Assembly: GCA_029252045.1 (NCBI GenBank)
Contig: JAQXCD010000022.1
Location: 1 to 64,000, forward strand
Direction of reading: 5' to 3'
From: Sulfitobacter sp.
GTDB lineage: Bacteria; Pseudomonadota; Alphaproteobacteria; Rhodobacterales; Rhodobacteraceae
DNA length: 64,000 bases
Positions 1-64,000 of the stretch are shown here, piece by piece. The position numbers and the translations under genes are program-made. The notes beneath the pieces are model-generated. The model did not search any database. It was given only the letters and a program-made list of their open reading frames with translations, and was not told the origin of the DNA. Positions within the stretch are counted from its first letter, which is position 1. Each line of letters starts with the position of its first letter.

Positions 1-74
1 CCCGTGGCTCAACTGGATAGAGCAGCCCCCTCCTAAGGGGCAGGTTACTGGTTCGAATCCAGTCGGGGTCGCCA
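1..74 (+). tRNA. tRNA-Arg (anticodon CCU), 5' end cut by window edge
   Basis: The cloverleaf reads directly: an anticodon stem GCCCC/GGGGC encloses the loop CTCCTAA, giving anticodon CCT (reads AGG codons). The T arm is ACTGG-TTCGAAT-CCAGT and the 3' end carries an encoded CCA at 72-74. The 3' acceptor strand CGGGGTC pairs with only the last four bases of the 5' strand (CCCG at 1-4), so about three 5' bases lie outside the window. A tRNA-Arg(CCU) is a frequent integration site for mobile DNA, but no integrase or att duplication is visible next to it. Confidence 0.95.
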
Positions 75-123
75 CCTTCATTTAACAAAGCTATAGCTTG
101 TGGCGCATATTGAGGGTGAATCT

Positions 124-1582
124 GTGAGCTATATAGGTATTGATCTGGGAGCATCGCGTATACGCGCATTGCTGGCAGGTATGGGCGGAGCGGTGATTGG
201 GGCGGCTGAGGCGCATTATGGCGTGTCTCACCCTCATGAGGGATGGTCTGAGCAGGATCCGCAGGACTGGATTGCGGCGCTGGAGGATGTTGTTGGACAG
301 CTGCGCGCGGCGCATCCGGAGTTTATCGAGCTTCGTGGAATTGGGGTTGCGGGCCATATGCATGGGGCGACCGTGCTGGACGGGGATGACGCTGTTTTGC
401 GGCCCTGCATTTTGTGGAATGATATGCGGAGCCACCAGCAGGCGGCGGCGCTGGATGCTGATCCGGCTTTTCGTGACATCAGTGGCAACATCGTATTCCC
501 CGGCTTTACCGCGCCCAAACTTGAGTGGATGCGGGCAAACGAACCCGAGGTCTTTGCGAAGGTTGCCAAGGTTCTGCTGCCTGCTGCCTGCTGCCTACTT
601 GACGCATTATCTGACGGGCGTGCATGTGGCGGATATGTCTGACAGTGCAGGCACGTCGTGGCTTGATGTGAACGCGCGGGATTGGTCTGACACTTTGCTG
701 GAGCGTAGTCATATGCGGTCTGACCAGATGCCCCAACTTGTGGAGGGGAGCGCACCTGCGGGGCATCTACGCAGTGAATTGGCAGCGCGTTGGGGTGTCG
801 CACAGTCCGTCTGTGTTGCGGGCGGAGCAGGTGACAATGCTGCGGCGGCCTGCGGCATGGGGGTGATGCAGGAGGGGCAGGGCTTTGTCTCGCTGGGGAC
901 ATCGGGTGTGCTGCTGATGGCGCGTGACAGAGTGCAACCCGCGCCCGAGACAGCGTTGCATACCTTCTGCCACGCGGTACCGGATCGGTGGTACCAGATG
1001 TCTGTGATGTTGTCAGCGGCTGACAGCCTGACGTGGCTGGGGTCTGTCACGGGGCGCAAGTCGGCCGAGTTGACAGCGGCGTTGGGGGACAGGCTGCGCG
1101 CTCCGGGGTGTGTGTCTTTTGCACCCTATCTGTCGGGTGAGCGGGCACCGCACAATGATGCAAGCGTGCGGGGCGGGTTTAGCGGGCTGAGTACCAGTAC
1201 CAGCCAAGAAGATCTGACCCATGCGGTTCTTGCGGGTGTCTGCTTTGGTCTGCGCGACGGGTTCGAAGCGATATCGGGTACGGGTGGCACGTTCGAGACG
1301 CTTTATGCTGTCGGCGGTGGCGCTGCCTCCCGCTATTGGCTGCGCATGCTGGCGACCGTGCTGGATACGCCGCTGCATTTGCCCGAAGGGCGCGAGTTTG
1401 GTGCGGCTTTGGGGGCTGCCCGACTTGGGATGACTGCCGCTACTGGTGCTGCCATCGATAGCGTCATGCAGCCGCCCGCCACAGCCGAGATTATTATGCC
1501 GGATGCGGCGCTGGTTGATGCCTACCGCGAGGCATATGCGCAATTCCGCGCGCTGTATCCGGCGTTCAAATCACTGGGTTAG
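124..1582 (+). pseudogene. xylB: Xylulokinase, frameshifted by a 7-bp tandem repeat
   Basis: FGGY-family sugar kinase that phosphorylates D-xylulose for the pentose phosphate pathway. Family motifs lie in two frames: GIDLGASRIRALL, GHMHGATVLD and PCILWNDMRS upstream, then MSDSAGTSWLDV and GAGDNAAAACGMG downstream in the +1 frame. The switch falls on three tandem copies of CTGCTGC at 574-594. With two copies the frame reads through as VLLPAAYLTHYLTG and gives about 483 aa, the normal family length. The GTG at 124 is chosen as start because GAGGG sits 7 nt upstream and the protein then begins at SYIGIDLG; the GTG at 100 is an alternative. As written, translation stops at 642 without the C-terminal ATPase lobe. 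It is either inactivated or switchable by repeat slippage. Confidence 0.9.
574..594 (+). repeat. Three tandem copies of CTGCTGC inside xylB
   Basis: Perfect 7-bp direct repeats at 574-580, 581-587 and 588-594. Two copies restore the xylB frame and three break it. Gain or loss of one unit by slipped-strand mispairing is the simplest explanation. Confidence 0.95.
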
Positions 1583-1585
1583 GGA

Positions 1586-2677
1586 TCACAGCAAGGTGGT
1601 GTTGAAGTCACCGCGCAATGCGACCTCCAGTAACTCGATATCCGCCGAGGGTGTGAGGTACTGGACTTGCATGCCGGGGGGGACAACAAAGCCGTCACCC
1701 GCTTGCAATGCGCGGTCTCCATGGCCGTCTGCGCGCAGGGTCATGCTGCCATCCATGACAAAGGTGAAGTGGATATCCGCGTCATGGGTAAAAGCCGGCG
1801 CGTTGCCATCTGCGCGGCGTACCACCTGAATACCGGCAACACCTTTGGTGCCTGCGGTGATACCAGTATCACGCGCGGTAAAGCCCGGCACGCGGAAGGG
1901 CTGCCATGTGGCGCGGTCCTTGACGTGGTGCACAAAGGTTTGTCCGTCCCATTCGCGCGCCGGATCACCGACGCCGTTAGGTAGCGTGAAATTATGATCG
2001 ATGGTGGTCACATGTTCGGCTGGTACGCCGATTTCGATCACCTCGATATTGGGTGATGCTTCGACCACGCGGTGGCGAATGCCGGGAGGTTGGGTGACGC
2101 AATCGCCTGCATGCAGGCGGATCATATCGCCTTGGTCTTCGTACAAGACGTCCACCCAGCCACGATAGCAAAAGATCAGTTGGAAGCCGACGGTGTGATA
2201 ATGGACCATGTCTGGCACAGGCCCGCCGTCGGGAATACGGATGTGGCTGGCGATGATGGACCCGCCGAGGCGTGAGGGGATCAGATCACGGTAGTGCATG
2301 CCTGCACGTCCGATGATCCAAGGTGCCTCATCTGCCAGCCTGCGCACCGCGAATTCATGTTTTGCCGTGACATGCTCTACCTTTGGGGTCAGCGGTACAA
2401 TGGATACACGCGTGCCATTGGGGGCTGTCAGCTCGGTCTCGCCATCGGCAAAACCAGCAACGTCATCGGTGAGGATGCGTAAATGGCCGGGAGGCACCGC
2501 TGCACCCTTTTCAATCCGCAGACGCAGGCCGTGACCAGACAAGCTGGCGACAGAGGGATCATCGGCGGGAAAGATATTCTCCAGCCGCATCCCCAGCGTT
2601 TTTGTGAAGAACGGCAGATCATTGCGCAGCTCTTCAGTGGGGAGGAGGAATTCGGCCAATACAGGGGTGTCAGTCAT
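1586..2677 (-). CDS. Cupin protein with N-terminal glyoxalase-like region
   Basis: 363 aa. Residues 1-110 resemble a vicinal-oxygen-chelate (glyoxalase-like) fold (FFTKTLGMRLENIF). Two cupin segments follow: one with DMVHYHTVGFQLIFCYRGW and PPGIRHRV, and a C-terminal one with VMDGSMTLRADG and VVPPGMQVQYL. Histidines in the first cupin could bind metal. The ATG at 2677 is preferred over the adjacent GTG at 2680 because AAAGGA then has a 7-nt spacing. Its 3' end lies 3 nt from the xylB stop in convergent orientation. The substrate is unknown; proteins of this layout occur in small-molecule catabolism, so a dioxygenase or isomerase role is only a guess. Confidence 0.75.
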   Translation of the reverse strand: MTDTPVLAEFLLPTEELRNDLPFFTKTLGMRLENIFPADDPSVASLSGHGLRLRIEKGAAVPPGHLRILTDDVAGFADGETELTAPNGTRVSIVPLTPKVEHVTAKHEFAVRRLADEAPWIIGRAGMHYRDLIPSRLGGSIIASHIRIPDGGPVPDMVHYHTVGFQLIFCYRGWVDVLYEDQGDMIRLHAGDCVTQPPGIRHRVVEASPNIEVIEIGVPAEHVTTIDHNFTLPNGVGDPAREWDGQTFVHHVKDRATWQPFRVPGFTARDTGITAGTKGVAGIQVVRRADGNAPAFTHDADIHFTFVMDGSMTLRADGHGDRALQAGDGFVVPPGMQVQYLTPSADIELLEVALRGDFNTTLL

Positions 2678-2816
2678 CACGGCATCCTTTGGGTGTGCTA
2701 CCGGTGAGCCTGCCAGCTTTTGAGAGCAGCCTCAATCGGCAAAGAAGTCTCCGCAATGCGGCCCTATTGCTGCCGCCGTTCCATGGCATTTTATCCAAAT
2801 GACCAAGGAGCTGAAT

Positions 2817-3068
2817 ATGAAAAAGACCACCCTTATTCTGGCAGCAAGTCTGCTGGCTACCAGTGCTGCCGCCCTGCCCGACAGCGAGCTAAAGGCACTG
2901 AGCGAGGAAATCATCACGCTCAACGGCTATGAATGTGGCCGTGTTCTGGCGGTTCAGCCGACGGATGTGCCGGATGTCTGGCAAGTGTCTTGTATGGCAG
3001 ACGGGGCGATGGATGCGCTCGTCACATATAGAATGGACGCGCGCACCGGTCTTGTGTCTGGCAGTTAA
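2817..3068 (+). CDS. Small exported protein, function unknown
   Basis: 83 aa with a clear signal peptide ([21 protein letters not shown]) followed by a short mature domain containing two cysteines (YECGRV and VSCMAD) that could form a periplasmic disulfide. The ATG at 2817 is chosen because AAGGAG lies 6 nt upstream; the longer track ORF from 2799 would bury the signal peptide. Its stop codon overlaps the leuB stop on the other strand (TTAA at 3065-3068). I do not recognise a family. Confidence 0.75.
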
Positions 3069-4171
3069 AGGCTCGCGTCGAGCGCTTCCAGAATTGCATC
3101 GCCCATCTGGGAGGTAGAGATCGGCGTGCCGCCTTCTTCGCCCATCAAATCAGCGGTGCGTGCGCCATTGGCCAGCACTGTTTCAATCGCTTTTTCCAGA
3201 CGAGTCGCTTCTTCGCCTTGGTCAAAGGAATAGCGCAACGCCATCGCAAAGCTGAGGATACAGGCGATGGGGTTTGCTTTGCCTTGGCCTGTGATGTCTG
3301 GCGCAGACCCGTGTACGGGCTCATACAGTGCTTTCGGGCGGCCATCGGCGTTTGGCGCACCAAGGGAGGCAGAAGGCAACATGCCCAGAGATCCGGTCAG
3401 CATCGCCGCGCAATCGGACAGGATATCACCGAACAGGTTGTCGGTCAGGATGACGTCAAACTGCTTGGGTGCGCGGACCAGCTGCATTGCACCGTTGTCA
3501 GCGTACATGTGGGACAACTCGACATCGGGGTAATCCGTGTCGTGCACGCGCTGTACGACTTCGCGCCACAGAATGCCGCTCTCCATTACGTTGGCTTTCT
3601 CCATGGAGCAGACCTTGTTGCCACGGCGGCGGGCCAGTTCAAAGGCCGAGCGCGCAACGCGGTCGATCTCGGACTCGGTGTAGCGCTGGGTATTGATGCC
3701 GACGCGCTCGTTGCCTTCTTCAAAGATGCCGCGCGGCTCGCCAAAGTAGACACCCGAAGTCAGCTCGCGCACGATCATAATGTCGAGGCCTGCAATCAGG
3801 TGTTTTTTCAGGGACGAGAAATCGGCAAGCGCGTCAAAGCACTGTGCAGGGCGCAGGTTTGAGAACAGGTCCATCTCTTTGCGCAAGCGCAGCAGGCCGC
3901 GCTCCGGCTTTACGCTGAAATCGAGGTTATCGTATTTCGGGCCGCCCACGGCGCCCAGCAGAACGGCGTCTACTTCCAGCGCGCGTTTCATGGTGTCGTC
4001 GTGCAGGGGGGTGCCGTGTTTGTCGTAGGCGCAGCCGCCGACCAGATCATGCTCAACATCAAATGCCAGATCGCGCTTGGCGCCGAACCAGTCGATGATA
4101 CGGGTCACTTGGCCCATAACCTCGGGGCCGATGCCGTCACCGGCGAGGATCAAAAGGGTCGGGTTAGCCAT
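3065..4171 (-). CDS. leuB: 3-isopropylmalate dehydrogenase
   Basis: 368 aa, normal family length. Oxidatively decarboxylates 3-isopropylmalate to 2-oxoisocaproate in leucine synthesis, with NAD. Visible family features are the N-terminal [14 protein letters not shown], the substrate arginines in [18 protein letters not shown], the metal-binding aspartates in [16 protein letters not shown], and the NAD-side segment [25 protein letters not shown] precedes the ATG at 7 nt. It is the last gene of the minus-strand leuC-leuD-membrane protein-phosphatase-leuB series. Confidence 0.97.
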
Positions 4172-4249
4172 GCGTCTTGCTCCTGAAAATTGGTTGAAGC
4201 TGGCGTAGCGCGGGCGGGCGGGGTCGTCAAGGATTGTAGGGTGTGTATG

Positions 4250-5251
4250 TCAGCGCGGTGCGATATCCACCCACATCAGGCTATGGCGGCTGGCAGTCGG
4301 GCTGTGCACGATCCCATGCGCAGCAATTTGCCAGCCTGCGGAGGGGAGTAGATAGTCCAGCCGCAAGGCGCCTGCCGATGCAGCGCCGAAATCAGCTGTT
4401 GGAGTTGCATCAAAGGGGTTTTGCAGGGCGGGATGGGCCAGCAGTGCGTTGATCGCCTCTGGTCGGCCGCTGCCGTTCAAAGGATCGACATTTGCCGTGC
4501 CACCAAGGACAAGAGGCAGCGGACTGTCATCGCGTGCAAGATACTCCAGCCAAAAGGCAACCTCGTCATGGTTGCGGCGGCCATTGCGGTCCTCCGGCCC
4601 GTCATACAGCGGAGGGGTCGCGTAGAAGGTCATCAGGCGCAACGTCCCAAACCCCGGTGTTTCGACCGGAACCACCCAATGCCCGCGCGACGACAGCCTG
4701 TGTGCCGCAAACACATCAGGCCCGCCAAATGGGTCGTTGTCTACCATCGGGTAGATATGCTCCTTCAGGTCACGCCACAGCAGGGGGGTGTAATCTTCGA
4801 CTGCGTCATTGAGGATCGGAAAGCGTGACAGGATCGCCATGCCGCCCATACTATTTAACCGGCCATAGCCGTGGGCATCATCTGCCTCGCCCAGCTTGCC
4901 ATTGCCGTTCAGATCAAGCCCGCTTGCCTGACCGGCATTTGGGGCACTCGCAAAAATGTGGGGATAGGCCAATCCGCCTGCCGCAAGGTCGCGCGCGAGT
5001 GCATCAAGGGCTGTATGGCGCAAATCATAATTGACGCCTTGCAGCATGATGATGTCGGGGCGAATTTCATTCAAAAGCTGTTTGAACGCAGAGATTTGCG
5101 GGTCTTTTCCGCGCTGGATATCGCGCAGCAGCAGGCCGGGGCCTTTGCGCGACAGCTCGGCGTTGAAGGTCGCGATGCGCAGTGTTTCGGCTTGGGCTAT
5201 AGAAATGGTGCCGACCAAGGCCAGCACCAAAACTATGAGGATGCGGCTCAG
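4250..5251 (-). CDS. Secreted endonuclease/exonuclease/phosphatase-family protein
   Basis: About 333 aa. A hydrophobic export signal (ILIVLVLALVGTISIAQA) is followed by an EEP-fold domain: LRIATFNAEL at the N-terminus, RPDIIMLQGVNYD, a central NSMGGMAILSRFPI, and a C-terminal SRHSLMWVDI that carries the usual catalytic His. The track ORF starts inside the upstream membrane gene; the likely start is the CTG at 5251, whose CTGA overlaps the preceding stop (translational coupling), with GTG/TTG codons a little downstream as alternatives. The N-terminal metal-binding Glu position reads Gln (LQGVNYD), so activity may be altered. A calcium-loop-like DLNGNGKLGEADD lies mid-protein. Confidence 0.7.
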   Translation of the reverse strand: MSRILIVLVLALVGTISIAQAETLRIATFNAELSRKGPGLLLRDIQRGKDPQISAFKQLLNEIRPDIIMLQGVNYDLRHTALDALARDLAAGGLAYPHIFASAPNAGQASGLDLNGNGKLGEADDAHGYGRLNSMGGMAILSRFPILNDAVEDYTPLLWRDLKEHIYPMVDNDPFGGPDVFAAHRLSSRGHWVVPVETPGFGTLRLMTFYATPPLYDGPEDRNGRRNHDEVAFWLEYLARDDSPLPLVLGGTANVDPLNGSGRPEAINALLAHPALQNPFDATPTADFGAASAGALRLDYLLPSAGWQIAAHGIVHSPTASRHSLMWVDIAPR

Positions 5252-6096
5252 GCTGGTTGGAAGCCGCCGTTGCTTTCCGCTTCTGCGTCCGCATAGGCAC
5301 GCTTGCGCTTTTCCTCGATCATGTCTGCGATTTTGCCCATGGCAATACCGCGCATAATGATGCTTGCCGGAAGGAAGGTCCATGCTGCAAGTGTCCAGAT
5401 AAGGGTTTGCGGATGCTGCAATGTAATCGGTGCTATCATATCAGACGCCAGTTTGACCACAGCCGGTACAAGGAACGGCAGTAGGAAGCCGAGAGCGATG
5501 TTGATCCGCGCATCACGTTGCAAACGGTCCAACACATCACCCCCTGCGGTAGGGTCAAACAGTGGCAGATTTACCCAGACGTTGAATGCACCCGAGCGTA
5601 CGGGCCAGTTGAGGATACGCACCAACACTAGAAACGCTGTCATCGCGATCAGGGATACCATGTAGGATAGCCCCGCGGCTGTGCGGACAAAGCCGACCGT
5701 TTCCGCAGACGCATCAGGCGGAAGCATCAAGACAATCATACGCACGGGTGAGTAGGGAAAATCAATCGCATTGCCCACAATCGTCCCGATAGAGGTCACG
5801 GCTGTGGTCATCAGCGTAGGGGCGTCCATGCCGCGCAGGATCACGCTCAGCGAAAAGATGGTGAGAAAAAGAGCGGCAAAACGCAGCCTGTTAAATGGTG
5901 CGGCGTCACGGAATTCGACGATGCTTGGAAATACGGAATTGTATTCAACGAACGTCAATACACCAGCCAGCAATGCAACGAGCAAAACAAACGGTGTCGC
6001 ATCACTGCCAAGATTCGGCAGCAGAAGCGCTGGCGTCAAAATCATGGTCGAAACCAACAGGCCCCGCGCCGCGGCACTGGTCATTCGTACTATCAA
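5248..6096 (-). CDS. Polytopic membrane protein, function unknown
   Basis: 282 aa with about six hydrophobic segments (for example ALLLPNLGSDATPFVLLVALLAG is preceded and followed by more) and a charged C-terminal tail (EEKRKRAYADAEAES). It sits between leuD and the exported phosphatase-like gene and overlaps the latter by 4 nt. Start uncertain: TTG at 6096 has AAGGG about 9 nt upstream, ATG at 6084 is in frame. No transporter or enzyme motif is recognisable. Confidence 0.65.
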   Translation of the reverse strand: MIVRMTSAAARGLLVSTMILTPALLLPNLGSDATPFVLLVALLAGVLTFVEYNSVFPSIVEFRDAAPFNRLRFAALFLTIFSLSVILRGMDAPTLMTTAVTSIGTIVGNAIDFPYSPVRMIVLMLPPDASAETVGFVRTAAGLSYMVSLIAMTAFLVLVRILNWPVRSGAFNVWVNLPLFDPTAGGDVLDRLQRDARINIALGFLLPFLVPAVVKLASDMIAPITLQHPQTLIWTLAAWTFLPASIIMRGIAMGKIADMIEEKRKRAYADAEAESNGGFQPA

Positions 6097-6319
6097 AACT
6101 CTATCCCTTCAAACTGGTCCGCCGCGGTTTCCGCGTGCTTGATCCAACTTGATGCCTTCGGGTTACGGAAGGCTTGCCTCATTGTTGTCACATTTGTGCC
6201 TTCTTTTGCCTTAGTTCTCAAGTCTATTGAGACAGAAGACCCGACAGGTTGGGCGTTTTGAGGGAGGGGGTGGTGCGTTCTTGTATCATTTCAGCGGCGC
6301 AAATAAGGCAACCGCAACA

Positions 6320-6350
6320 CCTTGTGGGCGCGCCGCGCACGCCCACAAGG
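6320..6350 (-). terminator. Hairpin downstream of leuD
   Basis: Perfect 11-bp inverted repeat CCTTGTGGGCG / CGCCCACAAGG with a 9-nt loop, 37 nt beyond the leuD stop. There is no strong U-tract on the minus strand (TGTTG follows), so it may be a weak terminator or an mRNA-stabilising hairpin. The rest of 6097-6386 shows nothing else I can support. Confidence 0.5.
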
Positions 6351-6386
6351 GAACTCAGTAATATTTAGGCAAAACCTAATTCGAAG

Positions 6387-6992
6387 TTAAACCCAGGGAC
6401 GGCTCTGCGAGGCTGTTGCTTCAAAGCTGTCGATTGAGGCTGCTTTTTCCATTGTCAGGCCAATATCGTCCAAGCCATTCATCAGGCAATGTTTTTTGAA
6501 GGCATCAACTTCGAAGCTGAACACATCACCATCCGAGGAGGTGATTGTCTGGCTTTCCAGATCAATCTCGATCCGCGCGTTGGCGCCTTTTTCGGCATCC
6601 TTCATCAGCACATCCACCTGCTCTTGTGGCAGCACGATGGGCAGGATGCCGTTCTTGAAGCAGTTGTTGTAAAAGATGTCGGCGTAGGACGGTGCAATCA
6701 CGCAGGTGATGCCGAAATCGGCAATCGCCCATGGCGCGTGTTCGCGCGACGAGCCGCAGCCGAAGTTATCGCCCGCTACAAGGATCTGCGCATCGCGGTA
6801 CTGCGGCTTGTTCAGCACAAAGGTAGGGATCTCGTTGCGGTCGTCGTCATAGCGCATCTCGTCAAACAGGTTCACGCCAAGGCCGGAACGCTTGATGGTT
6901 TTCAGGAACTGCTTGGGGATGATCATGTCGGTGTCGATGTTGATCAAAGGCATCGGCGCGGCAATGCCGCTGAGGGTGGTGAACTTATTCAT
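6387..6992 (-). CDS. leuD: 3-isopropylmalate dehydratase small subunit
   Basis: 201 aa. Forms the isopropylmalate isomerase with LeuC. Diagnostic segments are [36 protein letters not shown] and [20 protein letters not shown]. The ATG at 6992 is the real start, with AAAGGA about 8 nt upstream; the track ORF reaches to 7805 only because the upstream TAT-signal ORF and a leuC shadow are in the same open frame. No in-frame stop separates it from the ORF starting at 7382. Confidence 0.96.
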
Positions 6993-7382
6993 GGAACTGG
7001 TCCTTTCGGAATTTTTCAGGGTGCTGCGGGGGTCGGCGTTTGCAGCGGTCTTGGACCGCTGCGCTGCGCGTTCGAACCCCAGAAAGTCGGGCTTGGTGAT
7101 GTTGCTGATTGCTTTTACCTTGGAGCTGCCCAACATCGGTTTGACGAAATTGCTTTCGACCATTTCGCCGATCATGGCTTCAGCTTGTGGCACTGATACC
7201 TTGAGCCGGTGGGCAATGCCTGCCGCACTGATGTGGGTGCGCGTACGGGCATGAAAAACGGCCAGACCGTATTGATAGCGGTTATAACCGGCCATTGCGG
7301 CAGCCGCGCGGCCACCTGCGGCAGGCAAAACCGGCGCAAGCGCTGCGGCTCCCATCAAGGTCATGAAATGGCGTCTTTGCAT
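6993..7382 (-). CDS. TAT-signal small protein reading in frame into leuD
   Basis: Starts at ATG 7382 with GAGGAG upstream. The N-terminus is a twin-arginine-type signal ([20 protein letters not shown]). The mature part has a winged-helix-like stretch ([19 protein letters not shown]) and no catalytic motif I know. The frame has no stop before leuD, so the literal product is a 331-aa fusion. A one-base shift near 7040-7060 would instead end it at the TGA at 7018-7016, 23 nt before leuD, with a Pro/Ala-rich tail; that is the normal spacing for this cluster and suggests a small frameshift. LeuD is probably still made from its own ribosome site. Confidence 0.55.
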
Positions 7383-7441
7383 GGTATGCTCCTCGGTCCG
7401 TGCGGCCCCTCCTCGCAGTGCAAAGAGAGGCCGCAATTCTG

Positions 7442-8848
7442 CTACATCATCTCGCGCACATCGGTGAGTTTGCCGGTGATCGCCGCCGCCGCTGCCATCG
7501 CAGGTGACATCAGGTGCGTGCGTCCGCCACGGCCCTGACGGCCCTCGAAGTTGCGGTTGGAGGTCGCCGCGCAACGCTCGCCGGGGGCCAGCTGATCGGG
7601 GTTCATGGCAAGACACATAGAGCAGCCTGCAAGGCGCCACTCGAAACCCGCTTCGATAAAGATATCGGCAAGGCCTTCTTCTTCGGCTTGCGCGCGCACA
7701 AGGCCTGAGCCTGGCACAACCATCGCCCGCATACCGTCCTTGATCTTTTTGCCCTTCAGGATCGCCGCAGCGGCGCGCAGGTCTTCGATGCGGCCATTGG
7801 TGCACGAGCCGATAAAGACAGTGTCGATTGCAACGTCGGTCAGCGGGGTGCCAGCTGTCAGCCCCATGTAATCAAGCGAGCGCTGGGCCGCTTCCACTTT
7901 GCCACCTTTAAAGTCGGAGGCGGCGGGAACGTTGGCGGTGATCGGCAGAACATCCTCGGGCGAGGTGCCCCATGTCACAACGGGGGCGATGTCTTCGCCT
8001 TTCAGCGTTACAACCTTGTCCCAATGGGCATCGTCGTCGGAGTAGAGCGTTTTCCACCATGCAAGTGCTGCTTCCCATTGTGCGCCTTTTGGCGCGTGGG
8101 GGCGGCCCATGCAGTACTCGAATGTCTTCTCGTCCGGTGCAATAAGGCCCGCGCGCGCACCGCCTTCGATGGCCATGTTGCAGACGGTCATACGACCTTC
8201 CATGGACAAATCGCGGATGGCTTCGCCGCAATACTCGATCACATAACCGGTGCCGCCAGCGGTGCCGGTCACGCCGATCACCGACAGGGTGATGTCCTTG
8301 GCGGTGACGCCGGGGCGCAGCTTACCGGTGATCTCGACTTTCATGTTCTTGCCCTTACGCTGGATCAGCGTCTGGGTGGCCAGAACATGCTCGACTTCGG
8401 AGGTGCCGATGCCGTGGGCCAGCGCGCCGAAGGCGCCGTGTGTAGCGGTATGCGAGTCGCCGCAAACCACTGTCATGCCGGGTAGGGTCCAGCCCTGTTC
8501 GGGGCCCACGATGTGCACGATGCCTTGGCGCACGTCAGAGACGGGATAGTAGTGGATGCCGAAATCCTTGGCGTTCTTGTCCAGCGCGTCAACCTGAATG
8601 CGGCTGTCTTCTGTCATCGTTGCTGCATTGGCGCGGTCCAGCGTGGTGGGGACGTTATGATCCGGCACGGCGATGGTCTTGTCAGGGGCGCGCACAGTGC
8701 GGCCGGTCATGCGCAGACCTTCAAATGCCTGCGGACTGGTCACTTCGTGGACGAGGTGACGGTCAATATACAGCAGGCAGGTGCCGTCGTCGGCTTCATG
8801 GGCGACATGGGCATCCCAGATTTTATCATAGAGCGTTTTGGGGGACAT
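7442..8848 (-). CDS. leuC: 3-isopropylmalate dehydratase large subunit
   Basis: 468 aa. Aconitase-family [4Fe-4S] enzyme that isomerises 2- to 3-isopropylmalate. The cluster cysteines are in [13 protein letters not shown] and [33 protein letters not shown] is the typical active-site segment. The start [14 protein letters not shown] at 8848 matches the family and has GGAG 8 nt upstream, so the 13-residue extension in the track is left out. First gene of the leu cluster on this strand. Confidence 0.97.
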
Positions 8849-9296
8849 TTGGTCCACTCCCGTATTTTGTGTGAATGTGAGGTGCAAAAGCAGAAATGCA
8901 TGCCGTAACGGGCATGCTGGAACGTCGAGCGTTATAGTCGGGCAAGCACCGTATGGGTGGACCCGAAAAACCGTTCGCGCAGACGGGCGCGATCACCGAT
9001 GTTTATGATCTGTGTCATAGGCATGGAATACACCCGCATCGCCTTTGCTGCAAGCCTCTCGGGCGCTGGGCGTATCGCGCACGGTAGCGCCTGACACAAC
9101 TTGCGTTGCGCGTCCGGTTTTTGCGTCATGATTATCGCGCGCCACTTGGGGGATGCCCCCAGCATCAAATTTTTCCCCGAAGATGTGATGCGAGTCGGCC
9201 ATGAAAGCGATGGCATCGGATCCAAAAGTTGATAGGAAAGCTGGGGTTGCCCCTGTTTGGGTTGTTCTGCGACGATTGACCGAGTTAGGAGTAGTT
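8849..9296. other. Intergenic region between leuC and mscS (448 nt)
   Basis: Contains the divergent upstream regions of leuC (minus) and the MscS-type channel (plus). A hairpin GCATGCC-GTAACG-GGCATGC lies at 8898-8917 and would be in the leuC leader if transcription starts near a TATAAC-like box at about 8933 on the minus strand. No leucine-rich leader peptide was found. Minus-strand ORFs at 8932-9225 and 8993-9310 lack a ribosome site and family features and are not called. Confidence 0.4.
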
Positions 9297-10637
9297 ATGG
9301 ACCCCACCATTGATCCCTTTGCCCAGTTTTTAGTTACGCTTCAGGAATTCTGGACTATTGCAATAACCTTTCTTGCTGGCGTAATCCAGCCGGGATGGAA
9401 GCAAAACCAGATCATTATCATTGTGGTTGTGGCGTTGCTGGCTTGGCTGCTGCATGCGCGCAGCGGTGCGATGCTGCAAGATTGGGTGCGGTCGCGCGAG
9501 GGGTGGGAAAAGTGGCAACTGCGCATGGTCGTCCAGATCAAGCGCCGTTTGGGGTTGGTGTGGTTCTGTCTGATAGCAGGCATCGTGTTTGTGGTTATGC
9601 AAAACCTCACATGGCCGTCACGCTCGTACATGGTGGGGCTTGCGGCCCAGCTGGCGTTTGTGTGGCTCTGTATTGCCTTTGCCGCGCGGCTGGTGCGCAA
9701 CCGGCCGATGCGGCGGCTTGTGACGTGGTCTTTGTGGATCTACGGCACTCTTTACCTGCTCAACGTTTCTGACGAAGCCGCCAGTTTTCTGGACCGTCTC
9801 GCAGTTGAAGTCGGCGAATTTAGATTGTCCGCTTTGACCATGATTACCTCTGTTGTTGTGATTGGTGTGCTGGTCACACTGGCGCGGATTGCCTCAACGG
9901 CAACGGCCAGCACGATTCGCAAGAACGAAGACATCAGCCCGTCGATGAAGGTTCTTGCTGTCAAAGGTGTCCAATTGGGCATGTACGGCATTGCTTTTTA
10001 TATGGGTGTAAAGGCTGTCGGGATTGACCTCACCGGCCTTGCGGTCCTGTCTGGTGCCATCGGTGTGGGCCTTGGTTTTGGTCTGCAAAAAGTGGTCTCC
10101 AACCTTGTCTCCGGTGTGATCATCCTGCTCGATAAGTCGATCAAGCCGGGGGATGTGATCTCGCTCGGCGAGACGTTCGGCTGGATCCAGACACTGGGCG
10201 CGCGCTATGCCTCTGTGGTCACGCGCGATGGCAAGGAATACCTGATCCCGAACGAAGACCTGATCACCGGTCAGGTGGTCAACTGGTCCCACTCAAACGA
10301 CTTTGTGCGTCTGGATATCTATTTTGGCACTGCCTACGGCGATGACCCGCACAAGGTACGCAGGCTCGCCATCGAGGCGGCCTCGTCTGTGGATCGCGTC
10401 CTGAGCCATAAGGCCGCTGTGTGCCATATCGTTGGTTTTGGCGACAGCTCGGTCGATTATATCCTGCGGTTCTGGATAAAGGATCCGACTGCGGGCCTCA
10501 CAAACATCCGCGGCAATGTCTATCTGGCGCTTTGGGATATTTTTCAGGAGAACAATATCTCCATTCCCTTCCCCCAGCGCGAAGTCCGTATGCTGGGAGG
10601 CCGTGGGTCGGATATTTCGCAACTGATTCTTGATTGA
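9297..10637 (+). CDS. MscS-family mechanosensitive channel
   Basis: 446 aa. Inner-membrane channel expected to release solutes on hypo-osmotic shock. Several N-terminal transmembrane helices precede the pore helix and MscS core: LAVLSGAIGVGLGFGLQKVV, VSNLVSGVIILLDKSIKPGD, then the beta domain with VVTRDGKEYLIPNEDLITG and VVNWSHSN. The ATG at 9297 has TTAGGAG 6 nt upstream and is preferred to the track start at 9201. It is longer than E. coli MscS because of extra N-terminal helices. Monocistronic by appearance. Confidence 0.92.
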   Translation: MDPTIDPFAQFLVTLQEFWTIAITFLAGVIQPGWKQNQIIIIVVVALLAWLLHARSGAMLQDWVRSREGWEKWQLRMVVQIKRRLGLVWFCLIAGIVFVVMQNLTWPSRSYMVGLAAQLAFVWLCIAFAARLVRNRPMRRLVTWSLWIYGTLYLLNVSDEAASFLDRLAVEVGEFRLSALTMITSVVVIGVLVTLARIASTATASTIRKNEDISPSMKVLAVKGVQLGMYGIAFYMGVKAVGIDLTGLAVLSGAIGVGLGFGLQKVVSNLVSGVIILLDKSIKPGDVISLGETFGWIQTLGARYASVVTRDGKEYLIPNEDLITGQVVNWSHSNDFVRLDIYFGTAYGDDPHKVRRLAIEAASSVDRVLSHKAAVCHIVGFGDSSVDYILRFWIKDPTAGLTNIRGNVYLALWDIFQENNISIPFPQREVRMLGGRGSDISQLILD

Positions 10638-10839
10638 GCGGGCGCAAATGCACGCATAATCAGCCGTAATTTGCCAGACTAGGCACGCCATAGCCCTTAA
10701 AGGCGGATAAAAGCGCCACATTCCGCGCTTGCAAACGCGCGCGATTGTGCATGTCGTTGAATTGTGGCAGTTGCATTGCTAATTTAGAGTATATCCCAGC
10801 GTCGGGGGCCCGACGGCGCAACATAAGGAGGACAATGTC

Positions 10840-11247
10840 CTGTCTACGCAAACTTACGCAGCTTCCGCTGCACTTAACGGTGCAGTCGTGATGGCTGGCC
10901 AAAAACAAGCCACCAGCGAACTGCTGCTGGAAACCGTTCTTTCGTCGCTGAATGACGACAAAGCGGAAGATGTTGTGCAGATCGATCTGCGCGGCAAGAC
11001 CGAGATTGGCGATTATATGATCGTCTGCTCGGGCCGTTCAACGCGTCAGGTGAGCGCCATCTCCGAAAAGCTCGCTCAGCGGGTTAAGGATGCGTTTGGC
11101 CACGCCGTACGCACCGAGGGCAAGGATTCCGGCGATTGGGTTCTGATCGACACAGGCGATGTTATCGTCCACGTCTTCCGCCCTGAAGTGCGTGAATTCT
11201 ATCAGTTGGAAAAAATGTGGTTGCCGCAGCCCGACGCCGCATCCTGA
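10840..11247 (+). CDS. rsfS: Ribosome silencing factor
   Basis: RsfS/Iojap family; binds ribosomal protein uL14 and blocks subunit joining. Core motifs are [33 protein letters not shown] and [18 protein letters not shown]. The start is ambiguous. The frame stays open upstream of the annotated GTG/ATG (10888/10891) to a CTG at 10840, which has AAGGAGG 8 nt upstream and yields an N-terminus [14 protein letters not shown]; from CTG it is 135 aa, from ATG 10891 it is 118 aa. The same ribosome site also serves an 18-codon ORF (ATG 10835) whose TGA overlaps ATG 10891. rlmH follows after 7 nt. Confidence 0.93.
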
Positions 11248-11254
11248 AGCTGTC

Positions 11255-11725
11255 GTGAAGTTACACATCTGTACCGTCGGGCGGCTGCGTGCCGGACCCG
11301 AGAAGATGCTGATTGACGACTATCTGACCAGACTTGACAGAACCGGCCGGGGGCTATCTCTTGGGCCGGTTTCTGTTTTGGAAGTTGATGATCGTAAAGG
11401 CGGGGGAATGGCGGGTGAGGCGGCGCTGTTGCGCCGTGCGATCCCCGATGGCGCAGTGATTTGTGCACTGGATGAACGCGGTACAGTCGAAACATCGCCA
11501 AAGTTTGCAAACCGCATCGCAGGTTGGCGTGATGCAGGGCGGAGTGATCTGGCGTTTGTAATCGGGGGGGCTGACGGCATTGATCCGGCGCTGCGCACCG
11601 AGGCCGACCATCTGCTGTCATTTGGCAAGATGGTCTGGCCGCATATGCTAGTCCGCGTGATGTTGGCCGAGCAGTTATACCGCGCGGCCTCAATCCTTTC
11701 CGGTGGTCCGTATCACCGCGTTTAA
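11255..11725 (+). CDS. rlmH: 23S rRNA pseudouridine-1915 N3-methyltransferase
   Basis: 156 aa, the standard length. SPOUT methyltransferase that modifies pseudouridine 1915 in helix 69. Family segments are [36 protein letters not shown] and the knot-forming [16 protein letters not shown] plus GGPYHRV at the C-terminus. Start is the GTG at 11255. Co-transcribed with rsfS, the usual pairing. Confidence 0.96.
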
Positions 11726-12075
11726 GGCAGCTTGACGGTCTTCGTGTTTGTGGACCAGCCGGTCACGGTATCATGCGACTCGATGATAACAGTATCGACG
11801 CCTGCCGGAATTTTTACGCCTGAAATGGACCGTGTGAAGGGCTGCTCGTCAACATGGGGGTGCGCCAGATCACGTTCGCCCAGAACATTACCCGCCGTGT
11901 CCGTGACGCGGAAAGTGTCTGCATAATCATCCCAGCCCGTGTCGGTATGTCTGATTGTTACATCAAATGTGTACCCGTTGCCCGACTTTGACACCTTCAC
12001 ATGGTGTACAGAAGATGGGTCCGCGACTGCGGGCGTTGCGGCAAGGGAGAGAAGCAGGAGTGTTTTCTTGATCAT
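11722..12075 (-). CDS. Exported protein, function unknown
   Basis: 117 aa with a signal peptide ([18 protein letters not shown]) and a mature part rich in beta-strand and Thr/Asp/Val, ending [11 protein letters not shown]. The alternating pattern ([20 protein letters not shown]) suggests an Ig-like sandwich in the periplasm. Several histidines ([14 protein letters not shown]) could bind metal, which is inference only. Its stop overlaps that of rlmH on the other strand (TTAA). Confidence 0.7.
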
Positions 12076-12111
12076 TTTAAGAAGTCCAATCTTTGAACAG
12101 TATATAGCTAC

Positions 12112-12810
12112 TCAAATGTCTTGTTCCAAGAGGACACTACGCGACTGTGAAGCGAATTCCCGCCGCCAGATCACAAGGAATGTAACAATGGCTGCGCCAA
12201 TCAGCATGGCGGGGCCTGCCAGCCATGCCACTGTCGCCAAACCGAAATAGATTGCACGCAGGCCGCGGTTAAAGCTGCGGGCGGCCGCGATGTTCAGTTC
12301 TGCGGCCTTATGGGAAAATGCGGTTGCTTTAGGGTCTTCAGAGTTGTTCGGTGTGGCCCCGATCATCACGGAGCAATAGCCGAACAACCGGTTGGACCAC
12401 ACAAATTTCAGGAAGGCATTTGTCAGGAAAACGACGATCACGAGAAGTTTCAGCTCCCAGACAATAGCGGGATCATAGGCCGCAGTCAGATCGGCAGCAA
12501 CTCCGGCCACCTGCTCTGTGTTGCCGATCAGGGCCAGCGCGCCCCCAATCGCAATCACGCAAGTAGAGGCGAAAAACGACGTACCTTGCCTGAGCGTGCC
12601 GATGGTCTGGGCATCAAAAATCCGCACCTCGCGTGCAATCATTTGAAGCATCCATTGGCGCCGGTAGTCGGCCATGATGCTGGAAGTTGACGGGCGCTGT
12701 GCTGAAGAATGCTCGATCCGCCAGCCAACACCGCACCACAGCACGATCAGAGTTGCCAAAGCAGCAGCATCAAGCGCTGACAGGAATGAAAATGTTTCAA
12801 GTGATATCAT
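12112..12810 (-). CDS. DUF599-family membrane protein
   Basis: 232 aa with four hydrophobic segments. The pattern YRRQWMLQMIAREVRIFDAQ, LRQGTSFFASTCVIAIGGAL and RSFNRGLRAIYFGLA is typical of DUF599 membrane proteins, whose function is not established. Sits 36 nt upstream of the exported protein gene on the same strand and may share its transcript. Confidence 0.8.
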   Translation of the reverse strand: MISLETFSFLSALDAAALATLIVLWCGVGWRIEHSSAQRPSTSSIMADYRRQWMLQMIAREVRIFDAQTIGTLRQGTSFFASTCVIAIGGALALIGNTEQVAGVAADLTAAYDPAIVWELKLLVIVVFLTNAFLKFVWSNRLFGYCSVMIGATPNNSEDPKATAFSHKAAELNIAAARSFNRGLRAIYFGLATVAWLAGPAMLIGAAIVTFLVIWRREFASQSRSVLLEQDI

Positions 12811-12998
12811 AGGACTTCTTTAGAGCGGCCAATTAGGCATGACCAGCAAAGAGCAGCGGGGAGTATCTGAATCTCAGCCAGTTGCGCGTTCATTGCCTGT
12901 AAATTTGTCCACGATATCCCTGATGTTTAAAGGTGCAGCTGTTACAGATTGGCGCAGGACACGCTCCCGTTCAGGCTGTGGCTTGCATTAATCTAAGA

Positions 12999-13019
12999 TT
13001 GGTAATATTATTTTACCAA
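12999..13019. promoter_or_regulatory. Inverted repeat upstream of glcD, candidate operator
   Basis: TTGGTAA-N7-TTACCAA, perfect and A+T-rich, 30 nt before the glcD start. GntR/FadR-type regulators such as GlcC bind TTGGT/ACCAA-like half-sites, though usually with shorter spacing. No regulator gene is adjacent. The rest of 12811-13048 shows nothing further. Confidence 0.45.
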
Positions 13020-13048
13020 ATTGATAATCCCTTGCGGAGCTTGTTGTT

Positions 13049-14497
13049 ATGGAAATGCCTGTCCCAAATCCTGCTGTACTGGCCCGTAAGGCGCGTGTGG
13101 TGGAGCGGTTGTCTGCTGTCCTGCCCGCAAGTGCAGTGATCCATGACGAGCGTGAGACACGGGCGTATGAATGCGACGCGCTCACCGCCTACCGCTGCCC
13201 GCCCATGGTTGCTGTTTTGCCGTCGACAACCGAACAGGTCTCGGCCGTGCTGCGTATCTGTCACGAAGAAGGTGTGCCTGTCGTGCCGCGTGGCTCTGGC
13301 ACATCACTGGCAGGCGGCGCGCTGCCTACGGCTGATTGTGTCATTCTGGGTGTGGCCCGAATGAACGATGTGATCGAGACAGATTATGACAACCGATTCA
13401 TTCGCGTGCAAACAGGCCGGACGAACCTTAGCGTAACAGGTGCAGTTGAGGCGGATGGTTTCTTTTATGCGCCCGATCCGTCCAGCCAGCTGGCCTGTGC
13501 GATTGCGGGTAACATCGCCATGAACTCTGGTGGGGCGCACTGCCTGAAATACGGGGTGACCACCAATAACCTGATGGGCGTGAAAATGGTGATGATGGAC
13601 GGCGAGATCGTCGATGTCGGGGGCGCGTATCTGGATGCAGGCGGGCTGGATCTGCTGGGTGTAATCTGCGGCTCCGAGGGGCAATTGGGCGTAGTGACAG
13701 AGGCGACTTTGCGTATCTTGCACAAACCCGAAGGCGCGCGGCCTGTGTTGATGGGCTTTGACGACAACGAAGTGGCGGGTGCCTGTGTGTCCGACATTAT
13801 CAAGGCGGGCGTTCTACCTGTCGCCATTGAATTTATGGATCGTCCTTGCATCGAGGCGACCGAGGCTTTTGCCCATGCGGGCTACCCGATGTGCGAGGCG
13901 CTGCTGATCGTCGAGGTTGAAGGGTCGGATGCCGAGATTGACCACCAGCTGGAGTTGATCATGGAAATTGCGCGGCGGCACAATCCTGTCGAGCTGCGGC
14001 AGAGTAAATCTGCCGAGGAAAGTGCTGCCATTTGGTTGGGTAGAAAATCGGCCTTTGGCGCCATGGGTCAGATCAACGACTACATGTGTCTGGATGGCAC
14101 AATTCCGGTCTCGAGCCTGCCGCATGTCCTCAAGCGGATTGGTGAGCTGTCCAAGGAATACGGCCTCAAAGTCGGCAATGTATTCCATGCGGGCGATGGC
14201 AACATGCACCCCCTGATCCTGTTTGACGCAAACAAGCCCGGTGATCTGGAGCTGTGCGAGGCGATGGGGGCTGATATCCTCAGGCTCTGCGTTGAAGTGG
14301 GCGGCTGCCTGACCGGAGAGCATGGCGTGGGCATTGAAAAGCGCGACCTGATGCATGTGCAATACGCACACGCTGATCTGGAGGCGCAGATGGCCGTGAA
14401 GGATGTATTTGATCCGCAATGGCTCCTTAATCCCGCCAAGGTGTTCCCGCTTGATGCATCGGACGCGCGCCGCCAGCTGCCGGTTGCGGCTGAATAA
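13049..14497 (+). CDS. glcD: Glycolate oxidase subunit GlcD
   Basis: 482 aa. FAD-linked catalytic subunit oxidising glycolate to glyoxylate. The FAD-binding segment VPVVPRGSGTSLAGGALP is near residue 80, followed by GGAHCLKYGVTTNNLMG and GSEGQLGVVTEATLRIL; the C-terminal cap has VFHAGDGNMHPLIL and GGCLTGEHGVGIEKR. First gene of glcD-glcE-(membrane protein)-glcF, which channels electrons to the respiratory chain. A repeat element fills the gap to glcE. Confidence 0.95.
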   Translation: MEMPVPNPAVLARKARVVERLSAVLPASAVIHDERETRAYECDALTAYRCPPMVAVLPSTTEQVSAVLRICHEEGVPVVPRGSGTSLAGGALPTADCVILGVARMNDVIETDYDNRFIRVQTGRTNLSVTGAVEADGFFYAPDPSSQLACAIAGNIAMNSGGAHCLKYGVTTNNLMGVKMVMMDGEIVDVGGAYLDAGGLDLLGVICGSEGQLGVVTEATLRILHKPEGARPVLMGFDDNEVAGACVSDIIKAGVLPVAIEFMDRPCIEATEAFAHAGYPMCEALLIVEVEGSDAEIDHQLELIMEIARRHNPVELRQSKSAEESAAIWLGRKSAFGAMGQINDYMCLDGTIPVSSLPHVLKRIGELSKEYGLKVGNVFHAGDGNMHPLILFDANKPGDLELCEAMGADILRLCVEVGGCLTGEHGVGIEKRDLMHVQYAHADLEAQMAVKDVFDPQWLLNPAKVFPLDASDARRQLPVAAE

Positions 14498-14506
14498 ATC
14501 TCAGAC

Positions 14507-14557
14507 TTGGGAGGCCAGCCTCCCAAACCCTCCGGAATATTTAAGGCCAAGAAAGAT
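14507..14557 (+). repeat. Dispersed 3' element, copy A (inside the glc operon)
   Basis: A 9-bp hairpin TTGGGAGGC-CA-GCCTCCCAA (14507-14526) is followed by GAATATTTAAGGCCAAGAAA at 14534-14553. It starts 10 nt after the glcD stop and abuts the glcE ATG, so its tail supplies the glcE upstream sequence. Copies B, C and D are at 33.5, 46.3 and 24.7 kb. Confidence 0.7.
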
Positions 14558-15640
14558 ATGCACCTTCCCCAGACAGAGGCCGAGCTGGCCGAATTGATCC
14601 GTGATGCGCAGTCGCCGCTTTCCATTTGTGGCGGGGGGACGCGCGGCGTAGCGTCACCGGGCGCCCCTTTGGGAACGTCCGGGCTGAGTGGGATAACCCT
14701 TTATGAGCCGGGGGCGATGACCGTTGTAGCAGGTGCAGGTACGCCCGTTGCCGAGATCGAGACGGCGCTTGCTGCCGAGAACCAACGCCTTGCGTTTGAG
14801 CCGATGGACCATCGCAGGCTTTTAGGAACGACTGGAGAGCCGACAATTGGGGGCGTTATGTCTGCCAATGTCAGCGGGCCACGACGTATATCGGTGGGCG
14901 CCGCGCGTGATTTCCTGCTGGGTGTGCGGTATGTCGACGGTATGGGAAGTATCGTCAAAAATGGTGGGCGGGTGATGAAAAACGTCACCGGTTATGACCT
15001 GGTCAAGCTGATGGCAGGCGCGCATGGTACCTTGGGTGTGCTGAGCGAGGTGTCGCTGAAAGTGCTTCCTTGCCCCGAGACAGCGGCCACTTTAGTTCTG
15101 CACGGGTTGACCGATGCTCAGGCTATTGCAGCGCTTGCAAAAGCGCTGGGCAGTCCGTTTGAAGTGTCTGCTGCGGCGCATGATCCCGCTGCCGGTGAGA
15201 CATTGCTGCGCGTGGAAGGTTTTGAGCAATCAGTGTCCTACCGAATTAGCCAGCTGCAAAATCTGCTGGGTGGCGAGACAACCGTTGAGCGAGACAGTGC
15301 CGCGCGTTGGGCGGGATGGCGCGACGTGACTGCATTTGCCGAAGCTGGTGAAGACATCTGGCGCATTTCGTGCAAGCCGTCGGATGCGCCTGCGCTGGTG
15401 GCAAAGTCGGGCGCTGCGGGTGCGCGTTATGATTGGGCAGGCGGCCTTGTCTGGCTGCGGACAGTGGAGGGGCATGATGTTCGCGCGGCGCTGGGGCGCT
15501 ATGACGGGCATGCCACTTTGGTGCGGGGAACAGGCCAACAGCGGTTCCAACCCGAAGCAGCGGGTGTCGCGCGGATCACAGCCGGATTGCGCGCGCGGTT
15601 TGACCCGCGCGGTTTGCTGAACAAGGGCCTGATGGGATGA
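14558..15640 (+). CDS. glcE: Glycolate oxidase FAD-binding subunit GlcE
   Basis: 360 aa. FAD-binding PCMH-type domain: LSICGGGTRGVASPG, EPMDHRRLLGTTGEPTIGGV and NGGRVMKNVTGYDLVKLMAG. Shorter than GlcD, as usual for GlcE. The ATG at 14558 begins MHLPQTEAELAELI and is preferred; the track start at 14507 would translate the repeat element. The stop overlaps the next start by 4 nt (ATGA). Confidence 0.93.
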   Translation: MHLPQTEAELAELIRDAQSPLSICGGGTRGVASPGAPLGTSGLSGITLYEPGAMTVVAGAGTPVAEIETALAAENQRLAFEPMDHRRLLGTTGEPTIGGVMSANVSGPRRISVGAARDFLLGVRYVDGMGSIVKNGGRVMKNVTGYDLVKLMAGAHGTLGVLSEVSLKVLPCPETAATLVLHGLTDAQAIAALAKALGSPFEVSAAAHDPAAGETLLRVEGFEQSVSYRISQLQNLLGGETTVERDSAARWAGWRDVTAFAEAGEDIWRISCKPSDAPALVAKSGAAGARYDWAGGLVWLRTVEGHDVRAALGRYDGHATLVRGTGQQRFQPEAAGVARITAGLRARFDPRGLLNKGLMG

Positions 15641-16002
15641 GCTATATCGCACTGTTTGTTATTGTTTTCATCGGCGGGCCGTTGAGCTTCCGCGCATTGG
15701 GGCGCGGCGGTCCGTCGCCGGAAGCGTTCCGGCGGCTGGCCCTGTTCACGGCAGTTTGCGCGGCCACCGGCCTGACATTGCGGTATGGATTTCCGGCACT
15801 TTGGGGCTCCAATCTGTTGCTGACTGGGACGGGGGTTGCCTTCATCTGGGGCGGCTGGATCGGCGTGTTGGCCTATGGTGCGCAGGCACTGCGGCGGATG
15901 TACAGTGGGCTGCGCATGCGACGCTGGACAGCTGTCATGGGATCAGCAGGAACAACAGTGCCATGGTTTGGTTTGGCAAGCGCCAGCCTGCTGGTTGCGT
16001 AA
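15637..16002 (+). CDS. Small membrane protein of the glc operon
   Basis: 121 aa with three or four hydrophobic helices (YIALFVIVFIGGPLSF, LALFTAVCAATGLTL, LLLTGTGVAFIWGGWIGVL, and a C-terminal one). It lies between glcE and glcF with a 4-nt overlap on one side and 10 nt on the other, so it is part of the operon. No family recognised. A role in anchoring the oxidase or in electron transfer is only suggested by position. Confidence 0.7.
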   Translation: MSYIALFVIVFIGGPLSFRALGRGGPSPEAFRRLALFTAVCAATGLTLRYGFPALWGSNLLLTGTGVAFIWGGWIGVLAYGAQALRRMYSGLRMRRWTAVMGSAGTTVPWFGLASASLLVA

Positions 16003-16012
16003 GGATACAAAC

Positions 16013-17389
16013 ATGCAAACTACATTTACCGAAAAGCAGCTGGAAAATCCCGGTACCCAGCGCGCCAATGAAATCCTGCGCGCTTGCGTGCATTGCGGGT
16101 TTTGCACTGCAACTTGCCCTACCTATCAGGTGCTGGGCGACGAGTTGGACAGCCCGCGGGGCAGAATCTATCTGATCAAGGATATGCTCGAGAACGAGCG
16201 GGTGCCGGATGCAAAGACAGTCAAACACATTGATCGCTGCCTCAGCTGTCTGGCCTGTATGACGACATGCCCCTCGGGCGTGCATTACATGCATCTCGTG
16301 GATCACGCCCGCGACTATATCGAACAGCGCTACAAGCGCCCGTTCACAGACCGGGCTTTGCGCTGGGTGCTGGCGCGCATTCTGCCCTATCCGATGCGGT
16401 TCCGTGTGGCGTTACTGGGTGCCAAAATCGGGCGGCCTTTTGCGCGGTTCATGCCGGATGCGCGTTTGCGTGCGATGTTGGAAATGGCCCCGAAGGTGAT
16501 CCCGCCTGTCAGCCGTAATGACGACCCGCAGACCTTTGCACCGCAAGCCCCCAAACGGATGCGCGTGGCGCTGATGACGGGCTGTGCGCAAAAGGCGCTG
16601 AATACGGATATCAATGATGCTACCATCCGCGTTCTGACGCGTTTGGGGGCCGAAGTGGTTGTCGCCGAAGGGGCGGGCTGTTGTGGTGCGCTGACCCATC
16701 ACATGGGCAAGACAAGCGAAAGCCATGCAACCGCCGCCAAGAACATTCGGGCATGGGCGCGCGAGATGGATCAGGATGGGTTGGATGCCATCGTCATCAA
16801 CACATCCGGTTGTGGCACAACGGTAAAGGACTACGGCCACATGTTCCGCCATGATCCGCTGGCGGCGGATGCGGCGCGTGTGGCGGGTATTGCCCGTGAC
16901 ATTTCCGAAGTATTGATGGATTTGACGGCGGGAACAACGGATGCGCCCTGGGCGGCGGCCCCTGAATGGAGCGCTGTTAATTCTACGTCGCGTCCGGCCG
17001 AAGGTATGGTTGTTGCCTATCATGCGGCCTGTTCGTTGCAACACGGTCAGCAGATCAAAACGCATCCCAAGACGCTGCTGAAAAAGGCGGGTTTCACCAT
17101 TGTTGAACCTGCGGATTCGCATTTGTGCTGTGGCTCTGCCGGCACCTATAACCTGATGCAGCCAGAGATATCTGCGCAGCTGAAAGAACGTAAAGTCAAA
17201 ACCTTAGAGGCCAAGAACCCCGATGTGATTGCCGCAGGGAATATCGGCTGCATGATGCAAATCGGTTCTGCCTCTCAGGTCCCGATTGTGCATTCGGTCG
17301 AGCTGCTGGATTGGGCTTGGGGCGGGCCAAAGCCACCGGCACTTGATGGCCGTCTGGCGCAAAAAGATGAGATACCGCGTTTGCGTTAA
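16013..17389 (+). CDS. glcF: Glycolate oxidase iron-sulfur subunit GlcF
   Basis: 458 aa. Two [4Fe-4S] ferredoxin motifs at the N-terminus (CVHCGFCTATCPTY and CLSCLACMTTCPSG) and two CCG domains (GAGCCGALTHHMG and HLCCGSAGTYNLM), the standard layout for GlcF, which passes electrons from the flavin subunits to quinone. The ATG at 16013 has AAGGA 8 nt upstream; the track ORF from 15836 runs through the preceding gene. Confidence 0.95.
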   Translation: MQTTFTEKQLENPGTQRANEILRACVHCGFCTATCPTYQVLGDELDSPRGRIYLIKDMLENERVPDAKTVKHIDRCLSCLACMTTCPSGVHYMHLVDHARDYIEQRYKRPFTDRALRWVLARILPYPMRFRVALLGAKIGRPFARFMPDARLRAMLEMAPKVIPPVSRNDDPQTFAPQAPKRMRVALMTGCAQKALNTDINDATIRVLTRLGAEVVVAEGAGCCGALTHHMGKTSESHATAAKNIRAWAREMDQDGLDAIVINTSGCGTTVKDYGHMFRHDPLAADAARVAGIARDISEVLMDLTAGTTDAPWAAAPEWSAVNSTSRPAEGMVVAYHAACSLQHGQQIKTHPKTLLKKAGFTIVEPADSHLCCGSAGTYNLMQPEISAQLKERKVKTLEAKNPDVIAAGNIGCMMQIGSASQVPIVHSVELLDWAWGGPKPPALDGRLAQKDEIPRLR

Positions 17390-17461
17390 CTATTTTGCCC
17401 CAATTTTGCCTTAAGACCGCTATATCACGCAAAGGATTGAATTTTACTTGGGGGCGATGTT

Positions 17462-18277
17462 TTGCGGCGATGGATTGCTCTAACCGTTATTGGACTGCTG
17501 CTCACCTCGGGGGCGGTGGCCCAAGATGCGTCGCTTAAGCGTCTCAATAATGGCGATGAAGCCAAAGCATGGGAAGCTGTTGGCCGTCTGGATATTGACG
17601 GCAAGGGCTTTTGTACTGGTGCGCTGATAGCGCCCAAGCTGGTGCTGACGGCGGCGCATTGAATGTTTGACAGTACTACAGGAAAGCGAATCGAAGAGGG
17701 CCATGTCGAGTTTCTGGCGGGCTGGCGAAATGGGCGTGCGGGTGCATACCGTGACGTTCTGCGTGTCGTTGTTCATCCCGACTTTGTCTATAACGAAACC
17801 CTTTCATCAGATCGCGTGCGCAACGATCTAGCGTTGTTGGAGCTGGAACAGCCGATCCGCAATAATTCGATCAAGCCTTTCAAAACTGCGGCCCGTCCGC
17901 GCGCGGGTGACCGCGTAGGCGTGGTCAGCTACGCACTTGATCGCTCCGAAGCCCCGTCTTTGCAGGATGTGTGTGAAGTTTTGGCGCGTCAGGACGGCGT
18001 TCTTGTGACGTCCTGCTCGGTTGATTTCGGGTCCAGTGGCGCGCCGATTTTTGTGATTGAGGACGGTGAGGCGCAGATTGTTTCAGTTGTGTTTGCCAAA
18101 GCCGAGGTGCGCGGCGACGAAGTATCGCTTGGCACGGCGCTGGGCCAACCGCTTGCTGAATTGCAGGCCGAACTGGTAGCGGGCCGCGCAATCTATCTGG
18201 GTGCCAAGCAAGGCGAACGGCGCATTCGTGCAGGCGACAATAAGACCCAGACCGGGGCCAAGTTTGTCCGGCCTTAG
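17462..18277 (+). pseudogene. Trypsin-like serine protease with in-frame TGA at the LTAAHC cysteine
   Basis: A signal peptide (IALTVIGLLLTSGAVAQ) and the start of a chymotrypsin fold (GKGFCTGALIAPKLVLTAAH) end at TGA 17660-17662. The same frame continues at once with MFDSTTGKRIEEGHVEFLAG, the catalytic Asp in RNDLALLEL and a Ser loop VDFGSSGAPIF (a variant of GDSGGP). The stop sits exactly where the family has Cys in TAAHC, so one base change (TGC to TGA) explains it. Read through, the product would be 271 aa and periplasmic. TTG at 17462 is the likely start, preceded by GGGGGCGA. The 3' part could be separately translated from the ATG at 17663 but would lack the catalytic His. Confidence 0.85.
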
Positions 18278-18293
18278 GGCCGCATACCTACCT

Positions 18294-18321
18294 CTTGAAA
18301 CCTCCAAATGAATACCCACAT
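18294..18321 (+). promoter_or_regulatory. Candidate RpoH heat-shock promoter of hsp20
   Basis: CTTGAAA - 14 nt - CCCACAT matches the sigma-32 pattern CTTGAAA-N13/14-CCCATNT at all but one or two positions. It lies about 100 nt before the hsp20 start, leaving a leader that could fold but shows no obvious ROSE-type thermometer. Confidence 0.5.
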
Positions 18322-18426
18322 CAAAAGGGTCAGGATGCCTATGCAGGGTTCTGGCGCCTTAAAATGCGGGTCTGTCCAATGGTGGAAGGCCCGGTACATC
18401 AATCGCTCACTCATGAGGATGAACAC

Positions 18427-18897
18427 ATGCGTAATTTTGATTTTGCACCGCTTTACCGCTCCACAGTCGGCTTTGACCAGATTGCGAGTATGATGGACCG
18501 CGCACTGACGGCGGAGACTGGCCAGACCAGCTATCCCCCCTACAATATCGAGAAACTTGAAGATGACGCGTATCGGGTTTCGATTGCCGTCGCAGGTTTT
18601 ACGGATGCTGATCTCAGTGTCGAAGTGCGCGATCGGTCTTTGATCGTGTCGGCGCGCAAGGCAGACGAAGATGCGGACAAGACATATCTGCACCGTGGCA
18701 TTGCCACTCGCGCGTTCGAGCGACGCTTCCATCTCGCGGATCATGTGGTTGTGACGGGGGCTACACACGCCGACGGGATGCTGCACATCGAGATGCAGCG
18801 TCAGGTGCCAGATGCCCTTAAACCGCGCCAGATCCAGATTGCCTCTGATGCGCGGCGGATCGGCAAGGATGTTGTTGACTCAACTGCCGTAAACTAA
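18427..18897 (+). CDS. Small heat-shock protein, Hsp20/IbpA family
   Basis: 156 aa. Alpha-crystallin chaperone that holds unfolding proteins. The N-terminus FDFAPLYRSTVGFDQIASMM and PPYNIEKLEDDAYRVSIAVAG are typical of IbpA/HspA class A proteins; SLIVSARKADEDADKTYLHR and FERRFHLADHVVV continue the crystallin domain. The ATG at 18427 follows GAGGATG; the track start at 18295 extends into the leader. Followed by a strong terminator. Confidence 0.93.
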   Translation: MRNFDFAPLYRSTVGFDQIASMMDRALTAETGQTSYPPYNIEKLEDDAYRVSIAVAGFTDADLSVEVRDRSLIVSARKADEDADKTYLHRGIATRAFERRFHLADHVVVTGATHADGMLHIEMQRQVPDALKPRQIQIASDARRIGKDVVDSTAVN

Positions 18898-18916
18898 CTC
18901 TTTCTACAGAATAACT

Positions 18917-18944
18917 AAGGCCCGGCGCGCGCGTCGGGCCTTTT
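18917..18944 (+). terminator. Rho-independent terminator after hsp20
   Basis: AAGGCCCG / CGGGCCTT stem with a 10-nt G+C-rich loop, followed by TT on top of the stem's own TT (TTTT), 20 nt after the hsp20 stop. Confidence 0.85.
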
Positions 18945-19015
18945 GCGTTGTTGGAGTCACCAAATGTAAACCTGTCACGGGCATCTTCTGCATCATCACA
19001 ATGCGGGAGAATTCG

Positions 19016-19756
19016 ATGAGCTTTTGGTCTTGGCTATGCGGCGCGATATGTGGCCTATTCACGGCAACCACCCTCTACGCGGGTGCCATCACTTTGTTGG
19101 ATGTAGGCAGCAAGCCGCGTAGTGCTCTCATCCCCGTTATAGCGCCTGCGCCGGAGGTTCGGACAACCCCGCTCGCCCCATCCAGCCTGTTTATTGGCCG
19201 CACCGGCAGCAGCCTGTTTCCCGAGATAGAAAAGGTTGAGCCGGTGAAGGCGACAGCGGGTGTGTCCGGCATGTCCAGCCGGGCTGTGTTAGTCATTCGT
19301 GACATCATCCAGTAGGCGGAATCCAGTCGCGCAGGTTATGACGCGGTGCAACATGGTGCAAAGATTGCGCCGCCGCGCCTGCCCACCCAGATGACCGTAG
19401 CCGAGATTTATGTATGGATTGACGCGACGCCGAACCAGCCACATGCCATCGGGCGTTATCAGTTTATTCCGTCCACCCTGCGGCGTGTCATGCGCACTGT
19501 GGGTGCCTCTCCAGACCAGCGATTTTCACCGGAGCTGCAAGATAGGCTGGCCGATGTTCTGCTGGCAGAAGCGGGGTATCACGAAGCCAAGCGGGGTGAG
19601 GTGAGCAGACGCGCCTTTATGAATAACCTTGCCAAGATTTGGGCCGGTTTGCCGAATGACACAGGCCGGTCACACTATGACAGCTATGCGGGTAACAAGG
19701 CCAGTATGACATGGGCGCGGTTTGATGCGCAAATGGCGCAAGTGTTTGGGCAGTAA
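19016..19756 (+). pseudogene. Membrane-anchored lysozyme-like protein with in-frame TAG
   Basis: The first part (ATG 19016, GGGAG 6 nt upstream) encodes a signal or anchor (WLCGAICGLFTATTLYAGA), a Pro-rich linker and IRDIIQ, then TAG at 19313-19315. The frame continues with AESSRAGYDAVQHGA, HAIGRYQFIPSTLRRVM and SYAGNKASMTW, a lysozyme-like (GH104-type) layout in which the Glu of AES would be catalytic. Both parts are in one frame, so a single nonsense change explains the break. Without it the product would be 246 aa and act on peptidoglycan in the periplasm. The second ORF has no signal peptide of its own. Confidence 0.75.
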
Positions 19757-19796
19757 CGTGCCGCCGACACCGTCAGCATCGGCGGCATGAAGTGTT

Positions 19797-21269
19797 TTAG
19801 ACGCTCATGCAGATGTATTTCATCTCCAGATAGTCCTCGATGCCGTGGTGGCTGCCTTCGCGGCCAAGACCGGACTGCTTTACGCCGCCAAAGGGCGCAA
19901 CCTCGGTCGAGATCAGGCCGGTGTTCACACCGACGATGCCGTACTCCAGCGCTTCGGCTACTTTGTACACGCGGCTTAGGTCTTTGGCGTAGAAGTAGCT
20001 GGCCAAACCAAAGATGGTGTCATTCGCCATGGCGATCACATCATCCTCGGTGTCGAACTTGAACAGCGGGGCAAGCGGGCCAAACGTCTCTTCCTGCGCT
20101 ACTTTCATGTCCTGCGTGACGCCGGTCATGATGGTGGGAGCAAGGAAGTTGCCGTCCATCGCGCCATTGGCACCCAGCGCGATTGTGGCGCCTTTGGCTT
20201 TTGCATCGTCGATATGCTCTTTCACCTTCTCGCCGGCGGCGGGGTTGATTAGCGGGCCAAGGGCAACGCCTTCCTCAAACCCGTCGCCGACCTTCAGCTT
20301 TTCTACTGCTGCAACCAGCTTGGCTGCGAAAGCGTCATAAACACCGGCCTGAACGTAGATGCGGTTGGCGCAAACACAGGTCTGCCCGTTGTTGCGGAAC
20401 TTGCACAGGATCGCCCCCTCAACAGCTGCATCCAGATCGGCGTCGTCAAACACGATAAACGGCGCGTTACCGCCCAGCTCCATGGAGCATTTCATGACCT
20501 GATCGGCGGCCTGTTTCATCAAGATACGACCCACTTCGGTGGAGCCGGTAAAGGTCAGCTTGCGTACGGCGGGGTTCTCGCAGAACTCTTTGCCGATGGC
20601 GGAGGAGGAGCTGGAGGGCACCACGTTGAACACGCCCGCAGGAATGCCTGCACGCTCGGCCAGCACACCCATCACAATGGCGGACAGCGGTGTCTCGGCG
20701 GCGGGACGCGCGACAAAGGCACAGCCGGCGGCCAGCGCGGGCGCGGCTTTGCGGGTGATCATCGCGTTGGGGAAGTTCCACGGCGTGATGGAGGCGGCCA
20801 CACCGATAGGCTGCTTGATTACGGTGATGCGCTTGTCACGTTGGTGACCAGGGATCGTCTCGCCGTAGATGCGCTTGGCCTGCTCACCGAAGAATTCGAT
20901 GAAGGACGCGCCGTAGGCAATCTCGCCTTTGGCTTCTGCCAGCGGCTTACCCTGCTCGGCGGTCAGAATCATGCCCAGATCGTCCTGATTGGCCATCATC
21001 AGGTCGAACCATTTGCGCATGACTGCGGCACGTTCCTTACCGGTCCATTTGGCCCATTCCTTTTGTGCCGCTTCCGCTTGCGCGATGGCACCGGCCACCT
21101 GTGCGCGGCTCAGGTTTGCCACTTTGGCCACCACATCGCCGCGTGAGGGGTTGGTCACATCAAATGTGCCATCCTCGCCCTCTACCCATTTTCCACCGAT
21201 ATAGGCGCGGGTTTCCAGCAGGCTGGGGTCTTTGAGCATGGATTTCAGGTCAGTTGTCGAAGCTGTCAT
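19797..21269 (-). CDS. gabD: Succinate-semialdehyde dehydrogenase, NAD(P)+
   Basis: 490 aa. Aldehyde dehydrogenase family; oxidises succinate semialdehyde from GABA to succinate. Catalytic Cys lies in NNGQTCVCANR, catalytic Glu in MELGGNAPFIVFDDAD, and the cofactor segment is ITPWNFPNAMITRKAAPALAAG. C-terminal FGGVKQSGLGREGSHHGIEDY is typical of GabD. The ATG at 21269 is chosen because AAGGAG then has 7-nt spacing. The track ORF to 22073 is an extension through the opposite gene. gabT is 33 kb away. Confidence 0.94.
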   Translation of the reverse strand: MTASTTDLKSMLKDPSLLETRAYIGGKWVEGEDGTFDVTNPSRGDVVAKVANLSRAQVAGAIAQAEAAQKEWAKWTGKERAAVMRKWFDLMMANQDDLGMILTAEQGKPLAEAKGEIAYGASFIEFFGEQAKRIYGETIPGHQRDKRITVIKQPIGVAASITPWNFPNAMITRKAAPALAAGCAFVARPAAETPLSAIVMGVLAERAGIPAGVFNVVPSSSSSAIGKEFCENPAVRKLTFTGSTEVGRILMKQAADQVMKCSMELGGNAPFIVFDDADLDAAVEGAILCKFRNNGQTCVCANRIYVQAGVYDAFAAKLVAAVEKLKVGDGFEEGVALGPLINPAAGEKVKEHIDDAKAKGATIALGANGAMDGNFLAPTIMTGVTQDMKVAQEETFGPLAPLFKFDTEDDVIAMANDTIFGLASYFYAKDLSRVYKVAEALEYGIVGVNTGLISTEVAPFGGVKQSGLGREGSHHGIEDYLEMKYICMSV

Positions 21270-21350
21270 GTGCATTCTCCTTGAATTCGTCTGGGAACCC
21301 AAAGCAACAATGGGTATGATTGTCCAGTTCACATTGAGAGGATCCGCGCA

Positions 21351-22142
21351 ATGAAGCTGGATGATGCCTATGCCAACGCAGCCCATATCGAGGGCGCCGA
21401 GACCTATCCCCCCCGTTGGGAGGAAGAAGCGAGTGCGTTCCGGGAGAACCTTGGCGCACGGGCGCAGCAGGGGGTCAAATACGGCCCGAGCGCGCGGCAA
21501 ACCTTTGATTTTTTTCAGCCTGAGGGCGTGGCGCGTGGCACCATGATCTTTGTGCATGGCGGATATTGGAAGGCGTTTGATGCGTCGGTCTGGTCCCATT
21601 TGGCGGCGGGTGCGCTTGCGCGGGGCTGGGCCGTCGCGATGCCCAGCTATGATTTGTGCCCTGATGTGCGGATTGCGGATATTACCCGCCAGGTTGCGGC
21701 TGCGGTGACCAAAATTGCGGATCGCACGTTTGGTCCGCTGGCGTTGGCAGGTCATTCCGCGGGGGGGCATCTTGTTTGCCGCATGACAGACCCGCTGATT
21801 CTTCCTTCCGAGATTCGCGAGCGGATCAAACAGGTTGTGGCGATTTCGCCCGTTGGTGATCTGGCCCCGTTGATGGATACCACCATGAACGAAGTCCTGC
21901 GCATCGATGCCGCCGAGGCGCAGGCCGAAAGCCCCGTAAACATGGCGCCACCGCACGGGTTGGACCTGAGCATCTGGGTCGGCGCGGATGAGCGCCCTGT
22001 TTTTCTGGAGCAAGCCGAGAAGCTGGCCCGCACATGGGGCGCGCGTCGCGTGGTCGAAGAGGGCAAACATCACTTTGATATCATCGATGGCTTAACCGAT
22101 CCCGACGGCCTGATGATCAAGGCGCTTTTGGGGCTTAAGTAA
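21351..22142 (+). CDS. Alpha/beta hydrolase, kynurenine-formamidase-like
   Basis: 263 aa. The oxyanion motif HGGYW, the nucleophile elbow AGHSAGGH and a late histidine in EGKHHFDIID form the usual triad pattern, with an Asp expected between. HGGYW with GHSAGG is characteristic of eukaryotic-type kynurenine formamidases and related BD-FAE esterases. Divergent from gabD with an 81-nt gap. Substrate not certain: N-formylkynurenine or another amide/ester. Confidence 0.8.
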   Translation: MKLDDAYANAAHIEGAETYPPRWEEEASAFRENLGARAQQGVKYGPSARQTFDFFQPEGVARGTMIFVHGGYWKAFDASVWSHLAAGALARGWAVAMPSYDLCPDVRIADITRQVAAAVTKIADRTFGPLALAGHSAGGHLVCRMTDPLILPSEIRERIKQVVAISPVGDLAPLMDTTMNEVLRIDAAEAQAESPVNMAPPHGLDLSIWVGADERPVFLEQAEKLARTWGARRVVEEGKHHFDIIDGLTDPDGLMIKALLGLK

Positions 22143-22366
22143 TCGGATATTGCGTGCTGTCGCCCTCTGTTCGATCGTGGGGCGGAGAGGGGACACACGC
22201 TGTAAATACGAGTCAGGACATATGGGGTCTTTGTCCAATGAGTGGTGTTCGGTCTTTCCTTTAAGCTGAGCTTTTGCGAAACTTTCCGAATATTGAAAAG
22301 CCGGGGATATAAATCTCATTCACATTCCTTATATTGATGAAAAGACACAAAAAGGCGGAGATCCAC

Positions 22367-23444
22367 ATGGCTAATCTTGATGCGCAGGTACGCGAATCTC
22401 AGGCACAAGTTGCCGAAGCGCAGGGCAAAATTGCCGAGCTGACCAGCCGGATCGAGACGGCACGCGCAAAAAATCAACGCGGGGGAAGTGTCCGATATTG
22501 ATATCGAGAACGCCTCACTTGAGGATGTTCACGCGCACACCGAGGTAATGAACGCCAATATTGCAGAGCTGATTATGGGGCTGGATGATGTCACGGCCGG
22601 TTTCAGCCGCGACTTTGACGAAATGCGCTCCAAGACAGGCTGGGAGAGCATGATTGGCATCTTCTTCTCCGCCAAGGCAGACAGCATGCGTCAGGAACGG
22701 GTGCGCAGCGCCAGCATTGACGATAGGTTGCAGGACCTGATTGCGAAATCGGACACTATTGTGAAGCTGCTGGAAGGCCAACTGGCAGTTCTGGAAGAGC
22801 AGAAGACCAAGGTTGAGGGTAACCTGACCGAGACGCTTAGCGACCGCGAGGCGACCGTGGCCGAGCTTGAAAGCCTGCGCACAGATATCGGAAACATGGA
22901 CCCGGAGATCATCAAGCTGGAGAATGCCATCGCGTCCGAGATGGATGCGGCCAAGCGGACTGCGCTGGAAAGCCAGCCGGCGGCAGCGAACGCCCGCTAC
23001 AACGCCATGGTGCAGGACGAGCAGGTCAAACTGGCCAAGAGCCAGACGCTGGAGCGCTACATCGACAAGGGCAAAACCTGGGTGGACAGCTTGCAGAACC
23101 AAGCGGCCACGCAAATGGTGCTGATCAACAAGCTACAAACCGATACCAAGCAGCGTGTGGTGCTGTATGACGCGCTAACCAAATCGTTGAAAACCGCGCA
23201 ACAACAGGACGTAGCCCACCGCATCAACGAGATCGGTGTAAAGACGGACCAAGAGGCGCAATCCGCCATGGCTGGCATCGGTGCCGCCACCAACGCGCGG
23301 ATGGCCGAGATGATGGAAGCCCACGAGGATCACATGGTCTTTGCCCGCGACGTTCTGGAGCAAAAGGCGAAGGCCGACGAGCGGTTTGCGCGGCGGTTTG
23401 CCAAGATTATCGAGAAGCATGATAGCAATGCGTATGGGGAATGA
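22367..23444 (+). pseudogene. Cluster gene A: coiled-coil protein with one-base frameshift
   Basis: The ATG at 22367 follows a GGCGGAG site and opens MANLDAQVRESQAQVAEAQG, then runs into a stop after the A6 tract at 22468-22473. Removing one A (or one G of the nearby G5) joins it to the long frame at ARAKINAGEVSDIDIENASL. The joined product is 358 aa, mostly coiled coil (ELESLRTDIGNMDPEIIKLE, many Gln/Glu/Lys heptads), somewhat like TelA- or PspA-type coiled-coil proteins but without clear homology. The GTG at 22488 used in the track has no proper ribosome site. First gene of the AAA+ cluster. The 224-nt region before it shows no clear promoter. Confidence 0.75.
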
Positions 23445-23568
23445 GCCAGCGCAGCAGGTGCCTGATCCCGCGCCTGCTGTTAAGTCTCGGCGGTTGTTCA
23501 AGGTTGCAATGTTGACAGAAGCGGCAGTTGTACTTGGCCGCGATTTATCGGGTCTGGTCGTTAGATGA
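23434..23568 (+). CDS. Possible 44-aa ORF linking cluster genes A and B
   Basis: ATG at 23434 overlaps the end of gene A; stop at 23566-23568 overlaps the start of gene B (ATGA). The product contains PAQQVPDPAPAVKSRRLFK and a short hydrophobic stretch. It could provide translational coupling to gene B, which has no ribosome site of its own. It has no recognised family and may be chance. Confidence 0.25.
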   Translation: MGNEPAQQVPDPAPAVKSRRLFKVAMLTEAAVVLGRDLSGLVVR

Positions 23569-24683
23569 CGAACCCCAACGTCGATCACTACGACCTGAAG
23601 GACACCTTCGCCAGCCGCCGGTATTTTACCAAGTTCAGCGGCATAATGCAGCATATGCTGCGTGTGGCCGGCGTGATGGAGGCCGAGGGCCAGTTGAACC
23701 GTGACGAAGTCACGATCCTCACCCGTTACGCGGCCAGCCTCACCCACACTTTCCGCGCCCTGAGTTGGAAGTATCTGCTCGTAGGCCGCGAGACGGGCCG
23801 CTTTTTCGGGTCACTCACCATTGACGGGCATGACAGCGGGTTTCCCGTGGCCGAAGAGCTGATGAGCATGGCAAATGATGCGCATCAGGCGCACAGCCAC
23901 CTGTCTTCGATGCCGTCTGTGGATGCGCTGAAAGACAAGATGGTGTCGAGTATCCTCAGTGATCGCAGCATCCCTACAAAGCTCCAGTTTAGTCTCTCGC
24001 AAAGGCTCTATTACGAGGAATTGTTGAAGGGCGACATGTTCTGGGTGCGCAATGATGCGCAGGCCGAATGGTTGGGCGATGTCGGTAAACGCCGCAAATA
24101 CAGGCTGCATTGGGCGACCTATGACAGTCAGGTGAACCTGCCCGTGATCTACATGATGGAGGTCGAGGATTCGGGCCGCGAAGCGTTGCCCGTTGACGCG
24201 CGCCGCTGGCTGGAGGTGCAGTCGCATCTGAGCGCGCAGGCGCTGGGCGGGCTGAAACTGGTCACGATCGCACGCGGCTTTGATGAGGATTTTGCGGATC
24301 TGCATCCTTAACGCCTGCGCCGTTTCCACCTTGGGCCGATGTACAGCCATGCCTACACTCACCAAAACGGCCCTCTGCGCGATGTTCTGGCCGAGGCAAA
24401 AGCCCCCGAGGGCCAAGACTGGGCCATGGTCTGGACCGAGGAAGAGCTGCTGTCAGACCGTGTGATTGAAGAAAAAGAAGGCTGGTTTTCGACGGTCGAG
24501 CGGCAGATTTTTGCGCTGGACCCGATGGGCAATCAACTGCCCGATATGGGTGCCACGCGCACTGTCCGAAGCATCATTTTACCCCAGCGTCCCTATCAGG
24601 TGCTGGAAGAGCATAACCCGCCGGGTTTTATGGGGGTACGGAAGTTTGTTGTGAGCAGCGCGGGACGGGTGCTGCAATATTGA
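23565..24683 (+). pseudogene. Cluster gene B: uncharacterised protein with in-frame TAA
   Basis: The frame from ATG 23565 encodes YDLKDTFASRRYFTKFSGIM onward, stops at TAA 24309-24311 after FADLHP, and continues in the same frame as RLRRFHLGPMYSHAYT and on to 24683. One base (for example AAA to TAA) restores a 372-aa protein. The product is soluble-looking, with no signal peptide or known catalytic motif. I do not recognise a family. Two separate products (248 and 114 aa) are possible but the second has no ribosome site at ATG 24339. Confidence 0.7.
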
Positions 24684-24714
24684 GCGGCAGTGCGGATGAG
24701 CCTGCGGGATTGAG

Positions 24715-24736
24715 CATATATGGCCAAATAAGATAG
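24715..24736 (+). repeat. Dispersed 3' element, copy D (tail only)
   Basis: CATATATGGCCAAATAAGAT at 24715-24734 followed by AG, 31 nt after the stop of cluster gene B. It shares GGCCAAATAAGATAG exactly with copy C but has no strong hairpin before it. Confidence 0.6.
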
Positions 24737-24767
24737 AGGCCGGAGCGCATTTTAAGGAGAGATCGGG

Positions 24768-26702
24768 ATGAGCCAGACGTGAGACCAGATGGAGCTTCGC
24801 GAGGAAGATATCGCCAAACATATCGCTATTGCACAATCGTTGATCGAAGGGTTTGACCACGCGCCGCGCATTGGCAAGGTGTCTGATGCACCTGCGGAGG
24901 AGCGGTCCTCCGGTATCGGTACGCGGCGGCGGTTCCGCTCGACCACGCTTGGGTTGGTGACGCAGCGGCGGGTGGCATCGGGTGCCGTGCAATTGATTGC
25001 ACGCGTCGAGGCGGCGGATGGTGATGATGCGCTGATGTCACCGTTGCAGGCGACTGTGCTGCATGTGATCCGGCGCGCGCTGGCGATAGCCTTGGCCGTG
25101 GCCGAGAATTTTGCGGACCAGTCTGGTTTGGCGGATCTGAAACGTGCCAACCTTGAAGCGGCTTTGCTCCCCGCGCGTAAAGCCGAGTTTGGCGAGTTGC
25201 TGGCCGCTGATGCGTTGGTGACGCTCCATGTGTTCGGCAATGCCACGGCCTATCTGCTGTCCTCGCATCTGACCGAAGTGACGGTTGAGGTGGGTGACGT
25301 CGAGGAGGTGCTGACCGACATTGGCCAGACGGCGCTGCATGGCGCATTGTGGGAGCTGGATCAGGACATTGCCGCCCACGCCAGTGACGACCATCGGCTG
25401 GTGGCCACCGTTGCCGCCTTTGCCGAGGCATTGATGGAGAAGGTGGCCTTGAGGGCTACAACAGCCCCACGTCTGGAAGCCTTCAGCGCCGCCGCGTGGC
25501 ATGTGGAGGCGGATGATTTCACCGTGCGCGGGTTCAGCCCTGCGTCCAAGGCGAAGTCGACCAAGCTGACCATGACGTTAAAGAAACCCAACGAAGTGGT
25601 CGGAAACCACATCGCGAAATATCAGTCCATGAAGCTGGCGAAAATGCTGATGGCTTATGACTTTGAGCGTCGTCTGAACCCCTTTGCCGAAATGGGCGGG
25701 TTCATCTTTACCTTTATGGGTGACGGAGCACCGGGCACGGGCAAGACGACGCTGATCCAGATGATGGCGGGGTTGATCTCGGAATACTGCGGGCATGCGG
25801 GCTATCCCTTCCGCTATCAGAACCTGAGCACCGATAATATTGACAGTTATCAGGGCAAATCGGGCCAGAACGCCAAGGCGTTTATCAACAACATCATTGA
25901 TCCATCTGTGATCGGCTTTGGGACGATCGACGACATCGACCAGCTTGCAGGCAAACGCGGGGACCGTCAGTCCAGCGCGGGGCAACTGGAAATTACCGCC
26001 GTGTTGATGGAGAGTTTTGCGGGCGCCAATACCGTTGTGCGCGGGAACTGTACGTTCGGGATGTTCTCCAACTATCCCGAAAACGTCGATGATGCGCTGC
26101 GCCAGCGGGCTGGTGCGCGGTTTCTGGTGGACGGGCCGCAGACGCGGGAGGATTACGTTGATATCCTCTATCTGCTGATGGGCAAGAACCACTCGATCCC
26201 GCTGGGCGATCACGAAGTGTTCGAAGCGCAGGCGATCAAAAAGGCGGTTGCCGCCAGCTTTGAAGGCCACTCCCGCCCGCATGAGGCGGGGCTGATCACC
26301 GTCTATGACGCCGTGCAGGAGAAGATCGGCGCGCTGGATACAATCAACAAGTTAGGGACGTATCTGAAAGCGATTCAGGAGGCCGACCCGCGTTTCACCG
26401 GCCGTGCGATCAAGAACATCACCGATGCGGTCAAGGTCCGCGCGATGGATTTCGAACTGCCCGATGAATGGATGGAGCAGCCGGACCTGTTCCTGTTCAA
26501 ACCCTATGACGCCAAGAAAGCGATGATCGAGGATATGCGCCAGCCTATCACGGTGGAGATGGTGGTGCAGGAGATCAACCGCTATGCGGATTCAGAGTTC
26601 CGCTATGCGGATAAGTCGGATGAGGTGGCGATTGAGGGGATGGTGAGGGATATGGGGCGGAGCGTTGAGGCTAAGAAGCGGTATTTGGGAGGGGAGGAGT
26701 GA
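24768..26702 (+). pseudogene. Cluster gene C: AAA+ ATPase with TGA at codon 5
   Basis: A well-placed start (ATG 24768, AAGGAG with 8-nt spacing) reads MSQT and meets TGA at 24780-24782; the frame then continues DQMELREEDIAKHIAIAQ to 26702. TGG to TGA would explain it (644 aa if sense). From ATG 24789 the ORF is 637 aa but that codon has no ribosome site, so expression would need reinitiation. Residues about 1-300 are an uncharacterised helical region. Then comes one AAA+ domain: Walker A GDGAPGTGKTTLIQMM near 311, Walker B-like GFGTIDDIDQL near 379, and a putative arginine-finger region DDALRQRAGAR near 434. The lesion is so near the start that the protein may still be made. Confidence 0.8.
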
Positions 26703-27508
26703 AGAGTAAAATCAGAACATCGGGTGCAATATGGACGCGCGGCCCGTTTTGGTTCGGTGTTTTGCTTTCAATAATTGTTGTCGGCTTTGGATACTACAGT
26801 TTGATAAATTGGCCATTATGCGGTGAAATTGGACCATGCATGTCGAACTGGAATCAGCTGAGGTTTCGCTCAACGCCTAATGAGATTGGTGATATGCTAG
26901 CTGGCTTTGCAGGTGCACTTGCATTTATTTGGATCGTTGTGACTGTCTTGCTTCAAGCCGCAGAACTTAGAGAGCAAAGAGAGCAGTTTGAAAAGATGGC
27001 CGATGCTCAAGAAGATCAAGTGAAAATACTGGTAGAGCAGCGGAAGTTTTATGAGAGGGAAGAAAATTCTCGACGTGAAGCATCAGCACGCCTTCAAATC
27101 GATGTGCTTCTTCAAGGTATTTCCGATTTGATAGATTTAGAAGCGCGGTCATCTTCAATCATTAGCGAAGATGGGTGGCCGCAAGTCTTTGGTGACCGTG
27201 GTGCCGATACCGTGGATATTCACCTGTTTAAAAATAGAAATTCAGTGTGCTCATTCTTTTATCAACTTGATGGTGAAATAGTTAGACTTTCTCGGGCTAT
27301 CGAGCCGTATTTGATAATTCAGAGAAGATTAGAAGAAGTAGCTCAGCTTTTCGAAGTCTTTCCAGATGATCAGATTGCTAGACTAAGAAATATGGGGCTT
27401 TACGACTTGCAAACTGGCGTAAATTCGTTTGTCGAAGCAAATATCTGGGAACAGATTGCATCAGATCCGGCTAATCCAAACAATTTTATTAATGGAGGAA
27501 TAGCATGA
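26699..27508 (+). CDS. Cluster gene D: A+T-rich membrane-anchored coiled-coil protein
   Basis: 269 aa. Two transmembrane segments (WFGVLLSIIVVGFGYYSL and MLAGFAGALAFIWIVVTVLL) are followed by a coiled coil (AAELREQREQFEKMADAQED) and a soluble C-terminal part. The layout resembles membrane proteins often found as accessory genes. Base composition is unlike its neighbours: two sampled 60-base lines have 26 and 22 G+C. The gene is nevertheless stitched in by overlaps on both sides (GTGA with gene C, ATGA with gene E). Function unknown; a transferred gene is the likely origin. Confidence 0.75.
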   Translation: MKSKIRTSGAIWTRGPFWFGVLLSIIVVGFGYYSLINWPLCGEIGPCMSNWNQLRFRSTPNEIGDMLAGFAGALAFIWIVVTVLLQAAELREQREQFEKMADAQEDQVKILVEQRKFYEREENSRREASARLQIDVLLQGISDLIDLEARSSSIISEDGWPQVFGDRGADTVDIHLFKNRNSVCSFFYQLDGEIVRLSRAIEPYLIIQRRLEEVAQLFEVFPDDQIARLRNMGLYDLQTGVNSFVEANIWEQIASDPANPNNFINGGIA

Positions 27509-28879
27509 ACCGCCTCATCCGCGCCGGCCTGATGTTCGGCAACCTCTTCCATGTCCATTCGCCGGCCTTGGTGGAACGCTATAACCGTGCGCTGCACCAT
27601 CTGACGGGCAAGCGCACCGCGCTCACCGATTTCTACATCGATCTCTCCGGCTACTCGCCCGAAGTGGGCGACGAGCTGGACGACCCCCTCTACCTCAACC
27701 ACAAAGGCGTGAACCGGCAGTTTATCTTGCTCAGTGTGGAGCAGCGCACGGCGCCGTTGCTGAGCGTGAAATTCTCGACCTCCAAGACCATCCTGCAAAA
27801 GTTCATCGCCGAAAACGAGGCGGCGCTGTTTGCGTTGACTGCCAAGGATGCGGTGGCGGGGGAGTTGGTGAACTCGGTCTATGATGTGTCCCAGCCGAAA
27901 CGTCTGTTCGACATCCGCCGTATCACAATCGACGCCGACACCACGGGCGGCACGGTCAAAGACGCCGCCAAGCTGGCCGAGATGGTCGACCGCTTCCGCG
28001 ATTCCGAGAGTGGCTGGTATGACGACGTGCTCATCGCCGAAATGATCGGCCTTGCGGGCAAGACGGGCGATGTGGTGCGCAATCCCGTCAAACTCAAGGT
28101 CATGAGTTTCGAGCAGCGCAATTTTTGGACGGCGCATTTTGGCGGCCTTTATGTGTTTCAGGACGTGGAGCACCCCGCCGTCATCGCGCCTGCGGGCAAG
28201 GACGGGCTGGACGATTTGCCGCTTAAACACGTTTACGACGCGACCCAACGCAACCAGATTGCGCATTTCTTCCAGCTGAACGGGTTGACCCAGACGATAC
28301 TGGAGGCGCGCGGCATCAAGTCCGCCGCCATTCTACGGCAGAAGATGGATTTCATCCTGATTGATGCGGTGGCTGGGCAGGAGGGTGTGGAGTTGACGGG
28401 CCTAACCCGCGCCGACCTGCGCCGCCTTGCGCGGCAGCACGCCGACCACCTGCCGCCCGAATTCCACACGCTGGGGCAATTGGTGAACTGGGCCGAGAAT
28501 GGCGGCGCTTTCCCCAACATCGACAGTGCCGATCCTGTCTATTTCTACACGTTGCGCGCGGCGGATACGTCTGACGCGCCACTGGTGAATATGCTGCTGG
28601 CCCAGCTGGCGCCCAAGGACATCCGCCAGCTGTTCATCTGCCACAAAGACCTGTTTTACACGACCTACGCTGGCTGGCCCGATGCCAAACGCGCCTATGT
28701 TACCGATTTTCTCGAACGCGAGTATCAGGTGGACAAGGCCGGCGTGCGTGACGCACATGTTTGGTCATGCGCCCGCAGTTCAGGTGCCACCCCTGCCGCG
28801 CAAAGGCAAAAAACCGCCCCCCGTTCCGGACCGCATCGCGGCTGTCGGGCCGTGGGGCGCCGTGACGTGGAGGAAATAG
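27505..28879 (+). pseudogene. Cluster gene E: uncharacterised protein with C-terminal frameshift
   Basis: Starts NRLIRAGLMFGNLFHVHSPA and stays open to 29040, but after VDKAGVRDA (about 28755) the frame becomes Arg/Pro/Gly-rich nonsense overlapping gene F. In the +1 frame the sequence continues as FGHAPAVQVPPLPRKGKKPP and ends WGAVTWRK at TAG 28879, 3 nt before gene F, which is the natural arrangement (457 aa). One extra base near 28750-28757 explains it. I recall similar proteins in Rhodobacterales (possibly DUF6638) but cannot confirm. No catalytic motif seen. Confidence 0.7.
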
Positions 28880-28882
28880 GAT

Positions 28883-29149
28883 ATGGCCGCACTTGCCCGC
28901 CTGATAGTTATAGGGTTCATCGTCCTGTCGGTGATCTATGTCTGCCTGTCGCTCTATTCCCGCGCTGTCCGCAAGGGCAAGCTGCGCCGCGAATGGCACG
29001 AGGGGCCGCAGGACCAGTCGCTGGACGCCTTTATGGATGAGGGGCTGGAGGACTATGACAAGTCGTTGCGCCGTAAATTGATCCTGTCGGTCTATGTTAT
29101 TCCGGTGATCCTTGTGTCAGTGGTTGTCTATCTTACAAATTTCGCCTGA
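28883..29149 (+). CDS. Cluster gene F: small membrane protein
   Basis: 88 aa with a transmembrane helix at each end (LIVIGFIVLSVIYVCLSL and LILSVYVIPVILVSVVVYL) and a charged, acidic middle (LDAFMDEGLEDYDKSLRR) that would be cytoplasmic or periplasmic. GGAGG lies about 9 nt before the ATG, inside the end of gene E. No family recognised. Confidence 0.75.
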   Translation: MAALARLIVIGFIVLSVIYVCLSLYSRAVRKGKLRREWHEGPQDQSLDAFMDEGLEDYDKSLRRKLILSVYVIPVILVSVVVYLTNFA

Positions 29150-29160
29150 GAGGGTTTTAC

Positions 29161-29793
29161 ATGCTGGGTCTTATCCGTTGGACATTCTGGATCACTGTTT
29201 GGGTGCTGATGGCTGCGGTGTTTCATTATACGCTGCCGCAAGTCGATATCGTCCGCATCACGGACACCTACGAGAAGCGGATTGATCCGGGCGAGAACAA
29301 GCTGTTCTGGGCGCAGGCGGACATCGGGACAGATGGCACTGTGGTCAACCGCGATGTGTTCTTCATCCAGACGCGCCGCGCCAAAGGTGACGTGATGGTA
29401 TACCGGAACGAGGATACCGGCTGGAGCTGGCCACCGTACTTCAAGTTCGACACGTCGAACCTGCAAGCCGAGGCCGGAGATCTTAAATCATCAGAAGCCG
29501 CGCCGCGCTATGCCGCGATCAAACATTACGGCTGGCGGAATGAATTCCTGACAATCTTCCCGAACGCGATTTCCATTCGTCCGGTCGAGGGTCCCGATGC
29601 GGCCAAAGGCATTCCTTGGGTCAATATCGTGATCCTCACTTTGTTCGCGGCTGTGGTCTACGGCATCTGGGTCCGTTGGCGCCGCTTTCGTATGGCTCGC
29701 CTTGATCCGACGTTAGAGGCGATAGAAGATGACTTCGCCGAAAAGTCGGATGCGGTCAGCCGCTGGTTCGGTACATGGCGCAAGAAAAAGTAG
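29161..29793 (+). CDS. Cluster gene G: DUF1523-family membrane protein
   Basis: 210 aa. One N-terminal and one C-terminal transmembrane helix (WTFWITVWVLMAAVFHYTL; IVILTLFAAVVYGIWV) flank a periplasmic domain with VDIVRITDTYEKRID, VFFIQTRRAKGDVMVYRNED and YGWRNEFLTIFPNAISIRPV, the pattern of DUF1523 proteins. Function of the family is not known. Last gene of the AAA+ cluster. Confidence 0.8.
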   Translation: MLGLIRWTFWITVWVLMAAVFHYTLPQVDIVRITDTYEKRIDPGENKLFWAQADIGTDGTVVNRDVFFIQTRRAKGDVMVYRNEDTGWSWPPYFKFDTSNLQAEAGDLKSSEAAPRYAAIKHYGWRNEFLTIFPNAISIRPVEGPDAAKGIPWVNIVILTLFAAVVYGIWVRWRRFRMARLDPTLEAIEDDFAEKSDAVSRWFGTWRKKK

Positions 29794-29844
29794 AGCGCGC
29801 GTTTTGAAAAACTCCGCGCCTGCTAGTAAGGCGAAGTCCAAGGT

Positions 29845-30225
29845 TCAGCCAGTCGGCTGAACCATCCGGCCCATGCGGCGGCCACCCAGAATATGCACAT
29901 GCAAATGCGGCACTTCCTGAACGCCGTGCTCCCCTGCATTGCTGATCATGCGAAACCCGTCACCGGCATCCAGTGTAACGCCTTCCATGCGGCAGACTTC
30001 ACCCACGGCACGCGTGAAATCAACAATCTCGGCGTCAGATGCTTCAGCGGCAAAGTGGTCATAGCTGACGTAAGGCCCCTTGGGGATCACCAAAACATGG
30101 GTTGGTGCCTGCGGATACAAGTCCCGAAAGGCCAGGGCATGCTCGGTCTCTAGAACGGTTGTATTTGGAATTTCGCCCCGCAGGATTTTCGCGAAAATAT
30201 TCTGGTCGTCATAGGTATACCCCAT
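29845..30225 (-). CDS. HIT-family nucleotide hydrolase (HinT-like)
   Basis: 126 aa. The histidine triad HLHVHILGGRRMG is near the C-terminus and DNIFAKILRGEIP-like DQNIFAKILRGEIPN at the start, the standard HINT layout (purine nucleoside phosphoramidase). It is 12 nt from the GT14 gene upstream on the same strand. Confidence 0.93.
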   Translation of the reverse strand: MGYTYDDQNIFAKILRGEIPNTTVLETEHALAFRDLYPQAPTHVLVIPKGPYVSYDHFAAEASDAEIVDFTRAVGEVCRMEGVTLDAGDGFRMISNAGEHGVQEVPHLHVHILGGRRMGRMVQPTG

Positions 30226-30237
30226 CAGGCAGGCTCC

Positions 30238-31815
30238 TCAATCGGCAAACAGGTAGTCGGTGGTGGTGATCTCTTTGGCCTTTTCGTGACCGACACCCAG
30301 AAACGTTGCCAGCTCTTGGGCATTATCTTCGGCCGAGGCAACTTCACGGATGCGGTTGTGGTTCTCGAACTGCGCATCGCGGATGGCATCGCTCTCAAAC
30401 ACCATATCATTGCGAATGGTAGGAAGCAGACGGTCCAGCGTTTCTTCTGATGTCTGCTCACCCGCCAGCCCCACACGCATGGCGTGGCCAATCAGGTATT
30501 CGTCAGAAAAGCTGCACTCGACCTCCAGAATTCGCGTGGTTGAGCGGTCGGACGCAAAATCCTCAAGCAAGTCGAGATTGCCGGGGTCCATGCAGACAAT
30601 CAGGCGGTCCGTCTCGAAGTAATCGAACAACATGCGCATCAGCGCGCGGCGGTGGCGCGTGCGCTTGCCCAATGTCTTCTCGATACCGCCAAGCGCGGGC
30701 AGCGGCGTGTCCTCTTCGTTAAAGACATACTCGATCGCGGGCACATTGGTGGTCTGGCGGATGCGGTCCAGTACCCGTTTGGCCACATGCCACTTCTTGC
30801 AGACAACAATCAACAGCTCGCGCTCACGGCCCAGCGTGCTCTCTGTCTCCCAGAACCGGGTCGAGAAACGCCGCCCGATCCGCCCGCGTCCGGTGAGGAA
30901 CGTAAACAGGCTCCGCCCCTCGTTGCTGATCTGGAACTGTACACCTTGCGCCGCATAGAGCAGGCCCAAACGCCGCTTGAGGTCTTGCGCATTCGGGCTG
31001 ATCTTGCGCGCAAACAGGTAATCTTGCCCCAGCAGCAGATCATAGTGGTCGTTGTAAAACGTCACTGGAATCCCGTAGTCGGTGAACATCAAGAATGTCA
31101 GCGTGCGCCCGCGGATTTCTTTTTCGGGCACCAAATGGCGCACCAAGGTTTGGAAAAACGTCTCGTCCGGAATCCATGTCGTCCGGAAGAAGCGAATGAC
31201 ATCGCGGCGTTTTTTGCAAAACTCCAGCAGGCTTTCGATGGTCTGGCGGCGCAGGCACCACCACTGGCTACCAATCTGGACCTGAATATCATGAGGTATC
31301 TCGCGGGTGATGTTAAAGCGTTTCTGGAATTCGAACATCCAGTAGAATAGCTTTTTCTGGCTCCGCTCGTTAAACCAGTGACGGTAGATCAGCCGCTCTT
31401 TGGTCCAACCGGTCTTGATCCAGTCGCTTTCGAAATAGTCAAAGCTCTCGATGAAGTCGGCATCGTTGTTGTCCAGAAACCGGTGGGTATATTCGGCTGA
31501 TTTGATCGCCATGCAGTCACCTGACAGCATGTAAAAATGCGTAGCCCGTGGAAAATTCTCAACGGCTGCTTCAACAGCATGCAGTGTGGCCTGAACCAAA
31601 GACCATTCACCCCAACCGCAGCGTATGCGTTTTTTCGAAAAGGTAACGTGTGGATTTTGGTCAAGCGCCTTGCGGATAATCCTGTAGTGCGCAGGATCGG
31701 CGCTGGCGTCAAAATGGATCGACATATAATCGCCCACAGCTGTCAGCCGCTCCGCCTGCTTGATGATGGCGTCCGGATCTTTATGACACAGCAAGATGTA
31801 GGCAATTTTTGCCAT
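30238..31815 (-). CDS. GT14-family glycosyltransferase (core-2/I-branching type)
   Basis: 525 aa. N-terminal part has the branching N-acetylglucosaminyltransferase-like pattern: IAYILLCHKDPDAII, YMSIHFDASADP, CGWGEWSLVQATLHAVE, THFYMLSGDCMAIKS and IPDETFFQTLVRHLV. The C-terminal 200 residues (from about SPNAQDLKRRLG) form a second, uncharacterised domain found with this enzyme in Rhodobacterales (I recall it as DUF5928). Likely builds a cell-surface glycan. Divergent from the sulfotransferase gene, which may act on the same glycan. Confidence 0.85.
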   Translation of the reverse strand: MAKIAYILLCHKDPDAIIKQAERLTAVGDYMSIHFDASADPAHYRIIRKALDQNPHVTFSKKRIRCGWGEWSLVQATLHAVEAAVENFPRATHFYMLSGDCMAIKSAEYTHRFLDNNDADFIESFDYFESDWIKTGWTKERLIYRHWFNERSQKKLFYWMFEFQKRFNITREIPHDIQVQIGSQWWCLRRQTIESLLEFCKKRRDVIRFFRTTWIPDETFFQTLVRHLVPEKEIRGRTLTFLMFTDYGIPVTFYNDHYDLLLGQDYLFARKISPNAQDLKRRLGLLYAAQGVQFQISNEGRSLFTFLTGRGRIGRRFSTRFWETESTLGRERELLIVVCKKWHVAKRVLDRIRQTTNVPAIEYVFNEEDTPLPALGGIEKTLGKRTRHRRALMRMLFDYFETDRLIVCMDPGNLDLLEDFASDRSTTRILEVECSFSDEYLIGHAMRVGLAGEQTSEETLDRLLPTIRNDMVFESDAIRDAQFENHNRIREVASAEDNAQELATFLGVGHEKAKEITTTDYLFAD

Positions 31816-31957
31816 TCAGGAACCATTCACCGTAAATATACTCTATAGTTTACCTAGATAATGATGAACACTTATTGAATAAACAGCAATTATTTGCTTT
31901 TGTAGAATGAAAGCCGTCCTAAGAGGCGGCAAAAGCCGTTTGAGCAGGAGTATCATC

Positions 31958-32703
31958 ATGGGTTTTCCCGGCACATGTACTACTCGGATCACGGGGTGTT
32001 TTTTGACGGCGACATCCATGATGCAAAGGGTGGGATGCACAAATGGGCACTGGAAGAGAGCCAGGACCCGATTGCCCGAAACGTCCAGAACAATAGCTCA
32101 TTCGCCTTCACATGCGTCCGTAATCCGTACACCCGAATCCTCAGTTCGTTCTTTGACAAGATCTGCGGAATTCAACGTAACGGCAAACGCTACCGTGGCA
32201 ATTTGGTCCCACTTTTGATCCAGAAATACGGGATCGAGGTTGGTGGAGACGATGGAAAGCAGGAATTCGATCAAATTGCGAGTTTCCGTCGCTTCTTGTT
32301 GTTCGCCCGTGACACCATCCGTTGGCGCCGCCCAATGGACCCTGACATCCACTGGTCCGGCCAGGCCGGCCACGTCAGCACCTTCATTGTGAATGGCGGC
32401 AAATACGATAAAATCATCTGGACGGAGTCGTTCAACGACGGCATGCGCGACGTGCTGGACTCGATCAAGACCCCTCACCCGATCAACCTCGAAGAAATCC
32501 CCCGGTTTAACGAAAGCGAAGGGCACGGCCCCAAGCGCGCGCATCCGGTTGAAGACTACTTTGACGACCTCTCGATGCATCTGGTCTACGAAATCTACAA
32601 ACGCGATTTTAACCTGTTCAAATACGACTTTGAAAATCCGGGTAATAAGATGCCCATAGGTGAGATTGATCTGGATGAGGTCCACGCCAAACTTGGCGAC
32701 TAA
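31958..32703 (+). pseudogene. Sulfotransferase, family 2 type, probable 5' frameshift
   Basis: The main frame (usable from ATG 31975, 242 aa) contains FAFTCVRNPYTRILSSFF, matching the 3'-phosphate-binding RNPxxRxxS motif of PAPS sulfotransferases, and RAHPVEDYFDDLSMHLVYEI. The 5'-phosphosulfate loop usually near the N-terminus is missing. The ATG at 31958 has AGGAG 7 nt upstream and reads MGFPGT but is out of frame by one base with the rest; ATG 31975 has no ribosome site. A lost base between them is the simplest reading, but a naturally short protein cannot be excluded. A TAG at 31903 closes the frame upstream. Confidence 0.6.
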
Positions 32704-32737
32704 TACCTTACCCGTTAATTAATACTATATATAAAAT

Positions 32738-32774
32738 GCAAAGGGTTGTTTCGTGTGCGAAACACCCTCTTTGC
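32738..32774 (+). terminator. Imperfect hairpin after the sulfotransferase gene
   Basis: GCAAAGGGTTGTTTCG / CGAAACACCCTCTTTGC pair with one bulge around a TGTG loop, after an A+T-rich stretch. No U-tract follows, so termination is possible but not certain. Confidence 0.4.
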
Positions 32775-32847
32775 TGGCGTCTGGACAAATCCCGTGCGGT
32801 TGGGTCTAGTTTGATCATACGTTTATCTCACCCGAAAGGCACGCCAT

Positions 32848-33543
32848 ATGGCTTATGTTTTCCCCGCGCCGGCGCAGGCAAGTCTTGCTGTACAGGGCTC
32901 TGATGCCCGCTTCCCGATCCGCCGGATTTTCTGCGTTGGCCGCAATTACGAGGCCCATGCGCGCGAAATGGGCAATGACCCCGATCGCGAGCCCCCCTTC
33001 TTCTTCACCAAGCCTGCGGATGCTGGCTGTGATACGCCCTGCACCATTCCTTACCCGCCGCTGACCAATGATCTTCACCACGAGATCGAGTTGGTCATCG
33101 CCATCGGCAAAGGCGGCGCTAACATCGCAGCGGCTGATGTGGCGGATCACATCTGGGGTGCGTCCGTGGGCATTGATCTCACACGCCGCGATCTACAAGC
33201 CGAGGCCAAAGCAACGCGCCGCCCATGGGACTGGGGCAAGGCTTTTGACCTCAGCGCACCCATCGCCGCACTCAAACCCATAGCAGACGTGCCCAGCCTG
33301 ACAAAAGGCCGCATCTGGCTGGCTGTAAACGGCGAAGTCCGTCAGGACGCTGATATCGCTGATCTGATTTGGTCGGTGGCTGAACATATCGCCACCCTCA
33401 GCGAAAGCATCACACTCGCGCCCGGTGATCTGGTCATGACAGGCACCCCCGCAGGTGTTGCGGCACTGGTCGAGGGGGATGTTGTCACAGGCGGCGTCGA
33501 TGGCATCGCCACGCTAGAGGTAACAATCGGCCCCCGCGCCTGA
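32848..33543 (+). CDS. Fumarylacetoacetate hydrolase-family protein
   Basis: 231 aa. FAH fold: IFCVGRNYEAHAREMG, PPFFFTKPADA, DLHHEIELVIAIGKGG (metal-binding Glu pair) and GDLVMTGTPAGVAALVEGD. Such short FAH proteins are acylpyruvate hydrolases or oxaloacetate tautomerase/decarboxylase-like enzymes. Context gives no pathway. Confidence 0.9.
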   Translation: MAYVFPAPAQASLAVQGSDARFPIRRIFCVGRNYEAHAREMGNDPDREPPFFFTKPADAGCDTPCTIPYPPLTNDLHHEIELVIAIGKGGANIAAADVADHIWGASVGIDLTRRDLQAEAKATRRPWDWGKAFDLSAPIAALKPIADVPSLTKGRIWLAVNGEVRQDADIADLIWSVAEHIATLSESITLAPGDLVMTGTPAGVAALVEGDVVTGGVDGIATLEVTIGPRA

Positions 33544-33546
33544 TTT

Positions 33547-33611
33547 CTATCTTTCTTGGCCTTAAATCCTCCGGGGGAATTGGCCCTTGGGTCAATGGGG
33601 GCTGGCCCCCA
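33547..33611 (-). repeat. Dispersed 3' element, copy B
   Basis: On the minus strand, reading from the DUF805 gene stop: hairpin TGGGGGC-CA-GCCCCCA (33611-33596) and then GGATTTAAGGCCAAGAAAGA (tail at about 33569-33550). Same order and strand relation to the preceding gene as copies A and C. It also separates the convergent FAH gene. Confidence 0.75.
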
Positions 33612-33631
33612 ATCCCGCCGGAGGACAATGC

Positions 33632-34222
33632 TCAGTGCTGTGGGGCGGGTCCCCACAGGTTTTCTTCGTCCTGCGATTTTGTGCAGTAGAAGACAATCAA
33701 AACGATCCAGCCGATAATTGGCACCAAAAACAATAGGAACCACCAACCGGACCTGCCGATGTCGTGCAAGCGCCGGATGCTTACAGCGATAGAAGGCAGC
33801 AGTGTTGCAAGCGACAGGATAAGGTTGACCGGCCCTGAATCCCCCATCCCCATCATCGTGTCGATGATTACGGCTCCAATGCTCATTAATATCATCCACA
33901 GCGTCCACCACCAGTATTGCGACCGGGTCGAGCGTGTTTTGAAATCCACATAGCGGGCAAAGCCGTCTTTCAGCGCGCCAACAAAAGTGTTGGCATCCGT
34001 GCGGGCAGGGTCTGCGCCGTCGCTCAGGGGCGCATGGGCGGGCTGTGCTTGTTGTCCACTTGCGTTATCTGCCCGTCCATAGGGCAGCCAGTCTTGCATG
34101 CCCTCTTGCCAAACCAGGGTATCGCTGCGGATTGCCCCCGCGGCGACCAATTCGTCAAACTCGCTCTGGCTAACGGGCCCGTTGGAGGCACCTTCAACCG
34201 CGTAATACCATTGTGCACTCAT
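33632..34222 (-). CDS. DUF805 membrane protein with N-terminal GYF_2 domain
   Basis: 196 aa. Residues 1-50 (WYYAVEGASNGPVSQSEFDE, LVWQEGMQDWLPYG) are a GYF_2 domain. The rest is a DUF805 membrane domain with three or four helices (YWWWTLWMILMSIGAVII; SIAVSIRRLHDIGRSGWWFL). Function of DUF805 is unknown. Confidence 0.9.
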   Translation of the reverse strand: MSAQWYYAVEGASNGPVSQSEFDELVAAGAIRSDTLVWQEGMQDWLPYGRADNASGQQAQPAHAPLSDGADPARTDANTFVGALKDGFARYVDFKTRSTRSQYWWWTLWMILMSIGAVIIDTMMGMGDSGPVNLILSLATLLPSIAVSIRRLHDIGRSGWWFLLFLVPIIGWIVLIVFYCTKSQDEENLWGPAPQH

Positions 34223-34290
34223 GTTCCGCTTGCATCCTTCCTAATGTCTAAGAAGCAGCCTGGCGCGGCTTTGGCATTGCCGCAACGGAA

Positions 34291-35667
34291 TCAGCGTGGC
34301 TGCCCGGCCAGAGTCTGCGCTGCCCGCGCGCGGGCTTCATCCGCCAATGCAGGTAGGCCCGTTTTGGCATAGACCTCACCCAGCAGCAGGTTCAGCGGCA
34401 CCCCGTCCGGATCATAGGTGCGCCGCATCTCCAGGACTTGTTGCGCCGCCGAGGCGCGGCCGTCTTGCACCAACGCATCCAGATGGATTTGCTCGAACAA
34501 ATCGCGCTGCGCATGGCTGCCCCCGCATTCTGCCATCCGCGGCAGAGCGCGGGCCATCTGTGTAATAACAGTGCTCCAATCGCCCCGCGCGTGGGCGGTG
34601 ATGGCGGTTGCAGCGGGCAGGGCCACATCGCACCATGCAACATGGTCGTGTTGCGTGATGTCGCCCGCGCGTTCCTTGATGGCTTGCATCAAGGGTGCGG
34701 CCTCCGCGCGGCCTGTCCGGCTGAGAGCATAGAGATATTGCAGCGTCAGGAAAGGGCTGACCGTATCCGCGCCGCGCTGTGCGACATGGTCTGCGACATC
34801 CGCCCAACGGTCACCCACATTTACGCCCGCAAACTCCATCCGTGCCAGCAGCGACGTAGCCCCGACCTGATCTTGGGAGTAGTTCTTGGCCAACCCCCAA
34901 ACATGGGTGTCATAAGCGGTGCGCACGTCGTCATGCCGCCCGAGGCTGAGATAGAACAGCGCCAGATGCCACCAGTTATGACTGCGCATAAAACTGTTCA
35001 GCCCGCTCCAAGTGTCGGCCACGCTTTCCATAAACGCGGCGCCCTCGGCCACCCGGCCTTGGGTCAACATCACATGGGCGATGGCGTGATGTGACCAGGC
35101 TTCATCATGTTGCAGCGTCATGGCGTGGCGTGCGGCTGCTTCTGCGCGGTCCAGCAGGTGGCATTGCTCGTACCCGAAGGCAATCATGCCGTGGACATAG
35201 GCAATGTCCTCTGCCTCTGGCAGAGATTTGAGCGCCATGCGCAGCATTCCTGCGGCATCGCCCAGATTGAACAGGTGATACTGCGCCAGTTTCAGTACTG
35301 CCATATCGCGCGGGTGGTCGGCGGTGATCCGGTCGCATATTTCCAACAGTTCGGGCACTGCGCCGCGCGTCCATGCCTCTGCCGCGTCAATCACCAGTGC
35401 TTCGCGTGCTGTCGTTCCGCTGCGCAGGGCCTGTGCGCGGGCCAGATAAGGTGCGGCCTTTTGCGGGGCCACGGGGGCTTCGAGAAACATCCACAACAAG
35501 GCGGCATAGGCATTCGCCAGTGCGCATTCTGGGTCCGCATCGGCAATGGCGACGATGTTAGCGGCTTTGGGTTGATAGCTGAGGAACCCGTGGATGAAGT
35601 CATTGATCCCTTGCAGCGTGTCGGCGTTTTCGCAGGTGAGGGGCAGGCCGTAGAGATCTTGGGTCAT
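34291..35667 (-). CDS. Tetratricopeptide-repeat protein (TTC38-like)
   Basis: 458 aa, soluble, helical throughout with TPR-like units (LKLAQYHLFNLGDAAGMLRM, AFGYEQCHLLDRAEAAARHA, HAIAHVMLTQGRVAEGAAFM, HNWWHLALFYLSLGRHDDVR). The SHNWWHLALF segment is typical of TTC38-type proteins. Its start overlaps the end of the upstream hydrolase gene by 4 nt, so it belongs to the peptide transport set. Exact role unknown. Confidence 0.85.
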   Translation of the reverse strand: MTQDLYGLPLTCENADTLQGINDFIHGFLSYQPKAANIVAIADADPECALANAYAALLWMFLEAPVAPQKAAPYLARAQALRSGTTAREALVIDAAEAWTRGAVPELLEICDRITADHPRDMAVLKLAQYHLFNLGDAAGMLRMALKSLPEAEDIAYVHGMIAFGYEQCHLLDRAEAAARHAMTLQHDEAWSHHAIAHVMLTQGRVAEGAAFMESVADTWSGLNSFMRSHNWWHLALFYLSLGRHDDVRTAYDTHVWGLAKNYSQDQVGATSLLARMEFAGVNVGDRWADVADHVAQRGADTVSPFLTLQYLYALSRTGRAEAAPLMQAIKERAGDITQHDHVAWCDVALPAATAITAHARGDWSTVITQMARALPRMAECGGSHAQRDLFEQIHLDALVQDGRASAAQQVLEMRRTYDPDGVPLNLLLGEVYAKTGLPALADEARARAAQTLAGQPR

Positions 35668-36455
35668 GTCTGTGTCTCCTGAGTAAAGCGGCGCAGATGG
35701 CTTGCCACAGCATCGGGCGCATCCCAGTGGAGGGAGTGTCCCGCCCCCGCAATGACGTGGCTGGCGATGTCACCCAATGTCGGGCGGGCAAGGTCCAGTG
35801 GCAGCAACAGATCATCCGCTGCAAGAAGGGCTTGGACAGGGCAGGAGATGCTATCTGGTGTATCCGGCATATAACCGTCCAGCGCTGCAATCTGGTGTGC
35901 CATGGCCTGCATACTCTGGGCGTAAGGATAAGCAAGCGATGCCGCCGCTGCCTGCGCGACCATCCCCTTCGCGTCGTAGAGCGCGGGCGCGAAAAGCCAT
36001 GGGAACAACGCATGCAGCCAGACATCGGGCGCTGCATCGCTGCGCCGGATCGCCAGAAGCGTCTTGAACAGCGCCACGTTGCGCTCTAGCCGCAGGGGGG
36101 CAGCGGCGGCCAGTGTCAGCGTTTTGACTGCATCGGGATGCGCACAGGCCAGCCGCATACCGATCATCCCGCCCAGCGAATGACCCAAAACATGCGCAGG
36201 GCCCATATCCAGATGGTGCAGCAGCGCGGCACAGTCCGCAGCGAAATGGTCAACGCTTACCGGTGCATCCCACGGGGCCGTCCGGCCCGTCGTGCGGTTA
36301 TCGGGGCGGATCAGGGTGAAATGCGGCTCTAATAAGGGAACCAGTGGCGCCCAACTTGCACTGTCGCTCATCATTCCGGCAATCAGCAGCAGGGGTGGGC
36401 CGTTGCCCGAGATTTCGTAGTGTTGTGCGATGTTGTTGTGATCAAAGATCGGCAT
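35664..36455 (-). CDS. Alpha/beta hydrolase
   Basis: 263 aa. Nucleophile elbow LGHSLGGMIGMRLA, oxyanion region LLLIAGMMSDSASW and a C-terminal histidine in AGAGHSLHWDAPDA. ATG 36455 is chosen over 36461 and the track start since GGAGGG then has 6-nt spacing; it overlaps the P1 peptidase gene by 14 nt. Substrate unknown. Confidence 0.88.
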   Translation of the reverse strand: MPIFDHNNIAQHYEISGNGPPLLLIAGMMSDSASWAPLVPLLEPHFTLIRPDNRTTGRTAPWDAPVSVDHFAADCAALLHHLDMGPAHVLGHSLGGMIGMRLACAHPDAVKTLTLAAAAPLRLERNVALFKTLLAIRRSDAAPDVWLHALFPWLFAPALYDAKGMVAQAAAASLAYPYAQSMQAMAHQIAALDGYMPDTPDSISCPVQALLAADDLLLPLDLARPTLGDIASHVIAGAGHSLHWDAPDAVASHLRRFTQETQT

Positions 36456-37437
36456 TGGCATCCCTCCAGCAGGGCATGATGTCACCCGCAGCAGGGGTTG
36501 CGGCATAGACCGCGCGGGCAATGGCACGGCTGAGGCACAGGGCAGCGGCGTGGCCCGTCATCAGCACATCCGCCGCAGGACGCGCGCCTGTGGTGAGGGC
36601 AAAGACCAGATCGCCGTCGTTGGGTGTATGGGCGGGCACACAGGCCCGCGCGATGCCATCATGCGCAGCGGTGGCCACACGGTGGCATTCGGCCTTGGTC
36701 AGGATCGCATCCGTGGCGATGATTGCGATGGTGGTGTTGGCGCGGGCCGACAGGGCGTTAAACTTGCGGCTCTCGCGGCTCAGCCCCAGACCGCTGACAG
36801 GGTCCGGCCCGATACCGCCAAACTCGCCATCCATCTCGAACGGGGCGGCATAGAAATGGCGGTCACCCGGGGTGGTCACAGCGCCTACGGGATTGGCAGC
36901 GACCAAGGCGGCAACCGTGCTGCCATCGGGCAGTTGCAGGGATGCCGTGCCCAGCCCGCCTTTGAGCATTGCCGTCAAGGCACCTGTGCCCGCCCCCACT
37001 GTGCCAATGTCGAATTCGGCTTTCGCCGCGCGGTAGGCGGCTAACCCCAAGGCGCGGTAGGGGTTATCCGCCCAGTCCTTATCGCCGCCGTTGAGCAGAT
37101 CAAAAAGGATCGCCCCCGGGACCAAAGGGATTTGCGCAGGTCCGATGCGAAACCCGCGCCCGTCTGCCCGCAGCCCGTCTACCACGCCGGAGCAAGCATC
37201 CAGCCCGAAGGCCGACCCGCCCGATAGCACCAGCGCATCCACTGCCGCCACGGATTTGTCAGGGGCCAGAAGATCTGTCTCACGCGTGCCGGGGGCGCCG
37301 CCCATCACCGCGACTGAGGCCACAAATGGCGTGTCCCCCACCACAACCGTGGTGCCGGATTTCAGGGCGTGATCCTGCGCGTTGCCAACCCGTAGGCCAG
37401 CGATGTCGCTCAGGCTGTTGGTGGGGCCTGCCTGCAT
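36442..37437 (-). CDS. P1-family (S58, DmpA/NylC-type) self-processing peptidase/amidase
   Basis: 331 aa. P1 peptidases cleave themselves to give an N-terminal nucleophile. LRVGNAQD, MGGAPGTRETDLL, LVLSGGSAFGLDA and KAEFDIGTVGAGTGALTAML are family segments, and ANTTIAIIATDAILTK has the NTT motif at which NylC-like members cleave. Family members are aminopeptidases or amidases acting on small peptides, beta-peptides or lactam oligomers. It lies downstream of the peptide ABC transporter, which fits cytoplasmic cleavage of imported peptides. Confidence 0.9.
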   Translation of the reverse strand: MQAGPTNSLSDIAGLRVGNAQDHALKSGTTVVVGDTPFVASVAVMGGAPGTRETDLLAPDKSVAAVDALVLSGGSAFGLDACSGVVDGLRADGRGFRIGPAQIPLVPGAILFDLLNGGDKDWADNPYRALGLAAYRAAKAEFDIGTVGAGTGALTAMLKGGLGTASLQLPDGSTVAALVAANPVGAVTTPGDRHFYAAPFEMDGEFGGIGPDPVSGLGLSRESRKFNALSARANTTIAIIATDAILTKAECHRVATAAHDGIARACVPAHTPNDGDLVFALTTGARPAADVLMTGHAAALCLSRAIARAVYAATPAAGDIMPCWRDANADL

Positions 37438-37438
37438 G

Positions 37439-37785
37439 TTAAATCCTCGGCTTGCTGCAGGCGGTCTCGGCGTCGCCGGTGTTGGGGGTGCCTTTCGGCT
37501 CGATCAGCAGGACGTGGCATTCCTCAACCGCGCGGGGGCGGTGGGTAACACCTGCGGGCACAACAAAGACTTCGCCTTCCTTCACAACGTGGCTTTCGCC
37601 TTCGAGGTCCATGGTGAATTCGCCTTGCAGGACCAAAAAGAAATCGTCGGTGTCTTCGTGCAGGTGGAACGGAAACTCGCCCGAGAATTTCGCAACCATG
37701 ATGTCGTTGTCATTGTAGTCTGCGACAATATGCGGGTCCCAATGGGTTGAGAACTGGTTGAGTTTATCCAGCAGGTTCACGGTTT

Positions 37786-37789
<4 letters not shown>
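37439..37789 (-). CDS. Small cupin protein
   Basis: 116 aa, single cupin domain: [20 protein letters not shown] provides the metal-binding His/Glu set and [15 protein letters not shown] the second motif. Overlaps the ABC ATPase gene by 4 nt and is 1 nt from the P1 peptidase gene. Substrate unknown. Confidence 0.88.
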
Positions 37790-39380
<1,591 letters not shown>

Positions 39381-39384
<4 letters not shown>

Positions 39385-40196
39385 GTGCGCATCCTGCGCA
39401 GGCGCGGATCAAGAAGATCACGTAGCCCGTCGCCCATGAGGTTGAGACCCAATACGGTGAGGATGATGGCAAAGCCGGGCATCAGCGCCATATGTGGTGC
39501 GATGCTGACCATGGTTTGTGCATCGGCCAGCATCCGACCCCAGCTGGGGGTGGGGGGCTGTGCGCCCAGACCGACATAGCTGAGCCCTGCTTCGGCCAGA
39601 ATGCCTAGGGAAAACTGGATGGTGCCTTGGACGATCAGCAGGTTGGTGACGTTGGGCAAAATATGCTCGAACGAGATACGCGCAGCGGATTTGCCGGCCA
39701 CACGCGCAGCAAGGATAAACTCGCGCTCCCACAGGGACAGGGCCGCGCCGCGTGTGATGCGTGCGAAAACGGGGATGTTGAAAATACCGATGGCAATGAT
39801 GGCGTTGATGGCACCGGCGCCAAAGACGGCAGTGATCAGGATGGCAATCACAAGGCTGGGGAAGGCGAATACCAGATCGTTGCCGCGCATGATCACCTCG
39901 TCGATCAGGCTGCCACGGCGCGCCGCCGCCCACAGGCCTAGTGGCACACCCAGCCCCATGCCGATGCCCACCGCCACCAGCGCCACAGCGATAGAGGTAC
40001 GCGCACCGACCATAAGCAGGCTGAGAATGTCGCGCCCGAAGTGGTCGGTGCCCAGAAGGTTGGTGTTGTTTGGGCCTTTAAGGCGGACAGGGATGTTCAG
40101 CGCTTCGGCATCGAATGGCGTCCAGACAAAGGACACCAGCGCCGCGAGGATAAAGAGGGCTGACAGCAAACAGCCGAGGATCAGGCTCCGGTTCAT
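39381..40196 (-). CDS. Peptide ABC transporter permease, DppC type
   Basis: 271 aa with six transmembrane helices. N-terminal [20 protein letters not shown] and the EAA-loop region [24 protein letters not shown] are typical of DppC/OppC. Overlaps dppB-type and ATPase genes by 4 nt each. Confidence 0.94.
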
Positions 40197-41140
40197 GCGC
40201 GCGCCCTCAGGCGAGGGTCGACGGCTGCGTAGGCAAGATCAACGGTGAAGTTCACAAATATCACGGCAAAGACCAACAGCATCGTGACACTCTCGACTAC
40301 AATCAGATCGCGGGCAGAGATGGATTGGAAGATCAGCCGCCCGAGGCCGGGCAGATAGAACACCTGTTCGATGATGATACCGCCCGCCAGCAGGAACGAG
40401 AATTGCAGCCCGATAATGGTCAGCACGGGAATCATCGCGTTGCGCAATCCATGCCGCCACAACGCTTGGCGCGCGGTCAGGCCTTTGGCGCGGGCGGTGC
40501 GCATAAAATCTTCGCCCAAGACATCCAGCAAGGCAGAGCGCATGACGCGCGCAAGGATGGCTGCCTGCGGCAAGGCAAGCGCGATGGCGGGCAGGGTGAG
40601 CGAGTGGAGGCCTGCAAAAAGCCCCTTGTCCCAGCCGACAAAACCGCCTGCCGCAAACCAGCGTAGTTTGATGGAGAACAGCAGAACCAGCATCATCGCA
40701 AACCAGAAGTTGGGGATGGCAACGCCCAGCTGTGTGGCTCCCATCACCCCCACATCGCCTGCGCGGCCCCGACGCGATGCCGCATAGATGCCGGCGGGAA
40801 AAGCGATCAAGGTTGAGAGGGTCAGTGCGTAAAGCGCCAGTGGAAGCGATACCCACATCCGCTGTTGCACCATGTCCGCCACGGGTGTGCGGTAGGTATA
40901 GGAGGTGCCGAAATCCCCGCTCAGCATGCCTGCGACCCAGCTGAAATATCGCTCGGGCTTGGAAGTATCCAGACCCAGTTCGGTGCGCAGGGCGGCCAGT
41001 GTTTCGGGCTGTGCATTCATGCCCAGCATAAATGATGCGGGGTCACCGGGCGCAACTTCGATCACTGTAAAAATGACCACAGAAGCGACAGCGAGGCTGA
41101 TCACCAAAGAGAGTAAACGTTTGAGGGTATAGCGCAACAT
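40193..41140 (-). CDS. Peptide ABC transporter permease, DppB type
   Basis: 315 aa from ATG 41140 (MLRYTLKRLLSLVISLA), the usual DppB beginning; ATG 41182 adds 14 residues and neither has a clear ribosome site. Features include VIEVAPGDPASFMLG, GDFGTSYTYRTPVADMV and FMRTARAKGLTARQALWRHGLRNAMIP. First gene of the minus-strand transport/peptidase operon; an EcfG-like promoter lies just upstream. The matching binding protein is probably the one at 43.4 kb. Confidence 0.93.
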   Translation of the reverse strand: MLRYTLKRLLSLVISLAVASVVIFTVIEVAPGDPASFMLGMNAQPETLAALRTELGLDTSKPERYFSWVAGMLSGDFGTSYTYRTPVADMVQQRMWVSLPLALYALTLSTLIAFPAGIYAASRRGRAGDVGVMGATQLGVAIPNFWFAMMLVLLFSIKLRWFAAGGFVGWDKGLFAGLHSLTLPAIALALPQAAILARVMRSALLDVLGEDFMRTARAKGLTARQALWRHGLRNAMIPVLTIIGLQFSFLLAGGIIIEQVFYLPGLGRLIFQSISARDLIVVESVTMLLVFAVIFVNFTVDLAYAAVDPRLRARA

Positions 41141-41206
41141 CAGCAAAGCGTAGGCGCTCTTTGGGCGATGGTCTAGCGCCATTTCGCATGTGAACAGGGC
41201 GTCCTG

Positions 41207-41232
41207 AACGCTTGTCTAGGGTGATTGGTTCC
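41207..41232 (-). promoter_or_regulatory. EcfG-type promoter towards the peptide ABC operon
   Basis: Minus strand reads GGAAC (41232-41228), 17 nt, CGTT (41210-41207), a full match to the general-stress consensus. Expected start is about 41200, upstream of the dppB-type gene. It is back-to-back with the plus-strand site at 41255. Confidence 0.55.
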
Positions 41233-41254
41233 AAACGAAGTTTTCGAAAAAAAC

Positions 41255-41280
41255 GGAACGTAAACGGTGGCTTGCCTGTT
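41255..41280 (+). promoter_or_regulatory. EcfG-type promoter of the HdeA-like gene
   Basis: GGAAC (41255-41259), 17 nt, TGTT (41277-41280), one base off CGTT, 55 nt before the start of the HdeA-like gene. Confidence 0.5.
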
Positions 41281-41334
41281 GTGTCATCAACGAAGCGAGC
41301 ATCGGAGTGATGATCGCAAACAATGGAGATACCT

Positions 41335-41742
41335 ATGACACATCTATTTAAATCCACGGCCATCGCCGCTCTTGCCCTGACAACCGCGATGCCCGCATTT
41401 GCTGCAGCGCATCTGGATATCAGCAACATGACTTGCAACGAATATGAAGAGCTGTCGCGTGCAGACCGAAACAAAGTCGCAGTAATGGCAGTGTCCGAGC
41501 TGAGCAGTGGTGCAGAAGTCGCCGTTGAAACGCCAAAAGCAACAGAAAGCACAAACGTTTCGCCGTCTTCGGAAAGCCCGACGGGTTCCGCCGAAACAAG
41601 TGCCACAGCCACGTCCACAAGTGGCGCTGGCGATGACATGAGCCGCTATGAGGAAGAAATTTCGCTGATGAACCGCATCTGCACGTTCAACCCGACCACA
41701 ATGGTTATGGAAGCAGCGGCAGGCCAACGCGGCAAACGCTAA
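41335..41742 (+). CDS. HdeA/HdeB-like periplasmic protein
   Basis: 135 aa with signal peptide (FKSTAIAALALTTAMPAFAA). The mature start LDISNMTCNEYEELSRADR resembles HdeA-family acid-stress chaperones (Cys followed by acidic/aromatic residues), and a second cysteine occurs late (NRICTFNPTT). A long Ser/Thr-rich insert separates them. The ATG at 41335 follows GGAGA at 6-7 nt. An EcfG-like promoter upstream fits a stress role; the HdeA assignment is tentative. Confidence 0.6.
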   Translation: MTHLFKSTAIAALALTTAMPAFAAAHLDISNMTCNEYEELSRADRNKVAVMAVSELSSGAEVAVETPKATESTNVSPSSESPTGSAETSATATSTSGAGDDMSRYEEEISLMNRICTFNPTTMVMEAAAGQRGKR

Positions 41743-41782
41743 GCTTTACCTCTCGCGGTAAGGTGTAACGAGTGATGGCGCG

Positions 41783-41813
41783 GGGGCTGCGGAAACGCGG
41801 CCCCTTTTATTTT
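41783..41813 (+). terminator. Rho-independent terminator after the HdeA-like gene
   Basis: GGGGCTGCG-GAAA-CGCGGCCCC stem (one G-U pair) with a GNRA-type loop, followed by TTTTATTTT. Confidence 0.88.
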
Positions 41814-41839
41814 GGCGATGCACGGCTAGACTCTGGTGC

Positions 41840-42961
41840 GTGCAAAAGCCCCTCTTCATAGGACACGAGATTTACCGCGGCTCCAGCTATGGGGCGCTGC
41901 ATCCGTTGCGGGTTCCGCGTGTGTCAACGGTAATGGATCTCAGCCGCGCGATGGGCTGGCTGCCGGAGGCGCAATTCATCACTTCACCGCGCGCCAAACC
42001 CAAGGCGCTGAATGCCTGGCACACGCCGGAGTATGTCGCTGCGTTGCAACGGATCGAGGCCCAGCAGGAGGTGCGTGTCGGGGACCGTGAGCGGTTTGGC
42101 ATCGGGACGGTGACCAATCCTGTTTTTCCCGAAATTTTCCGGCGGCCTGCCACTGCGGCGGGGGGATCGATCCTTGCGGGTGAGCTGCTGGCGGAGGGTG
42201 GCATTGTGTATAATCCGGCAGGCGGCACCCATCACGGTATGCCGGATCGCGCCAACGGGTTTTGCTATCTCAACGATCCGGTCTTGGCGATGCTGTCGCT
42301 GCGGCATCACGGGGTCCGGCGGATCGCGTTTGTGGATATTGACGCGCATCACTGTGACGGTGTGGCACATGCTTTTGCGGGTGACCCCGACTGTCTGATG
42401 ATCTCGGTACATGAGGAAGGGCTGTGGCCCCGCACAGGCGTGTTGGAGGATGAAGGGGGTGGGTCTGCGCTGAACCTGCCGGTGCCGCGCGGGTTCACCG
42501 ATAGCGATATGGCGTATGTGCGTGAGGCGTTGATCCTGCCCAAAGTGGCAGAGTTTTCCCCTGATGCGATTGTATTTCTATGTGGGGCGGACGGCGTCGA
42601 GGATGATCCGTTGGCGCATTTGTCACTCAGCAATAACGCCCATTGGGACATCTTGCGCGGACTGCTGGATTTGGGTGTGCCACGTCTGCTGGTTTTGGGC
42701 GGTGGAGGCTATAACCCGTGGACGGTGGGGCGGTTGTGGACCGGCGTCTGGGGTATTCTGAACGGCCGCGATGTGGGTGCGGCGATGCCGCAAGCGGGGC
42801 GTGAGGTATTGCGGGCGCTGACCTTTGAGGGGAATAGCCGGGGGCGTAATCCGCCCGCCCATTGGTTCACTACGTTGCAGGACGCACCGCAGGAGGACGC
42901 AGGGATTTCAGCGGTGGTGCGCCAGCGGGTTGCACATCTAGCGGCGCGGTCTGTGCGCTGA
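41840..42961 (+). CDS. Histone deacetylase-like amidohydrolase (AcuC type)
   Basis: 373 aa. Zn-dependent arginase/deacetylase fold: charge-relay THHGMPDRANGFCYLND, metal ligands in VDIDAHHCDG and LCGADGVEDDPL, and GGGGYNPWTVGRLW. Bacterial members act on acetylated amines, polyamines or proteins. Start GTG at 41840. The 3' end overlaps the DUF1294 gene by 92 nt on the other strand. Confidence 0.92.
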   Translation: MQKPLFIGHEIYRGSSYGALHPLRVPRVSTVMDLSRAMGWLPEAQFITSPRAKPKALNAWHTPEYVAALQRIEAQQEVRVGDRERFGIGTVTNPVFPEIFRRPATAAGGSILAGELLAEGGIVYNPAGGTHHGMPDRANGFCYLNDPVLAMLSLRHHGVRRIAFVDIDAHHCDGVAHAFAGDPDCLMISVHEEGLWPRTGVLEDEGGGSALNLPVPRGFTDSDMAYVREALILPKVAEFSPDAIVFLCGADGVEDDPLAHLSLSNNAHWDILRGLLDLGVPRLLVLGGGGYNPWTVGRLWTGVWGILNGRDVGAAMPQAGREVLRALTFEGNSRGRNPPAHWFTTLQDAPQEDAGISAVVRQRVAHLAARSVR

Positions 42962-43310
42962 TGGCGCCGGCCTCGGGGGTTAGCAGGGTCATGGCTGTGG
43001 CGATCAGGATGAACAAGCCAAGGGCCGCGCCCTGAACCATCCCGACCTCGTTCAATTGGCGGGCGAAGGGCTGTTTGCGTGTTTTGTGGCGGAGTTTCTT
43101 TTGGGCGTATTTCGCACCTGGCCAGCCACCGATCATGGCGTAGAAAAGCAATTTGGCTTCGGGCGTGCGCCACATTCTGTGCTGTGCGTATTCCTTGCTG
43201 CGGGGAACGCCGCTGTTTGCCATGGCCAGAAGTTTGTCATGTGCAAAAGCGTGGTAGGCGAGCCTGCTGACTGCGATCAGATAGGCGAGGATGCAGAGCA
43301 AAAGGATCAT
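42870..43310 (-). CDS. DUF1294 membrane protein
   Basis: 146 aa. N-terminal helix MILLLCILAYLIAVSRLA and the DUF1294 signature WRTPEAKLLFYAMIGGWPGA plus QKKLRHKTRKQPF are clear. The ATG at 43310 precedes the first helix and is preferred to the track start at 43355. The Pro/Ala-rich C-terminus after TLLTPEAG is antisense to the HDAC-like coding end, so the stop may have moved. Confidence 0.82.
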   Translation of the reverse strand: MILLLCILAYLIAVSRLAYHAFAHDKLLAMANSGVPRSKEYAQHRMWRTPEAKLLFYAMIGGWPGAKYAQKKLRHKTRKQPFARQLNEVGMVQGAALGLFILIATAMTLLTPEAGAISAQTAPLDVQPAGAPPLKSLRPPAVRPAT

Positions 43311-43352
43311 AACGCGTGCCTGATAGCGGTGGTGTTCATCTGACTTTAAGCA

Positions 43353-43380
43353 CAAAGGCCCCGAATGATCGGGGCCTTTG
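43353..43380 (-). terminator. Terminator downstream of the peptide-binding protein gene
   Basis: Perfect 12-bp inverted repeat CAAAGGCCCCGA / TCGGGGCCTTTG around a 4-nt loop, 30 nt beyond the stop at 43410. Only short T-runs, but it can work in both directions. Confidence 0.75.
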
Positions 43381-43409
43381 TTAGGTGTTTTCAGGGCAGA
43401 TGGGCCGGC

Positions 43410-44888
43410 TTACTCCGACCAGCTGACTGCCGTGAGATCAGTGGCCTGCGTCGGCGCGTTGGACCACAGTCCCTGCACACCTGCTTTTGCCACCGACAGG
43501 GCGGCCAGCTGGAACAGGTAGCCGTTGACATAGTCCGCGGAAATCATGTTCTGCGCCTCGCCCAGCATCGCGGTGCGCATGTCGGGGTCTGTGGTGCTGT
43601 TGAGTTTTGTCATCAGCTCCTGAAACGCCGGATTGTCGTACTGGAAGTAGTAATCAGGGTTGGCATAGATCCCGATGTCCATAGGCTCGGTGTGGCTGAC
43701 GATGGTCAGGCCAAAGTTCTTGCCTTTGAAGACCGCTTCCAGCCACTGCGCCCATTCGACGTTGGTGATTTCTGCCTTGATCCCAACGGCTGCCAGTTGT
43801 GCTGCGATGATTTCACCGCCGCGACGGGCATAGGAGGGGGGCGGCAAGAACAGGGTTGTCTCAAACCCGTCCGGGAAACCGGCTTCCGCCAGCAATGCCT
43901 TGGACTTTTCAGGGTCAAAGGCACTGTTGCCTGTCAGGTCGACATAGGCGGGGTTGTGCGGTGCAAAGTGGGTGCCGATGGGCGTGCCATAGCCGAACAT
44001 CGCGCCATCAATGATGGCCTGACGGTCAATCGCGTGGCTCACGGCTTCGCGCACCTTGACGTTGTCGAATGGCGCTTGCTTGTTGTTCATCGCCAGAATG
44101 GTCTCGCCCTCGGTAGACCCGATGAGGACTTGGAAGCGTGGGTCTGCTTCGAACTGGGGCAGGTTTTCAGGTGCAGGGAAGCCGGAGAAAACGTCGATGT
44201 CTTCCGCCATCATGGCGCCCAGTGCCGCGGTCGGATCGGAGATGAACTTGAACGTGGCTTTTGTCAGAACTGCGGGCGTGCCCCAGTAGTTTTCATTGCG
44301 CGACAGCTCGATCTTGTCGCCCTGGGTCCAGCTGTCAAATTTGAACGCTCCCGTGCCGATTGGGGTCTGTTTGATGCCCTCAATGCTTTCTGGTGCGACG
44401 ATGACCGCATCACCCCAAGCGAGGTTGAACAGCATGTTGCCATTGGCCTCGGATAGTTTGATCTCGACCGTTGTTGGATCGATCACGTTGACCTCCGTGA
44501 TGGCGGCATAAAGTGCTTTTTGCGCGTTAGCGCTGTCTTCGGCGCCGATACGGTCAAGCGAGAATTTCACATCCTCGGCGTCCATGGTGGAGCCGTCGTG
44601 GAAAGTGACGCCTTCGTTCAGGGTGAACGTATAGGTCAGCCCGTCTTCGGAAATTTCCCAGCTTTTGGCGAGACCGGGGATCACGGCACCTGCGCTGTCA
44701 AAGCGTGTGAGGCCTTCGAAGACGTTGGAATAGAGCACGGAATCGATTGCGCCGGCGGCGGCACTTGTCGGGTCAAGATGCGGTGGCTCCAGCTGGAGGC
44801 CGACGGTTATGTCGTCTTTGGCCGCAGCGGCGCCTGCCAGCAGAGCGGCAGTGCTGACGCCCAGAAGAAGGTGGCGAAGGTGGAACAT
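43410..44888 (-). CDS. Peptide ABC transporter substrate-binding protein (family 5)
   Basis: 492 aa with signal peptide (LLLGVSTAALLAGAAAA). SBP-bac-5 pattern: GLQLEPPHLDPTSAAAG, VLYSNVFEGLTRFD, YTFTLNEGVTFHDG and VREAVSHAIDRQAIIDGAMFG. Delivers oligopeptides or similar ligands to a Dpp-type permease. AGGGAG is 6 nt before ATG 44888; the track start at 45185 is antisense to the Hsp70-like gene. The permease and ATPase genes lie 2.2 kb downstream on the same strand, separated by two plus-strand genes. Confidence 0.93.
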   Translation of the reverse strand: MFHLRHLLLGVSTAALLAGAAAAKDDITVGLQLEPPHLDPTSAAAGAIDSVLYSNVFEGLTRFDSAGAVIPGLAKSWEISEDGLTYTFTLNEGVTFHDGSTMDAEDVKFSLDRIGAEDSANAQKALYAAITEVNVIDPTTVEIKLSEANGNMLFNLAWGDAVIVAPESIEGIKQTPIGTGAFKFDSWTQGDKIELSRNENYWGTPAVLTKATFKFISDPTAALGAMMAEDIDVFSGFPAPENLPQFEADPRFQVLIGSTEGETILAMNNKQAPFDNVKVREAVSHAIDRQAIIDGAMFGYGTPIGTHFAPHNPAYVDLTGNSAFDPEKSKALLAEAGFPDGFETTLFLPPPSYARRGGEIIAAQLAAVGIKAEITNVEWAQWLEAVFKGKNFGLTIVSHTEPMDIGIYANPDYYFQYDNPAFQELMTKLNSTTDPDMRTAMLGEAQNMISADYVNGYLFQLAALSVAKAGVQGLWSNAPTQATDLTAVSWSE

Positions 44889-45013
44889 GAGAGACTCCCT
44901 GAGTGTGTTATGCGTAAACGTTAGGCCAGGATCCACGGGTTGGCTAGGAGAAACCTTGCGGCATAAGCATCGCGGCGCTATGCGGTGCCCTTTATTGCGG
45001 AAGGGATCAGGGC

Positions 45014-46252
45014 ATGGCGGTTTTAGGTGTGGATTTCGGCACGTCGAATTCGGCGACGGCTGTGGCGCGGGACGGCAAGGCCCATATGATCGCGCTTGAG
45101 CAGGGCGAGATGACCCTGCCCACCGCCGTGTTTTTTGATTTCGACCGAAAAGCGATGCTGATTGGCGGGGCCGCGGGCGCTGCACTGCTGGCAGGTGAGG
45201 AGGGGCGCTATATGCGCGCGCTCAAGAGCATCCTGGGCGCGCCGTTAATGCGGGAGAAACGTAATCTGCTGGGTGAGAAGCTGGACTTCATCGACATTAT
45301 CGCGCGGTTTCTGGGGCAGGTGAAGGCGGCTGCGGAGACGCAGACAGGTGAGCGGTATGAGCGTGCCCTGTCGGGCCGTCCTGTGCGGTTTCACCCTGAT
45401 GATGCGCGCAATGCGCAAGCGGAAGTGGATTTGCGCGAGGCATACGCGCGCGCAGGGTTTGAAGATGTGGCGTTCATGTACGAGCCGGAGGCGGCGGCAT
45501 TGGCCAACCGTGCGGTGTTGGGGCAGGGCGATCTGGGGCTGATCGTTGATATCGGCGGCGGTACGTCGGATTTTACGCTGTTTCGGAACGGTGAAGACAA
45601 CATTGACATTCTGGGCAGCCATGGGGTGCGTCTGGGTGGAACGGATTTTGACCGGATTGTAAGCGTAGAGACGGTTATGCCGCTGTTGGGGCGTGGCAGC
45701 GAGATACGCCATGCCTTTGGAGATGAGACGCATACTGCGCCCGCAACGATCTTTAACGATTTGGCGACGTGGCAGAAAATCCCGTTTCTTTATGCACCAG
45801 ACAGCCGCCGTCTGGCGAAAGATCTGCTGCAATACGCGGTTGAACCGGAAAAGCTGGAGCGGTTGATTTCTGTGCTGGAGGATGAGCTGGGCCATGACAT
45901 TGCCTTTGCTGTGGAAGCGGGCAAGATTGCAGTGAACACTGCGGGTGCGGGCGAGATTGATCTGCGCGTGATCGAGCGTGGATTGCGTGTGGCGCTGGGC
46001 GCGGGGGCGGTTGAAGAATTGTTGGCGCCGATGACATTGCAGATGGCGGAGGCCGCGTTAGAGACTGTTTTGAAGGCGGATTCGCCCCCTGAGGCTGTTA
46101 CCCATCTGGTGTTTGTCGGCGGTTCCAGTTTGATGGAGGTTACGCGATCTGCGTTGGGTGCTGCGTTTCCACATGCGCAAGTGCATCACGGATCTGCGTT
46201 GACTGCGATTGTAGATGGTTTGGGTCTTGCCGCCGAGGCTGCGTTTGGCTGA
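45014..46252 (+). CDS. Hsp70-family protein (YegD-like)
   Basis: 412 aa, only the actin-like ATPase domain. LGVDFGTSNSATAVARDGK is the phosphate-1 loop, MYEPEAAALANRAV and GLIVDIGGGTSDFTLFRNG the connect/phosphate-2 regions, VFVGGSSLMEVTRSAL the adenosine motif. The substrate-binding half of DnaK is absent, as in YegD. Function uncertain. Copy C of the dispersed element follows. Confidence 0.92.
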   Translation: MAVLGVDFGTSNSATAVARDGKAHMIALEQGEMTLPTAVFFDFDRKAMLIGGAAGAALLAGEEGRYMRALKSILGAPLMREKRNLLGEKLDFIDIIARFLGQVKAAAETQTGERYERALSGRPVRFHPDDARNAQAEVDLREAYARAGFEDVAFMYEPEAAALANRAVLGQGDLGLIVDIGGGTSDFTLFRNGEDNIDILGSHGVRLGGTDFDRIVSVETVMPLLGRGSEIRHAFGDETHTAPATIFNDLATWQKIPFLYAPDSRRLAKDLLQYAVEPEKLERLISVLEDELGHDIAFAVEAGKIAVNTAGAGEIDLRVIERGLRVALGAGAVEELLAPMTLQMAEAALETVLKADSPPEAVTHLVFVGGSSLMEVTRSALGAAFPHAQVHHGSALTAIVDGLGLAAEAAFG

Positions 46253-46261
46253 AGCGGGGGA

Positions 46262-46326
46262 GGGGGCCAGCCCCCATCGTCCCCGGGGGGACGATCCCCC
46301 GGAGGATTTACGGCCAAATAAGATAG
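46262..46326 (+). repeat. Dispersed 3' element, copy C
   Basis: Hairpin GGGGGC-CA-GCCCCC (46262-46275), a second perfect hairpin ATCGTCCCC-GG-GGGGACGAT (46276-46295), then CCCCC and GGATTTACGGCCAAATAAGA. Begins 10 nt after the Hsp70-like stop on the same strand. The hairpins may also end transcription. Confidence 0.78.
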
Positions 46327-46329
46327 GGG

Positions 46330-47610
46330 TCAGGTTTTTGTCAGCAGCAGGGTTTCCAGTGCCGCGCCCATAACACAGGCGCTGTCGATCATGTCATCCA
46401 CGCCGATCCATTCGTCGGGTTTATGGGCCAATTCGAGCACGCCCGGCCCGTAGGCGATACAGTTTTTCAGTTTGCCGATGCGGTCGATGTGTTTCTGATC
46501 GTAGGTGCCGGGGGAGGCGACGTATTCCGGGGCTTTGCCCATCACGTCCTGAATGGCCTTTGCAACCGTGCGGACCACGGGGGCGTCGCGGTCCGTCATG
46601 GAGGGCAGGACAGAGTTTATTTCGGTAAGTTGGTAGTCGAAGTCGGGCCGGGTGACGCGGAGGCCTTCGAGAAGAGCGGTTACCTCGTCGCGGACCTGAT
46701 CAAGAGGTTCTTCTGAGAGGAAGCGGCGGTCAATTGTGATGCGGCAGCTGTCGGGAACGCAGTGCGACGGCAGGCCGTCGAAGTCTTCGTCTTGTTCTTT
46801 TGCGCCGCCATGGATGGAGTTGATGTTCATGGTGGAGCTGCGCGCGCCTTCGGGCACGACTGGCATATCTGTGGTGCGCGATGCCATGGCGGGGAAGAGT
46901 TTGGATTCAAATTCGGACAGGACCGCACCCATGTGGCGCACGGCGCAATCCCCCAGGAAGGGCATGGAGCCGTGGGCGATTTCGCCCTTTGTCTCGATCT
47001 CGGCCCACCAGCCGCCCCGGTGGCCGAGGCAGATGCGGTCCTTGTTCAGGGGTTCGGGGATGATGACGTGTTGCACGCGTTCGGGATTGAAATAGCCTTG
47101 TTCCGCCAGATAGGCGACGCCACCATAGCCGCCTGACTCTTCATCGGCGGTGCCGGAAATTTCGATCGACCCGGCGAAGTCTTTGTGGGTCTCGATAAAG
47201 GCTTCGGCGGCGATGATAGAGGTCGCCAGGCCCCCCTTCATGTCGCAGGCGCCGCGCCCGTAGATTTTGCCATCATGCAGGGTTGCGCCGAAGGGGTCGA
47301 ACGTCCAGCCCTTGCCTTCTTCCACTACATCTGTGTGGCTGTTGAAGTGGACACATTCGCCTTTGTGCGTGCCTTCGCGCCGCGCAATGATGTTCCAGCG
47401 GGGGTATTTGGTGCTGTCGCCCGGGGTACCATGGGCGCGGATCATCTGGGTCTCGAAGCCGTGGGCCTTCAGGCGCTTGTCGAGGTATTCGCAGATCGCC
47501 AGATAGTCCTGACCGGGGGGGTTGAGCGTGGGAATGCGGATCAGGTCTTGCGTGAGAGCGATCAGTTCATCCCGCTTGGCTGTAATGGCTTTGGTCAGTG
47601 GCGTTTGCAT
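46330..47610 (-). CDS. M20 metallopeptidase, ArgE/DapE-type deacylase
   Basis: 426 aa. Two-metal site residues are visible: His in VHFNSHTDVV, Asp in GRGACDMKGGLA, Glu pair in GTADEESGGYGG, and a late SPGTYDQKHID. The dimerisation domain has THIDRRFL-like TIDRRFLSEEPLDQV. Hydrolyses an N-acyl amino acid; whether acetylornithine, succinyl-diaminopimelate or another cannot be told. No partner genes nearby. Confidence 0.92.
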   Translation of the reverse strand: MQTPLTKAITAKRDELIALTQDLIRIPTLNPPGQDYLAICEYLDKRLKAHGFETQMIRAHGTPGDSTKYPRWNIIARREGTHKGECVHFNSHTDVVEEGKGWTFDPFGATLHDGKIYGRGACDMKGGLATSIIAAEAFIETHKDFAGSIEISGTADEESGGYGGVAYLAEQGYFNPERVQHVIIPEPLNKDRICLGHRGGWWAEIETKGEIAHGSMPFLGDCAVRHMGAVLSEFESKLFPAMASRTTDMPVVPEGARSSTMNINSIHGGAKEQDEDFDGLPSHCVPDSCRITIDRRFLSEEPLDQVRDEVTALLEGLRVTRPDFDYQLTEINSVLPSMTDRDAPVVRTVAKAIQDVMGKAPEYVASPGTYDQKHIDRIGKLKNCIAYGPGVLELAHKPDEWIGVDDMIDSACVMGAALETLLLTKT

Positions 47611-47844
47611 CTTGCATCCTCATATTGAACGAAATGGAGGGAGTTTACGTTGGGCTCTCGGACCGCGGCACAGTCGGTTGTATCATTGCGCAACGCCGTC
47701 AGAGTGCAAGCGTCGAATGCCGGATCATCCGGATGTCTGATTGCAGTGCCGGATTTTCCGCATATTGTAACAGGCTCTGCCACGGGCGGTCAGTGCCGGA
47801 CCGTAGCAGAGTGAAGACAGGGCCGGGCCCTGAACGGAGATGGA

Positions 47845-48798
47845 ATGACGGATACCAGATCAATCACAACATCAAGGGGCCTGCTAGCTACGGCTTGGGC
47901 ATTCTTGCGGGACGGGTTTGTGCAAATCGGAGAGACGAACCTCGCGCTAGTCTCGGCTGGTGTGGGGTTCTTCGGTATGTTGTCGCTTTTCCCTGCCATT
48001 GCTGCGGTGATCGCGTTGATGAGCCTTGTCTCTGAACCTGATGTTGTCATCGCCCAGCTGGAGGATATGCGGGGTCTGCTACCCGACGATGTTTATGATA
48101 TTTTCAATGCCCAGATTGTCAGCCTTGTGACCACCAGCCCTGATACTTTGGGGTGGGCGGGTGTCATTTCGATTGCCGCTGCGCTGTGGTCCGCGCGGGC
48201 GGGCGTTGCAGCGATGATGACTGGCCTGAACGCTGTGCATGGCGAAAAGAACAGAGCAACTGCGCATCATTATGTCCGTGCGTTTCTTTTGACGCTGGCG
48301 CTTGTCGGGGTTGGCCTTGTTTCACTGGTGACGCTGGTGATTGCGCCTGTGGCGCTGGCATTTATCCCGCTTGGTGTTGTTGCGGGTTTGTTTGCAGAGG
48401 TCGTCCGTTGGGTAATTGCTGTCGGCGTTTTACTGGCGGGGGTTAGTGTGCTGTACAGGTACGGTCCCAACCGCGGCAAGCCGCACCGGCGCTCTATCCG
48501 GGCGGGGGCTGCTATAGCTGTTGTCAGCTGGGCGGGGCTTTCTATTGTGTTTTCATACTATGTTGCGAACTTTGGTAACTATAATCAGGTCTATGGCTCT
48601 ATCGGGGCGGTGATTGCGATGCTGGTCTGGTTGTGGCTCAGCAGTTTTGTGATCCTGCTGGGTGCTGTTGTGAATGCGCAGGTGGAAAAGCACATCTACG
48701 GTGTTGAAACGCCAGATGGTGCGTCGCCCTTTGAGGAGCTGCCAGAGGTGCCTGCGGATGCGATTGTGGATACGACACCTGAGAATTCATTACCTTAA
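47845..48798 (+). CDS. YihY/BrkB-family membrane protein
   Basis: 317 aa with about six transmembrane helices. LVSAGVGFFGMLSLFPAIAA, ALWSARAGVAAMMTGLNAVH, YRYGPNRGKPHRRSIRAGA and YGSIGAVIAMLVWLWLSSFV are YihY family signatures. Function not established (once called RNase BN). The 234-nt region before it shows nothing I can support. Confidence 0.92.
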   Translation: MTDTRSITTSRGLLATAWAFLRDGFVQIGETNLALVSAGVGFFGMLSLFPAIAAVIALMSLVSEPDVVIAQLEDMRGLLPDDVYDIFNAQIVSLVTTSPDTLGWAGVISIAAALWSARAGVAAMMTGLNAVHGEKNRATAHHYVRAFLLTLALVGVGLVSLVTLVIAPVALAFIPLGVVAGLFAEVVRWVIAVGVLLAGVSVLYRYGPNRGKPHRRSIRAGAAIAVVSWAGLSIVFSYYVANFGNYNQVYGSIGAVIAMLVWLWLSSFVILLGAVVNAQVEKHIYGVETPDGASPFEELPEVPADAIVDTTPENSLP

Positions 48799-48889
48799 GG
48801 AATGCAGATCATAATGGGCATTATTGGGAGTGCACGCAGGTGTTTGCTGTCTTATGTTACCCGGCAGATCGCTATTTCAGGAAGATACG

Positions 48890-49273
48890 ATGAGTAATGA
48901 CCAGCAACTGCCCGAATTTATCGTTGTAGAAGACGATCCGCTGGTGCTGATGGACATTCGAGACATGTTGATGCGGGAGTTTAATGCGCTTCCGCTTGGC
49001 CTTGAAACCGTGCGACATCTGGATGAACTACTTGCCGTTGTCGGGCGGCCCGCTGTCATTATTGCCGGGTGCAGTCTGGATGGTTTTTTGGGTGCTATTC
49101 AAGACGCGGTTCGGCAAAAATTGCCGCTTGTGGCTGTTCTAATCGCCGAAAAACCCGAAGGCGCGGCTGAGCTTCCGATTGACCTTACTTTTGTACCAGA
49201 GCCTTTCTCGTCGGAATTTATGCTTGAGGCGGTCAAGAGTGCGTGCGTGCGCCTGCAGTCAATCCCGTCATAA
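48890..49273 (+). CDS. Pseudo-receiver domain protein
   Basis: 127 aa, single response-regulator receiver fold. Beta-1 with its acidic pair is present (FIVVEDDPLVLMDI), but the phosphoacceptor Asp is Gly (PAVIIAGCSLDG aligns with PDLVLLDxxLPG), the beta-4 Thr is Ile (AVLIAEK), and the beta-5 Lys is Glu (FVPEPFSSEF). It therefore cannot be phosphorylated in the usual way and may act by binding. The ATG at 48890 follows AGGAAG. It lies 1 kb from phyR. The 3' end overlaps the holin-like gene by 41 nt. Confidence 0.82.
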   Translation: MSNDQQLPEFIVVEDDPLVLMDIRDMLMREFNALPLGLETVRHLDELLAVVGRPAVIIAGCSLDGFLGAIQDAVRQKLPLVAVLIAEKPEGAAELPIDLTFVPEPFSSEFMLEAVKSACVRLQSIPS

Positions 49274-49571
49274 ACGCGCTGACCAGTCCATCCATGGTCG
49301 CCTGCGGCGGTTTGGTGGGGGTGTGGTGTAGCGGCTTTGCGCGGCGCATTGTAATTGTGGCAAAACCGATCAGCCCTGCGCCCGTGTAGGCGGCGCCGAG
49401 GATCACGCAGGCGTTCAGCGGGGAAGTCAGCGTGAGCAAAAACAACCATATGGCACCCGTCCAAAAGGCGAGCCCCACGATGAGTGCGAGGCTCGCAAAC
49501 ACACCGATGCCGGCAGATTGTGCTGAATGGCGTGCCTGTGCGCGGGCGTTTGCGAGCATGTTGGACAGCAT
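49233..49571 (-). CDS. Holin-like (phage_holin_3_6/YqjE-type) membrane protein
   Basis: 112 aa with two central transmembrane helices (IGVFASLALIVGLAFWTGAIWLF and the following LNACVILGAAYTGAGLIGFA). Located 1 nt after the DUF883 gene, the same pairing as yqjD-yqjE. No lytic function is implied. Probably shares the EcfG-type promoter at 49923-49947. Confidence 0.75.
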   Translation of the reverse strand: MLSNMLANARAQARHSAQSAGIGVFASLALIVGLAFWTGAIWLFLLTLTSPLNACVILGAAYTGAGLIGFATITMRRAKPLHHTPTKPPQATMDGLVSAFMTGLTAGARTHS

Positions 49572-49572
49572 A

Positions 49573-49887
49573 TTAGGGACGCGCCGTCATCATGCCGACA
49601 AGAAAACCAAGACCGGCAGCAAGGCCCAGCGATGTTGCAGGCTGATTTTGAACAAACTCTTCCGCCTGCGCCTGGGCCTTGTGTGCGGCATCGCGACTGA
49701 GGGTTTGCACCTCTGCTGCTGTATCTCGGGCGGCACGTTTGGCATCTTGCGACTTGGCAACGCCGTAATCGGACAAGGTTTGCGTTAGGTTTGCCAGATC
49801 ATTTTTCAGGAGGTCGATTTGTGCCGACAGGTCGTCGACAGATACCGTATTTCTGCTTCCGTTGAGTGAGGCATTTGATTTGGCCAT
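49573..49887 (-). CDS. DUF883 (ElaB/YqjD-like) protein
   Basis: 104 aa. Helical N-terminal part (LSAQIDLLKNDLANLTQTLS, AAEVQTLSRDAAHKAQAQAE) and C-terminal membrane anchor SLGLAAGLGFLVGMMTARP, the ElaB/YqjD/YgaM layout. E. coli relatives are inner-membrane, ribosome-associated, stationary-phase proteins. A full EcfG-type promoter lies upstream. Confidence 0.88.
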   Translation of the reverse strand: MAKSNASLNGSRNTVSVDDLSAQIDLLKNDLANLTQTLSDYGVAKSQDAKRAARDTAAEVQTLSRDAAHKAQAQAEEFVQNQPATSLGLAAGLGFLVGMMTARP

Positions 49888-49922
49888 AACGTTTCTCCTT
49901 TGGTGTTTGCTCTCAGAGAGAC

Positions 49923-49947
49923 AACGCGTGGCGCGGCGAAATGTTCC
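49923..49947 (-). promoter_or_regulatory. EcfG-type promoter of the DUF883 operon
   Basis: Minus strand GGAAC (49947-49943), 16 nt, CGTT (49926-49923): full consensus match, 36 nt before the DUF883 start. Confidence 0.7.
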
Positions 49948-49948
49948 A

Positions 49949-49984
49949 CAAAAAAAGCCCCGCCTGTGAAAAAGGCGGGGCTTT
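49949..49984 (-). terminator. Rho-independent terminator of phyR
   Basis: AAAGCCCCGCCT / AGGCGGGGCTTT, 12-bp perfect stem, 7-nt loop. On the minus strand it ends in a run of T, 25 nt after the phyR stop. The DUF883 promoter begins immediately beyond it. Confidence 0.9.
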
Positions 49985-50008
49985 GACCAAGCAGGGCATT
50001 GCTGGATT

Positions 50009-50818
50009 TCAGGAGTGCAGCGTTTCCGTAGAGGAGAAGAACATCGCCTGACTGACGGCAGAGATAACCTGATCTTCTGTATAGGGTTTTGAGATCAGGA
50101 AGGCAGGCTCGGGCTTGTCGCCTGTCAACAACCGCTCGGGGAAGGCGGTGATAAAGATCACGGGGCGGTGGCCCAGTTCTGTCAGCAGATCATTGACGGC
50201 ATCAATGCCGGAGGAATTATCGGCAAGCTGGATATCCGCCAAAATCAGGTCGGGCGCATCCGCGCGGCCCAGTGCTACGGCTTCTGCACGGGTGCGGGCG
50301 ATGCCGGTAATGCGGTGGCCCATTTCACCAACGATGCTTTCGATGTCCATGGCGATGATCGCTTCATCCTCGACGATCATCACAGAGCCTGTAACGCTGT
50401 CAGCCATTTCGCGGCGCGCAATGGCGACCAGATCTTCGGCTTCCTCGGGTTCAATGCCTATGATGGTTGCGATGTTGGCATATGAAAAGCCTTCGATCGT
50501 GAAGAGCAGTAAAGCTTCGCGGCTGTTGTTGGTCAACTTTGACAAGTGTCGTTCGGCTTTGGCGCGGGGGCCGTTCTCGCCCTCTTCGACGGGCGCGCCG
50601 GCACTGGACCAGATGCCGTACAGAACGCGGAATAGTCCGGCTTTCACATCCGTGCCGTCGAGAACGGAGCGGTCAGTCAGGATTGCTTCAAGCGATGCAG
50701 CTGCGAAATTGTCACCGCTGGTCTGGCTGCCGGTCAGCGCGCGGGCGTAGCGGCGCAGATAGGGAATGAATTTTCCCAGTTGGTCGCTTAAGCTTTCGCT
50801 GTGTGTGGCGTCAGTCAT
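50009..50818 (-). CDS. phyR: General stress response regulator PhyR
   Basis: 269 aa. N-terminal EcfG-like sigma mimic (residues 1-130, LGKFIPYLRRYARALTGSQT, SREALLLFTIEGFSYANIAT) followed by a receiver: VMIVEDEAIIAMDIESIVG, phosphoacceptor in LILADIQLADNSSGID, FITAFPERLLTG and FLISKPYTEDQVI. On phosphorylation PhyR sequesters NepR and frees EcfG. Divergent from nepR-ecfG with a shared bidirectional promoter. Confidence 0.97.
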   Translation of the reverse strand: MTDATHSESLSDQLGKFIPYLRRYARALTGSQTSGDNFAAASLEAILTDRSVLDGTDVKAGLFRVLYGIWSSAGAPVEEGENGPRAKAERHLSKLTNNSREALLLFTIEGFSYANIATIIGIEPEEAEDLVAIARREMADSVTGSVMIVEDEAIIAMDIESIVGEMGHRITGIARTRAEAVALGRADAPDLILADIQLADNSSGIDAVNDLLTELGHRPVIFITAFPERLLTGDKPEPAFLISKPYTEDQVISAVSQAMFFSSTETLHS

Positions 50819-50847
50819 GTCAGGTGATCCTTTTTATTTTCTTTTCG

Positions 50848-50873
50848 GGAACCAAACGCCTGCGGTGTGCGTT
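50848..50873 (+). promoter_or_regulatory. EcfG-type promoter of nepR-ecfG
   Basis: GGAAC (50848-50852), 17 nt, CGTT (50870-50873). It is interleaved with the minus-strand site that drives phyR. Autoregulation by EcfG is the known arrangement for this module. Confidence 0.82.
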
Positions 50874-50880
50874 AGGTTCC
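50855..50880 (-). promoter_or_regulatory. EcfG-type promoter of phyR
   Basis: Minus strand GGAAC (50880-50876), 17 nt, CGTT (50858-50855). Its -10 box lies just inside the -35 of the opposite promoter and vice versa, giving a nearly symmetrical 33-bp element. Confidence 0.82.
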
Positions 50881-50924
50881 CGAATGGGCGATGAAATTTT
50901 AATTTTTTGTGTGATCGAGGGCAG

Positions 50925-51083
50925 ATGTCGGGACAAAAGCAGAGCAAGCAAAGCGAAGATGTGATCGATGAAAGTCTCCGGCGGGTATATCAGGAAGCGG
51001 TAGACGAGGGTATTCCCGACCGGTTCAAGTCATTGTTGGAACAACTCAAACAGCAAGATGCCGAGCAAGGTAAGGGAAAATGA
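50925..51083 (+). CDS. nepR: Anti-sigma factor NepR
   Basis: 52 aa, too short for the track. The NepR core is visible: IDESLRRVYQEAVDEGIPDR followed by FKSLLEQL. It binds EcfG and blocks it until PhyR-P removes it. Located between phyR and ecfG, the standard position, with ATGA overlap to ecfG. Confidence 0.93.
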   Translation: MSGQKQSKQSEDVIDESLRRVYQEAVDEGIPDRFKSLLEQLKQQDAEQGKGK

Positions 51084-51661
51084 GTACCCCAGTATCGGAC
51101 GAACCTCAGCATACGAACCCGCGTGACGAGTTGGTAGAGCATTTGCCGGCCATGCGTGCCTTTGCAATTTCCCTCACACGCAATGGTTCTGTTGCCGATG
51201 ATATGGTGCAGGATACGCTGGTAAAGGCGTGGACAAACATCGAGAAATTTCAGGTGGGTACGAACATGCGCGCGTGGTTGTTCACAATCCTGCGCAACAC
51301 CTATTATTCCTCGCGGCGCAAAGCAAAGCGCGAAGTGGCAGATGTGGATGGTATTTTCACGGAGAGCCTGGCGCAAAAACCGGCTCATGACGGCCACTTG
51401 CAGATGAATGATTTTCGCGTTGCGCTGGGTAAATTAAAGGTTGAGCAACGCGAAGCGCTGCTGTTGATCGGGGCGTCGGGATTTTCCTATGAAGAAGCCG
51501 CCGAGATGTGCGGCGTGGCTGTTGGGACAATCAAAAGCCGCACCAACCGCGCCCGTGCGCAACTGGCGGAGCTGATGGGGTTAAATGAGGACGAAGCGAT
51601 GGAGATGACAGATGATGCGACGATGTCCGTCCTCACGGCCTCAAAGGTAGCAAGTTTTTAA
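51080..51661 (+). CDS. ecfG: ECF sigma factor EcfG
   Basis: 193 aa. Region 2 MRAFAISLTRNGSVADDMVQ and DTLVKAWTNIEKFQVGTNMRAW-type segments, region 4 VEQREALLLIGASGFSYEEA and VAVGTIKSRTNRARAQL. Directs transcription from GGAAC-N16/17-CGTT promoters. A 30-residue tail (DEAMEMTDDATMSVLTASK) extends past region 4. Confidence 0.95.
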   Translation: MSTPVSDEPQHTNPRDELVEHLPAMRAFAISLTRNGSVADDMVQDTLVKAWTNIEKFQVGTNMRAWLFTILRNTYYSSRRKAKREVADVDGIFTESLAQKPAHDGHLQMNDFRVALGKLKVEQREALLLIGASGFSYEEAAEMCGVAVGTIKSRTNRARAQLAELMGLNEDEAMEMTDDATMSVLTASKVASF

Positions 51662-51664
51662 CAC

Positions 51665-53392
51665 ATGACCTCAGGCTTTTTGAACAACAGCGTTTTTGGT
51701 GGTCTGGCTTTCAGGACGCTGCTGTTTTTGTCGCTGGCGCTGTTGCCGATCGGGTTGATCGCTGTGGTACAGACCCGTCAAATCGCAGATCAGACACAGA
51801 GATCGGCGGAACTTTCGCTTATTGCGGTGACCGAACAGGCCGCCGCAATAGAGCGGACGACTTTGCAGGAGGCGTTGGGTGCAGGGCGTGCACTGGCGGC
51901 TGTGGTCAAGATCGAACGTGACAACCCGGAGCGATGTTCAACCTTCCTCAACAGTTACGAGGCGGAGGTGAAGAGGTATCTACTGGTCGGGTTTGTGCGG
52001 GCTGATGGTGTGATGAACTGTTCCTCGACCCAGCAAACCTATGATTTGTCGGAATCGGATGTATTCCAAACCACGATGGAACGTGCAACCGTCACAGTGA
52101 CCCCTATCGAGCGCGCGGCGATCTCCGGACAATCGGTTGTGATTGTGACAGTCCCGGTTTTTGCTGAGGATGAGGCGATTGGATTTGTCTTTATATCTAT
52201 CGCGCGCGACACGATGGAGGATCACGAACTTGGTGATCTGCCTGCTCGGCCTGTGTCATTGGTTACGTTCAATGACGTAGGGCAAATCCTGACGTCTGAG
52301 CACGCATATGCGATTGCAGCAGAAGAGCTACCCTTGGCTTATGAGTTGAAACAGCTGACAGGCAGCGTCCGGCAGGTGTTTTATGCGCAGAACACACGGG
52401 GCGAAGAGCGTGTCTATGTTGTAGTCCCGATTGTGCAAAATACAGTCTTCGGCATGAGCGTTTGGCCCAGCAATACGCCGATGCTGCAAACCGATTTTTC
52501 GGGGCGGCTGTCATCCTTGTTGCCGATTGTGATGTGGGTGGCCAGCCTTGTGGTGGCGTTTTGGTCGCTGAACCGGCTGGCTGTGAAACATATCCGCAAA
52601 CTGGGCCGTCAGATGCGGTATTTCGCATTGAACCGGACTTTGCCGCGTGTGCCGCTGGGTGAGGGTGTTCCGTATGAAATTGTCACGATGGAGCAATCGT
52701 TTCTAGGTATGGCGAATTCGATCCTGCAAGATGAGGCGCGGCAAGAGGACAGCCTGCGTGAGAAGAATATGCTTCTGAAAGAAGTGCATCACCGCGTTAA
52801 GAACAATCTCCAACTGATTTCGTCGATCATGAATATGCAAATCCGTCAGGCGCCCACAGATGCAAACCGCAAGGTGCTGCAGCGGCTCCAAGACCGTATT
52901 CTGAGTTTGGCGACAGTGCACAAGAGCCTGTATCGGGACAATGAAATGTCGCGCGTGGATGCGGGGGTTTTGCTGCGCGAGATCGTCTCGCAGAGCCTTG
53001 CAGTGGGGCTGGAGGCGAAAGCGAAAATCAAGGTTGTCGAGACATACGACACAATCATGATCGGGCCGGATGATGCGGCGCCGCTGACCTTGCTGGTCTC
53101 TGAGGCTGTGACAAACGCGCTTAAGTACATTTCTTCCGACGGGACGGGGGCCAAGCGGATCGAGGTCAGCCTGAAAATGACCGGACCGGAGAAAGCGGTA
53201 CTGCGGGTTGTGAATACGAGGGGTGAGGCTGTTGTTTCTGACGATCTCGGTACCGGCCTTGGCTCATGGTTGATACAAGCCTTTGCGCGGCAATTGAACG
53301 GAACCGTCGTGATCCAGGAGAACGAAGACAGCTATGTGCTGGAGCTGGCCTTTCCCGTGCCGTTGGCGGACAAGCAGGCATTTGATTTTTAG
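51665..53392 (+). CDS. Membrane sensor histidine kinase, HisKA_2 (PhyK-like)
   Basis: 575 aa. Two transmembrane segments (FRTLLFLSLALLPIGLIAVV near 17-36; SSLLPIVMWVASLVVAFWSL near 280) enclose a periplasmic sensor domain of about 240 residues. The phosphoacceptor box is LLKEVHHRVKNNLQLISSIM, and the ATPase has VSEAVTNALKYI (N box) and DDLGTGLGSWLI (G box). HisKA_2 kinases of this kind phosphorylate PhyR. The gene follows ecfG by 3 nt, so it is the probable PhyR kinase. Confidence 0.93.
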   Translation: MTSGFLNNSVFGGLAFRTLLFLSLALLPIGLIAVVQTRQIADQTQRSAELSLIAVTEQAAAIERTTLQEALGAGRALAAVVKIERDNPERCSTFLNSYEAEVKRYLLVGFVRADGVMNCSSTQQTYDLSESDVFQTTMERATVTVTPIERAAISGQSVVIVTVPVFAEDEAIGFVFISIARDTMEDHELGDLPARPVSLVTFNDVGQILTSEHAYAIAAEELPLAYELKQLTGSVRQVFYAQNTRGEERVYVVVPIVQNTVFGMSVWPSNTPMLQTDFSGRLSSLLPIVMWVASLVVAFWSLNRLAVKHIRKLGRQMRYFALNRTLPRVPLGEGVPYEIVTMEQSFLGMANSILQDEARQEDSLREKNMLLKEVHHRVKNNLQLISSIMNMQIRQAPTDANRKVLQRLQDRILSLATVHKSLYRDNEMSRVDAGVLLREIVSQSLAVGLEAKAKIKVVETYDTIMIGPDDAAPLTLLVSEAVTNALKYISSDGTGAKRIEVSLKMTGPEKAVLRVVNTRGEAVVSDDLGTGLGSWLIQAFARQLNGTVVIQENEDSYVLELAFPVPLADKQAFDF

Positions 53393-53435
53393 AGGCATTG
53401 TGTGGGCGTTGCGCACCTGTTTTTCACCATTGAGG

Positions 53436-53460
53436 GGAACTTCCGCTGTGCTCGCGTGTT
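53436..53460 (+). promoter_or_regulatory. EcfG-type promoter of the 54-aa membrane protein
   Basis: GGAAC (53436-53440), 16 nt, TGTT (53457-53460), one base off CGTT, 33 nt before the ATG at 53494. Confidence 0.55.
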
Positions 53461-53493
53461 ATCTCCCTGAACCCCGTAGAATAGGAGGCGGTC

Positions 53494-53658
53494 ATGACAT
53501 TCGAGATGTTGCTTGGCGGCCTTATGATATTGATGATGGCGGCCGGTATAGTTGTTGTGATGACATCGTCACACAGCGGTAGGTCGAACGGCAGGAGCGG
53601 CCGTGCAAAGAGGGCAAAAGCCGCGATTAAGCTGTGGCTAGAAAACCGGTGGCGTTAG
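53494..53658 (+). CDS. 54-aa membrane protein next to the stress module
   Basis: Absent from the track. AGGAGG lies 5 nt before the ATG. One hydrophobic helix (LGGLMILMMAAGIVVVM) is followed by a strongly basic tail (RSNGRSGRAKRAKAAIKLWL). Its own EcfG-like promoter suggests membership of the stress regulon. The stop region overlaps the XRE-cupin gene by 21 nt on the other strand. No family recognised. Confidence 0.7.
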   Translation: MTFEMLLGGLMILMMAAGIVVVMTSSHSGRSNGRSGRAKRAKAAIKLWLENRWR

Positions 53659-54189
53659 CGCACTGACAATCTCGCACGGCTCGGTGCCAATGTTGCGGAA
53701 ACGATGTGGCAGGCGGCTGTCAAAGAGATATCCGTCACCGCAATTCAGGAGGCCTATGGTGTCTCCCACGGTCAATTCGATCTGACCGCGCGTGATGATT
53801 CCCGCTTCCTCGCCCTCGTGTGCCAGAAATTCAGGGCCGGTATCTGCGCCAGCAGGATATGTTTCATGCAACACCTGAAGGGTGTGCTTGCGGGCGTTGC
53901 CCAATTGTCGCAAGGAGACCTGCCCGGGACCGTCTTGTGTCAGCTGGATAAATTCGTCTGCGCGGTAGATAAATTTCGGGATGTCCTGTTCTTCGATGGC
54001 GCCGAAAAACTCGGCCATTGAAATGGGGATGGCGTCCAGAAGGCTTTTGAGCGACGCGACAGAGGGCGAGGTTTTATCTGTCTCGATCAACGAGATGGTG
54101 CCATTTGTCAGCCCCGCGCGTGTGGCCAGTTCACGCTGTGATAGGCCGCGTTCGGTGCGGATTTGTTTGAGCCGTTGTCCGATGTCCAA
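53638..54189 (-). CDS. XRE-family regulator with C-terminal cupin
   Basis: 183 aa from TTG 54189 (DIGQRLKQIRTERGLSQREL). HTH at residues 5-60 (LATRAGLTNGTISLIE), cupin sensor at 100-183 (FLAHEGEEAGIITRGQIELT, DSRLPHRFRNIG). Such proteins (PuuR-like) control polyamine, GABA or amino-acid genes. Divergent from gabT, its likely target. The 40-residue extension in the track has no homologous look and lacks a ribosome site. Confidence 0.85.
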   Translation of the reverse strand: MDIGQRLKQIRTERGLSQRELATRAGLTNGTISLIETDKTSPSVASLKSLLDAIPISMAEFFGAIEEQDIPKFIYRADEFIQLTQDGPGQVSLRQLGNARKHTLQVLHETYPAGADTGPEFLAHEGEEAGIITRGQIELTVGDTIGLLNCGDGYLFDSRLPHRFRNIGTEPCEIVSALTPPVF

Positions 54190-54300
54190 AAGTGCGATCC
54201 TGTTAGATAAATGCGGGCGCTGCCTCAGCGGTGTTTTGCCTGAAATGACCATCCCTCGCGGAAAAGTACAAGTGTGCAGGTTATCCAGATTGACAATTAA

Positions 54301-54333
54301 ATTAAACACGGCACAAGGCTATATTAAACGCGG
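54301..54333 (+). promoter_or_regulatory. Direct repeats upstream of gabT, candidate XRE-cupin operator
   Basis: ATTAAACACGG (54301-54311) and ATTAAACGCGG (54323-54333) are 22 bp apart, two helical turns, and a TTGACA box lies just before (54290-54295). Confidence 0.45.
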
Positions 54334-54374
54334 GTTCTGCCGCGCCCAATTTTCACTTGCTTCAGGAATATGTC

Positions 54375-55754
54375 ATGGCCAGCACCGCAAAACGCGCGCC
54401 ACGCAAAAGCGCAAAGAAGTCGCCACAGATTGCAATCGTCGAAGACGCGGTTCCTGTGACTTATACCAACGCTGATCTGGTCCGCCGCCGCGAAGCGGCT
54501 GTGCCGCGCGGTGTCGCATCTGCAGCCCCGGTATATGCGTCCTATGCAGAAAATGCAGAGCTGTGGGATGTGGACGGCAAGCGTTATATCGATTTCGTGG
54601 GCGGTATCGGCGTGCTGAACACGGGCCACCGTCACCCTGGCGTGATTGCAGCGGCCAAGGCACAAGAAGACCTCTACACGCACACATCCTTTCAGGTTGT
54701 GCCCTATGCGCCCTATATCGAACTGGCGGAAAAGCTGAATGCGCTTGCCCCCGGTGATGCGCCCAAGAAGACACTGCTGGTCACCACAGGTGCCGAAGCG
54801 GTTGAGAACGCGGTGAAAATCGCACGCGCTGCCACAGGCCGTCCCGGGGTAATTGCCTTCACGGGTGGTTATCACGGCCGTACGCTGCTGACATTGGGCC
54901 TGACGGGCAAAGTGTCACCTTACAAAAAGCTGGTGGGGCCTTTCCCTGCGGATGTCTTCCGCGCCCCTTTCCCGAGTGTGCGTGACGGGATCACGGTGAA
55001 GGATGCGCTGATTGGCCTGAAAAACCTGTTCCTGACAGATGCCGATCCGTCGCGTATTGCGGCAATCATCATTGAACCTGTTTTGGGCGAAGGCGGGTAT
55101 ACGCCTGTGCCATTCGAGATGATGACTGCCCTGCGCGACATCTGTGACGAACATGGCATCTTGCTGATTGCAGACGAAGTTCAGGCGGGCTTTGGCCGGA
55201 CGGGCAAGTGGTTTGCGATTGAACATTCCGGCGTTGTACCTGACCTGATCACCGTGGCGAAATCCATGGCGGGTGGCTATCCGCTGGCGGGTGTGATTGG
55301 CCGTGCGGATGTGATGGACGCGATGGACCCGGGCGGTCTGGGTGGCACATATGGCGGCAACCCTGTTGCCTGCGCCGCTGCACTGGCCGCGATCACCGCG
55401 ATCGAGGATGAAGACCTGCTCGCGAAATCCATCGCCATGGGTGACAAGCTGAAGGCGCGTTTTGCCGAGATCGGCGCACGCGCTGCTCCCTACCGGATGT
55501 GGGATATTCGCGGTCTGGGCGCGATGGTTGCAGTTGAATTTGTCACCGACTTCGAAAGCATTGCTCCGGATGCCGCCCTGACCAAACGTGTCATTGCGCA
55601 CGCGCTGGAGGGTGGTTTGCTGCTGCTGAGCTGTGGCATGTCCGGCAACGCCATCCGCGTGATGGTGCCGCTTACAGCTTCGGAAGAGATTGTGGATGAA
55701 GGTCTGGCAATTTTTGAAGCGGCTCTGGCTGCGGCTGTGGCCGAGGTCGCGTAA
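54375..55754 (+). CDS. gabT: 4-aminobutyrate aminotransferase (class III)
   Basis: 459 aa. PLP enzyme converting GABA and 2-oxoglutarate to succinate semialdehyde and glutamate. [58 protein letters not shown], the Asp in [15 protein letters not shown] and the PLP-lysine in [15 protein letters not shown] are clear. The Lys/Arg/Ala-rich N-terminal 25 residues are unusual. Start ATG 54375 with AGGA 7 nt upstream. GabD, the next step, is encoded at 19.8 kb. Confidence 0.92.
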
Positions 55755-55784
55755 GCGCCTTTTATCTATGTGACGGCAATTATG

Positions 55785-55812
55785 CGCGCGAAGGGTTACC
55801 TTCGCGCGTTTT
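55785..55812 (+). terminator. Rho-independent terminator after gabT
   Basis: CGCGCGAAGG-GTTA-CCTTCGCGCG followed by TTTT, 30 nt after the stop. Confidence 0.9.
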
Positions 55813-55865
55813 CGCTTTTCGCGGTGCGGTGAATGTCGTTATCGATTGCGCGGGATGATTGCATA

Positions 55866-56717
55866 ATGCGCCTGTTATTTCTCTTGATTTGTGTGATGCT
55901 GGCTGCCCCGTTGCGTGCACAGGATGCGCTGCGCGTTGGTGTTTTTGGCGTGGTTGAGGGGCTTGATCCGCTTGTGGTTGCCGGCCGCGAGATTTCTGTG
56001 CCGGATGATGTGCGGACGATCAGCCCTTTGGGACCAGGACAGGCAATTGCGCTTGGTGACACTCTGGCTGTTGTTGTGTCGGTTGAGGGCGGGCGCCTCG
56101 TCGCTGTGCGGATGCTGGAGTTCTTTCCTGTTGTGGGGCCGGTTGCGGATGTCCGTGAGGGGACCGCAACTATCATGGGGACTACCGTGCATCTTCCACC
56201 AGAGACCTCCCTGAAATCGGGTCAATGGGTTGCGCTAAGTGGATTGTGGAGCGGGGAACAGGTCATAACCACCAAAGTGCGGCGGGTTGATTGGGATGGG
56301 TTTGGCCAGCTTGCCGGTAGTGTGGAGCTTGCGACCGCTGACCAACCTTTGCGCATCGGGCGCAGTACGGTCTTTGGGGCGGACCCTCCGAAAGACGGGT
56401 TCGGCGACGGGATATGGATGTTGAGCGGTCAGCCCGAGGCGGAAGGACTTCGCGTGCGCCTGATGTCCAAGGGTGTTTTTGGGAGCAAGGTTGATCTGGT
56501 GTTGTGGCAGGGTCATGCTTCGCTGCCCGTTGCCTCACAAACCTACATGATCCACGGGACCGGCATCATTGGCACTGCAACAGATGCCCTGATGCCATCG
56601 GCAGGGGCTTTGATTACGCGCTGCGCATGGCAAGGTCGTGTGGTACGCGCCTCCCCCGAGGGACTGGAGGCGGCGTTTGAGGCGCTAGACTGTGTCAGGC
56701 ATATTCCGGCGGATTGA
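55866..56717 (+). CDS. Exported protein, DUF5666-like
   Basis: 283 aa with signal peptide (RLLFLLICVMLAAPLRA). The mature part has repeated beta-rich units (GVVEGLDPLVVAGREISVPD, GQAIALGDTLAVVVSVEGGR) resembling the small barrels of DUF5666 proteins, and ends with two cysteines. ATG 55866 precedes the signal peptide directly; ATG 55833 is an alternative. The 3' end overlaps the remnant on the other strand by 23 nt. Confidence 0.65.
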   Translation: MRLLFLLICVMLAAPLRAQDALRVGVFGVVEGLDPLVVAGREISVPDDVRTISPLGPGQAIALGDTLAVVVSVEGGRLVAVRMLEFFPVVGPVADVREGTATIMGTTVHLPPETSLKSGQWVALSGLWSGEQVITTKVRRVDWDGFGQLAGSVELATADQPLRIGRSTVFGADPPKDGFGDGIWMLSGQPEAEGLRVRLMSKGVFGSKVDLVLWQGHASLPVASQTYMIHGTGIIGTATDALMPSAGALITRCAWQGRVVRASPEGLEAAFEALDCVRHIPAD

Positions 56718-57046
56718 ACGTATCAGCACGCGCCCGCGACCAGCGGTCCTTGTATCCCATGTGATCTGCGGCATCTTCATCCACCAGAAAACCTTCGGGT
56801 AGATAGGGGAACGCGCGGTTGCCTTGGACCATCGAGCGGTCGGACTGACGTTGCATCAGGTGGTGGGGCAGGAAATCACTGGGCAGGGATAGGCCGGCCG
56901 CGCCTGTCATTTCGCCCAGTGCCTTGAGCGTATTGCGGTGGAAGCGGGCCACACGTTCCGATTTGTGGACAGGGTCAAGCGCGCGGGCGCGCAGCGGATC
57001 TTGGGTGGCGACGCCCACGGGGCAATGATTGGTATGGCAGGCCTGG
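56695..57046 (-). pseudogene. Glutamate-synthase-like gene, C-terminal remnant
   Basis: On the minus strand about 115 C-terminal residues are recognisable: QACHTNHCPVGVATQDPLRA (the cysteine motif of FMN-binding glutamate synthase domains), HRNTLKALGEMTGAAGL and AFPYLPEGFLVDEDAADHMG, ending at the TGA at 56695. Upstream of the cysteine motif the family likeness stops at about 57047, where an ATP-grasp gene begins on the other strand. The long open frame to 58062 beyond that point is only a shadow. Confidence 0.85.
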
Positions 57047-57996
57047 GGCATGATCTGGTTCTGCAATCTGCCTTCGGCGATAGCGGGCACACCACGTTCT
57101 TTATCAAGAACGAGGCTGACTTCCGCCGCCACCAGTCCGAGATCATCGGCGAGGGTGAGATCAAGATCATGAAGCGGATCAGTTGCCGTGGCGCCGCGAT
57201 CGAGGCTTGTGCGACCCGTGAAGGTACAATTGTTGGCCCGCTCATGACCGAGCTTGTCGGCTTTAACGAACTGACGCCTTATCGCGGCGGTTGGTGTGGC
57301 AATGAAATCCTGTCCACTGCTTTCCCGCCAAAGGTCCGTCAGCAGGCGCGCGATCTGACTTTCAAGTTCGGTGAGCAGCTGCGCAAGGAAGGCTATCGCG
57401 GATACTTCGAGCTGGACTTCTTGATCGACAAAAAGACAGGCGAGCTTTGGTTGGGCGAGTTGAACCCGCGCATCACTGGCGCGTCGTCGATGACCAACCA
57501 CGCGGCCTTTGCCCACGCGGATGCGCCGTTGTTCCTGTTCCACTTGCTGGAGTTTTCGAAGAAGAAGTTCAATCTGGACGTGGACGAGTTGAACGCACGT
57601 TGGGCAGAGCCGGACAATATCGACAGCTGGTCGCAGATGGTGATCAAGCACACCAAAGACAGTGTGGACACTTGCACCACCAGCCCCGAGACAGGCATCT
57701 ATAAAATGCGCGAAGACGGCTCGGTTGTGTGGGACCGCTTTGATTATCAACGCCGCGCGGTGGAGAGTGAGAACGAGGCGTTCTTTCTGCGTATCATGCG
57801 GCCGGGTGATTACCGCTATGAGGGGGCCGATATTGGCATCCTTGTGACGCGCGGACGGTTGATGACAAAAAGCTTCCAGCTGAACGAGCGGGCAAAGAAG
57901 TGGATTCACGGGATCAAGTCGGCGGTTGAAGGCAAACCGTTGCCCGCGGCCTCCGCTGATCCGTTCTTGTCCGATCCGGCGTTCAAGATCCTTTAA
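57047..57996 (+). pseudogene. ATP-grasp (biotin carboxylase-like) gene, C-terminal remnant
   Basis: Likeness begins at HDLVLQSAFGDSGHTTFFIK and continues with GPLMTELVGFNELTPYRGGW, the metal-binding GYFELDF and GELWLGELNPRITGASS to the stop at 57996. The N-terminal half, with the biotin-carboxylase-type fold and start codon, is missing. The track start at 56938 lies in unrelated sequence. It probably acted with the following C45 hydrolase and CoA transferase, judging from order and spacing (26 nt). Confidence 0.85.
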
Positions 57997-58021
57997 GGTA
58001 AATCTGTCAGGAAGGCGGCCC

Positions 58022-58993
58022 ATGTACTGGCGCGCAATCTCCGAGGATTTGCCCGGCCCCAAGTGGGCCGGGCTTTTCCGTGAATATTGGTCCGATTATC
58101 GGGCTTGGTGGCTCAAAGAAGGTGAGACTGCCCGCCCGACCTATGCCGCAAGCCTGCGCGCCCTGCGGACCCATATGCCCGAGATGGTGCCGCTGTATGA
58201 AGAGCTGTGCGAGCTGGCAGGCGGCGGTGATCACGCAGCACGGTTCCTGAGTTTCTATTGCCCGCCCCCCTATCTGGCGAGCTGTTCACAGGCGGTTTGG
58301 GGCGGCAAACAGCCCGTGCTTGTGCGGAACTATGACTACAACCCCAAGGCTTTCGACAGCCTTGTCCTGCGAACCAAATGGCTGGGCCGCGCGGTGATGG
58401 GTACGTCTGACGGGTTGTGGGGGCTGGTGGACGGTGTCAACGACAAGGGTCTCTCGATCTCCCTTACGTTTGGCGGACGGCGTGTGGTGGGCGAGGGGTT
58501 CGGCGTGCCGCTGATCATTCGTTATGTCCTGCAAGTCTGCGAAACGGCAGAAGAGGCGGGCGAGGTATTGGCCCGCGTGCCTACGCACATGAGCTATAAC
58601 GTGACCGTGCTGGACAGAAAGCGGACCTACCTGACGGTCATGATGTCGCCGGACCGGCCCGCGATTGTGACAAATGCGGCAGTGGCCACGAACCATCAGG
58701 AAAATGTCGAATAGATCAGCCACGCGCGGTTTACATCTACCGTCGAGCGGGAGCGATTCTTGTTGCAGCGCTTGCGCCTGCAACGTGACCCTGAGGAAAA
58801 GTTCATCAACGCGTTTCTGCGCCCGCCTCTGTATTCCACGGCATTCCGTCACGGGTTCGGAACGCTCTACACAGCCGTTTACAGACCGCGTAAACAAGAG
58901 ATGGAACTGCGGTGGCCGGATGTGATCTGGCCGCTGTCGTTAAAGGATTTTATTGAAGGGGCGCGTGAGGTGACCCTGCCGGGAGTAGTGTAA
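58022..58993 (+). pseudogene. C45-family autoproteolytic acyltransferase/hydrolase with in-frame TAG
   Basis: ATG 58022 starts YWRAISEDLPGPKWAGLFRE. The Ntn nucleophile Cys is in YLASCSQAVWGG, followed by LVRNYDYNPKAFDSLVLRT and GVNDKGLSISLTFGGRRV. TAG at 58712-58714 follows NHQENVE, and the frame continues ISHARFTSTVERERFLLQRL to TAA 58993. TGG to TAG would explain it; intact length 323 aa. The truncated product (about 230 aa) keeps the nucleophile but loses about 93 residues. Stop overlaps the CoA transferase start by one base. Confidence 0.85.
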
Positions 58994-60096
58994 TGTCGGG
59001 ACCGTTGGCATCGTTGAAAGTAGTCGAGTTTTCCGGCCTTGGGCCTGCGCCGCTGGCAGGGCAGCTGCTGGCCGATCTGGGTGCCGATGTGATCACCGTG
59101 GACCGCAAGGCCGCTCCTGCCGATCCTACGGACATCAACAGACGTGGAAAACGCTCGGTTGTGCTGGACCTCAAGCGGCCAGAGGGGCTGGCGGCGGCGC
59201 ACAAGCTGATTGCAGCGAGTGGTGTGTTAATCGAAGGGTTCCGGCCCGGCGTGATGGAGCGGTTGGGGTTGGGGCCTGAGGACTGCCCCGACACGCTGAT
59301 CTATGCGCGGATGACCGGATGGGGGCAGGACGGGCCATGGGCGCAGACGGCAGGGCATGACATCAATTATCTGGCGCTGACCGGCGCGTTGCACGCAATG
59401 GGGGATGCCGACCGTACTCCTGTTCCGCCGCTGAACATGGTGGCTGACTATGGCGGCGGTACAATGTTTTTGCTGCTGGGTATTCTGAGCGCTGTGATCG
59501 AGCGCGGCGTGTCCGGCAAGGGACAGGTGGTCGACGCGGCTATGGTTGACGGTGTCCCTGCCATGATGGGCCTGATCCATGCCATGCTGGCGCAGGGAAA
59601 ATGGAGCGAGCAACGCGGGACCAACTGGCTGGATGGCGGTGCGCCGTTCTACCGGTGCTACACCTGCGCTTGTGGCGGCTACCTGTCGGTCGGTGCGTTG
59701 GAGCCGCAGTTTCATGCGCTGTTGCTGGACAAGGCGGGTTTGCCTGCCGCGCATCAGGCGGACCAGAATGATACGGCGCATTGGTCCGCGCGGCGTGATC
59801 TCTATGCGCAGGCATTTGCGCGCAAGACGCGCGATGAGTGGGCGGCCATCTTCGCGGGAAGTGATGCCTGTGTGGCTCCTGTGCTGACGTTTTCTGAGGC
59901 GCAATTCCACCCACATATGGCAGCGCGGCAGACCCTTATCGCGCCGAACGGTGTGGTGCAGGCGGCCCCCGCACCCCGCTTTAGCCGGACGGCGCCTTTG
60001 CCCCCCTCTGTTCCGGGCGCTGTCGGGGCGGAAACAAATCAGGTGTTGGCAGCCCTAGGGTATAGCGACAGTGAGATTGCCGAAATCGCGGGCTGA
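58993..60096 (+). CDS. CaiB/BaiF-family CoA transferase or racemase (AMACR-like)
   Basis: 367 aa. Class III CoA transferase fold: VVEFSGLGPAPLAGQLLADL, KRSVVLDLKRPEG, LIEGFRPGVMERLGL and the active-site region TAGHDINYLALTGALHAMG. The GHDINYLALTG form is typical of alpha-methylacyl-CoA racemases. Terminal gene of the remnant-containing set. Confidence 0.92.
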   Translation: MSGPLASLKVVEFSGLGPAPLAGQLLADLGADVITVDRKAAPADPTDINRRGKRSVVLDLKRPEGLAAAHKLIAASGVLIEGFRPGVMERLGLGPEDCPDTLIYARMTGWGQDGPWAQTAGHDINYLALTGALHAMGDADRTPVPPLNMVADYGGGTMFLLLGILSAVIERGVSGKGQVVDAAMVDGVPAMMGLIHAMLAQGKWSEQRGTNWLDGGAPFYRCYTCACGGYLSVGALEPQFHALLLDKAGLPAAHQADQNDTAHWSARRDLYAQAFARKTRDEWAAIFAGSDACVAPVLTFSEAQFHPHMAARQTLIAPNGVVQAAPAPRFSRTAPLPPSVPGAVGAETNQVLAALGYSDSEIAEIAG

Positions 60097-60168
60097 TGAT
60101 TGTTGCAAAAATGTACATGGACGCAAATGGGTGTGTTATCTCTGTGCCAAAGGGGCTAGATATAGTCG

Positions 60169-60813
60169 ATGTTTCGAGAAGATGGTATTTCCCGTGGCCC
60201 GTTGGAGGGCCTGATTGTTTGCCCTGTATGTGATGCAACCTATCAGTTGCAGCGCCCCAAAAATGGTGAGCGCGCGGTGTGCACGCGGTGTCACAAAGTT
60301 CTGATCGCCCCGCGCCGCAAGGCCGGTATGCAAATCATTGCGGTTGCGGTTGCGGTTGTTGTCTTGATTACAGCGGCCAGCGTTTTTCCCTTCCTCGAAA
60401 TATCCGCGGCCGGCCGCAGCAATGCTGTGTCTATCATTGATGCGGCGCTTTCTTTCACGCAGGGGCCTATGTTGGTGCTGGCGCTGATGACAGCTGGATT
60501 TATCCTGTTTGTTCCGCTGGTCCGGATGCTGCTGACGCTCTATGTGCTGATCCCCGTTGTGTTGGACCGCCCGCCGGCGCGCCACGCGATCAGGGCGTTC
60601 CGCTGGGCCGAGGCGATGCGCCCGTGGTCGATGGCCGAGATTTTTGCATTGGGCTGTGCGGTGGCTTTGGTGAAAGTGGCGGGTTTGGCGACGGTTAGTT
60701 TTGGTCCTGCGTTTTGGATGTTCGGCGCCCTTGTGGTGCTGGTCATCGTGCATGACAGTTTTTTGTGTAAGTGGTCTGTATGGAATTCTCTGGAACATCC
60801 CAAAGAACGGTAA
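60169..60813 (+). CDS. pqiA: PqiA-like membrane protein, first half
   Basis: 214 aa. Zinc-ribbon-like CPVCDATYQLQR and CTRCHKVL, then four transmembrane helices (AVAVAVVVLITAASVFPFLE and following) with AMRPWSMAEIFALGCAVAL and LATVSFGPAFWMF. PqiA proteins are often a single 400-residue chain with two such halves; here they are two genes. Confidence 0.9.
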   Translation: MFREDGISRGPLEGLIVCPVCDATYQLQRPKNGERAVCTRCHKVLIAPRRKAGMQIIAVAVAVVVLITAASVFPFLEISAAGRSNAVSIIDAALSFTQGPMLVLALMTAGFILFVPLVRMLLTLYVLIPVVLDRPPARHAIRAFRWAEAMRPWSMAEIFALGCAVALVKVAGLATVSFGPAFWMFGALVVLVIVHDSFLCKWSVWNSLEHPKER

Positions 60814-61430
60814 CAGCCCGTGAGGCGGGGTTGGTCGCATGCACGCGCTGTACGCGGGCATGGCCGTTGGGCACGCCTGAATGCGGGCGCTGTGGCGCCA
60901 AGCTGGTGTCGCGCGACGAACACAGCCTGCAAAAGGTGTGGGCGCTGTGGGTTGTCGGGCTGATGTGTTACGTCCCCGCCAATGTCTACCCGATGCTCAA
61001 GACCAAACAGCTGTTTACGGTGGATGAGAGCACGATCATCGGTGGCGCTGTCGAACTCGCCCACCACGGTGCATTTGGCATCGCGGCGATCATCCTGGTG
61101 GCTTCTGTTGTGATCCCTTTGGGCAAGTTCTGGGCGGTTGCCTTTCTGGCTGTCAGTGTCCGTCAACGGGGTGGGTTCACCTCGCACCGGCGTTTGCTGA
61201 TGTATGAGGTGGTCGAGTATATCGGCCGCTGGTCTATGATCGATATATTTGTCGTTGCCATTCTTTCGGCACTTGTGCAACTCAAGGGCCTTGCGACGAT
61301 CTCTCCCGGTCCTGCGGCGTTCTTTTTCGCACTTTCTGTAATTTTTACTATGTTGTCTGCCCAAGCTTTTGACCCACGGATGATTTGGGACGCACAAGAC
61401 AACGATAACGAGGCACCTGATCATGGTTGA
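60780..61430 (+). CDS. pqiA: PqiA-like membrane protein, second half
   Basis: 216 aa. CTRCTRAWPLGTPECGRCGA ribbon followed by four helices, YVPANVYPMLKT, VIPLGKFWAVAFLAVSV, YEVVEYIGRWSMIDIFVVAI and LATISPGPAAFFFALSV. Overlaps the first half gene by 34 nt and pqiB by 8 nt. ATG 60780 chosen over GTG 60771. Confidence 0.9.
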   Translation: MEFSGTSQRTVTAREAGLVACTRCTRAWPLGTPECGRCGAKLVSRDEHSLQKVWALWVVGLMCYVPANVYPMLKTKQLFTVDESTIIGGAVELAHHGAFGIAAIILVASVVIPLGKFWAVAFLAVSVRQRGGFTSHRRLLMYEVVEYIGRWSMIDIFVVAILSALVQLKGLATISPGPAAFFFALSVIFTMLSAQAFDPRMIWDAQDNDNEAPDHG

Positions 61431-63507
61431 TACTCCCCCCACAGTCGAAATTCAGGCGGCGCGTAAGCCTCGGCTGTCCGGCGCATCCTTCATTTGGGTG
61501 ATCCCGCTTCTGGCGTTGTTTGTGGCATTTGGTGTGGCATGGCAGTCCTATTCGGCGCGCGGGCCGGTGATTATCGTCGGATTCACCGATGGTTCGGGTA
61601 TTGCCGCGGGCGAGACCAAGTTGAAGTACCGCGATATCGAAGTCGGGGAGGTCGAAGAGGTCAGCTTTAGCGAAGGGTTGGCGCAGGTTGATGTGCATAT
61701 CCGCTTGCACAAGGATATTGCTGAATATGTCGATGCCAGCTCGGTTTTCTGGATTGTTCAGCCTGAGGTGACCGCACAGGGCGTGTCCGGTCTCAGCACT
61801 GTTTTGAGCGGTGTTTATATTGAAGGCTCGTGGGATAACGAAGTTGGTGAATATGCGGATACCTTCAAGGGCTCCGACGTGTCGCCGCTGATCAAACCCG
61901 GCGAAAGCGGTTTGCAGATTGCGTTCCGTACGACCACAAACGGCACACTCACCGACAATGCGCCGATTATGTTTCGTGGCATTCAGGTGGGGCAGGTCGG
62001 GCGCGCCCAGATTTCGCGCAGCGGTGCTTTCGCGATCACCGAAGGTCTGATCTATGAGGAACACCGCCATCTGATCAGCTCGTCGACACGGTTCTGGGAT
62101 ACCTCGGGGTTTAGCCTTTCGGTGGGCCCGACGGGGGCCGAGATCGACTTTTCCTCGCTTGCCACATTGATCGGCGGCGGGATTACGTTCGACACTTTTG
62201 TATCGGGCGGGGATTCTGCCTCCGACGGCGAAGTGTTCGAGGTCTTCTCGGATAAAGAGCAGGCGCGTAACAGTCTCTTCACCAAGTCCGAAGTTGATCC
62301 GCTGCGGATGAGTATCATCTTCGACGAGAATATCTCTGGTCTCGCGGTTGGGGCTGCCGTTGAGTTGAGCGGCTTCCGTATTGGCTCGGTTGAGAGCCTG
62401 TCGGGGATTGTGGACTTTAACCAGTTCGGTGACAGCCGTGTGCGCCTGAATGTGATCGTTTCGATCCAGCCCTCGCGCCTTGGATTGCCCGGCGAAGCAA
62501 CGGCTGCCGCTGCTTTGGGTCTCCTGCGTGACCGTGTGACAAGCGGGCTGCGGGCACGGCTGGCTTCGGCCAGCCTGTTGACGGGTGGATTGAAAATTCA
62601 ACTGGTGGAAGTGGAAGGCGCAACAGCTGACCAAATGCTTATTTCCAAGGTTGATCTGCCGATCATGCCAACAACAAAGAGCGAAACTTCGGATGCTGCG
62701 GCAACTGTTGAAGGCGTGTTTACGCGGATCAACAACCTGCCCATCGAAGAGCTGCTTAACAGCGCGATCAATGTGATGAATTCTGCTGAAGTGTTGATGT
62801 CAAACGGTGATCTGCAGAAAGTCCCTGGTAATGTGAGCACGCTGCTGAGTGATATTTCCGGCATTGTGACATCTGAGGATGTGAAGAACATTCCGGTCGC
62901 TTTGAACGCGACGCTGGTGCGTGTAGAAGGGCTGGTCGCAGAGCTGGAGAAGCAGCGCATCGCTGAGACATTGGGCAAGACGCTTTCCTCCGCTGCGGAA
63001 GCGGCTGACGCTGTGACCTCATCGGCTGCGGGTGTGCCCGAGCTGATTGCGAACATCCAGACTGTGGCCGAGAAAGCCGCATCGCTGGAGTTTGATACGC
63101 TTATTCAGGAGCTGACATCCCTCACTTCCTCTGCCGAGGCGTTGATCAGCAGTCCTGAGACAGCACAGCTGCCCGTGGCGCTGTCCGGTGCTTTGGACCA
63201 GCTGAATGCAACGCTGAAAGAGCTGCGCGAAGGCGGGGCGGTGCAGAACGTAAACCAGACACTGGCGTCTGCGCGTAATGCGGCGGATAGCATCGCGGTT
63301 TCTGCCCGTGATCTGCCGCAAGTCATCGACCGTCTGAACACCCTGTTTGTGCAAGCTGGCCAAACAATCGAAGGCTACAACAAGGGCGACCAGTTGAGCC
63401 GTGCTGCGGAATCCGCGTTGCGCGATATTCAACAAGCCGCCGGCGCGCTGGAAAAACTGGCGCGTACCATCGAACGCAATCCGAATTCTCTGCTGCTAGG
63501 AAGATAA
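61423..63507 (+). CDS. pqiB: MCE-domain lipid transport protein PqiB
   Basis: 694 aa. One N-terminal transmembrane helix (FIWVIPLLALFVAFGVAWQS) and three MCE domains starting at about 47 (GPVIIVGFTDGSGIAAGETK), 165 (GLQIAFRTTTNGTLTDNAPI) and 290 (MSIIFDENISGLAVGAAVEL). The C-terminal 270 residues are helical and Ala/Leu-rich, consistent with the PqiB needle that spans the periplasm. Fewer MCE domains than YebT. Confidence 0.93.
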   Translation: MVDTPPTVEIQAARKPRLSGASFIWVIPLLALFVAFGVAWQSYSARGPVIIVGFTDGSGIAAGETKLKYRDIEVGEVEEVSFSEGLAQVDVHIRLHKDIAEYVDASSVFWIVQPEVTAQGVSGLSTVLSGVYIEGSWDNEVGEYADTFKGSDVSPLIKPGESGLQIAFRTTTNGTLTDNAPIMFRGIQVGQVGRAQISRSGAFAITEGLIYEEHRHLISSSTRFWDTSGFSLSVGPTGAEIDFSSLATLIGGGITFDTFVSGGDSASDGEVFEVFSDKEQARNSLFTKSEVDPLRMSIIFDENISGLAVGAAVELSGFRIGSVESLSGIVDFNQFGDSRVRLNVIVSIQPSRLGLPGEATAAAALGLLRDRVTSGLRARLASASLLTGGLKIQLVEVEGATADQMLISKVDLPIMPTTKSETSDAAATVEGVFTRINNLPIEELLNSAINVMNSAEVLMSNGDLQKVPGNVSTLLSDISGIVTSEDVKNIPVALNATLVRVEGLVAELEKQRIAETLGKTLSSAAEAADAVTSSAAGVPELIANIQTVAEKAASLEFDTLIQELTSLTSSAEALISSPETAQLPVALSGALDQLNATLKELREGGAVQNVNQTLASARNAADSIAVSARDLPQVIDRLNTLFVQAGQTIEGYNKGDQLSRAAESALRDIQQAAGALEKLARTIERNPNSLLLGR

Positions 63508-63508
63508 C

Positions 63509-64000
63509 ATGACCTTTATGAAACCTCTTGCTACCGCGGCCGCGCTGGCGTTTTTGACCGCTTGCGGCGCGCCTGACAGCATTGCTGTCCAGACGCCCGC
63601 AATTACCGAAACCGTGCGCATCGGCTTTTCCTCTGTCGAGGTAAAGGATGTCTCGCTGCCCAGCTATGCGGCAGCGGATGAAGTTGCACAGCAGGCGCCC
63701 GACGGGACTATGGTGACCTCCAAGGTTTTGTGGGCTGATGCGCCCGAGCGCGCCATCGGACTTGAGCTGAGCCGAAACCTTGCGCGCCTGACCAAGCGCC
63801 GCATCGCGTCCGAGCCTTGGCCGTTCGAGGAAGATGCCGCTGCATCTCTTGATGTGCGCTTTGCCGATCTGGTTGCGGGAACTGACGGTGTGTTCCGTGC
63901 CACAGGCCAGTATTTTGTAGGCGTTTATGAGGGCCGCGAGCGGTCCGGCCAGTTCGAGTTGAGCGTGGCCTATGATCCCGACGGTGGGCCGGGTGCAATT
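63509..64000 (+). CDS. pqiC: PqiC-family outer-membrane lipoprotein (partial)
   Basis: Not in the track because it runs off the window. Signal peptide with lipobox LAFLTACGAP; mature part TETVRIGFSSVEVKDVSLPS, LGLELSRNLARLTKRRIAS matches ABC-type transport auxiliary lipoproteins. Starts 1 nt after pqiB. About 164 residues are visible. Confidence 0.9.
   Translation, partial: MTFMKPLATAAALAFLTACGAPDSIAVQTPAITETVRIGFSSVEVKDVSLPSYAAADEVAQQAPDGTMVTSKVLWADAPERAIGLELSRNLARLTKRRIASEPWPFEEDAAASLDVRFADLVAGTDGVFRATGQYFVGVYEGRERSGQFELSVAYDPDGGPGAI

Follow-up and report, generated by a model that had tools for sequence, protein, structure and literature searches.

Kilobase-scale losses between short direct repeats, with no insertion sequence at the junction, were described in a survey of rearrangements in Salmonella, in which deletions were splits of ≤5 kb and the threshold deduced from verified deletions was ≥8 bp of homology at the junction (PMC3411829). 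The locus described here likewise shows a kilobase-scale loss between short direct repeats and has no insertion sequence at its junction; unlike the Salmonella deletions, it involves ~10 kb and an imperfect repeat, and it is a fixed or sampled state, whereas the spontaneous deletions of Salmonella were caught in the act. The sequence affected belongs to a gene cluster that is intact elsewhere in the Rhodobacterales, for example in Sulfitobacter undariae DSM 102234 and on plasmid p1 of Roseobacter ponti. Its core consists of genes for a hydrolase, an Orn/Lys/Arg-decarboxylase-like enzyme, an ATP-grasp protein and a C45 enzyme, in an order kept in the relatives examined, and a literature search on this combination found nothing on function. 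In R. ponti, an ABC importer lies downstream, and the stretch from glutamate synthase to hydrolase is free of TRAP genes. Around the core, glutamate-synthase and transporter genes come and go among relatives. The locus studied here has the same flanking genes in the same order as the intact cluster, of which its gene stumps and its C45 gene are direct remnants; unlike the intact cluster, it has six genes deleted or truncated.

The window analyzed covers the first 64 kb of contig C22 (150,662 bp) from a Sulfitobacter genome of 3.08 Mb (68 contigs, 90.17% complete, 0.17% contaminated). No 16S rRNA gene was found in the whole 68-contig genome, and this absence together with the completeness indicates that it is probably a metagenome-assembled genome. 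The closest relative found was S. undariae DSM 102234 (hereafter G018), followed by the genome G035. The comparison set comprised one genome per species; the junction and the PRK06524 ATP-grasp gene were surveyed in 62 genomes of the genus, and the ATP-grasp and C45 genes were compared with those of 80 relatives taken from GTDB genomes.

When the 1.5-kb stretch at 56600-58100 was searched in 60 relatives, 27 genomes of the same genus each gave two separate matches with a common break point: the left match ended at query position 446-448, on the glutamate-synthase side, and the right match began at 437-451, on the ATP-grasp side. Both matches lay on one contig in 20 of the 27 genomes, ~10 kb apart. 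Measured against G018, the window was colinear over 53639-57047 and again over 57036-62483, with 10,217 bp of G018 in between; the corresponding gap in G035 was 10,142 bp, also with colinear flanks, and four further relatives examined had the same arrangement. On the R. ponti plasmid the same two ends are ~6.3 kb apart, a shorter spacing because TRAP genes are absent between the ends there. The original prediction had been that one deletion spans the starts of two divergent genes. The single deletion and the orientation stood; the two genes are not neighbors in relatives, where four complete genes separate the intact pair.

The segment missing from the window comprises, in G018, the remaining part of a 540-aa FMN-type glutamate-synthase-like gene on the minus strand, followed on the plus strand by genes for a TAXI-family TRAP solute-binding protein, a TRAP fused permease, a carbon-nitrogen hydrolase and a 935-aa Orn/Lys/Arg-decarboxylase-like PLP enzyme, and finally by the N-terminal third of the PRK06524 'biotin carboxylase'-like ATP-grasp gene, likewise on the plus strand. 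A search with the whole G018 segment matched only the two flanks in the source genome and found the lost 10 kb on no other contig. The sole match to the decarboxylase-like protein elsewhere in that genome was a paralogue of ~33% identity, an 801-aa frame on another contig. Because the flanks are colinear on both sides, the missing 10.2 kb is absent genome-wide and the C45 gene is interrupted, a single deletion of ~10.2 kb, by which four complete genes would be gone and two truncated (six genes hit), is very probably the explanation of the locus. Upstream, an intact class III aminotransferase gene (gabT-like, plus strand, 54357..55754, with its start probably at 54375; PF00202, 413 bits) occupies the same position in relatives and on the R. 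ponti plasmid. Between it and the deletion, a weakly DUF5666-like protein encoded at 55833-56717 has evolved much faster than its neighbors (dN 0.29 to G018).

Two C-terminal remnants had been predicted to abut near AGGCCT at 57039-57044, each without its N-terminus, and profile and relative comparisons bore out both points, including the coordinates. On the minus strand, the stump of the FMN-binding glutamate-synthase-like gene (56695..~57045, with its stop at 56695) retains ~116 of 540 codons; it covers only positions 317-368 of the 369 in the PF01645 profile, so that the central FMN domain is incomplete, and it corresponds to residues 422-537 of the 540 in the S. undariae protein at 90% identity. 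On the plus strand, the stump of the PRK06524 gene (~57046..57996) retains ~317 of 485 codons. It scored 481-487 bits against NF005096, below the 684-bit cut-off, over profile positions 177/181-482 of 493, and corresponds to residues 167-485 of the 485 in the S. undariae protein at 97% identity. A 455-codon minus-strand frame at 56695-58062 was rejected as a gene, being an antisense open frame through the ATP-grasp gene.

The deletion junction, GGCAGGCCTGGG (57036..57047, no strand), contains the AGGCCT motif. The left flank accounts for the window to 57045 (57047 in G018), and the right flank accounts for it from 57046, or from 57036 where GGCAGGC is common to both. In G018 the two breakpoints read GGCAGGCTTGGG (left copy) and GGCAGGCATCGG (right copy) and are identical at 10 of 12 bases; the repeat in G035 is identical at 8 of 12, and the longest identical run between the two breakpoints in relatives is ~7 bases. 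When breakpoint pairs were placed at random in the same two genes, only 0.035% gave a 12-mer match across the join as good as that of G018. The homology length at the time of the deletion and the ancestral copies of the repeat are reconstructions from such comparisons. The perfect 7-bp repeat was rejected as the exact site of crossover: the bases at 57043-57045 (CTG) follow the left flank, and the right flank has ATC or ATT here in the closest relatives. Therefore, either the join lies at 57045-57047 or the right copy of the repeat was different in the ancestor. No mobile element or foreign sequence was present at the join, where the flank alignments overlap and leave zero unaligned bases, and loss mediated by an insertion sequence was ruled out on this ground. 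An imperfect short direct repeat of this kind, present at both breakpoints and retained as a single copy at the junction, fits illegitimate recombination.

Among the 62 genomes of the genus, the junction sequence occurred in this genome only; two other matches to the junction pattern, each with two mismatches, proved to be the intact gene. The ATP-grasp gene was present from its first residues in all 80 relatives. Apart from the source genome, 57 of the 62 surveyed had a near full-length PRK06524 match; the gene ended at a contig edge in G021 and was truncated within a contig only in the source genome. It was absent from G063, G081 and G082, all 99% complete, and independent absence therefore occurs.

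The neighboring gene for a C45 autoproteolytic acyltransferase/hydrolase (58022..58993, plus strand) is interrupted by an in-frame TAG at 58712-58714. This codon replaces a tryptophan that is conserved in 77 of 77 aligned relatives. Positions 12-241 of the 313 in the NF040521 profile precede the stop, so that profile coverage is interrupted, and a genome-wide family search found this gene as the single C45 match in the source genome, with one TAG read through. No stop was found in the C45 stretch of those of the 80 relatives whose contig includes it. The next gene, for a CaiB/BaiF CoA-transferase (58993..60096, plus strand; PF02515, 238 bits), follows the C45 gene here and in close relatives, and it has neither a stop nor an excess of private changes. 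Thus, the original prediction of a broken C45 gene was correct and that of a lost pathway is supported by the absence of the transporter, the hydrolase and the decarboxylase-like enzyme and by the reduction of two enzymes to stumps, but the CaiB/BaiF gene is intact.

Amino-acid changes private to the source genome, counted against those on the S. undariae branch, indicate relaxed constraint since the deletion. The ATP-grasp stump had 6 versus 0, compared with 26 versus 42 in six intact neighbors (Fisher p = 0.005), and the ATP-grasp and C45 genes together had 13 versus 5 (p = 0.016); when the short glutamate-synthase stump was added to these two, the p value was 0.08. The small size of these selection tests and a dS close to saturation call for caution. 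In the ATP-grasp stump, I209T, H235Q and S272L fall at sites that are invariant in 79-80 of 80 relatives. Besides the stop, three ATP-grasp and two C45 changes introduced residues seen in no relative at sites on which 77-80 relatives agree. The stumps are still highly conserved, yet they have changed at otherwise invariant sites, and the loss is therefore recent. From ~10 excess changes over ~1,400 nonsynonymous sites on a branch with a near-saturated dS of a few tenths, we infer, as a rough estimate, that constraint may have been lost within the final few per cent of the branch.

On this evidence, the following course of events is proposed. Illegitimate recombination (replication slippage, annealing or end joining) between imperfect direct repeats of ~12 bp would have joined a point inside the glutamate-synthase-like gene to a point inside the ATP-grasp gene by a ~10.2-kb deletion. 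This step would have removed the N-terminal four-fifths of the former gene, the four genes in between, any promoter upstream of the transporter genes, and the N-terminal third of the latter. A cluster so reduced would no longer be able to work, and the stumps and the C45 gene, the latter already with a nonsense codon, would be drifting. Comparison with relatives shows the deletion itself and how far it extends; the recombination route, the sequence of steps and the loss of expression are what we infer.

A sub-case of this explanation is that the deletion is real but polymorphic, being carried by part of the population, and that the haplotype with the deletion is the one captured in the assembly. 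With stumps this young and a single genome per species in the comparison, there is room for such a haplotype; however, the assembly holds no second-haplotype contig with the lost genes, and the private changes at invariant sites suggest that there was time enough for the deletion to spread. We regard polymorphism as possible and on balance unlikely. Far less probable is an assembly artefact, in which an assembler or a chimeric read joined two places of a living genome that has the full cluster. A probable metagenome assembly that is in 68 contigs, 90% complete and devoid of 16S invites this suspicion, and several other broken genes on contig C22 could reflect poor consensus. However, the breakpoints share at most ~7 identical consecutive bases in relatives. 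The word lengths usual in assembly are far above ~7 bases, and repeat collapse needs longer identity; collapse of a repeat by the assembler was therefore rejected, the sequence common to the breakpoints being too short. In addition, no other contig carries the lost 10 kb, the junction lies well inside its contig, at 57 kb from one end and 93 kb from the other, and the independent C45 stop and the stump changes at invariant sites suggest that constraint was already gone. Finally, it is hardly credible that the ATP-grasp stump is a new working gene, in which a 352-codon frame (56938-57996) with a GTG start located antisense to the glutamate-synthase-like stump makes a shortened functional protein, for although this frame is open, with 97% identity to S. 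undariae across 319 residues, it lacks the N-terminal third of the ATP-grasp protein, the partner genes are gone, a search of 56600-59100 detected no sigma-70-like promoter (a weak test), invariant residues have changed, and youth alone accounts for the open frame.

The preferred reading, a real and recent deletion, is of an ordinary kind of event, namely pseudogenization and gene loss by deletion. Roseobacter-group genomes are reported to have ~3.5-15.3% pseudogenes by cluster (PMC12661815); the truncated and stop-interrupted genes found here, at a few per cent, resemble those pseudogenes, and the published figures refer to pelagic clusters and to another method, not to the source genome. The source genome would thus represent a recent natural knock-out of a cluster that nearly every Sulfitobacter species and much of the Rhodobacterales retain, and so recent a loss is of use in asking about the role of the cluster and the conditions under which it can be dispensed with.

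When contig C22 was scanned with the genes of G018 and G035, further genes were broken relative to both. In reciprocal scans between G018 and G035, the flags were, by our judgement, mainly start-region stops and antisense frames. A trypsin-like protease gene (17462-18274 of the window) has a TGA at 17660 that replaces the cysteine after its TAAH motif; the gene is intact in G018 and G035. A 455-codon gene (27505-28873) has a frameshift near 28755 relative to both. Beyond the window, two well-conserved genes on the same contig are interrupted relative to these two relatives, one by a Gln-to-TAA change at 72234 and one by a Ser-to-stop change within 86399-87394. The broken genes on C22 suggest modest genome erosion or poor consensus. 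A small genome, fewer ABC transporter domains than in three relatives, and the fresh stops and frameshift on C22 would fit erosion; none of the ABC-transporter domains among the matches listed had an internal stop, which is uninformative on erosion. That the lineage is in early genome erosion, perhaps after a niche change, with the loss of the cluster among the first steps, is a tentative reading to which we would give about one chance in four.

Two other regions of the window also vary. At 22367-24680, two genes look frameshifted or stop-interrupted relative to G035 (a split at ~22480, and a Lys-to-stop change at codon 249), and G018 looks degraded in this region as well. The stretch at 18898-19800 is ~0.9 kb here, ~21 kb in G018, ~15 kb in G035 and <0.2 kb in G011, G016, G031 and G028, and looks like an insertion hotspot.
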